Shown one piece after another: positions 1 through 34,424 of a stretch of 34,424 nucleotides of DNA. The position numbers and the translations under genes are program-made. Each line of letters opens with the position of its first letter. Positions within the stretch are counted from its first letter, which is position 1. This stretch comes from Aestuariivirga sp. (GTDB lineage: Bacteria; Pseudomonadota; Alphaproteobacteria; Rhizobiales; Aestuariivirgaceae). The notes beneath the pieces are model-generated. The model had not been told where the DNA came from and searched no databases. It worked only from the letters and a program-made list of their open reading frames with translations. The stretch spans positions 1-34,424 of the forward strand of contig NZ_JADCDB010000018.1 in NCBI RefSeq assembly GCF_020252395.1. Reading direction: 5' to 3'.

Positions 1-1
1 C

Positions 2-148
2 GAATTTCTGATCGCCCAGGGTGTCAAGGGCTCGCGCATCTCCTCCATCGCCTATGGCAAGGAACGCCCGGCGGCGCTGTGCGATGCCGAGCAGTGCTGG
101 TCGCAGAACCGCCGCGCCGTCACCGTCATCACCGGCGGCGCAAAATAA
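2..148 (+). CDS. pal: Pal, peptidoglycan-associated lipoprotein (3' end only)
   Basis: This is the last 48 codons of a gene that begins before the window. The translation (EFLIAQGVKG, then SRISSIAYGKERP, two cysteines, and QNRRAVTVI before the stop) matches the C-terminal part of an OmpA-like peptidoglycan-binding domain as found in Pal, including the conserved asparagine-arginine-arginine (NRR) motif. Pal is an outer-membrane lipoprotein that binds peptidoglycan and TolB in the Tol-Pal system, which pulls the outer membrane inward during division. The next gene is ybgF, the usual partner directly downstream of pal, which supports the assignment. The lipobox and N-terminus cannot be seen. Confidence 0.88.
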   Translation, partial: EFLIAQGVKGSRISSIAYGKERPAALCDAEQCWSQNRRAVTVITGGAK

Positions 149-261
149 TGACAGTGGCTGGCCGCACGGCGCAAAGCCATCGGCCAAGCCTCAATTTCAC
201 CGCGATTCCGGTTCAGTTGCGAGGCTGAGAAGAAAAATCCGCCCCTCGAGAGGTCCGCTGG

Positions 262-1320
262 GTGAAAATCATGCTGAAGTTCGTGCAGTCTTCCGCCGCC
301 GCCGCCGCACTCGTGGGCATTGGCCTCCTGTCTCCCGCCATGGCGCAGAGCGCTTCCGAAATGGCGGTACGCGTGCAGCAATTGGAAGAGCAAATCCGCC
401 AGCTTACCGGCCAGGTGCAGGAACTTTCTTTCGAAGTGAAGCAGCTCCGCGCAGACGGCGCTGCCGCCCCGCGGCAGAGCGGCGCCGCCCAGCCGCTGAA
501 GGCCGCCGCACCGCTTGCCACAGCGGCGCCCCAGCCCGCACCGGCGCCTGAGCCCAGCCAGCAGAAGCGGCTCGCCGCGGCCTCGGCCGGAGCCCCGATC
601 CCCGACAGCAACGGGGTTGCAACCATCGAGCAGGCGCCGCTCAACGCGCCCGAACAGACCGCCACTGCAGTTGCCGCCATGCCGCCGGTCGCCTCCACCG
701 AGACCGTCCAGCAGGACGTGCCGGGGGCCGCGCCTGCCGCAAGGGTGTTCGGCGCTCTCGACAATGCCGCCGCCCAGCCCAACGACGGCGGCTTCCAGGG
801 CCAGGTCCTGGTGCCGCCCTCCCAGCAGGAACCGGGCGATGACTATGGGCAGCAGGGTGCTGCCGCGCAGCCCGCCACCGGTGACGATTCGATCGAGACC
901 GTGTCGCTCCAACCCGATGCGGCAACCCAGACAGAGACGCCCGAGTCGCTCTACGAGCGCTCCAACGAGAGCCTGCTGCGCCGCCAGTACGGCGATGCCG
1001 AGGCCGGATTCTCAACCTTCCTGTCGAAGTATCCCGATCACAGCCTGGCGGGCAGCGCGCAGTACTGGCTGGGCGAAACCTATTACGCCCAGAACGACTA
1101 CCAGCGCGCCGCCGCGAATTTCCTGCAGGGCTACAAGAAGTATCCGGCCAGCCGGCGCGCGCCGGACAGCCTGCTGAAGCTCGGCATGTCGCTCAACCGC
1201 CTCGGCCAGGGCGATCAGGCCTGCGCCGCCCTGGCCGCCGTCAGCGCCGAGTATCCGAAGGCGGCGGATGCCCGCAAGCGCGCCCAGACTGAAGCCAAGC
1301 GCGTTGGTTGCGCCTCCTGA
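262..1320 (+). CDS. ybgF: YbgF/CpoB, Tol-Pal system periplasmic protein
   Basis: The 352-residue protein has a signal peptide (hydrophobic run ending PAMAQ near residue 29), a coiled-coil segment at about residues 33-68 (repeated QQLEEQIRQL-like heptads), a long Ala/Pro/Gln-rich linker at about 70-220, and C-terminal TPR repeats at about 228-350 (ESLYERSNE, YWLGETYYAQ, YKKYPASRRAPDSLLKLG). This order is the hallmark of YbgF/CpoB, which trimerises through the coiled coil and couples peptidoglycan synthesis to outer-membrane constriction. The linker is longer than in enterobacteria, as is common in alphaproteobacteria. The GTG at 262 is chosen because GAGAGG (248-253) lies 8 nt upstream; the ATG at 271 is an alternative. 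The gene follows pal and its end overlaps the tilS start. Confidence 0.92.
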   Translation: MKIMLKFVQSSAAAAALVGIGLLSPAMAQSASEMAVRVQQLEEQIRQLTGQVQELSFEVKQLRADGAAAPRQSGAAQPLKAAAPLATAAPQPAPAPEPSQQKRLAAASAGAPIPDSNGVATIEQAPLNAPEQTATAVAAMPPVASTETVQQDVPGAAPAARVFGALDNAAAQPNDGGFQGQVLVPPSQQEPGDDYGQQGAAAQPATGDDSIETVSLQPDAATQTETPESLYERSNESLLRRQYGDAEAGFSTFLSKYPDHSLAGSAQYWLGETYYAQNDYQRAAANFLQGYKKYPASRRAPDSLLKLGMSLNRLGQGDQACAALAAVSAEYPKAADARKRAQTEAKRVGCAS

Positions 1321-2503
1321 GATTCCGGCTGACTTCTCGGGCCTCAGGCCGGAGCGCCACGTGGCGCTGGCCGTATCCGGGGGATCCGATTCGACTGCAC
1401 TGATGCGCCTCGCGGCGGACTGGGCCCGGATCAACCATCCGGGCCTTAAGCTGTCGGTGCTCACCGTCGACCACGCCCTGAGGCCCGAAGCGGCGGCTGA
1501 GGCGGCTTGTGTCGGGCAGTGGGCGGCTGGGCTCGGCCTTCCTCACCACGTTCTGCACTGGACGAAGCAGCCGAAGCCCGCCACAGGCCTGCAGGCGAAA
1601 GCGCGCGGCGCGCGCTACGGGCTGATGTCGGACTGGTGCCGCGGCCACGGCGCCACGGCGCTTCTCACCGCCCACACGCTCGACGACCAGGCCGAGACGG
1701 TGCTGATGAGGCTCGCCCGCACCATGAGCCCCGAGAGTCTCGCCGGCATCCGCCTCAATGGCGGATGGGATGGGCTGCCGCTGCTGCGCCCGCTGCTCCG
1801 CGCCAAACGGCAAGCCCTGCGCGGCTGGCTCGCCCAGCTCGGCCAGCCGTGGATCGACGATCCGTCGAATGAGGACACCCGTTTCGAGCGCGTCCGGGCG
1901 CGCCGCCGCCTCGCCGCCTTAGGCCCCGAAACCGCCGCGCGCCTCGCGGCGCTGGCGGATCGAGCCGCGGCGGCCGCAGCGCTTCTGGAGCGCACGGCGC
2001 GGCGGTGGATTGCCTTTTTCCTTCACGAGCATGAAGCCGGCATCTGTCACCTCGCGCGGGATCGGTTCCAGCGCCTGCCGGAGGCCCTTCAGGAACGCAT
2101 CCTCAGCATCGTCATTGAGCGCTATGGTGGGGGACAGGAAGCGCCTGACGGCGACGAGCTGCAGCGAATCGCGCGCTGGGCGGCTACGGAGGAGGGGCCG
2201 GTGCGTTGCACGCTCGCCGGCGCCCTGCTGGGCCGTCGGAAATCCAGCTTCTGGGTAACGCGTGAGGCGGCGCGCATCGAGGCCGTCACCCGGATCGTGC
2301 CTCATACCGGCAAACTGTTGTGGGATAACCGTTTTTTGGTAGAAGCCGCGCCAGGCGCGCAGGTGACTCCGACGGCATCGCGCAAGCTGCCGCCCATTCC
2401 CGGAGTTCCCGTCTATGCGCAGCGCGCCTGCCCCTGGGTCGAGCAGCCCCCGGAGGGTCCGCCGCCGCGCAGTTGCTTTCTGAGGCTCAACACGCAAGGA
2501 TGA
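1268..2503 (+). CDS. tilS: TilS, tRNA(Ile)-lysidine synthetase
   Basis: TilS uses ATP and lysine to convert the wobble C34 of the AUA-reading tRNA-Ile to lysidine, changing its decoding and its charging identity. The N-type PP-loop SGGSDST is at residues 37-43, and the second family motif (TAHTLDDQAETVLMRL) lies about 100 residues later. The RPLL and IDDPSNED segments are also typical. At 411 residues it has the catalytic domain plus a middle domain and a reduced C-terminal region. The ATG at 1268 places the start inside the last 53 bases of ybgF, so the two are probably translated together; a later start would cut close to the PP-loop. The pal-ybgF-tilS-ftsH order is common in alphaproteobacteria. 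Confidence 0.93.
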   Translation: MPASAPRLKPSALVAPPEIPADFSGLRPERHVALAVSGGSDSTALMRLAADWARINHPGLKLSVLTVDHALRPEAAAEAACVGQWAAGLGLPHHVLHWTKQPKPATGLQAKARGARYGLMSDWCRGHGATALLTAHTLDDQAETVLMRLARTMSPESLAGIRLNGGWDGLPLLRPLLRAKRQALRGWLAQLGQPWIDDPSNEDTRFERVRARRRLAALGPETAARLAALADRAAAAAALLERTARRWIAFFLHEHEAGICHLARDRFQRLPEALQERILSIVIERYGGGQEAPDGDELQRIARWAATEEGPVRCTLAGALLGRRKSSFWVTREAARIEAVTRIVPHTGKLLWDNRFLVEAAPGAQVTPTASRKLPPIPGVPVYAQRACPWVEQPPEGPPPRSCFLRLNTQG

Positions 2504-2525
2504 GCGATTTACCGGAAGGCCATTC

Positions 2526-2554
2526 TTGGAAATACTTCCGCGCCAGCCTATGTT
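2526..2554 (+). promoter_or_regulatory. Candidate sigma-70 promoter for ftsH
   Basis: TTGGAA (2526-2531) and TATGTT (2549-2554) are separated by exactly 17 bp in the 117-bp gap between tilS and ftsH. Each hexamer matches the consensus at 4 of 6 positions. This gives ftsH its own promoter in addition to possible read-through from tilS. Inferred from spacing and sequence only. Confidence 0.45.
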
Positions 2555-2620
2555 ATCGGACAGTCTGAAATTCGAGCTGCCGTCCGTCCCCCGGGCCGGG
2601 TTGCCATCTGTGAGGATCAC

Positions 2621-4536
<1,916 letters not shown>

Positions 4537-4537
<1 letters not shown>

Positions 4538-5559
4538 TGAGCCGGCGCTACACAAGGCCGGCCGGGCTCGTCTACGGGTCCGACGCCCGGCAGCTGATCA
4601 AGGAAGGCCGCGGAGCATCGCTCGGCGGCCTTTCCGCAATCGCCTATACGCTGGTGGAGGAGATCGCGCGCGGAGGCGCGGAGGCGAGCCGGCGCTTCGC
4701 GCCAGGCACGCTTCCCAGACAGACGGTGGTGCCCCCCTTCCTCTCCACCGGGCGGCCGCTGATCATGGGCATTGTCAACGTGACGCCCGACAGCTTCTCG
4801 GACGGAGGGCTCAATGCCGAGGCTGAGCGCGCCATCGCCCACGGCCTGCAGCTGGCGAAAGACGGCGCCGATATTCTCGACGTCGGCGGCGAATCGACCA
4901 GGCCCGGCTCTGAAGGCGTTCCGGAGGCGGAGGAACTCCGCCGCGTCCTGCCCGTCATCGCGGCGCTCGCGGCGCAGGGATTCACGGTGTCGGTCGATAC
5001 GCGCAAAGCCAACGTCATGCGCGCGGCCATCGATGCCGGCGCGAAGATCGTCAATGACGTCGCCGCCCTCACCTATGAGCCCGCGGCGATGCAGGCGATG
5101 GCGGAGGCCACCTGCCCCGTCATCCTCATGCATGCCCAGGGCGACCCCAAGACCATGCAGTTGAGCCCGCAGTATGACGACGTGGCGCTCGACGTCTTCG
5201 ATTGGCTGGAGGCGCGCATCGGGGCCTGTATCGCGGCGGGCATCGCGCGCGAGCGCATCGTGGCGGATCCGGGGATCGGTTTCGGCAAGAGCTTCCGTCA
5301 CAACATCGACGTGCTGCGCCAGTTCACGCTCTATCATGCGCTCGGCGTTCCGCTTCTGATGGGGCTTTCACGCAAGGGTTTCATCGGCGCGCTGACCGGC
5401 GAGAAGCACGCGGGAAACCGCGTCAATGGCTCGGTGGGCGGCGCCGTCTGGGCGGCGCTTAACGGAGCGCATATTCTTCGCGTGCATGATGTGAAAGCGA
5501 CGGTGGAGGCGCTGGCCGTGGCAGGCGCCGCCGCCGATCCGGACCAGAGCGGACTCTAA
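4537..5559 (+). CDS. folP: FolP, dihydropteroate synthase
   Basis: This enzyme condenses 6-hydroxymethyl-7,8-dihydropterin diphosphate with p-aminobenzoate in folate synthesis and is the sulfonamide target. Signature motifs are [15 protein letters not shown] (about residues 77-91), [11 protein letters not shown], the VNDVAALT segment, DPGIGFGKS, and the pABA/pterin site [13 protein letters not shown]. At 340 residues it is longer than the roughly 280-residue enterobacterial enzyme because about 75 residues precede the first motif; this extension reads as real coding sequence but I do not recognise a domain in it. ATG 4537 is used (TGATG overlap with the ftsH stop); GTG 4534 is in frame and would add one residue. 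The glmM gene follows after 19 bp. Confidence 0.95.
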
Positions 5560-5578
5560 GCAAGGCAGGGGATTTTCC

Positions 5579-6925
5579 ATGGCGCGCAAGTATTTCGGAA
5601 CCGACGGCGTGCGCGGCCGCGCCAATGCCGGCGCCATGACCGCCGACATGGTGCTGAAGACCGGCATGGCGGCCGGCAACCTCTATCGCCGCGGCAGCCA
5701 CCGCCACCGCGTGGTGATCGGCAAGGACACGCGTCTGTCAGGCTACATGATCGAGAACGCGCTGGCCTCCGGCCTGCTTGCCGCCGGCATGGACGTGTTC
5801 CTGTTCGGACCCGTTCCGACGCCGGCGGTCGCCATGCTCACCCGCTCCATGCGCGCCGATCTTGGCGTCATGATCTCCGCCTCGCACAATCCTTTTTCCG
5901 ACAACGGCATCAAGATCTTCGGGCCGGATGGCTTCAAGCTGTCGGACGCGCAGGAGCTTGAGATCGAGCGCATGATGGATGATCCGTCGCTGATCAGTTT
6001 GGCGCCGCCCGAGGCAATCGGCCGCGCCAAGCGCATCGAGGATGCGCAGGCGCGCTACATCGAATTCGCCAAGCGCACCTATCCGAAGGACATGACGCTC
6101 GACGGCCTTCGCGTCGTCATCGATAGCGCCAATGGCGCTGCCTACAAGGTGGCGCCCACCGCGCTGTGGGAACTGGGCGCCGAGGTGATCGAGATCGGCA
6201 GTGAGCCCAATGGCCTCAACATCAATGACGGCTGCGGTTCCACGCATCCCGAAACCATGTGCGCCAAGGTCAGGGAGCTGCACGCCGACATCGGCATCGC
6301 GCTCGATGGCGACGCCGACCGCGTCATCATCGCCGACGACAAAGGCCAGGTGGTGGACGGCGACCAGCTGATGGCGCTGATCGCCACCTCATGGGCGAAG
6401 CGCGGCGAGCTGCGCGGCGGCGGCCTCGTGGCCACCATCATGTCGAACCTCGGGTTGGAGCGTTATCTGGCGGACCACAAGCTGACGCTGGCGCGCACCA
6501 GGGTGGGCGACCGCTACGTGGTGGAGCATATGCGCGGCCATGGCCACAATGTGGGCGGCGAGCAGTCGGGCCATATCGTGCTGTCGGACTTTTCGACCAC
6601 CGGCGATGGCCTTCTGGCCGCGCTGCAGGTGCTGGCGGAAGTGAAGCGTCAGGGCAAGCCGGTGAGCGAGGTGTGCAACCTGTTCACGCCGCTGCCGCAG
6701 GTTTTGAAAAACGTGAAGTTCAGGCAGGGCGCGCCGCTGCAGGACAATGGCGTGCGCGCGATGATCGCCGAGGCCGAAGCGCGGCTCGGCAATTCCGGCC
6801 GCCTTGTCGTCCGGCCGTCCGGAACCGAGCCGGTGATCCGCGTGATGGCGGAAGGCGACGACGAGGGCCTGGTGGTCAGGATCGTCGACGAACTCTGCGG
6901 CGCCATCGCCAAGGCTGCGGCTTGA
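5579..6925 (+). CDS. glmM: GlmM, phosphoglucosamine mutase
   Basis: GlmM interconverts glucosamine-6-phosphate and glucosamine-1-phosphate on the way to UDP-GlcNAc, which feeds peptidoglycan and lipopolysaccharide. The N-terminus [13 protein letters not shown], the catalytic phosphoserine loop [12 protein letters not shown] (active serine at residue 102, the same number as in E. coli), the metal loop DGDADR, and the C-terminal phosphate-binding loop [12 protein letters not shown] are all intact. The 448-residue length is standard. AGGGGA stands 8-13 nt before the ATG. The gene closes the tilS-ftsH-folP-glmM run, and its stop lies 12 bp from the stop of the convergent ybgC; I see no clear terminator in that gap. 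Confidence 0.98.
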
Positions 6926-6937
6926 AGCGCCGGGCGG

Positions 6938-7408
6938 TCAATCGAAACCATCCCGTTCCATGTGGCCGCCCGATGCTCCGGCGAGCGGGAAAAAGCGCGC
7001 GGTCATCTCTTCGGGAAGCCGCTTCGGCCGGCCTTGGCCATCAACCAGCGCCACGGTCACGGCGGCCCGAAACAGCAGCGCGCCATCGCGCGTCACGTCC
7101 TGCGCGATTTCGATGCGCGCTCCTGTCATGCCGATGAAGCGCGTGCGCACCTCGAGCAGGTCGTCAAGCCGCGCCGGGCGCAGAAAGTCGCAGACCATGC
7201 GGCGGACCACGAAATTCAGGTTCTCGAACTGCGACTGGCTGATGCCCAGCAACCTGAGGCAATCCGAGCGGCCGCGCTCGCAAAACGCCACATAGCGCGC
7301 GTGATAGACCACGCCGCCGGCATCGGTGTCCTCGAAATAGACGCGCACCGGCAGCAGATGGGCGCCATCGCGGAAACAGCCGGACACACCGGGCCAGGCC
7401 TCAGCCAT
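6938..7408 (-). CDS. ybgC: YbgC, Tol-Pal-associated acyl-CoA thioesterase
   Basis: A 156-residue hotdog-fold thioesterase. The family motif [17 protein letters not shown] holds the catalytic aspartate (D29 in the start used here), and LRLLG and [15 protein letters not shown] follow as in YbgC. The enzyme hydrolyses short- or medium-chain acyl-CoA (or acyl-ACP) thioesters and is genetically linked to the Tol-Pal system, though its exact role there is unsettled. The ATG at 7408 is chosen because it overlaps the ruvB stop by 8 bp; an upstream in-frame start (7465) would lie deep inside ruvB. The gene is the last of the ruvC-ruvA-ruvB-ybgC operon. In many alphaproteobacteria tolQ follows, but here the next gene is glmM on the other strand. 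Confidence 0.93.
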
Positions 7409-8444
7409 CGGCCCCGTCCAGCGGCAGCACGCCCTGCATGATCTCCGGCCGCTGCGGAATGGCAAGGCCCAAATGCCGGAAGGCGTGCGGCGTCAGCAGC
7501 CGCCCGCGCGGCGTGCGGTTAAGGAAACCAAGCTGCAGCAGATAAGGCTCCACGATGTCTTCCAGCGCGTCGCGCGCTTCCGACAGCGAGGCCGCAATGG
7601 TGTCGATGCCCACCGGCCCGCCCGCGAAATTCACGGCGATGCAGGAGAGATAGCGGTGGTCGAGCGCATCGAGGCCCTTGGCGTCAACATCGAGCGCCGA
7701 GAGCGCCCGGCCGGCGAGCTTGGCGTCAATCACCTCGGCGCGGGCCACGGCGGCAAAATCGCGCACCCGGCGCAACAGCCTCCCGGCGATGCGCGGCGTG
7801 CCGCGTGCCCGCCTGGCGATTTCCCGCGCCCCCTCCTCCGCGATCGCCATCCGCATCACGCGCGCCCCGCGCTTCACGATCTCGAGCAGCTCTTCCTCGG
7901 TGTAGAAATCGAGCCGCACCGGAATGCCGAAACGGTCGCGCAGCGGCGTGGTGAGGAGGCCCGTCCGCGTGGTGGCGCCGACGAGGGTGAACTTGGCGAG
8001 GTCGATCTTCACCGAGCGCGCGGCGGGCCCCTCGCCGATGATGAGGTCGAGCTGGAAATCTTCCATCGCCGGATAAAGCACTTCCTCCACGGCCGGATTG
8101 AGCCGGTGGATCTCGTCGATGAAGAGCACGTCACGCTCCTCGAGATTGGTCAAGAGTGCGGCAAGGTCGCCCGCCTTGGCGATGATGGGGCCGGAGGTGG
8201 ACTTGAAATTGACGCCCAGTTCGCGCGACATGATCTGCGCAAGCGTCGTCTTGCCCAGCCCCGGGGGGCCTGCGAACAGCACATGATCCAGCGCCTCGCC
8301 CCGCGCCTTCGCCGCCTCGATGAAGATGCGCAGGTTCTGCTTGGCCTTGGATTGGCCGATGAATTCCTCGAGCCGCTGCGGGCGCAGATGCGTGTCGATC
8401 GCGTCTTCCGGCGTCTTGCCGCGCTCGCGGATCGGGTTCGTCAT
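7401..8444 (-). CDS. ruvB: RuvB, Holliday junction branch-migration motor
   Basis: RuvB is the AAA+ hexameric ring that drives branch migration of Holliday junctions with RuvA. Walker A GPPGLGKT is at residues 59-66, Walker B with the DEIH box at 110-113 (LFIDEIHRL), and sensor/arginine-finger regions ([21 protein letters not shown]) follow. The C-terminal winged-helix DNA-binding domain ends with [16 protein letters not shown]. The 347-residue length is normal. The start (ATG 8444) overlaps the ruvA stop in an ATGA arrangement, and the stop overlaps the ybgC start, indicating tight translational coupling. Confidence 0.98.
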
Positions 8445-9058
8445 GACAGGGCCAGTTCCTTCAGCGCCAGCCGGATCAGTTTCTCCGTAGGCTGATCATC
8501 GCCGGCCTTCTTCATCGCGGTCGAGACGGCAGCACCCGCCTGCGCCTGGCCATAGCCAAGATTGACGAGAGCGGAGACCGCATCGGCCGCCGCCGTGGGC
8601 CGCGGCGCATCCAGCTCGGCGGCGAGCTTCGAGACGTCCTGCGGCAGCGGTGCGAAGGCCGGCGTCTTGTCCTTCAGTTCCAGCACGATGCGCTCGGCGA
8701 GCTTCTTGCCCACGCCATTGGCCCGCCCGATCATCGCCTTGTCCTGCAGCGCGATGGCATTGCCGATCTCGGCGGCGGAGAGGGTCGAGAGAATGGCGAG
8801 CGCCACCTTGGTGCCCACGCCCTGGACGGATTGCAGCAGCCGGAACCATTCGCGCTCGTTCACGGTGGCGAAGCCCACAAGCCGGATCATGTCCTGGCTC
8901 ACCAGCATCTCGGTGTGGATCTCGGCGAACTCGCCCTGGCCCGGCAGGGCGGCCAGCGTCTTGGACGAGCAGGCGACGTGATAGCCCACGCCATTGACGT
9001 CGATCACCAGCCAGTCGGCGCCCGCAGCATCGATCCGGCCCTTCAGCTTCGCAATCAT
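8441..9058 (-). CDS. ruvA: RuvA, Holliday junction DNA-binding subunit
   Basis: RuvA tetramers bind the four-way junction and load RuvB. The OB-fold N-terminus [13 protein letters not shown], the helix-hairpin-helix region ([18 protein letters not shown] and [20 protein letters not shown]), and the C-terminal RuvB-binding three-helix domain ([20 protein letters not shown]) are all present in 205 residues. A GAGGG about 6 nt before the ATG supports the start at 9058. It lies 46 bp after ruvC and overlaps ruvB by 4 bp. Confidence 0.97.
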
Positions 9059-9104
9059 GCAAGCGCCCTCATCGCATCCGTGCTACTGGCAACGCTGGAA
9101 CAAG

Positions 9105-9608
9105 TCAAGAACGCGCCAGCACATCGGCCAGCCGCTGCGCGCCGCGGTAGTGGGCATGGCAGATGGCCACTGCCAGCGCGTCGGTCGAATCCGCGCTGCG
9201 CATGCGGGCCTTGGGCAGCAGCAGCTTGACCATGTGCTTCACCTGGTCCTTCCCGGCATGGCCCGCCCCCACCACCGCTTTCTTCACCGTGTTGGGCGCA
9301 TATTCGGCCACCGGCAGCTTCAGCATGGCGGGCGCCAGCATGAGAACGCCCCTCGCCTGCCCCAGCTTCAGCGTGGCGCGCGCATCGGTGTTGACGAAGG
9401 TTTCCTCCACCGCCGCCTCGTCAGGCTCGAACTCCCTCAGAATATCGATCAGCTGCGCATGAAGCTGCAGCAGCCGCTCCGCCAGCGGGGCATCGCCATC
9501 CGAATGGATGGCGCCATCGGCGACATAGGCGAGCCGGGAGCCCTCCTGGGAGATGACGCCCCAGCCGGTGTTCCTGAGGCCGGGGTCGATGCCGATGATT
9601 CTGACCAT
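9105..9608 (-). CDS. ruvC: RuvC, Holliday junction resolvase
   Basis: RuvC is the RNase H-like endonuclease that cleaves Holliday junctions symmetrically. The four acidic catalytic residues can be placed at D7 ([14 protein letters not shown]), E68 (AAVEETFVN), D140 and D143 ([14 protein letters not shown]), close to E. coli D7, E66, D138 and D141. The [18 protein letters not shown] segment is also characteristic. The 167-residue length is usual. It begins 14 bp after yebC, so yebC-ruvC-ruvA-ruvB-ybgC looks like a single operon. Confidence 0.97.
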
Positions 9609-9622
9609 CGGCGCAGACTACA

Positions 9623-10372
9623 TCATTCCCCGCCGAGCTTCGCCATCACCTCGTCGGGAATGCCGGCGTTGGAGAACACGATCTGCACGTCGTCGTCCTC
9701 GTCCAGCGCATCGACGAGCTTCATCAGGCTTTCGGCCTTTTCCTGGTCGACCGGGGCCATGGTCTGGGGCTTCCACACGATCTTGACGGAGGCCGCCTCG
9801 CCGAATTTCCCGGCGAGCACGGACGAGACCTCGCCGATCGACTCGAAGGAGCAGGTGACGGTGTGGCCGGTCTCGTCGGACACCACGTCGTCGGCGCCGG
9901 CATCGATCGCCGCTTCCAGCATCGCGTCACCTGACGCTTTCGCCGCCGGATAAACGATCTCGCCCACGCGCGCGAACATGAAGGCCACCGAGCCCGATTC
10001 ACCCAGGTTGCCGCCGAACTTGGCGAACAGCGAGCGGACGTTGGAGGCGGTTCGGTTGCGGTTGTCGGTCAGCGCCTCGACGATGACGGCAACGCCACCC
10101 GGGCCATAGCCTTCGTAACGGACATTGTCGTAGTTCTCGGAGTCGCCGCCCGACGCCTTCTTGATGGCGCGCTCGATATTGTCCTTGGGCATGCTTTCGG
10201 CCCGCGCGTTCTGGATCGCAAGGCGCAGGCGGGCATTGGCATCGGGGTCCGGCAGGCCCGCCTTGGCGGCCACGGTGATTTCGCGCGACAGCTTGGAGAA
10301 GATCTTGGCGCGCACCGCGTCCTGCTTGCCCTTGCGGTGCATGATGTTCTTGAATTGCGAATGGCCGGCCAT
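9623..10372 (-). CDS. yebC: YebC/PmpR family protein (TACO1-like)
   Basis: The 249-residue protein begins [18 protein letters not shown], the invariant opening of the YebC/TACO1 family, and carries [39 protein letters not shown] and an acidic C-terminal region ([16 protein letters not shown]). YebC proteins have been described as transcriptional regulators and as ribosome-associated factors that help synthesis of difficult peptide motifs; which applies here cannot be told from sequence. The start at 10372 is fixed by family homology and by a GGGGG run just upstream; an in-frame start 57 bp earlier is rejected. It heads the ruv operon, the arrangement seen in many proteobacteria. Confidence 0.96.
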
Positions 10373-10507
10373 TGAACCCCCGGATCGGATGCGAAATGTA
10401 TCGGGCCGCCTTATAGACAGGCAACCCACACGGAAACAAGGCCGCTTAACCTTCCTTTAAGTCCGCCCGGCCAAGCTCTTCGCGTCAGGTGTGTGGAGTT
10501 GGCAGGA

Positions 10508-10831
10508 ATGAAGGCTGGACGCGGAATGCTGAATGAATTGTGCTTTGCGGCGGAGGGCCTGTCGGGAACCGCGGCGGCAACCTCTCTGCGGAAGCTCTGC
10601 TCGATCATGGAGGCAGCGCCCTCCGGCCGCCTGTTCGGCGCCATTTCGACTCTCTCGGACATGTCCGCCAAAGCCGCGAAGGCGCTGGAAGACGGCGCCG
10701 GCAGCATCGGCCGGAACGACGGCAACGCCGCCGCTCGCATTGGCGAAGCGCTCCTGCACATGGACGGTCTGGCGGAAATGGCCGACGATGCCCACACTCC
10801 GGTCGCGGACAAACGCAGCGCGGCGCGGTGA
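10508..10831 (+). CDS. Small hypothetical alanine-rich protein
   Basis: I do not recognise this gene. The reading frame encodes about 107 residues, rich in Ala, Met and Gly, predicted mostly helical by eye (LSGTAAATSLRKLCSIMEAA; AKAAKALEDGAGSIG), with no signal peptide or membrane segment. Third codon positions are mostly G or C, as in neighbouring genes, which favours this strand over the antisense frames covering the same stretch. The start is uncertain: GTG 10493, ATG 10508 and ATG 10526 are in frame and none has an ideal ribosome-binding site (GAAGG lies 11 nt before 10526). It is divergent from yebC and converges on the ABC permease gene, with a palindrome between the two ends. Confidence 0.5.
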   Translation: MKAGRGMLNELCFAAEGLSGTAAATSLRKLCSIMEAAPSGRLFGAISTLSDMSAKAAKALEDGAGSIGRNDGNAAARIGEALLHMDGLAEMADDAHTPVADKRSAAR

Positions 10832-10836
10832 TGAAT

Positions 10837-10867
10837 GTCTTCTCCCGCTTCTTCAGCGGGAGAGGAC
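10837..10867. repeat. Palindromic element between convergent gene ends (copy 1)
   Basis: GTCTTCTCCCGCT and AGCGGGAGAGGAC form a 13-bp inverted repeat with one G-T mismatch position and a 5-nt loop (TCTTC). It lies 5 bp after the stop of the small hypothetical gene and 8 bp before the stop of the convergent permease gene, so it can act as a shared terminator hairpin for both transcripts. A second element with the same arm sequence is at 25729-25754. Confidence 0.7.
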
Positions 10868-10875
10868 GTCGCCCC

Positions 10876-11706
10876 TCAGTTCGGCGCCACGCCCCTGAGC
10901 CGCTCGGACCTGCGCCGGAGCAGTTCCAGCGTCACCAGCATCGCGGTGGAGATCAGCACCAGCACGGTTGCGGCCGCGGTGATCGTGGGCGAGATCATCT
11001 CGCGGATGCCGGAGAACATCTGGAGGGGCAGCGTGCGGTCCTCTGGGCTCGCCAGGAACAGCACAACCACCACCTCGTCGAAGGAGGTGACGAAGGCGAA
11101 GAGCGCGCCCGAAATCATGCCCGGCAGGATGAGCGGCATCACCACGCGGAAGAACACCGTGTGCGGCGCCGCCCCGCAGGAGGCGCCCGCCCGCATCAGC
11201 GTCTTGTCGAAACTCGACAGCGTTGCCGTAACGGTGATCACCACGAAGGGGGTGGCTAGGGCGGTATGCGCGAGGATGATGCCGAGCCTGGTGCCCACCA
11301 GGTCGAGCGAGGCATAGAACTTGAACATGCCGACGGCCGAGATGATGACCGGCACGATCATCGGCGAGATGAGGATCGCCATGATCGTCGCCTTGGCGGG
11401 GAAATTGGCGCGGGAGAGGCCAAGCGCCGCCAGCGTTCCGAGGAAGGTGGCGAGGATCGTCGTGGCGATGGCGACGAGGAAGCTCATCTTCACAGCGCCC
11501 GACCAGCGCGGGTTGAAGAAGAAGTCGTTATACCATTTCAGCGAAAAGCCCGGCATGGGATAGGTGAAGAAGCTTTCCGAGTTGAATGACAGCGGCATCA
11601 CCGCGAGAATGGGCGCGATCAGGAACAGCAGCACGAGGGCCACGAAGACGCGCACCGCGTAATACATGATGGTTTCGCCGCGGGTGTAATAGGCGGGAAC
11701 GGCCAT
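10876..11706 (-). CDS. ABC transporter permease, PotC type (polyamine-like uptake)
   Basis: A 276-residue inner-membrane permease with about six transmembrane helices and the binding-protein-dependent transport motif (MRAGASCGAAPHTVFFRVVMPLILPGM), where the EAA loop contacts the ATPase. Length, topology and the N-terminal MPLSFNSESFFTYPMPGFSLKWYNDFF match PotC-like permeases of spermidine/putrescine-type importers. The ATG at 11706 lies 5 bp after the stop of the partner permease; an open frame extends far upstream but overlaps that gene and is rejected. An internal ATG (MYYAVRVF) 14 codons later is possible. The substrate cannot be settled from sequence. Confidence 0.85.
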   Translation of the reverse strand: MAVPAYYTRGETIMYYAVRVFVALVLLFLIAPILAVMPLSFNSESFFTYPMPGFSLKWYNDFFFNPRWSGAVKMSFLVAIATTILATFLGTLAALGLSRANFPAKATIMAILISPMIVPVIISAVGMFKFYASLDLVGTRLGIILAHTALATPFVVITVTATLSSFDKTLMRAGASCGAAPHTVFFRVVMPLILPGMISGALFAFVTSFDEVVVVLFLASPEDRTLPLQMFSGIREMISPTITAAATVLVLISTAMLVTLELLRRRSERLRGVAPN

Positions 11707-11711
11707 GGCGA

Positions 11712-13001
11712 TCAGCCCAGCTTCATGCGGTCGATGCCGACCAGCTTGTTGTAGACGTAGTAAAGGATCAGCGTCGCGGTGAGCAATATGACGCCGAGTG
11801 CCGAGGCCTTGCCCCAGTTGTTCTCTGAATTGATGGCGCGCTCGATGAAGCCGGAGATCATCTGGTCCGTCGGGCCGCCGACGATGGCCGGCGTGATGTA
11901 GTAGCCGAGGCACAGGATGAACGTGAGAAGGCAGCCCGCCGCGACACCCGGCAGTGTCTGCGGCATGTAGACCCGGATGAAGGAATAGAACGGCGTGCCG
12001 CCCAGCGACTTCGCCGCGCGCATGTAGGTGGGCGAGATGGTCTTCATCACCGAATAGATCGGAAGCAGCGTGAAGGGCAGCTGGATGTGCGTCATCGCCA
12101 CCACGGTCGCAAAGCGCGTCTTGAACAGCTGCGGCTCGCCATTGAGCACGCCGATGAGGTTGAGAAACCAGGTGATGCCGGTCAAATGCAGGAGCCCGGC
12201 GAACACGCCGCCATCGGTCATCAGCACCATCCAGGCCGTGGTGCGCACCAAGAGCGAAGTCCAGAACGGCAGCAGCACGAAGATCATCAGGATGGAGGCC
12301 GTGCGCTGCGGCGAGGTGGCGAGCAGATAGGCCACCGGATAGCCCAGCACCAGCGTGAGCAGCGTGACGAGCAGCGAGATGCCCAGCGTGCGCGCCAGGA
12401 TGCTCTTGTAAATGGCGCGGTCCGCCGGCACCGCCTCGATTGAGCCATCGGGATTCTGACGCAGGTCCAGCATGGAGAGAATGTAGAAGGGCGTGTAGTC
12501 GGAGGCTGAGCGCTTGATGGTGGCCCAGGTCTCGGGTTCGCCCCACACCTTGTCGATGGCGATCACCTGGTCTCTATAAGGCGCGGCCTCGATGGACCCG
12601 ATCTTGCGGCCCGTTGCCACCACCTTGGAGCGGATGCCGGACATTTCATAATTCAGGCGCTTGCCGATCAGCGCCGTCTGTTTGTTCCGCTGGGCTTCCT
12701 TCATGTCGGCCACGAAGGCGGCGAACACCTCTTCGGGGGGCAGGTCCTTGCCGTCCCAGCTCTTCAGGGCCACCACAGTCTGCGGCATGTTCTCCGCCAC
12801 GTCCGGATCATAGACGGAGTTGTAAAGCATGATCAGGATCGGCACGACGAAGGAGAAGATGATGAAAGCGAAGAGCGGCAGCACCAGCGCCATGGCCTTG
12901 AGTTTTTCGGCGCGCTCGGCGCGGGCCAGCGCAACTTTCAGCGGCGTGCCGTCGGCGGCGCGCATCACGCCATCGTTGGGGAGTGCCTGGGCCATGGCCA
13001 T
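11712..13001 (-). CDS. ABC transporter permease, PotB type, with large periplasmic loop
   Basis: A 429-residue permease. The first transmembrane helix is at about residues 38-62 (MALVLPLFAFIIFSFVVPIL); the remaining helices follow after about residue 205, with the permease/ATPase-contact motif near MRAAKSLGGTPFYSFIRVYMPQTLPG. This motif and the neighbour genes fit the PotB half of a polyamine-type importer. Between the first and second helices is a hydrophilic insert of roughly 140 residues (about 65-205, with KSWDGKDLPPEEVFAAFVADMKEAQ and a KVWGEPETWATI segment), much longer than in E. coli PotB, placed on the periplasmic side. Long forms of this kind are known in rhizobial relatives; the function of the insert is unknown. 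The gene lies between the binding protein and the PotC-type permease. Confidence 0.86.
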   Translation of the reverse strand: MAMAQALPNDGVMRAADGTPLKVALARAERAEKLKAMALVLPLFAFIIFSFVVPILIMLYNSVYDPDVAENMPQTVVALKSWDGKDLPPEEVFAAFVADMKEAQRNKQTALIGKRLNYEMSGIRSKVVATGRKIGSIEAAPYRDQVIAIDKVWGEPETWATIKRSASDYTPFYILSMLDLRQNPDGSIEAVPADRAIYKSILARTLGISLLVTLLTLVLGYPVAYLLATSPQRTASILMIFVLLPFWTSLLVRTTAWMVLMTDGGVFAGLLHLTGITWFLNLIGVLNGEPQLFKTRFATVVAMTHIQLPFTLLPIYSVMKTISPTYMRAAKSLGGTPFYSFIRVYMPQTLPGVAAGCLLTFILCLGYYITPAIVGGPTDQMISGFIERAINSENNWGKASALGVILLTATLILYYVYNKLVGIDRMKLG

Positions 13002-13032
13002 GCCGGTTCGCCTTGGTGCGGATCATCACGGG

Positions 13033-13060
13033 GCCGGGGAGGAGAAGCCTCCTCCCCGGC
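13033..13060 (-). promoter_or_regulatory. Intercistronic stem-loop after the binding-protein gene
   Basis: GCCGGGGAGGA (13033-13043) pairs perfectly with TCCTCCCCGGC (13050-13060), leaving a 6-nt loop. It is in the 73-bp gap between the binding-protein stop and the first permease start. No T-run follows, so it is better explained as a partial attenuator or a 3'-end mRNA stabiliser that lets the binding protein be made in excess of the permeases, as known for other ABC operons. Inference from position and structure. Confidence 0.6.
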
Positions 13061-13074
13061 TGTGATTCTGATGC

Positions 13075-14124
13075 TTACTGGGCGAGCCAGGCGTTGAAGC
13101 GCTCGCGCAGCTCGTCGCCCTTGTCACCCCAGAACTGCGGGTCCGGATAGAACACGGTCTTGAGATTGTCCGGCGCCGAGGGCAGGTCCGGCAGGATGGC
13201 CGGGTCGATCAGCGGGGCCGAGTCCTTGTTGGCCGGGCCGTAGGAGATCCACTTGGTCTGGTCCGCCATGCGCTGCGGGTCCGACGCGAAGGTGATGAAG
13301 CGGTAGGCGCCATCGATCTTCGGCGTGCCCTTGGGGATCGCCCACCAGTCCCAGTCCGGAGCCTGGCGGTCCCAGATGATCTTGAAAGGCTTCTTGTCGG
13401 TCTTGATGGCGTTGTAGAAGCGTCCGTTCCACGACGTGGCGAAGACCACCTGGCCGTCGGCCAGAAGCTGCGGACCCTGGGCGCCCGATTCCCACCAGAT
13501 CACGTCCTTTTTGATGGTGTCGAGCTTCTTCAGGGCGCGTTCCACGCCCTCGTCCGTGCCGAGCACCTTATAGACGTCGGCCGGGGCCACGCCGTCGGCC
13601 ATCAGCGCCCATTCGAGGTTGACGAAGGGGCTCTTCTGCAGGGCGCGCTTGCCGGGGAACTTCTTGGTGTCGAACAGCGCCTCGAACAGATCGGCCGGGG
13701 CCTGGGTCTTCGACGTGTCATAGGCGGCGACCGTCGAATACAGGATGTTCGGCACGGCGCAGTCCGTCACGTCGCCACCGATGAACTTCGACTTGTCGAG
13801 GCCGAGCTTGCCCCAGTCGATGGTCTCGAAGGTGCCTTCGGCGCAGCCGGCAAGTGCGGTCTGCGTGTCGACGTCGACAACATCCCAGGTCACGGCCTTG
13901 GCTTCGACCATGGCGCGGATCTTGGCGATTTCACCGTTGTATTCGGCTTCCGTCACCTTGTTGCCGGCGGCGACAAAGGGGGTGAAGAAGGCATTGCGCT
14001 GGCTTTCCTGGTAGGCGCCGCCCCAAGAGGTGATGGTGAGATCGTCGGCCGCCAGGGCCTGGGCAGCGCTGAGCGCCGAGCCGGCCAGCAGGGCCGCGCC
14101 GAACAGAGTAGCAAATTTCTTCAT
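13075..14124 (-). CDS. ABC transporter periplasmic substrate-binding protein, polyamine/PotD type
   Basis: The 349-residue protein starts with a clear Sec signal peptide (MKKFATLFGAALLAGSALSAAQALA, cleavage after ALA), then DDLTITSWGGAYQESQRNAFFTPF, the usual start of PotD/PotF-like family 1 binding proteins. Later features are WDVVDVDTQTALAGC, VNLEWALMADG, FATSWNGRFYNAIK and a C-terminal ...ELRERFNAWLAQ. The family binds spermidine, putrescine or related cations, but opine and other ligands also occur, so the substrate is open. The ATG at 14124 has GGAGGAAG 8 nt upstream. It is the first gene of the importer operon; the gene for an ATP-binding subunit is not adjacent on either side. Confidence 0.88.
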   Translation of the reverse strand: MKKFATLFGAALLAGSALSAAQALAADDLTITSWGGAYQESQRNAFFTPFVAAGNKVTEAEYNGEIAKIRAMVEAKAVTWDVVDVDTQTALAGCAEGTFETIDWGKLGLDKSKFIGGDVTDCAVPNILYSTVAAYDTSKTQAPADLFEALFDTKKFPGKRALQKSPFVNLEWALMADGVAPADVYKVLGTDEGVERALKKLDTIKKDVIWWESGAQGPQLLADGQVVFATSWNGRFYNAIKTDKKPFKIIWDRQAPDWDWWAIPKGTPKIDGAYRFITFASDPQRMADQTKWISYGPANKDSAPLIDPAILPDLPSAPDNLKTVFYPDPQFWGDKGDELRERFNAWLAQ

Positions 14125-14391
14125 ACGACAGCTTCCTCCAGTGTGCCGGTCAGCGCCGGCTTGTTGAAACGGCGGGGAGGATGCGTAACCGCCGCTGCCC
14201 CGCGTTCCGCGGATCACAGCGTTGGTTTCCTCCCCATTTTACGCTTGTTTTCGGTGAGGCGGCGCTGCCCGCAACCCTGTGCGGAACGCCGGTCAGCCCG
14301 TTTTTTTATAAGCGCTGCAAAATATACTAACGGCTTTTCGCGTCGCGTCACTAGAGTTTTTTTACTGGCAAGCGGGAAATTGCGTCATCCC

Positions 14392-15219
14392 TCAAACGTC
14401 CCATTCCTCCACCAGAGCGGGGGATAGGCGGCCGCCGATGCGGAGGGGAGCGATCATTTTCGCCAGTCCCGTGCGGTCATCCGTCTCCACTGCCACGCCC
14501 GCCACGGTCGCGGGCCCCTCTGCGGGGCGCAGGCGTTCCACTGGCAGCTTGCGCAGGAAGCGCTGCAGGGGCTCGGCCTTCTCCATGCCGATGACCGAGT
14601 CATAATCGCCGCACATGCCGGCATCGCTCATATAGGCGGTGCCGCCCGGCAGGATCTGGTGGTCGGCGGTGGGCACATGGGTGTGGGTGCCGGCCACGAG
14701 GCTGGCGCGTCCGTCGCAGAAATGCCCGAAGGCCATCTTCTCCGAGGTCGCCTCGGCGTGGAAGTCGATCAGCACCGCGTCACAGCCCCGGCCCAGCGGG
14801 CAGGCCTCGAGTTCCCGGTCGACGGCGGCGAAGGGGTCGTCCAGCATCGGTTCGATCATCACCCGGCCCATGGCCTGCATGACCAGCACGCGCTTGCCCG
14901 TGGCCGTGTCGATCAGCGCCGCCCCCTGGCCAGGGCAGCCCCTGGGCCAGTTCACCGGCCGCAGCAGGTTGGGGTAGCGCTCGATGAAGATCAGCGCCTC
15001 GCGCTGGTCGAAGGAATGGTTGCCCAGCGTCACGGCGTCGGCCCCCGCCGCAAGGAAGCCCAGAAAGATCTCCTCTGTGATGCCGAAGCCATGCGCCGCA
15101 TTCTCGCCGTTCACCACCACGAGGTCGGGGCGGTAGCGCTCCTTCAGCATGGGTAGCTCGCGCGCCACCGCGTCGCGCCCGGACCGGCCCACCACGTCGC
15201 CCAGGAAGATCAGGCGCAT
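14392..15219 (-). CDS. YmdB-family metallophosphoesterase (TIGR00282)
   Basis: A 275-residue calcineurin-like phosphoesterase. The metal-binding motifs are in order: FLGDVVGRSGRDAV (start), VNGENAAHG, TLGNHSFDQ, DFHAEATSEK and GTHTHVPTADHQILPGGTAYMSDAGMCG. This set matches the TIGR00282/YmdB group; Bacillus YmdB hydrolyses 2',3'- or 3',5'-cyclic nucleotides and affects RNA turnover, but the substrate here is unproven. The start (ATG 15219) overlaps the stop of the cyclo-ligase gene by 10 bp, so the two are translationally coupled. Its 3' end faces the AT-rich upstream region of the ABC operon. Confidence 0.92.
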   Translation of the reverse strand: MRLIFLGDVVGRSGRDAVARELPMLKERYRPDLVVVNGENAAHGFGITEEIFLGFLAAGADAVTLGNHSFDQREALIFIERYPNLLRPVNWPRGCPGQGAALIDTATGKRVLVMQAMGRVMIEPMLDDPFAAVDRELEACPLGRGCDAVLIDFHAEATSEKMAFGHFCDGRASLVAGTHTHVPTADHQILPGGTAYMSDAGMCGDYDSVIGMEKAEPLQRFLRKLPVERLRPAEGPATVAGVAVETDDRTGLAKMIAPLRIGGRLSPALVEEWDV

Positions 15220-15785
15220 CGGAAGGTCTCCTGCTCGGTCATCACATAGTCGAGCGGCGCATCGTGGAGGCCTGCCGGCGCCTCCTCCACCATCTGCGCC
15301 TGATAGGCCACGCCGACCGCCACCACCTTCTTCAGTGCACGGAGCTTTTCCAGCGTGCGGTCATAGAAGCCGCCGCCATAGCCGAGCCGGAAGCCCCTGC
15401 GGTCGAAGGCCAGCATCGGCACCAGCAGCACGTCGGGCATCACCTCGGGCGCCGAGTCAAGCGGCGCCGGAATGTCCCACGCCCCCGGCGCCAGCGGGCC
15501 GCCGGGCGTCCACTCCCGGAAGATCAGCGGCTGTTCCGCCGCCACCACCACTGGCAGGCAGCTCCGCCAGCCGTCGCGGCGCAACCGGTTCAGCAAGGGG
15601 ACCGTGGTGATCTCGCTCTTGTAGGGAATGAAGCCGGAGACGATGCCGGAAACGATGCCGATGCCGGGCGGCAGGCCGCGCTCGGCCAGCACGAGACCGG
15701 CGCTGTCCTTGAGTTGCTCATGGGCCTCCGCCCGGCGCTTCGATGCGGCGGCGCGCGCCTGGCGCTTCACGTCTGCGATGTCCAT
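15210..15785 (-). CDS. 5-formyltetrahydrofolate cyclo-ligase
   Basis: This enzyme converts 5-formyl-THF to 5,10-methenyl-THF with ATP, returning a folate storage form to the active pool. The 191-residue protein has the basic N-terminal helix DVKRQARAAASKRRAEAHEQ and the ATP/substrate signature VPMLAFDRRGFRLGYGGGFYDRTL, then the C-terminal DAPLDYVMTEQETFR. The ATG at 15785 is chosen because the longer in-frame start (15932) would run through the 6S RNA sequence. In enterobacteria the homologue (ygfA/fau) is likewise directly downstream of ssrS and zapA, so the neighbourhood is conserved over a great distance. Confidence 0.95.
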   Translation of the reverse strand: MDIADVKRQARAAASKRRAEAHEQLKDSAGLVLAERGLPPGIGIVSGIVSGFIPYKSEITTVPLLNRLRRDGWRSCLPVVVAAEQPLIFREWTPGGPLAPGAWDIPAPLDSAPEVMPDVLLVPMLAFDRRGFRLGYGGGFYDRTLEKLRALKKVVAVGVAYQAQMVEEAPAGLHDAPLDYVMTEQETFRCA

Positions 15786-15815
15786 CAAATCCCCGGCGAA
15801 GAAGACGATCAGAGC

Positions 15816-15977
15816 GGCGAGCCACCATGGGCCGTGAGTGACGTACGATCCCGGGTCCCTACAAGTGTAGGTGGGCGCCGTTTGGGCAAGGCCACGGCCA
15901 AGCCCAGGGACAGCTCCCATTCGGAAACGCATAGGCCCCAGGGAAAAAATGTCAGCTCACGCACCGGGCAGCCCGCC
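15816..15977 (-). ncRNA. ssrS: 6S RNA (SsrS), RNA polymerase-holoenzyme mimic
   Basis: Called from structure and synteny. Between zapA and the cyclo-ligase gene, the position of ssrS in many proteobacteria, the minus strand can fold into one long rod. GGCGGGC (15977-15971) pairs with GCTCGCC (15822-15816); GTGAG-C-TGAC (15960-15951) pairs with GTCACTCAC (15842-15834). A wide central bubble follows, with a small hairpin in its 3' strand (CCTACACTTGTAGG) as typical of 6S RNA, and an apical stem GGGC..GGCC/GGCC..GCCC. The length is about 162 nt. The 5' end coincides with the predicted start from the promoter at 15985-16013. 6S RNA binds the housekeeping holoenzyme and down-regulates promoters in stationary phase. 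Exact ends are estimates. Confidence 0.8.
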
Positions 15978-15984
15978 AGGCGCC

Positions 15985-16013
15985 TATTTAGGTGCGATGG
16001 GTGTGAATGTCCA
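15985..16013 (-). promoter_or_regulatory. Candidate promoter for 6S RNA
   Basis: On the minus strand TGGACA (16013-16008) and TAAATA (15990-15985) are separated by 17 bp. The first differs from TTGACA by one base. A start 7-8 nt downstream falls at 15977, exactly where the outer stem of the 6S fold begins. Confidence 0.6.
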
Positions 16014-16043
16014 TGAAGGAAGCCGTTGCCGGGCGAGAGGCCC

Positions 16044-16400
16044 TTACTTCCCCAGATGCCGGGCCAGCACCTCGAGGCGCTCGCTCGCCACCATCAGCCG
16101 CTCGCCCAGCGTGGCCTGGATCTCGAGGGCCTCCATCTGCGCGGCGTTTCTTGCCTCGCGCAAACCGTCCACCTGCTCCTCAAGCTCGCGGATGCGCTCG
16201 ATCGCTTCCGACAAACGGTCCGCCACCATCAGCCCCGCCATCACCAGCATGCGGATGTCGCCGACATTGCCGACGCTTGCCTTCACCCGCTGCACTTCGC
16301 TGTCGAGAAGCTCCGCAAGATCGCGCAAATGCGGCTCCTCGCCCTCCGGGCATTGCATGGTGTAGGGCCGGCCGTTCACCTGGACGATCACATGCGCCAT
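16044..16400 (-). CDS. zapA: ZapA, FtsZ-ring-associated protein
   Basis: The 118-residue protein opens with the short beta-strand head typical of ZapA (MAHVIVQVNGRPYTMQCPEGEEPHLRDLAELLDSEV), then VGDIRMLVMAGLMVADRL and a C-terminal coiled coil (about residues 65-115). ZapA bundles FtsZ filaments at the division site. The ATG at 16400 is 4 bp after the stop of the preceding DUF4164 gene; a longer frame upstream overlaps that gene and is discarded. The zapA-6S RNA-cyclo-ligase order matches E. coli zapA-ssrS-ygfA. Confidence 0.93.
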   Translation of the reverse strand: MAHVIVQVNGRPYTMQCPEGEEPHLRDLAELLDSEVQRVKASVGNVGDIRMLVMAGLMVADRLSEAIERIRELEEQVDGLREARNAAQMEALEIQATLGERLMVASERLEVLARHLGK

Positions 16401-16404
16401 GCCA

Positions 16405-16689
16405 TTACTCCGGCGTGTTCGAGTGCAGGACGGCCCTGATGCGCGACATGGCCGCGTCGATCTTGCCTGCGGCCGTCTTCGAGGTATCGGCGAGCTCTCC
16501 GGCCTTGCTGCGCACGAGGTCAAGCTCATGCGCCAGCCGCGCCCTCTCGCGCTTCAGGGATTCGGTCTCGCTCTCCAGCACCACGATGCGGGCCTGCCCG
16601 TCAAAGGTGCCGCCCAACGCCTGCTCGACCCGGCGCAGCGCCGCCTCGAACCTCAGGAACGCCTCATCCAGTTTCTGAATATCCGCCAT
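16405..16689 (-). CDS. DUF4164 small coiled-coil protein
   Basis: A 94-residue, almost wholly helical, highly charged protein (LDEAFLRFEAALRRVEQAL; VLESETESLKRERARLAHELDLVRSKAGELA; ending KIDAAMSRIRAVL). It resembles the DUF4164 family, found next to zapA in rhizobia and relatives. Its position at the head of the zapA operon suggests a link with the division ring, but no function is established. The ATG at 16689 is preferred; a TTG one codon upstream is also in frame. Confidence 0.82.
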   Translation of the reverse strand: MADIQKLDEAFLRFEAALRRVEQALGGTFDGQARIVVLESETESLKRERARLAHELDLVRSKAGELADTSKTAAGKIDAAMSRIRAVLHSNTPE

Positions 16690-16883
16690 CAAAGCCTCTG
16701 GTATGATTGCAGAATTCCCTGCCTGCTTTCAATGTTCACCATATGCCGTTTGTGCGACTCAGGCAACGCCCTCGAAACCCCGGCGCACAAGATCCGCACA
16801 AGCGATGGTTCCAATTGACTCGCGAGGCCAAGGCGCTATCACCACCGGCATTCCTCCAGCGTTCCAAGGGACCCGCCCAGGCC

Positions 16884-18857
16884 ATGACCCATTATTCCAC
16901 CGAACAGACCCGCCACATGGCAAATGCCATCCGCGCCCTTTCGATGGATGCCGTGCAGAAGGCCAATTCCGGCCATCCGGGCCTGCCCATGGGTGCGGCG
17001 GACGTGGCAACCGTGCTGTTCACCCAGTTCCTCAAATTCGACGCGTCCGACCCGCACTGGCCGGACCGTGACCGCTTCATCCTCTCCGCCGGCCACGGCT
17101 CCATGCTGCTCTATTCGCTGCTGCATCTGACGGGCTATGCCGACATGACGCTGGAGCAGATCAAGAACTTCCGCCAGATGGGCGCCAGAACCGCCGGCCA
17201 CCCCGAGTTCGGCCACGCCTCCGGCATCGAGACGACGACCGGCCCCTTGGGCCAGGGCATCGCCAATGCGGTGGGCTTCGCCATCGCCGAGCGCCACCTC
17301 AATGCCGAGTTCGGCGACGGCCTCGTCAACCACAAGACCTATGTGCTGGCTGGTGATGGCTGCCTGATGGAGGGTGTCAGCCAGGAAGCCATCGCGCTCG
17401 CCGGTCACCTGAAGCTCAAGAACCTCATCGTGCTGTGGGACGACAACGGCATCACCATCGACGGTAAAGTGTCGATGTCGGACTCGACCAACCAGACGGC
17501 CCGCTTCGCCGCATCGGGCTGGACCGTCTCCGCCTGTGACGGCCACAACCCGGGCGAAATCGCCGCCTGCCTGTCGGCCGCCCAGCATGCCGGCCGCCCG
17601 GTGCTGATCGCCTGCAAGACCACCATCGGTTATGGCGCGCCCACCAAGGCCGGCACCTCGGGCTCGCACGGCTCGCCCTTGGGCCCGGACGAGATCGCCG
17701 GCGCCCGCAAGGCGCTGGGCTGGGATTACGAGCCCTTCGTCATCCCCAAAGACCTGATGGACGCCTGGCGCCAGGCCGGTTCGCGTGGGAGCGCCGATCG
17801 CGCCGCCTGGACCGCCCGTCTCGCCGCCAGCCCCAAGAAGGAGGAGTTCACCCGCCGCGCATCGGGCAAGCTGCCCGCCGATTTCGACTCGGTAATCGCC
17901 GGCTACAAGCAGGAACTCGCCAAGAACCAGCCGGCACTCGCCACCCGCAATGCCTCGCAGAACGCCCTTGACGTGATCAACGCGGCCGTGCCCGAGACGG
18001 TCGGCGGCTCGGCGGACCTCACCGGCTCCAACAACACCAAATCGAAGGAGCTGAAGCCCTTCGACGCCCACAACTATGGCGGCCGCTACATCTATTACGG
18101 CATCCGCGAGCATGGCATGGCCGCGGCGATGAACGGCATGGCGCTGCATGGCGGCGTCATCCCCTATGGCGGCACCTTCCTGGTCTTCACCGATTACTGC
18201 CGCCCGTCGATCCGCCTCTCGGCCCTAATGGGCGTGCGCGCCATCTATGTGATGACGCATGACTCGATCGGCCTTGGCGAGGACGGCCCCACTCACCAGC
18301 CGGTGGAGCACCTGGCAGCACTCCGTGTCATCCCCAACCTCGCCGTCTACCGCCCCTGTGACGCGGTGGAGACCGCCGAGTGCTGGCAGCTGGCGCTGAA
18401 GGACGAGACCCGCCCCTCGGTGCTGGCGCTGACCCGCCAGAAGCTGAAGCCCGCCCGCATCGCCTATTCGGAAGAGAACCTCTGCGCCCGCGGCGCTTAC
18501 GAGATCGCCCCTTCCGGCAAGCCCGCACAGGTCGTGATCTTTGCCTCGGGCTCCGAAGTCGAGATCGCCATCGCCGCCAAGGCCAAGCTCGATGCCGCCG
18601 GCAAGCCCACCCGCGTCGTCTCCGTGCCGTCCATGGAAAACTTCGCCGCGCAGGACAAGGCCTACCAGGCCAAGCTGCTCGGCGCCGAAAAGCACCGCAT
18701 CGCCATCGAGGCCGGCGTGCGCACCGGCTGGGACCACTTCATCGGCGCCGATGGAACCTTTATCGGCATGACCGGCTTCGGCGCCTCAGGCCCGGCCGAA
18801 CAGCTCTATGCGCATTTCGGCATCACCGCCGAAGCGGTGGTGAAGGCAGCAGGCTGA
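16884..18857 (+). CDS. tkt: Transketolase
   Basis: This thiamine-diphosphate enzyme moves two-carbon ketol units between sugar phosphates in the pentose phosphate pathway. Conserved features are [10 protein letters not shown] (catalytic His at residue 31), [17 protein letters not shown], the ThDP motif GDGCLMEG followed about 25 residues later by [16 protein letters not shown], the GSADLTGSN strand, [12 protein letters not shown], and [19 protein letters not shown]. At 657 residues it matches the usual length. The ATG at 16884 agrees with family N-termini ([19 protein letters not shown]); the frame is open for 59 more codons upstream, but that part does not resemble transketolase. It is divergent from the DUF4164-zapA operon, with 194 bp of shared upstream region. 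Confidence 0.97.
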
Positions 18858-18917
18858 CACACAGCGAGGTTCGATGGCCCAGCCCCTCCCCCAGCTCCGT
18901 CACCCCTCCCCTCGCGC

Positions 18918-18993
18918 CGTCACCCCAGCGAAAGCTGGGGTCCAGCTTGGGGCCGCGGACGGAAGCTGGATGCCAGCTTTCGCTGGCATGACG
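18918..18993. repeat. Paired-hairpin intergenic repeat (REP/BIME-like)
   Basis: In the tkt-pgk gap a 31-bp arm (18918-18948) and an inverted arm (18963-18993) are 27/31 identical. Each arm is itself a hairpin: CCCCAGC-GAAA-GCTGGGG on the left and TGCCAGC-TTTC-GCTGGCA on the right. The base differences between the arms keep the pairing within each hairpin, so structure is preserved. This is the form of REP doublets that are scattered through many genomes. A single-arm relative is at 21970-21991. Confidence 0.85.
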
Positions 18994-19036
18994 ATGCATA
19001 GTATTGTTCGACGATCTTCACCTACAGGAGAAGGCG

Positions 19037-20224
19037 ATGCCCGCTTTCCGCACGCTCGATGACGTCAATCTCTCGGCCAAGCGCGTTCTCTGCCGGGTCG
19101 ATCTCAACGTTCCCATCGCGGATGGGAAGGTGACGGATGCCACGCGCATCGAGCGCGTGGCGCCCACCCTGCGCGAAATCATGAACAAGGGTGGCGCCCT
19201 CATTGTGCTCGCCCACTTCGACCGGCCCAAGGGCAAGGTGGTGCCCGAAATGTCGCTCCGCCCCGTCGCGGCGGAACTCGAGAAGCACCTTGGGAAACCG
19301 GTGAAGTTCGTCTTCACCGACTGGCAGTCGGCCCCCGCCATCGTCGTCAAGCCCGGCGAATGCGTGCTGATGGAAAACACCCGCTACCATGCGGGCGAGG
19401 AGAAGAACGACGAAGGCTTCTCCAGAATGCTCGCCTCGCTGGGCGACATCTACGTGAACGACGCCTTCTCGGCCGCGCACCGCGCGCATTCCTCCACCGA
19501 GGGCATCGCGCATCTCCTGCCCGCCTATGCCGGCCGCGCCATGGAGGCCGAACTCAAGGCCCTGCAGCTGGCGCTCGAAACGCCGAAGCGGCCGGTCATC
19601 GCCATCGTCGGCGGCGCGAAAGTCTCGACCAAGCTCGACCTCCTCGGCAATCTGGTGAAGAAGGTCGACGCGCTGGCGATTGGCGGCGCCATGGCCAACA
19701 CCTTCCTGCTGGCCTTGGGCCATAGTGTCGGCAAGTCGCTCGCCGAGCATGACCTGGTCGAGACCGCGCGCCACATCCTGCAGGCGGCGGAGGACGCCAG
19801 GTGCGCCATCATGCTTCCCGTGGACGGCATTGTGGCAAAGGAGTTCAAGGCCGGCGCCGCCTCGCATGACTATGGCGTCGATGCCATCCCGGCGGACGGC
19901 ATGATCCTCGACGTCGGCCCGATGTCGGTCGGCCGCATCAATGCGGCGATCGACGATGCGCATACGCTGGTCTGGAACGGCCCGCTCGGCGCCTTCGAGG
20001 TGGAGCCCTTCGACCGCGCCACCGTCGCCGCAGCGAAGCATGCCGCGATGCGCACCAAGGCCGGCAAGCTCGTCTCGGTGGCAGGCGGCGGCGACACAGT
20101 GGCCGCGCTGAACCATGCGGGTGCTGCGCAGGACTTCACCTACATTTCCACCGCCGGCGGCGCCTTCCTCGAATGGCTCGAGGGCAAGCCGCTGCCGGGC
20201 GTCAAGGCGCTGGAACTCAGGTGA
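19037..20224 (+). CDS. pgk: Phosphoglycerate kinase
   Basis: This enzyme transfers phosphate between 1,3-bisphosphoglycerate and ADP in glycolysis or gluconeogenesis. The 395-residue protein has [51 protein letters not shown], the [17 protein letters not shown] segment, and the nucleotide-binding GGGDTVAAL near the C-terminus. Two usually glycine positions differ: AHFDRPKG where the family mostly has a glycine before RPKG, and [13 protein letters not shown] where GGG is usual. Neither is a catalytic residue I can identify, so the enzyme is probably active. The ATG at 19037 has AGGAGAAGG upstream. The gap gene that often sits between tkt and pgk is absent. Confidence 0.96.
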
Positions 20225-20234
20225 GCTTACCCAC

Positions 20235-20807
20235 GTGAACCCACCGCGCCTCTTCCTCGTGGCGCCCGGCGGCGTCGCCGCGACGCAGATCATCGCCTGC
20301 CTCAAGGCCGCCTGCCAGGCGGGCGACGTGGCGAGCCTGCTCGTCTCCGCCGCCCTTGCGAAGGAGGTGACGAAGCCCGCGCAGGACCTGGGCGTCGCCG
20401 TCATGGTCTCGGGCGAGGCCCGCGATGCGGCCCGCGCCGGGGCCGATGGCATCCAGGTCGAGGCCGGCGCGGAGGCCGTTGCCGCCGCGCGCGAACAGCT
20501 GGGCAAGGACCGTTTCGTCGGCGCCTATGCCGGGGCCTCGCGCCATTTCGCCATGGAAGCCGCCGAAGCGGGCGCGGACTACATCGCCTTCGACCAGACC
20601 GGCGCTTCCGCCGGCGGCGAGCCCATCATCCGCTGGTGGTCGGACATGATGGAAATCCCCTGCGTCGCCTTTACGCCCGTGGAGCCTGCCGGTCTCGACA
20701 TATTACTGCCGCAGAAGCCGGACTTCATCCGCCCGTCCGGCGCGATGTGGCAGGGGGCGGATGACGCCCGCCGCATCGTCTCGGCGCTGATGCAACGTCT
20801 CGGATAA
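20235..20807 (+). CDS. Degenerate ThiE/TenI-like protein
   Basis: A 190-residue TIM-barrel protein similar to thiamine phosphate synthase (FLVAPGGVAATQI; AARAGADGIQVEAG; YAGASRHFAMEAAEAGADYIAFDQTGA). The family's catalytic signatures are altered: DGVHLGQ-like is DGIQVEA, the GPxFxTxTK pyrophosphate loop is missing, and the C-terminal GGI phosphate motif is not seen. A role in thiamine synthesis is therefore doubtful, and this may be a non-catalytic paralogue; TenI-like and ThiE-like proteins in this position are often annotated as thiamine phosphate synthase. The GTG at 20235 is used, about 10 nt after AGGTGAG at the end of pgk. The Sel1 gene starts 2 bp after its stop. Confidence 0.78.
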   Translation: MNPPRLFLVAPGGVAATQIIACLKAACQAGDVASLLVSAALAKEVTKPAQDLGVAVMVSGEARDAARAGADGIQVEAGAEAVAAAREQLGKDRFVGAYAGASRHFAMEAAEAGADYIAFDQTGASAGGEPIIRWWSDMMEIPCVAFTPVEPAGLDILLPQKPDFIRPSGAMWQGADDARRIVSALMQRLG

Positions 20808-20809
20808 GC

Positions 20810-21706
20810 ATGAAACGCACGGCCGCTGCCCTCGCCCTGCTGCTGCTGGCCACACCGGCCGGAGCCGCCACCATCGCCGATGTGCAGAAGGCCTATGACG
20901 CGGGTGATTTCGCCACGGCACTTGCCGGCGTGCAGCCCCTCGCCCAGGCGGGCGACGTGGTGGCGATGCGTTTGCTCGGCCTCATGTATCGTCAGGGCCA
21001 GGGCCTCACCCAGGACACCGACGCCGCCATCGGCTGGCTTACCCGTGCCGCCAACAAGGATGACGCCCAGGCGCAATATGCCCTCGGCATGATCTGGCTC
21101 GACCCCAAGGACGCGCGCTTCGACTTCACCAAAGGCCAGGCGATGCTGCGCCAGGCGGCTGATGCGGGAATAGCCGATGCGCAGTTCAACATGGGCCTCA
21201 TCGCCTCCGGCGCTTTCGACAATCCGCCCGACTTCGCCACCGCCGCCAGCTGGTTCCAGAAGGCGGCCGGACAGGGCCAGGCCGCCGCGCAATACAATCT
21301 GGGGGTCCTCTATCTGGAGGGCCAGGGTGTCGCCAAGGATGCGGTGAAGGCCGCTGCCCTCATCGGCGAGGCCGCCGGCAAGGGCAATCCCGACGCCATG
21401 CTCGACTATGGCGTGCTCGTGTTCCGCGGCGAAGGCGTGCGGCAGGACGAGAAGATCGGCGCGCAGTGGCTGGTCCTTTCGGCAAAGCGCGGCAACCCCA
21501 TCGCCCAGAACCGCGCCGCCCGGCTCTACCTCTATGGCAAGGGCGTGGCGCAGGACCCGGTCGAGGCGATGAAGTGGAACATCCTCGCCAGCAAGGCCGG
21601 CCGCGCCGATGCGGAACTCGATTCGCTGCTCGCCAAGCTGACGGACGCCCAGAAGCAGGAGGCCCAGGCCAGGGCCGATGCCTTCACGCCGGTGGCGGCA
21701 AAGTAG
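20810..21706 (+). CDS. Secreted Sel1-like repeat protein
   Basis: A 298-residue protein with a Sec signal peptide (MKRTAAALALLLLATPAGA) and about six Sel1-type TPR-like repeats (A-x-x-L-G-x-MYRQGQGLTQDTDAAIGWLTRAA; YNLGVLYLEGQGVAKDAVKAAALI; ARLYLYGKGVAQDPVEAMKWNILA). Such repeats form solenoids that bind proteins; here it is likely periplasmic. No enzymatic motif is visible. It is directly after the ThiE-like gene with a 2-bp gap, so the pair is co-transcribed with pgk. The specific partner is unknown. Confidence 0.88.
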   Translation: MKRTAAALALLLLATPAGAATIADVQKAYDAGDFATALAGVQPLAQAGDVVAMRLLGLMYRQGQGLTQDTDAAIGWLTRAANKDDAQAQYALGMIWLDPKDARFDFTKGQAMLRQAADAGIADAQFNMGLIASGAFDNPPDFATAASWFQKAAGQGQAAAQYNLGVLYLEGQGVAKDAVKAAALIGEAAGKGNPDAMLDYGVLVFRGEGVRQDEKIGAQWLVLSAKRGNPIAQNRAARLYLYGKGVAQDPVEAMKWNILASKAGRADAELDSLLAKLTDAQKQEAQARADAFTPVAAK

Positions 21707-22028
21707 CTCCGCCCCGGCGCCGCCCGCGGCCCCTTCCCTCATCCCGTCACCCCGAACATCCAGGACGCTGCACGGGCCGGGGCCCAGCTCCGGGCGCACG
21801 AAGCAGGCTCCGGCCCTTGCCGGAAGACGGACCCTCAAGGCCCGGAACAAACAGATTCACAATGTCAATCAGCAGCAAGCACTTTCATCGTGTCATTTAG
21901 CACATCTAGGAATTAAAGTCAAGGACTATTTTCCGAAATCTGTTTCGTTCCGGCCCCATTCCATCGATCGCCCCGGCGAAAGCCGGCGTCCGGATTCAGG
22001 CGTCAAGAACGTTCCTTCCTGCGACTCC
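21707..22028. other. Intergenic stretch between convergent genes, 322 bp
   Basis: There is no gene I can support here. It holds a small hairpin TCCGGC-CCTT-GCCGGA (21809-21824), an AT-rich island at about 21840-21960 that stands out from the surrounding GC-rich DNA, and a single-arm copy of the intergenic repeat (CCCCGGCGAAAGCCGGCGTCC, 21971-21991 region). The AT-rich part shows no clear promoter facing either gene. Confidence 0.6.
21970..21991. repeat. Single-arm relative of the paired-hairpin repeat
   Basis: GCCCCGGCGAAAGCCGGCGTCC shares the form CC-GCGAAAGC-GG-GTCC with the left arm at 18918-18948, with compensating changes that keep the stem (CCGGC-GAAA-GCCGG). It looks like a solitary or decayed unit of the same family. 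Confidence 0.6.
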
Positions 22029-23654
22029 TCACACGTCCTTCGCCATGTCGCGGAGCTTGAACTTCTGGATTTTCCCCGTCGAGGTCTTCGGCAGTTCGGT
22101 GAACACCACGTGCTTCGGCGCCTTGAAATGCGCCAGGCCCTCGCGGCACCACGCGATGATCTCTTCCGGAGTGGCCAGCTTGCCCGGCCGCAGTTCCACG
22201 AAGGCGCAGGGCGTCTCGCCCCATTTTTCGTCGGGCCTGGCCACCACCGCGGCGGCCTGGATCGCCGGATGCTTGTAGAGCACGTCCTCCACCTCGATGG
22301 ACGAGATGTTCTCGCCGCCGGAGATGATGATATCCTTGGACCGGTCCTTGAGCTGGATATAGCCGTCGGGGTGCAGAACGCCCAAGTCCCCCGAATGGAA
22401 CCAGCCGCCGCGGAAGGCCTCGGCGCCCGCCTTGGGGTTCTTCAGGTAACCCTTCATCACGATATTGCCGCGGAACATCACCTCGCCCATGGTCAAGCCG
22501 TCAGCCGGCACGCGCTGCATCGTTTCGGGGTCCATCACGGTCAGGTCCTCGAGCGCGTGGTAGCGCACGCCCTGCCGCGCCTTCTTCTGGGCGCGCTTGG
22601 GCCCGTCGAGCAGGTCCCAATCCTCCTTCCAGTCATTGACCACGGCCGGTCCATAGGTTTCGGTGAGTCCATAGAGGTGTGTGACATTGAAGCCCTGCTC
22701 CGACATGGCGGCCAGCACCGCCTCGGGCGGCGGCGCTGCGGCGGTGAAGAACTCCACCTTCCGCGCCAGCGGCTTCTTTTCCTCCGCCGGCGCATTGAGG
22801 ATGGTCGACATCACGATGGGCGCGCCGCAGAGATGGGTCACCTTGTGCTCCGCCAGCGCCTCCCAGATCAGCCTGGAGCGCACCCACCTGAGCGTCACAT
22901 GAGTGCCGCCGACAACGGACAGCGACCACGGGAAGCACCAGCCATTGCAGTGGAACATCGGCAGCGTCCACAGATAGACAGGATGCTTCGGCATGGAGGC
23001 CGTCAGCACATTGCCCTGCGCCAGCAGATAGGCCCCGCGGTGGTGATAGACCACGCCCTTGGGATTGCCGGTGGTGCCCGAGGTGTAGTTGAGCGAGATC
23101 GCCTCCCACTCGTCCGCCGGCCACAGCCAGTCGAAACCGGCATCCCCGCTCGCCAAGAACTGCTCGTAGTCGATCGAGCCCACGCGCTCGCCGTCGACGG
23201 CGAATTCGGGGTCCATATAATCGATGACGATGGGGTGGTGGCCCGGCATCAGCGCGAGGGCATCCTTCGCGAGCCTGGAGAATTCCTTGTCGACGATCAG
23301 GATCTTCGCCTCGGCATGTCCGAGCGAGAATGCAATCGTGGCGGCATCGAGCCTCGTGTTCAGCGTGTTGAGAACCGCCCCGGTCATCGGCACGCCGTAA
23401 TGGCACTCGAGCATCGCGGGCGTGTTGGCGAGCAGCACCGAGACCGTCTCGCCCTTCCTGATCCCCGCCTTGGCCAGCGACGAGGCCAATTGCCGGCAGC
23501 GCGCATAAAACTGCGCATAGGTCGTGCGCTGCCGCCCATGGATGATCGCCGCCTGCTCCGGATAGACCGCCGCCGAGCGCGCCAGGAAGGTCAGCGGCGT
23601 CAGCGGCTGATAATTGGCGGGGTTCTTGTCGAGGTCGGTCTCATAGGCGGACAT
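22029..23654 (-). CDS. AMP-forming acyl-CoA ligase
   Basis: A 541-residue member of the acyl-adenylate-forming superfamily that activates a carboxylic acid to an acyl-AMP and then to a CoA thioester. The ATP motif LNYTSGTTGNPKGVVYHHRG, the A5 region HLYGLTETYGP, the A7/A8 hinge HSGDLGVLHPDGYIQLKDRSKDIIISGGENISS, and the A10 lysine region LPKTSTGKIQKFKLRD are intact. The N-terminus (NYQPLTPLTFLARSAAVYPEQAAIIHG) and HCNGWCFPW resemble the DmdB/medium-chain acyl-CoA ligase group, so an aliphatic or methylmercaptopropionate-like substrate is possible. The ATG at 23654 matches the family start. It is divergent from prpE across 167 bp. Confidence 0.92.
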   Translation of the reverse strand: MSAYETDLDKNPANYQPLTPLTFLARSAAVYPEQAAIIHGRQRTTYAQFYARCRQLASSLAKAGIRKGETVSVLLANTPAMLECHYGVPMTGAVLNTLNTRLDAATIAFSLGHAEAKILIVDKEFSRLAKDALALMPGHHPIVIDYMDPEFAVDGERVGSIDYEQFLASGDAGFDWLWPADEWEAISLNYTSGTTGNPKGVVYHHRGAYLLAQGNVLTASMPKHPVYLWTLPMFHCNGWCFPWSLSVVGGTHVTLRWVRSRLIWEALAEHKVTHLCGAPIVMSTILNAPAEEKKPLARKVEFFTAAAPPPEAVLAAMSEQGFNVTHLYGLTETYGPAVVNDWKEDWDLLDGPKRAQKKARQGVRYHALEDLTVMDPETMQRVPADGLTMGEVMFRGNIVMKGYLKNPKAGAEAFRGGWFHSGDLGVLHPDGYIQLKDRSKDIIISGGENISSIEVEDVLYKHPAIQAAAVVARPDEKWGETPCAFVELRPGKLATPEEIIAWCREGLAHFKAPKHVVFTELPKTSTGKIQKFKLRDMAKDV

Positions 23655-23821
23655 CCGGGCACCTTTCGTTTCAGACTCGAAGGTTCTAGCCCACTCCATT
23701 CCACCGTCAAAGCGAAGCCGGATTTTCGGCGAAAGCCATGGACGCGACCAATTGCTGACTCGATTCCGGACACCCGGCAGCCGATAAAGACGCTAGATTC
23801 CGTCCGAGGGAGGGAGCCAGA

Positions 23822-25723
23822 ATGAGCCGCTATCACGAGACCTATGCCGCATGGAAACAGGACCCCGCCGGCTTCTGGGCAGAGGCCGCGAAGGGCATCG
23901 ACTGGGAGACGCCATGGACGGATGTCTATGCGAAGGTCGAGGGCCTCGACCGCTGGTTCGTGGGGGCCGAGCTCAACACCTGCTGGAACGCGGTGGACCG
24001 CCACGTGAAGGCGGGCCACGGCGGGCGCCTCGCCGTCATCTATGACAGCCCGGTCACCGGCGCCAAGGCGCAGTACACCTACAACCAGCTCCTCGACGAG
24101 GTGGCGACACTGGCCGCAGCGCTGGAGGACCTGGGCGTCCGCAAGGGCGACCGCGTCATCCTTTACATGCCGATGATCCCGCAGGCGCTCTTCGCCATGC
24201 TGGCCTGCGCCAGGCTCGGCGCCGTCCACTCCGTGGTGTTCGGCGGCTTCGCGCCCCCCGAACTCGCCACCCGCATCAACGACGCCAAGCCCAGGGCGAT
24301 CATGACCGCCTCCTGCGGCATCGAGCCCAACCGCGTCATTCCTTACAAGCCCCTCCTCGACCAGGCGCTGGACATCGCGGCCCACAAGGTCGAGGCGTGC
24401 GTCGTCTTCCAGCGCGGGCAGGTGGCAGCCGAACTCAAGACCGGCCGCGACCATGACTGGGACGGCATCTGCCGTGTGGCGCGGGGCTTCGGCCGCAAGG
24501 CCGGCTGCGTGCCCGTCAAGGCCACCGACCCGCTCTATATCCTCTATACTTCCGGCACCACCGGCCAGCCCAAGGGTGTGGTGCGCGATAATGGCGGCCA
24601 CGCGGTGGCGATGAAATGGTCGATGGACAATATCTACAACATCAAGCCGGGTGAGGTGTTCTGGGCCGCGTCCGATGTGGGCTGGGTCGTGGGCCACAGC
24701 TATATCGTTTATGCGCCGCTCATCCAGGGCGCTGCCACCATCGTGTTCGAAGGCAAGCCCGTGGGCACGCCCGATGCCGGCGCCTTCTGGCGGGTGATCG
24801 CCGAATACCGCGTCTCCGCATTATTCACCGCCCCCACTGCCTTCCGCGCCATCCGCAAGGAAGACCCGGAGGGCCATTTCATCCGCAAGTACGATCTGAC
24901 GGCCTTCAGGACTTTATTCCTCGCCGGCGAACGCGCCGATCCGGAGACGGTGAAGTGGGCGGAGGAGATGCTGAAGGTTCCCGTCATCGACCATTGGTGG
25001 CAGACGGAAACCGGCTGGACTATCGCCGGCAATCCGGTGGGGCTGGGCATGCTGCCAGTGAAGCACGGCTCGCCCAGCGTGGCCATGCCCGGCTATGACA
25101 TCCGGGTGCTGGACGAAGGCGGCCACGAAGTGCCGCGCGGCAAGCTCGGCGCCATCTGCGTGAAGCTGCCGCTGCCGCCTTCTTGCCTGCCCACGCTGTG
25201 GAACAACGACGGGCGCTTCAGGAAAAGTTACCTCTCGCACTTCCCCGGCTATTACGAGACGGCGGATGCGGGCTACATGGATGAGGACGGCTATCTCTAC
25301 ATCATGGCCCGCACCGACGACATCATCAACGTCGCCGGGCACCGCCTGTCGACCGGCGGCATGGAGGAAGTGCTGGCGGGCCACCCCAACGTCGCCGAAA
25401 CCGCGGTGATCGGCATCGCCGACCCGCTGAAAGGCCAGGTGCCGGTGGGCTTCGTCGTCCTGAAGTCGGGTGTTGCGCGCCCGGCCGCCGAGATCGAGGC
25501 CGAATGCGTGACGCGCATCCGCGACAAGATCGGCGCGGTGGCGGCCTTGAAGACCGTGGTGGTCGTGCCGCGCCTGCCCAAGACGCGGTCGGGAAAGATC
25601 CTGCGCGCCACCATGCGCAAGATCGCCGGCAGGGAAGAGTTCAAGACGCCGGCGACCATCGACGATCCGGCGATCCTCGACGAAATCCGCGCCGCGCTGG
25701 CGAGCAAGGGGATCGGGGTCTGA
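23822..25723 (+). CDS. prpE: PrpE, propionyl-CoA synthetase
   Basis: This enzyme activates propionate to propionyl-CoA. The 633-residue protein has the acetyl-CoA-synthetase-family N-terminus (YHETYAAWKQDPAGFWAEAAKGIDW), the PrpE-type GAVHSVVFGGFAPPELATRI, the ATP motif YTSGTTGQPKGVVRDNGGH, WWQTETGW, and the C-terminal TRSGKILRATMRKIA with its catalytic lysine at residue 592, the same number as the lysine known to be acylated in Salmonella PrpE, which suggests the same post-translational control. The ATG at 23822 follows GAGGGAGCC. The end is at 25723, before a palindrome shared with the convergent DUF2189 gene. No prpB, prpC or prpD is in the window. Confidence 0.93.
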   Translation: MSRYHETYAAWKQDPAGFWAEAAKGIDWETPWTDVYAKVEGLDRWFVGAELNTCWNAVDRHVKAGHGGRLAVIYDSPVTGAKAQYTYNQLLDEVATLAAALEDLGVRKGDRVILYMPMIPQALFAMLACARLGAVHSVVFGGFAPPELATRINDAKPRAIMTASCGIEPNRVIPYKPLLDQALDIAAHKVEACVVFQRGQVAAELKTGRDHDWDGICRVARGFGRKAGCVPVKATDPLYILYTSGTTGQPKGVVRDNGGHAVAMKWSMDNIYNIKPGEVFWAASDVGWVVGHSYIVYAPLIQGAATIVFEGKPVGTPDAGAFWRVIAEYRVSALFTAPTAFRAIRKEDPEGHFIRKYDLTAFRTLFLAGERADPETVKWAEEMLKVPVIDHWWQTETGWTIAGNPVGLGMLPVKHGSPSVAMPGYDIRVLDEGGHEVPRGKLGAICVKLPLPPSCLPTLWNNDGRFRKSYLSHFPGYYETADAGYMDEDGYLYIMARTDDIINVAGHRLSTGGMEEVLAGHPNVAETAVIGIADPLKGQVPVGFVVLKSGVARPAAEIEAECVTRIRDKIGAVAALKTVVVVPRLPKTRSGKILRATMRKIAGREEFKTPATIDDPAILDEIRAALASKGIGV

Positions 25724-25728
25724 AACAC

Positions 25729-25754
25729 GTCTTCTCCCGCGCGCGGGAGAAGAC
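25729..25754. terminator. Perfect 26-bp palindrome at convergent ends (copy 2)
   Basis: GTCTTCTCCCGCG and CGCGGGAGAAGAC form a perfect palindrome with no loop, 5 bp after the prpE stop and 11 bp before the stop of the convergent DUF2189 gene. The arms are the same as in the element at 10837-10867, which also lies between convergent stops. A bidirectional terminator role is likely, although no T-tract follows on either strand. Confidence 0.7.
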
Positions 25755-25765
25755 ATTGCGTGGCC

Positions 25766-26563
25766 TCACTCCGCCACCACCGCCTTGTAGAGGTGCCAGG
25801 TGGCGTGCCCCAGCACCGGCAGCACGACGAGCAAGCCCAGGAACACCGGCACGAAGGCCGCGAAGGTGAGCGCCACCACCAGGATGCCGAAGCCGATCAT
25901 CGGCGCCGGGTTCTGCAGCACCGCCTTGAAGCTGTAGATGATGCCGGTGACGAGGTCGATCTCGCGGTCGAGCAGCAGCGGGATGCCGACGACCGTGGTG
26001 CAGAACAGGACGAAGGAGATGAAGGCGCCGACGCCCGTACCGACCAAAAGGAAGCCGATCCCCTCCGGCGTGGTGGTGACGATATTGAAGAACGCCTCGA
26101 TCGACGAGAAGCTCTTGAAGCCGAGGAAGACCGCCAGCAGCATCCTCACTTCGTAAAGCCACATCCAGAAGATGAACAGCACGGCGAAGGCCATCCACGC
26201 CACCTGCCGCTTTCTCTGGGCGAGGATGACCATGAGAATTTGGCCGAAGTTCAAAGGCTCGCCCGCGGCGATGCGGCGGCTCGTTTCGTAAAGCCCCACC
26301 GCCACGAAAGGCCCGATCAGGGGAAAGCCCACGGCGATGGGGATGATCCACCACGGTTCGTGATAGACTTTCAGCAACAGAAAGATGGCGATGCCGCCCG
26401 CGGCATAAATGCCGCCGAAGAACAGCCCGATCAGCGGCGCGCGCAGGAAGTCCCGCCAGCCCGCAATCAGCGCGGCCTTCACATCCGCGACGGAGATGGT
26501 GTTGATCTTCACCGCCGGCGGCCGGGGCGTGAAGACGACGGTTTCTTCGCTCGAGCTCGTCAT
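25766..26563 (-). CDS. DUF2189 multi-pass membrane protein
   Basis: A 265-residue integral membrane protein with about six hydrophobic segments (for example LFFGGIYAAGGIAIFLLL, WMAFAVLFIFWMWLY, FISFVLFCTTVVGIPLLL, GFGILVVALTFAAFVPVFLGLLVVLPVLGHATWHLYKA). It resembles the DUF2189 family; NTISVADVKAALIAGWRDFLRAP and PLLLDREIDLVTGI are its recognisable parts. The function is unknown; the family is often near respiratory or cytochrome genes in other bacteria, but not here. The ATG at 26563 begins MTSSSEETVVF. It is divergent from the MFS gene with a 101-bp gap. Confidence 0.88.
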   Translation of the reverse strand: MTSSSEETVVFTPRPPAVKINTISVADVKAALIAGWRDFLRAPLIGLFFGGIYAAGGIAIFLLLKVYHEPWWIIPIAVGFPLIGPFVAVGLYETSRRIAAGEPLNFGQILMVILAQRKRQVAWMAFAVLFIFWMWLYEVRMLLAVFLGFKSFSSIEAFFNIVTTTPEGIGFLLVGTGVGAFISFVLFCTTVVGIPLLLDREIDLVTGIIYSFKAVLQNPAPMIGFGILVVALTFAAFVPVFLGLLVVLPVLGHATWHLYKAVVAE

Positions 26564-26664
26564 GGGTCCTCCGGGAGTGTATTCCGGTTGCGCAGCCAGA
26601 ATGCCGTGTGGCGGGCCGCGCCGCAATCGGCTAGGGATGCAGCGCAACAAAAGACAATGACTCG

Positions 26665-27810
26665 ATGACGGATTCTTCCCTGGTCCGGGCCCGCTGGGCC
26701 ATTGCGGCCTCTTTCGTGGTGATGGGCCTGGTCATTGGCGCGTGGGTGCCGCACGTGCCGCTGGTGAAGGAGCGCCTGGGCGTGGGGCCCGGCGTCTTCG
26801 GCTTGGCACTCCTCTCGATCGCCGGCGGCGCGGTTCTCGCCATGCCGCTGACGGGCGTGCTGGTCGGGCGCCATGGCAGCTGCCGCATGACGGTGATGAC
26901 CGGCCTGTTCTTCACCCTGGCCTTTCTGCTGCCTACCGCCGCGCCCACCCTCGCCACCTTCGTGCTGGGCGGCATGCTGATGGGCATGGGCATCGGCAGC
27001 ATGGACGTGTCGATGAACGCCCATGCCATCGCCATCGAAAAGCGCCGGCGCCGGCCTGTCATCTCCATGCTGCATGGCATTTACAGCCTCGGCTGCCTCG
27101 CCGGCGCGGTGGTGGGCGGCATGCTGATCGAATGGCTGGGGCCCGGCCCGCAGGCCCTCATCACCAGCGCTGTGTGCCTGTGCCTGCTCCTTGGCGCGGC
27201 CCGCTTCCTGCTGCCGGGCAGCGTGGACAAGGGCCAGTCCGGCACCCATTTCGCATGGCCCACCCGGGCCACCATCGGCCTCGGCCTGCTCTGCTACCTG
27301 GCGCTGATGATCGAAGGCTCGGTCATCGACTGGGCCGCCATCCTGATGCGCGAGAAATTCGCGGTCGACGCCGGCATCGCGGCGCTGTGCTTTGCCACCT
27401 ATCAGGGCGGCATGGCGGTGGCGCGCCTGACGGGCGACTGGATCAGGCTGAAGGCCGGCGCCGTGCCCATGGTTTTCGTCAGCGCGCTCCTCACCGCACT
27501 CGGCACGGCGCTTGGCCTCATCGCCCACACGCCCGAACTGGCGATCGCCGCTTTCACGCTCGCGGGGCTGGGTGTGGGCAACATCGCGCCCGTCATGTTC
27601 GCCGGCGGCGGAAGGTTGGAACCCACAGCACCCAGCCGCGGCATCGCGGCGGTGACGACGCTTGGCTACACCGGATTTCTGTCAGGCCCGCCGCTCATCG
27701 GCTTTGCAGCACAAGTGACGGGCCTCAACATCGCCCTCTTCCTCACCGTGCTCGCAGCGCTTATCATCGCTGTCTTCGCGCGCGCCGTGAAGGCAGCTGA
27801 CACCTATTGA
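26665..27810 (+). CDS. MFS transporter, YbjJ-like
   Basis: A 381-residue major facilitator with twelve predicted helices and no large cytoplasmic loop. The loop 2-3 motif (GVLVGRHGSCRMTV), HAIAIEKRRRRPVISMLHGIYSLG, and YQGGMAVARLTGDWIRLKAG resemble the YbjJ/fucose-permease-like group, whose substrates are mostly unknown. It begins the run MFS-SDR-SDR-GNAT fragment; a second-gene start lies 14 bp after its stop, with a good RBS, so the genes are likely co-transcribed and the exported or imported compound may be handled by the two dehydrogenases. Confidence 0.88.
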   Translation: MTDSSLVRARWAIAASFVVMGLVIGAWVPHVPLVKERLGVGPGVFGLALLSIAGGAVLAMPLTGVLVGRHGSCRMTVMTGLFFTLAFLLPTAAPTLATFVLGGMLMGMGIGSMDVSMNAHAIAIEKRRRRPVISMLHGIYSLGCLAGAVVGGMLIEWLGPGPQALITSAVCLCLLLGAARFLLPGSVDKGQSGTHFAWPTRATIGLGLLCYLALMIEGSVIDWAAILMREKFAVDAGIAALCFATYQGGMAVARLTGDWIRLKAGAVPMVFVSALLTALGTALGLIAHTPELAIAAFTLAGLGVGNIAPVMFAGGGRLEPTAPSRGIAAVTTLGYTGFLSGPPLIGFAAQVTGLNIALFLTVLAALIIAVFARAVKAADTY

Positions 27811-27824
27811 CGGGAGGAACGGCC

Positions 27825-28562
27825 ATGGCATTCGACGGCAAGCGGGTGATCGTCACGGGCGCGGGACGGGGGCTGGGTGCGGCACTGGCGCTGGTGCTGG
27901 CGGACAAGGGCGCTGAACTGCTGCTCACGGGCCGCAGCCGCGAGAACCTCACCGCCATTGCCGAGGCGATCAAGAACCGCACCGGCCGCAAGCCCGATGT
28001 CAAGCTCCTCGACATGGCGGATGCATCGGAAGTGACCCTCTTCGCCAAGGGCCTGCGCGACGAGGGACGGCCCGTCGACATTCTCATCAACAATGCCGCG
28101 CAATGGCTGCCCGGCCGCATGACCGACCATGATGCGCTCGCCATCAGCCAGACCATCGCGGCCAATGTCACCGGCACCATGCTGCTGACGCGCGGCCTCG
28201 TGCCGCTGCTCGAAAAGTCGGGTGCGGGCGACATCATGACCGTCGTGTCGATCTCGGGTCTGCCCAACACCAGGCTTCAGTCGGCCTCCGTCGCCTATGC
28301 CGCCTCGAAACATGCGCAGGCAGCGATCAGCGACGGCTTGCGGCAGGAACTGAAGGGCCGCCCGGTACGCGTGCAGGCGGTCTTCCCGCCTTATATCGAG
28401 GACCTGTCGCCGCTCGACCCCGTCTGGGACAGGCCGCGCGAGGCCTCCTCCGCCGTCACCAACCGCGACATCGTCGAGACCATCCTCTTCGCGTTGGAGC
28501 GCCCTCGCCACGTGACGCTCGCCTCCATCATCATCGATCCCGATACCGGCGGCCTCGCCTGA
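27825..28562 (+). CDS. SDR-family oxidoreductase
   Basis: A 245-residue classical short-chain dehydrogenase: nucleotide loop VTGAGRGLGAAL (TGxxxGxG), the NNAAQW strand, catalytic serine region SISGLPNTR, and active-site YAASK. It lacks the C-terminal part that defines most named subgroups, so the substrate cannot be called. The ATG at 27825 follows GGGAGGA at 27812-27818; a TTG 18 bp upstream at 27807 is also in frame, but its position overlaps the MFS stop. The next SDR starts 22 bp after its stop. Confidence 0.88.
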   Translation: MAFDGKRVIVTGAGRGLGAALALVLADKGAELLLTGRSRENLTAIAEAIKNRTGRKPDVKLLDMADASEVTLFAKGLRDEGRPVDILINNAAQWLPGRMTDHDALAISQTIAANVTGTMLLTRGLVPLLEKSGAGDIMTVVSISGLPNTRLQSASVAYAASKHAQAAISDGLRQELKGRPVRVQAVFPPYIEDLSPLDPVWDRPREASSAVTNRDIVETILFALERPRHVTLASIIIDPDTGGLA

Positions 28563-28584
28563 GCCGCCAACAGGAGTAGACATC

Positions 28585-29358
28585 TTGAAATTGAAGAAGC
28601 GCATCGCCATCGTCACCGGAGCCGCGCGCGGCATCGGCCTTGCCATCGCCGAGCGGCTGGCGAAGGACGGCGCCACCGTGGTGCTGGCCGACGTGCTCGA
28701 CGCGCAAGGCAAGGCCGCGGCGAAGCGGCTGGGTGCGGCCTACAAGCATTGCGACGTGTCGAAGTCAGCAGAGGTGAAGGCCCTCGCCGCCTTCACTGTC
28801 AGGAAGTTCGGCGCCATCGACATTCTCGTCAACAATGCCGCCATCTCCGCAAACACTGATTTCCTGGAGGTGACGGAAGCCGAGTTCGACCGCGTCATCG
28901 GCATCAACCTCAAGGGTTCCTTCCTCATGCTGCAGGCCTGCGCGCGGCAGATGCTGCGCCAGCTCGAGGCCGGCCGCAAGCCCGGCGCCATCGTCAACAT
29001 GTCCTCCGTCAACGATACGCTGGCCATTCCCGGCATCGTCACCTACTGCATGTCGAAGGGCGGCATCTCGCAGCTGACGCGCGCCACCTCCATCGCGCTG
29101 GCGCCGCATGGCATCCGCGTCAACGCCATCGGCCCCGGCACCATCGACACCGACATGGCGCGCGGCGTGCTTGCGGACGAAGCAGCCTTCAACCGCGCCA
29201 TGTCGCGCACGCCCCTGGGCCGCGCGGGGATGCCGTCGGAGGTCGCCGCCATCGCTGCCTTCCTCGTGTCGGATGATGCGAGCTACATCACCGGCGAGAC
29301 GATCTATGCCGACGGCGGCCGCATGCCCCTGAACTACACCGTGCCCGTCAAGCCATGA
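28585..29358 (+). CDS. SDR-family oxidoreductase (glucose-1-dehydrogenase-like)
   Basis: A 257-residue classical SDR: VTGAARGIGLAI, NNAAISANTDFLEV, catalytic NMSSVND, YCMSK, PGTIDTDMARG, and the C-terminal TGETIYADGGRMPLNY. The pattern is that of broad alcohol or sugar dehydrogenases with NAD(P). The start is a TTG (28585) with CAGGAG about 10 nt upstream; no ATG occurs before the cofactor loop, so the rare start is well supported. The following GNAT fragment starts in the ATGA of its stop. Confidence 0.9.
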   Translation: MKLKKRIAIVTGAARGIGLAIAERLAKDGATVVLADVLDAQGKAAAKRLGAAYKHCDVSKSAEVKALAAFTVRKFGAIDILVNNAAISANTDFLEVTEAEFDRVIGINLKGSFLMLQACARQMLRQLEAGRKPGAIVNMSSVNDTLAIPGIVTYCMSKGGISQLTRATSIALAPHGIRVNAIGPGTIDTDMARGVLADEAAFNRAMSRTPLGRAGMPSEVAAIAAFLVSDDASYITGETIYADGGRMPLNYTVPVKP

Positions 29359-29609
29359 TCCGCGCCGGACGGATTGCCGGCCTGCCTTCGATCATCCGCA
29401 TCCGCACCGCCGTCGCGGAGAACCACCTTTCGGTGGAACAGATGGCGGAGAGAGGCATCACGCAGGATTCGATCGCCGCGGAGCTGCGCGGCGGCCACCT
29501 CGCCTGCTGGGTGGCGATGGAAGGAGACGCAATCGCCGGCTTCTCCCTGGCCGATCAGCCGGCGCAGATCACCTGGCCGGTGAGAGCGCCCTCGACGCTC
29601 TTGGCATAG
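29355..29609 (+). pseudogene. Truncated GNAT-family acetyltransferase
   Basis: The frame starts at ATG 29355, inside the stop of the previous SDR (ATGA). The first 70 residues (IRIRTAVAENHLSVEQMAERGITQDSIAAELR, then CWVAMEGDAIAGFSLAD) resemble the N-terminal half of a GNAT acetyltransferase. The acetyl-CoA-binding motif A and everything after are missing: from about 29565 the sequence becomes the antisense of the convergent SDR gene, and the frame stops at 29609. This indicates a deletion or recombination that joined two unrelated gene 3' ends. Confidence 0.75.
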
Positions 29610-30154
29610 GCGAGGCCCACGCGCGCGTTGGATACGGATTCATGGCCGGGGAAGAAGCCGTCGTACTTGGCGGCGGAGTCCTCCAGCAGGCCGGGGCTCA
29701 CCGCATTGATGCGAAGCCCGCGCGGCATCTCGATCGCCGCACCCTTGACGAAAGCGCCGATGGCGCCGTTGACGGCGGCGGCATTGGCGCCCTGGCGCAC
29801 CGGGTCACGGTCGAGGATGCCGCTGGTCAGCGTGAAGGAGCCGTTGTCGTTCACGTTGTCGAGCCCAAGGAGAACGATATTCACCTGGCCCATCAGCTTG
29901 TCGTCGAGGCCTTTCCGGAACTGCTCGGGCGTCATCGTCGCGACGGGGCCGAAATGCACGTGGCCCATGGCGGTGACGATGGCGTCCACCTTGCCGAGCT
30001 TCGCATACATGGCCTTCACCGACTCCTCGCGCATTGCGTCGACGGCGAAATCGCCGGAGGAGCGGCCGGCGCGGATGATCTCGTGGCGGCGGCCCAGTTC
30101 AGCTGCCGCTGCCTTGCCCACCGTGCCGGACGCACCGACGATCAGAATGCGCAT
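29555..30154 (-). CDS. SDR-fold protein lacking the usual active site (Lin1944-like)
   Basis: A 199-residue NAD(P)-binding protein starting MRILIVGASGTVGKAAAAELGRRHEIIRAGRSSGD, then VDAIVTAMGHVHFGPVATM and RGLRINAVSPGLLEDSA. The Tyr-x-x-x-Lys pair is replaced by the AAVNGAIGAFVKGA segment (no tyrosine), which matches the small group of SDR proteins in which the classical catalytic residues are absent. The reaction, if any, is unknown. It starts 4 bp after the trcR stop, so it is the second gene of a trcR operon; its 3' end overlaps the truncated GNAT frame. Confidence 0.82.
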   Translation of the reverse strand: MRILIVGASGTVGKAAAAELGRRHEIIRAGRSSGDFAVDAMREESVKAMYAKLGKVDAIVTAMGHVHFGPVATMTPEQFRKGLDDKLMGQVNIVLLGLDNVNDNGSFTLTSGILDRDPVRQGANAAAVNGAIGAFVKGAAIEMPRGLRINAVSPGLLEDSAAKYDGFFPGHESVSNARVGLAYAKSVEGALTGQVICAG

Positions 30155-30158
30155 GGTT

Positions 30159-30899
30159 TTACGCCTCGTCCTGCTGGCCGCGCTTCAGAGGCTTCAGCTT
30201 GGCGAAGACCGAGTCGGCGTCATATTCGGGTTCCGCCTCGCGCGGCTTCGGTTCGGAGGGCGCGAAGGTTGGCTCGTCCCCGGCATGGGCCGCGGCATGG
30301 GCGGCCGTGCCTTCCACTTCCGCCGCCGGGATCAGTGTGCGCGCCGGCGCCGATTCGTTCGCCGGCTTCCCGGCCTTGCGCGCCGCCTTCTGCACCGCGA
30401 AATCGAGGTCGAGCTGCGAGCAGATGCCGAGCGACACGGGATCGACCGGCTTGATGTTGGCGGCATTCCAGTGCGTGCGCTCGCGTATGGAGGCAATGGT
30501 CGACTTCGTCGTGCCCACCAGTTTCATAACCGCCGAGTCCGGCAGCTCCGGGTGGTAGCGCAGCAGCCAGGCGATGGCGTCCGGCCGGTCGCCGCGGCGC
30601 GACACCGGCGTGTAGCGCGGACCCGAGGTCGACTTCTGCACCTGAATGTTGACCTTGGATTCGAGGATCTTGAGGCGGTATTCCGGGTCCTTCTCGCCCT
30701 TCTCGATTTCCTCGCGCGTCAGCTGGCCGCCGGTGACCGGGTCCATGCCCTTGATGCCGGCCGCCACGTCGCCGTCGGCGATGCCCTTCACCTCAAGCTC
30801 ATGCAGGTGGCAGAAATCGGCGATCTGGCGGAAGGTGAGCCCGGTGTTCTCGACCAGCCACACGGCGGTGGCCTTGGGCATCAGCGGTGTGCGGGACAT
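30159..30899 (-). CDS. trcR: TrcR, DUF1013 cell-cycle transcriptional regulator
   Basis: A 246-residue protein of the DUF1013 family (MSRTPLMPKATAVWLVENTGLTFRQIADFCHLHELEVKGIADGDVA; then KSTSGPRYTPVSRRGDRPDAIAWLLRYHPELPDS and the motif VSLGICSQLDLDFAVQKA). DUF1013 proteins are named TrcR in alphaproteobacteria, where they are described as cell-cycle transcriptional regulators that bind RNA polymerase. The N-terminal helix-turn-helix-like segments (TFRQIADFCHLHELEVKGI and AVMKLVGTTKSTIASIRERTHW) fit that role. The C-terminal 80 residues are variable. The start has AAGGAG 10 nt upstream; a candidate promoter is at 30970-30998. Confidence 0.88.
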   Translation of the reverse strand: MSRTPLMPKATAVWLVENTGLTFRQIADFCHLHELEVKGIADGDVAAGIKGMDPVTGGQLTREEIEKGEKDPEYRLKILESKVNIQVQKSTSGPRYTPVSRRGDRPDAIAWLLRYHPELPDSAVMKLVGTTKSTIASIRERTHWNAANIKPVDPVSLGICSQLDLDFAVQKAARKAGKPANESAPARTLIPAAEVEGTAAHAAAHAGDEPTFAPSEPKPREAEPEYDADSVFAKLKPLKRGQQDEA

Positions 30900-30969
30900 T
30901 GGTTTTCACTCCTTGAGAACCGGTGTTTCAGGTTCCCTGTCTTTGCGACAGCATGTTGGGGATGAGACA

Positions 30970-30998
30970 GATATAGAGGGGGCCGTGCCCGGGCGCAA
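30970..30998 (-). promoter_or_regulatory. Candidate promoter for trcR
   Basis: On the minus strand TTGCGC (30998-30993) and TATATC (30975-30970) have a 17-bp spacer. Matches are 3 and 4 of 6. The spacer is inside the arm of an 8-bp inverted repeat (GAGGGGGC with GCCCCCTC), which may mark the terminator of the upstream quinone oxidoreductase gene or an operator. Confidence 0.4.
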
Positions 30999-31058
30999 TC
31001 GGGTTTTTCCGCCCCCTCGGAAGCGCCCCGGCGCTGGATCGAGGCTGAACCCGAAACC

Positions 31059-32042
31059 CTACCCGTTCACCAGCACGATCTTGCCGATGTGCCCGCTCGA
31101 TTCCATCAGCGCATGCGCCGCCGCAGCCTCCTTCAGCGGGAAGGTGCGGAAGATGATGGGCTTGAGCCGCTCCGCCCCGAACAGCGGCCAAACCTGGCGT
31201 TCCAGGGCCCGGGCGATCCCGGCCTTTTCGGAAACGCTGCGGGCGCGCAGGGTGGAGCCGGTGAAGGTCAGCCGCTTCAGCATCAGCGGCATCCAGTCGA
31301 CATCGGCGCGCGAGCCCTTTTGGAAGGCGATCATCACGATCCGGCCATGCATGGCCGCGGCCTTGAGGTTCCGGGCGATGTAGTCGCCGCCCACCATGTC
31401 GAGGATCACGTCGGGCTTGATGCCCTTTTCCGCCAGCACGGCGGCGAAATCCTCGCCGCGGTAATTGATGGCAAGGTCGGCGCCCAGATCGCGGCACGCC
31501 TGGCACTTCTCCTCCGAGCCCGCGGTGACCGCCACGGCGGCGCCGAAGGCTTTGCCCAGCATGATGGCGGTGGTGCCGATGCCGCTCGATCCGCCATGCA
31601 CCAGCAGCGTCTCGCCCTCCTTCAGCCGCCCGCGATCGAAGACATTGGTCCACACGGTGAAAAAGGTTTCGGGGATGGCCGCCGCCTCGGTGAAGCTGAG
31701 GCCCGGCGGCACGGGCAGCGCATTGTCCTCATGCACCACGGCATATTCGGCATAGCCGCCGCCGGGCACCAGCGCGCAGACGCGGTCCCCCGTCTCGTAG
31801 CGCTTCACGCCGCCGCCCAGCGCCACTACCTCCCCGGCGATTTCGAGCCCTGGCGTTTCCGGCGCGCCCGGCGGCGGCGGATAGCCGCCCTGGCGCTGCA
31901 GCACGTCCGGCCGGTTGACGCCCGCCGCCATGACACGGACGAGAATCTCGCCGGGCTTCGGAACCGGCACGGGAAGGGTCACCGGCGCCAGCACCTCGGG
32001 CCCACCGTGGGTGGTGATGGCAATGGCGGTCATATCTTTCAT
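31059..32042 (-). CDS. NAD(P)H-quinone oxidoreductase, zinc-free MDR family
   Basis: A 327-residue medium-chain reductase of the quinone oxidoreductase group (PIG3/QOR-like). Motifs are the N-terminal GVNRPDVLQRQGGYPPPPGAPETPGLEIAGEV, the AAAIPETFFTVWTNVFDRG strand, NADP-binding VHGGSSGIGTTAI, and a C-terminal KEAAAAHALMESSGHIGKIVL. Zinc-binding cysteines are absent, consistent with this zinc-independent family. The start at 32042 (MKDMTAIAITTHGG) follows AAAGGA; an ATG 9 nt downstream is an alternative. It is divergent from the DUF1192 gene. Confidence 0.92.
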   Translation of the reverse strand: MKDMTAIAITTHGGPEVLAPVTLPVPVPKPGEILVRVMAAGVNRPDVLQRQGGYPPPPGAPETPGLEIAGEVVALGGGVKRYETGDRVCALVPGGGYAEYAVVHEDNALPVPPGLSFTEAAAIPETFFTVWTNVFDRGRLKEGETLLVHGGSSGIGTTAIMLGKAFGAAVAVTAGSEEKCQACRDLGADLAINYRGEDFAAVLAEKGIKPDVILDMVGGDYIARNLKAAAMHGRIVMIAFQKGSRADVDWMPLMLKRLTFTGSTLRARSVSEKAGIARALERQVWPLFGAERLKPIIFRTFPLKEAAAAHALMESSGHIGKIVLVNG

Positions 32043-32144
32043 GGGGATAGGTCCTTTCAGGCACGTGTCGATCGCAGTTTGGGTTGAACCCCATGGCCCC
32101 GCAATGACAAAATGGCCCCCTGTCCGGTTGAAGGAGTGCCGCCC

Positions 32145-32330
32145 ATGAGTTTCGAAGACCCGCCGAAGAAGCCCTCCGGCGCCATGCTGGGAGAGAACCT
32201 CGACCTCCTGTCGGTGGCCGAACTGGAACAGCGCGTGCGTGACCTCGAGTCGGAAATACAAAGGGTGAGGGCGGCGATCACGTCGAAACAGGCCTCGAAA
32301 AACACCGCGGACGCTTTTTTTCGCACTTAA
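32145..32330 (+). CDS. DUF1192 small protein
   Basis: A 61-residue protein: SFEDPPKKPSGAMLGENLDLLSVAELEQRVRDLESEIQRVRAAI and a short basic tail. This is the recognisable DUF1192 form, with a proline-rich head and a helix that starts LLSVAELEQRV. The function is unknown; it is found next to rcdA-like genes in alphaproteobacteria. AAGGAG (32130-32135) supports the ATG at 32145. Too short to say more. Confidence 0.85.
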   Translation: MSFEDPPKKPSGAMLGENLDLLSVAELEQRVRDLESEIQRVRAAITSKQASKNTADAFFRT

Positions 32331-32372
32331 TCCTCCCGATTTGGCACAATCCGGCGCCTCAGGTTGCGCGTG

Positions 32373-32402
32373 TTAAGGTTTGGGTAAGGAATTAACTATA
32401 TG
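32373..32402 (+). promoter_or_regulatory. CtrA-like box and promoter of the rcdA-linked sRNA
   Basis: TTAA (32373-32376), seven bases, and GTAA (32384-32387) match 7 of 8 bases of the CtrA consensus TTAA-N7-TTAA. A TATATG -10 (32397-32402) lies 18 bp after TTAAGG, so the box takes the place of the -35 element as in CtrA-activated promoters. Transcription would start near 32408. A second TTAA is at 32392-32395. Confidence 0.5.
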
Positions 32403-32404
32403 AC

Positions 32405-32512
32405 CAGTCTTGTAATCCTTGACCGGATTGCTCTGAGTGGTTCTTCACCACTCTGTTTGACGCCTCCCTGTTTGAAACTCTCAAGCCGCGCGCCTTTTGC
32501 GCGGCTTTTTTT
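32405..32512 (+). ncRNA. Small RNA upstream of rcdA, three hairpins with intrinsic terminator
   Basis: I cannot assign this RNA to a named family. The sequence predicts three stem-loops: AATCC-TTGACC-GGATT (32414-32429), GAGTGGT-TCTTC-ACCACTC (32435-32453, perfect), and a terminator AAGCCGCGC-loop-GCGCGGCTT with seven T (32483-32512). Between the second and third is a single-stranded run, including CGCCTCCCTG (32461-32470), which is complementary to Shine-Dalgarno sequences and is a common target-pairing element in alphaproteobacterial sRNAs. There is a plausible promoter just upstream. No open frame in it looks like a protein. Start is estimated; the 3' end is firm. Confidence 0.65.
32483..32512 (+). 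terminator. Rho-independent terminator of the sRNA
   Basis: A perfect 9-bp stem (AAGCCGCGC / GCGCGGCTT), 7-nt loop (GCCTTTT), and T7 tract at 32506-32512. This is the strongest terminator in the window, and it ends no protein-coding gene: the DUF1192 stop is 150 bp upstream, after a separate promoter. Confidence 0.9.
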
Positions 32513-32538
32513 GGGTCGCGCTCTGGCATCGCTCTTGC

Positions 32539-32568
32539 TTGACACTTGCCGGGGTGGCGCTCGATCAT
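32539..32568 (+). promoter_or_regulatory. Candidate promoter for rcdA
   Basis: A perfect TTGACA (32539-32544) with GATCAT (32563-32568) 18 bp later, matching 4 of 6. The leader that follows has a small hairpin CGGGT-GTA-ACCCG (32575-32587) and a near-palindrome CCGGTTCATGATCCGG (32585-32600), which could be an operator or a leader structure. The remaining 5' part of this 316-bp gap holds the sRNA described separately. Confidence 0.5.
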
Positions 32569-32646
32569 TGACCTCGGGTGTAACCCGGTTCATGATCCGG
32601 CGAAGCTCCGTATCGTGACAAACGTGAGCCCCGAGGAATGCCCCAG

Positions 32647-33171
32647 ATGCCGCCGTCCAAAGCCTCCCCCGTCACCGTCGATTTCATGTCGCGCTTCACG
32701 GCGTCGGAGCAGTTCGACAAAGTGTTCCGGGAGGGCATGAGTCTGGTCGAGGAAACCGCCAATTACCTCGATGGCCCCGGCCGCCAGGATGCCCGCCTGC
32801 TCGACCGCCATGGCGCCGTCGCCTACGCCACCGAAAGCATGCGGCTGACGACCAGACTGATGCAGCTCGCTTCGTGGCTTCTCCTGCAGCGCGCCATCGG
32901 CGCGGGCGAAATGAGCCAGGACGACGTGAAGAAGGAGCGCCACCGCATCTCGCTCGCCGACATCGGGCGCGGCAAGCCGCTGAACGGATCGGAGCAGCTG
33001 CCCGCCGCCTTGCAGGACATCATCGAACGTTCGCTGTCGCTGCACCAGCGCGTGCTGAAATTCGACGCCATGCTCAACATGCAGGCCAAAGCCGAAATCG
33101 CAGCCCCCGCACCGAGCCCCGTGTCGAACCAGCTCGACCGGCTGGCCGCGGAGTTTGGCGTCCGCAGCTGA
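32647..33171 (+). CDS. rcdA: RcdA, DUF1465 regulator of CtrA degradation
   Basis: A 174-residue helical protein of the DUF1465 family: VTVDFMSRFTASEQFDKVFREGMSLVEETANYLDG, AVAYATESMRLTTRLMQLASWLLLQRAIGAGEMS, RHRISLADIGRG, and SLHQRVLKFDAML. In Caulobacter RcdA, with CpdR and PopA, delivers CtrA to the ClpXP protease at the cell pole. The helix content and the disordered C-terminal tail (IAAPAPSPVSNQLDRLAAEF) fit that structure. The ATG at 32647 is chosen because GAGGA ends 9 nt upstream; the ATG at 32638 would have no room for a ribosome-binding site. A CtrA-like box lies 260 bp upstream in the adjacent sRNA promoter. Confidence 0.85.
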   Translation: MPPSKASPVTVDFMSRFTASEQFDKVFREGMSLVEETANYLDGPGRQDARLLDRHGAVAYATESMRLTTRLMQLASWLLLQRAIGAGEMSQDDVKKERHRISLADIGRGKPLNGSEQLPAALQDIIERSLSLHQRVLKFDAMLNMQAKAEIAAPAPSPVSNQLDRLAAEFGVRS

Positions 33172-33268
33172 ATTTTTTTCCACCCGTTACGGCCTCCGCG
33201 CCGAGAGCATCATGCGAGCAAGTGGAATGGCTTGCGAAGCGCCGCGGCCTCACGGCGCATCGCCGCGT

Positions 33269-33297
33269 TTGCCTCGCCCGCGCGGCTATGGTCTAGT
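33269..33297 (+). promoter_or_regulatory. Candidate promoter for the TPR-protein gene
   Basis: TTGCCT (33269-33274) and TCTAGT (33292-33297) have a 17-bp spacer and match 4 of 6 each. They stand 36 bp upstream of the coding start. Inferred by sequence only. Confidence 0.45.
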
Positions 33298-33332
33298 GCC
33301 GCTTCAACCGTGATCTGGCGACGAGGCAGACC

Positions 33333-33884
33333 GTGACGATGCGATTTCCAATGAAGACCCTGGCCGCGGCGCTGCTGCTGCTCGCCCTTCCCGCGGCGGC
33401 TCATGCGGGCGGCATCGAAGACTGCCGCAGCAAGGAGCAGATCTCCAACGAAACCCGCCTCAAGGCCTGCAGCGCCGTGATCGATGGCAAGCAGGCGAGC
33501 ACGGCCGACACCGCCTATGCCTATTACAAGCGGGCAATGACCGCCTCGGCCAATCCCAATGCGGACCAAGCCATGATCATGGCGGACGTTTCCAAGGCCA
33601 TCGAACTCGACCCGAAACTGATGGAGGCCTATGCCTTCCGGGCGCTCGGCTACAATCGCGCCATGCAGTATGACAAGGCCATCGCCGACCTGACCACGGC
33701 CATCGGGATCGCACCGGACCGCTGGGGCCTCTACTTGCTCCGCGCCATGGTGGAGGCCCAGAAGAACGATACCAAGGCCGCCATTGCCGATCTTGAGGCC
33801 GCCCTCGCGCGCAACCCGCCGGCCAGCAGCGCGGAGTCGATCCGCCTGAGGCTCGCCAAACTGAAACAGGGTGCCGCTAAGTAA
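33333..33884 (+). CDS. Secreted tetratricopeptide-repeat protein
   Basis: A 183-residue protein with a signal peptide (MKTLAAALLLLALPAAAHA inside the first 25 residues), two conserved cysteines near the mature start (EDCRSKEQ and LKACSAV), and about three TPR repeats (ADTAYAYYKRAMTAS; KLMEAYAFRALGYNRAMQYDKAIADLTTAIGIAPD; WGLYLLRAMVEAQKNDTKAAIADLEAALARNP). It probably acts in the periplasm as a protein-binding scaffold; the partner is unknown. GTG 33333, ATG 33339 and ATG 33351 are in frame, and the last is the natural signal-peptide start. The gene ends with the palindrome at 33904-33934. Confidence 0.82.
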   Translation: MTMRFPMKTLAAALLLLALPAAAHAGGIEDCRSKEQISNETRLKACSAVIDGKQASTADTAYAYYKRAMTASANPNADQAMIMADVSKAIELDPKLMEAYAFRALGYNRAMQYDKAIADLTTAIGIAPDRWGLYLLRAMVEAQKNDTKAAIADLEAALARNPPASSAESIRLRLAKLKQGAAK

Positions 33885-33903
33885 GCCTTTTCCGCTCGCA
33901 CAT

Positions 33904-33934
33904 GCAAAGCCCGGCCGCTGGGGCCGGGCTTTGC
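33904..33934. terminator. Bidirectional terminator hairpin between TPR gene and rpmE
   Basis: GCAAAGCCCGGCC and GGCCGGGCTTTGC form a perfect 13-bp stem with a 5-nt loop (GCTGG). It lies 20 bp after the TPR gene stop and 23 bp after the rpmE stop on the other strand. The T-rich part is in the outer stem, which gives some U-tract on both strands. Confidence 0.8.
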
Positions 33935-33956
33935 AAGGTCCGTCCGGAGACGGCGA

Positions 33957-34178
33957 TTACTTGTTCAGGAACGAGAATTTCTGGTTGAACTTCGAGACGC
34001 GGCCGCCGCGGTCAAGCAGGGTCTGCTGGCCGCCGGTCCAGGCCGGGTGGGACTTGGGGTCGATGTCGAGGTTCATCGTGTCGCCGGCCTTGCCCCAGGT
34101 GGTGCGGGTCTGAAAGCTGGTGCCGTCGGTCATGACCACGTTGATCATGTGATAATCGGGATGGATGCCTTGCTTCAT
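33957..34178 (-). CDS. rpmE: 50S ribosomal protein L31 (zinc-free type)
   Basis: A 73-residue protein: [29 protein letters not shown], then [41 protein letters not shown]. It is the alphaproteobacterial form of L31 with no cysteines, so no zinc ribbon. The ATG at 34178 has GAGAGAG about 8 nt upstream; a longer frame exists upstream but runs into the insertion-sequence end. A promoter and a leader hairpin precede it. Confidence 0.95.
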
Positions 34179-34218
34179 GGCGGATACTCTCTCGATGGCG
34201 GGAAAAGCCCCGCGCAGT

Positions 34219-34237
34219 GCCGAATTCCGGGTTCGGC
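34219..34237 (-). promoter_or_regulatory. Leader hairpin of rpmE
   Basis: GCCGAA and TTCGGC (34219-34224, 34232-34237) form a 6-bp stem with a 7-nt loop, placed right at the predicted 5' end of the rpmE transcript. A hairpin at the extreme 5' end often stabilises mRNA; a role in autoregulation by L31 is possible but not shown. Confidence 0.4.
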
Positions 34238-34241
34238 GGCG

Positions 34242-34270
34242 ACTATACAGGAGATGCCGGGGGCAGGCAA
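34242..34270 (-). promoter_or_regulatory. Promoter of rpmE
   Basis: On the minus strand TTGCCT (34270-34265), 17 bp, and TATAGT (34247-34242), the latter matching the consensus at 5 of 6. The predicted start is near 34235. This is the best -10 element in the window, as expected for a ribosomal protein gene. Confidence 0.65.
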
Positions 34271-34286
34271 GCCCGCCCGTCCCGCC

Positions 34287-34424
34287 TGTCGGTAGCACAC
34301 GATATGACCGGTTTAAGTAGCACACGATCTGTCCGGTAGGCTGGCCCTTTTTTGGGGGTCAGCATGAGCCGGACGGAAGCCCGAAGGGTTGTGCGAATGA
34401 TGAAGTTCATGAGCGTTTTTGGCC
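34287..34424 (+). mobile_element. Left end of an insertion sequence with internal repeats (truncated by the window)
   Basis: Two 20-bp direct repeats with 17-18 matches, GTAGCACACGATATGACCGG (34292-34311) and GTAGCACACGATCTGTCCGG (34317-34336), lie 5 bp apart, followed by GGGGG and an open frame from 34364. Subterminal tandem copies like these are typical transposase-binding sites at an IS end. The outer boundary is unknown; TGT at 34287 is a guess. The other end lies outside the window. Confidence 0.6.
34364..34424 (+). CDS. Putative transposase, first 20 codons only
   Basis: The frame starts at ATG 34364 with GGGGG 5-8 nt upstream and encodes SRTEARRVVRMMKFMSVFG after the initial Met before running off the end. 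The arginine-rich start followed by MKFMSVF resembles the N-terminus of helix-turn-helix transposases often annotated as ISNCY-type in rhizobia, but 20 residues are too few for a family assignment. It is the first gene of the element whose left end is at about 34287. Confidence 0.45.
   Translation, partial: MSRTEARRVVRMMKFMSVFG

Follow-up and report, generated by a model that had tools for sequence, protein, structure and literature searches.

Comparative sequence evidence links the BjrC1505-type small RNA upstream of rcdA to a CtrA-type promoter box

Introduction

The small RNA (sRNA) family BjrC1505 is said to have been originally reported by Madhugiri et al. in 2012; in our literature search no regulator, target or rcdA link was found for it, and the name was met only in a list. 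An sRNA of Sinorhizobium meliloti was described as Sm84, about 80 nt long with a predicted sigma70 promoter (Valverde et al. 2008, PMC2573895), and as SmelC671, 100 nt by sequencing (PMC2873474), a discrete RNA of about 80-100 nt in both sources; no promoter motif is entered for SmelC671 in Table 1 of PMC7143759. The tags flanking Sm84 are SMc03988 and SMc03989, and SmelC671 is placed at 2986421-2986520 in strain 1021. SmelC671 and ReC71 of Rhizobium etli share a conserved single-stranded CUCCCUGU flanked by variable hairpins, of which the 3' hairpin is a terminator, and the family occurs in several families of the order (PMC3927594). The passages available to us on Sm84, SmelC671 and ReC71 contain no link with CtrA, and in a search of the main texts of largely open-access papers no publication was found that connects CtrA with BjrC1505 or SmelC671.

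Other sRNAs have been placed in a cell-cycle setting. According to the available text, CcnA of Caulobacter has a predicted CtrA site, a C-rich loop and a cell-cycle context, as does the sRNA described here, but its gene lies at the replication origin and its targets are ctrA and gcrA (PMC8959179); the likeness is drawn from the descriptions. GspR (PMC5928217) and EcpR1 (PMC4414408) of Sinorhizobium are tied to cell-cycle genes, as is proposed here for BjrC1505; both are other S. meliloti transcripts (SmelC775 and SmelC291), set apart from the present sRNA by their descriptions, and GspR was found in Sinorhizobium only.

CtrA has also been reported at rcdA itself. In the available text of a ChIP-seq study of S. 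meliloti, CtrA was bound in the rcdA promoter region, and the expression of rcdA was unchanged on CtrA depletion (Pini et al. 2015, PMC4433202). For agrobacteria, several transcription starts of rcdA are described, along with possible CtrA sites located further upstream than in Caulobacter (PMC10469942, available passages).

Results

The window, that is the whole 34,424-nt stretch of Aestuariivirga sp. DNA analysed here, carries on its plus strand a DUF1192 gene (32145..32330) followed by rcdA (DUF1465; NCBIfam ProtaseAdptRcdA; 32638..33171). The original prediction placed an unannotated sRNA gene between them. The gene itself was confirmed by an Rfam match, fold, conservation and covariation, but the RNA is not new: the gap matches BjrC1505 (RF02356) at 32375-32514 on the plus strand with 69.5 bits (cut-off 50), over model positions 1-140 of 140, and the match includes the linker and the terminator described below. 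The sRNA is therefore a member of this known family, present in one copy in the genome. The GcvB family (RF00022) scored 23.1 bits, below its cut-off of 42. AbcR1/2-type sRNAs combine an anti-Shine-Dalgarno run with a terminator, two features shared by the sRNA here; the 13 Rfam matches obtained at the locus up to E 10 included no AbcR-type family.

Of 397 genomes examined in the order, 331 had an RF02356 match at E<=0.001 (288 of them above the cut-off), and among the matches listed nearly all genomes had a single one. None of 14 control genomes matched. A class-wide draw gave matches in 25/240 genomes, two of them from the sRNA's own order, including the source genome itself. With a covariance model built for this study, the RNA was placed on the plus strand ahead of rcdA in 82 of 85 loci, of which 36 had themselves served as rows of the model; no RNA match was obtained at L082 (Oceanicaulis) or at L083 and L091 (Maricaulis). 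In loci chosen by the RNA, rcdA lay downstream on the same strand in 30/30 of one set (L002-L031) and in 25/27 of a second set from the order (22 strictly, and three whose open frame starts upstream), so that the predicted adjacency to rcdA holds in most of the in-order loci inspected.

The rcdA locus of S. meliloti (L112) carries the RNA between DUF1192 and rcdA (29.3 bits with our model, E 4e-5), and from motif, strand order and size this Sinorhizobium counterpart is very likely Sm84/SmelC671. Like Sm84/SmelC671 and ReC71, the sRNA here has a single-stranded CUCCCUGU between hairpins and a 3' terminator, and it shows the features by which the SmelC671 family was delimited (Reinkensmeier 2011): in that family CUCCCUGU is single-stranded and lies between hairpins that vary, of which the one on the 3' side is a terminator. 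The sRNA here differs in that hairpin 2, adjacent to the linker on its 5' side, does not vary but is conserved among the aligned relatives.

Based on the RF02356 match and the fold, the transcript spans 32409..32512 (+), with a predicted start accurate to within a few bases. It comprises hairpin 1 (32412..32431), which varies in sequence with compensatory changes in relatives; hairpin 2 (32435..32453, GAGTGG...CCACTC), nearly invariant in 38 aligned relatives; the highly conserved linker GTTTGACGCCTCCCTGTTT (32455..32473), identified from alignments and fold and containing the anti-Shine-Dalgarno run CCTCCC; and an intrinsic terminator (32483..32512), found by scanning and made of a 10-bp stem (32483-32507) with compensatory changes in relatives and a T tract. 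The fold energy of 32405-32520 is -42.2 kcal/mol, with shuffled sequences averaging -27.85 (z -4.53, 0/200 shuffles). In the fold model CUCCC is exposed, with an unpaired probability of 0.98-1.0, and the rest of the linker is partly paired, in agreement with the three hairpins and exposed run read from the DNA at the outset. The terminator, proposed as the strongest in the window, indeed has the most pairs (10) among the 20 terminator-like sites listed for the window, 9 in one listing and 11 in another.

Covariation was assessed on the alignment of the 38 relatives; RNAalifold on an automatic alignment, in which some terminators were cut, had given a poor structure, and the later alignment was used instead. 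In the three-hairpin structure 89.0% of the cells were paired (83.9 in shuffles), and changes on both sides were seen in 47 cells; shuffles gave 15.2 (0/500), and sliding the structure gave at most 11. Two of the five covariation measures were at shuffle level, namely pairs with a double change (8 vs 6.4) and further pair types (24 vs 22.8). The changes on both sides fell in four pairs of hairpin 1 and four pairs of the terminator, which thus covary; hairpin 2 had none and hardly varies, and is hence silent on covariation. Neither conservation nor covariation of the hairpins in relatives spoke against the original prediction. GTTTGACGCCTCCCTGTT was invariant in the 38-relative alignment and nearly so across the 27 RNA-chosen loci of the order, and the linker was reduced in some lineages, to CTCCCTGTTTT in S. 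meliloti and Shinella and to GCCTCTGT in Methylobacterium. A small open reading frame across the linker is unlikely: the frame reading GTT TGA was closed by a stop in 83/84 loci, the other two were open in 84/84 and had a start further upstream in 47 and 33 loci, respectively, and no frame had a start in all 84.

A CtrA-type box, TTAA-N7-GTAA, was read from the sequence and recovered by a motif scan at 32373..32387 (+), in the -35 region of the predicted sRNA promoter; it agrees with TTAA-N7-TTAA in 7/8 letters. In the window TTAA-N7-KTAA occurs at two places (32373-32387 and 10446), as three strand matches with 0.02 expected. The candidate -10 region, TATATGAC (32397..32404, +), is weak, matching TATAAT in 4/6 letters, and a generic sigma70 scan listed no promoter at the sRNA start, as would be expected if the box replaces the -35 element.

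Conservation of the box was examined in 111 loci, 80 chosen by the RcdA protein and 31 by the RNA. The linker and a T tract were present in 107 (L082, L083, L091 and L105 were dropped), and thinning left 90 non-redundant loci (70 protein-chosen and 20 RNA-chosen). The best box had at least 7/8 letters in 86/90 loci, with 9.0 expected from mononucleotide shuffles, and it lay 75-88 nt before the linker in 82/90. With dinucleotide shuffles and a narrower stretch the box was found in 83/90 loci against 8.9 expected; with dinucleotide shuffles and harsher thinning, in 45/50 against 4.5 and, at the harshest level, in 18/21 against 2.1. A control stretch inside the RNA gave a box-like match in 2/90 loci. 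The loss in close relatives that would have undermined the box was thus not observed.

The RNA-chosen loci gave a similar picture, with a box in 30/30 of L002-L031 (2.5 expected) and a box of at least 7/8 letters in 26/27 in-order loci (1.3 expected), which represent 26 families and were picked from the best-scoring places listed, in a draw of 52 families, and from the class-wide draw. The RNA-chosen loci are somewhat biased towards the box, because the RF02356 model begins inside the box region, whereas the protein-chosen loci are not. Outside the order, 13 loci representing 11 families were taken from the 23 matching genomes that the class-wide draw gave there; 11 of these loci had the box (0.4 expected) and seven had rcdA downstream. 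A box of 7/8 letters was absent from one of the 27 in-order and two of these 13 loci. Four of the outside-order loci (L401, L402, L409 and L411) carried the sRNA and the box with no rcdA recognised downstream, recognition being by a profile of 27 RcdA proteins (E<=1e-4) within about 1.3 kb, which a very divergent rcdA could escape. The box was also present in L408, where the locus stops at the contig end, and L410 had neither box nor recognised rcdA. Since the box occurs without a recognised rcdA in those four loci, it seems to travel with the sRNA, and as judged from these comparisons the CtrA-type box seems to belong to the sRNA rather than to rcdA.

In 123 loci, selected by box score, both half-sites were kept (T98 T100 A82 A99 and T71 T96 A100 A85 per cent) above a spacer at 41-67%. 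In these loci, hexamers matching TATAAT in at least 4/6 letters peaked at offsets of 11 and 12 nt downstream of the box (47 and 40 loci, against 22 or fewer at other offsets). The predicted -10 element, weak in the window, is kept as a candidate, and the near-consensus CtrA-type box at -35 is upheld by its position and half-sites across loci. In Hoeflea (for example L093, L097, L099, L102-L104, L106, L108, L109 and L111), TTTACAAGTCTTTAC or a near variant follows directly after the CtrA box, giving a direct repeat TTTAC-N5-TTTAC in the sRNA promoter.

These data bear on whether CtrA is involved at all. The sRNA could instead be driven by sigma70, with the TTAA box bound by another regulator or conserved as an AT-rich part of the promoter; the available text on Sm84 does predict a sigma70 promoter (PMC2573895), the box in the window is imperfect, and an 8/8 box was found in only 20/90 loci in the narrow stretch. 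This explanation appears unlikely given the narrow position of the box, its excess over dinucleotide shuffles, and the retention of both half-sites 7 nt apart, above the spacer, in the 123 loci selected by box score. A ctrA gene is present in the source genome. We consider it highly probable that CtrA binds the box of the sRNA promoter and, with less assurance, likely that it activates the sRNA; as sequence evidence, the comparison is strong in tying a known sRNA family to CtrA.

The single-stranded state of CUCCC in the fold model makes anti-Shine-Dalgarno pairing the likely mode of action. Pairing was evaluated with the 22-nt linker alone as query and mononucleotide shuffles as control, and remained at shuffle level for the 5' regions of gcrA (24 loci, mean z +0.29), ctrA (21 loci, mean z +0.15) and rcdA (76 of the 80 named loci, mean z -0.06, two below -2); pairing of the CcnA kind with ctrA and gcrA was thus not found for the linker. 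Two of 26 gcrA loci (L142 and L144) and one of 22 ctrA loci (L162) were left out, L142 and L162 because they come from a genome without an RF02356 match (G003) and L144 as a split gene; L143, from another genome without a match (G008), was kept, and some gcrA starts were set by profile match and not by a verified start codon.

Places with ACAGGGAGG-N2-14-ATG in 26 genomes preceded 77 proteins of at least 30 aa, and the first 25 families listed for them included SBP_bac_1 (6), SBP_bac_8 (6), Peripla_BP_4 (4), Peripla_BP_6 (3), and Phosphonate-bd, OpuAC, DctP and SBP_bac_5 (one each). The control contexts AAC/CAA, sampled from the listed places, gave 71 proteins with SBP_bac_1 (10), SBP_bac_8 (8), Peripla_BP_6 (2), Peripla_BP_5 (2), DctP (1) and OpuAC (1) among the first 25 families; the families overlap. 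The share of solute-binding proteins was alike in both sets, and with no clear difference between target and control an AbcR-like excess of transporter targets was rejected. The long complement AACAGGGAGGCGTCA, with up to two mismatches, occurred at seven places in the own genome, including the sRNA itself, against four for the reversed pattern. The search for targets of the CCTCCC loop named none.

The lack of a target among the ctrA, gcrA and rcdA 5' regions, together with a linker that is conserved in much of the order over about 18 nt, a length beyond what a short seed requires, would suit an RNA that acts on a protein or on ribosomes as a sponge, the linker being a protein site and not an mRNA seed. 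CUCCC is single-stranded and complementary to the Shine-Dalgarno sequence, however, and the RNA ends in a U tail, which suits Hfq; we regard the sponge as improbable, and anti-Shine-Dalgarno pairing is retained as the likely mode of action.

The sRNA terminator ends 125 nt before the ATG of rcdA, and this interval holds an element, TGGC-N7-TTGC (32524..32538, +), that was found by motif scan. We take this to be the -24/-12 pattern of sigma54; rpoN is present in the source genome, and the element may serve rcdA as a promoter of its own. In the terminator-rcdA interval it was found in 57/76 named loci (0.24 expected), which had been selected by likeness to the source rcdA, and in 12/30, 8/27 and 0/13 of the L002-L031, in-order and outside-order RNA-chosen sets, respectively. 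Of 81 named loci, 24 lacked it, and 19 of these 24 had a CtrA box of 7-8 letters instead (4.5 expected), a box also carried before rcdA by 13 of the 57 loci with the element (4.1 expected). This second box, typically TTAACCCTTTCTTAA, follows the terminator in S. meliloti, in Sinorhizobium sp. K101, in Shinella and in most loci of Hoeflea; S. meliloti (L112) has two perfect boxes, a distal one ahead of the sRNA, about 310 nt before rcdA, and a proximal one between terminator and rcdA. The pattern suggests that the promoter type of rcdA changed within the order, the sigma54-type element having mostly been replaced by a CtrA box in the Rhizobiaceae loci inspected, and that rcdA is a neighbour with its own predicted promoter element.

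A regulated leader, in which transcription from the box would stop at the terminator or continue into rcdA under a signal, is very unlikely: although rcdA follows on the same strand in nearly all the RNA-chosen in-order loci (30/30 and 25/27), and agrobacterial rcdA is described, in the passages available, with multiple starts and a possible CtrA site further upstream than that of Caulobacter (PMC10469942), many loci have a promoter-like element between terminator and rcdA, the RNA and its box occur outside the order where rcdA was not recognised, and the homologs appear in print as discrete RNAs of about 80-100 nt (PMC2873474, PMC2573895).

The proposal that the sRNA feeds back on CtrA degradation found no support either, with no pairing above shuffles, an RNA that ends before rcdA and a separate promoter-like element in between; feedback via rcdA is possible but unsupported.

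Discussion

We favour, with moderate confidence, a reading in which the locus encodes a single-copy, trans-acting sRNA of the BjrC1505/SmelC671 type, with a promoter predicted to be bound and most likely activated by CtrA, and with a linker that probably acts as an anti-Shine-Dalgarno sequence. CtrA would bind the TTAA-N7-TTAA box at -35, most likely switching on a transcript of about 100 nt with a variable 5' hairpin, the conserved hairpin 2, the exposed linker that carries CUCCCUGU and, at its end, a Rho-independent terminator. This linker would probably pair with the strong Shine-Dalgarno sequences (GGGAGG) of mRNAs, which may then be translated less while CtrA is active, the sign of this effect being the one we infer.

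The RNA family was already known, and what is added here is its link with CtrA by comparative evidence. Being widespread and combining a conserved linker with a CtrA box, the sRNA is a strong candidate for the post-transcriptional arm that the CtrA circuit has so far lacked. The wider proposal, that in the Hyphomicrobiales and some related lineages BjrC1505/SmelC671 is an sRNA driven by CtrA since their ancestor, passing cell-cycle output to the translation of mRNAs with strong Shine-Dalgarno sequences and explaining part or all of the ChIP signal at rcdA in Sinorhizobium, seems to us evenly balanced. The box in the sRNA promoter offers one account of CtrA bound at rcdA with no effect on rcdA (PMC4433202, available text), and the agrobacterial sites further upstream (PMC10469942, available passages) fit the same picture. 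The account is not the only one, since in S. meliloti another perfect CtrA box stands nearer to rcdA, and an equation of the S. meliloti CtrA peak with the sRNA is weakened by this TTAACCCTTTCTTAA box downstream of the terminator.

Other features of the window were recorded as well. A minus-strand gene at 30159-30899, about 1.5 kb from the sRNA, encodes TrcR (PF06242; in Pfam a transcriptional cell cycle regulator), and a 6S RNA (RF00013, 71.2 bits) lies at 15815-15977 on the minus strand. The second place with a CtrA-type box, 10446-10460, is a palindromic perfect match, TTAACCTTCCTTTAA, located just upstream of a minus-strand ORF (9623-10429) whose translation we take to resemble a YebC-family protein.
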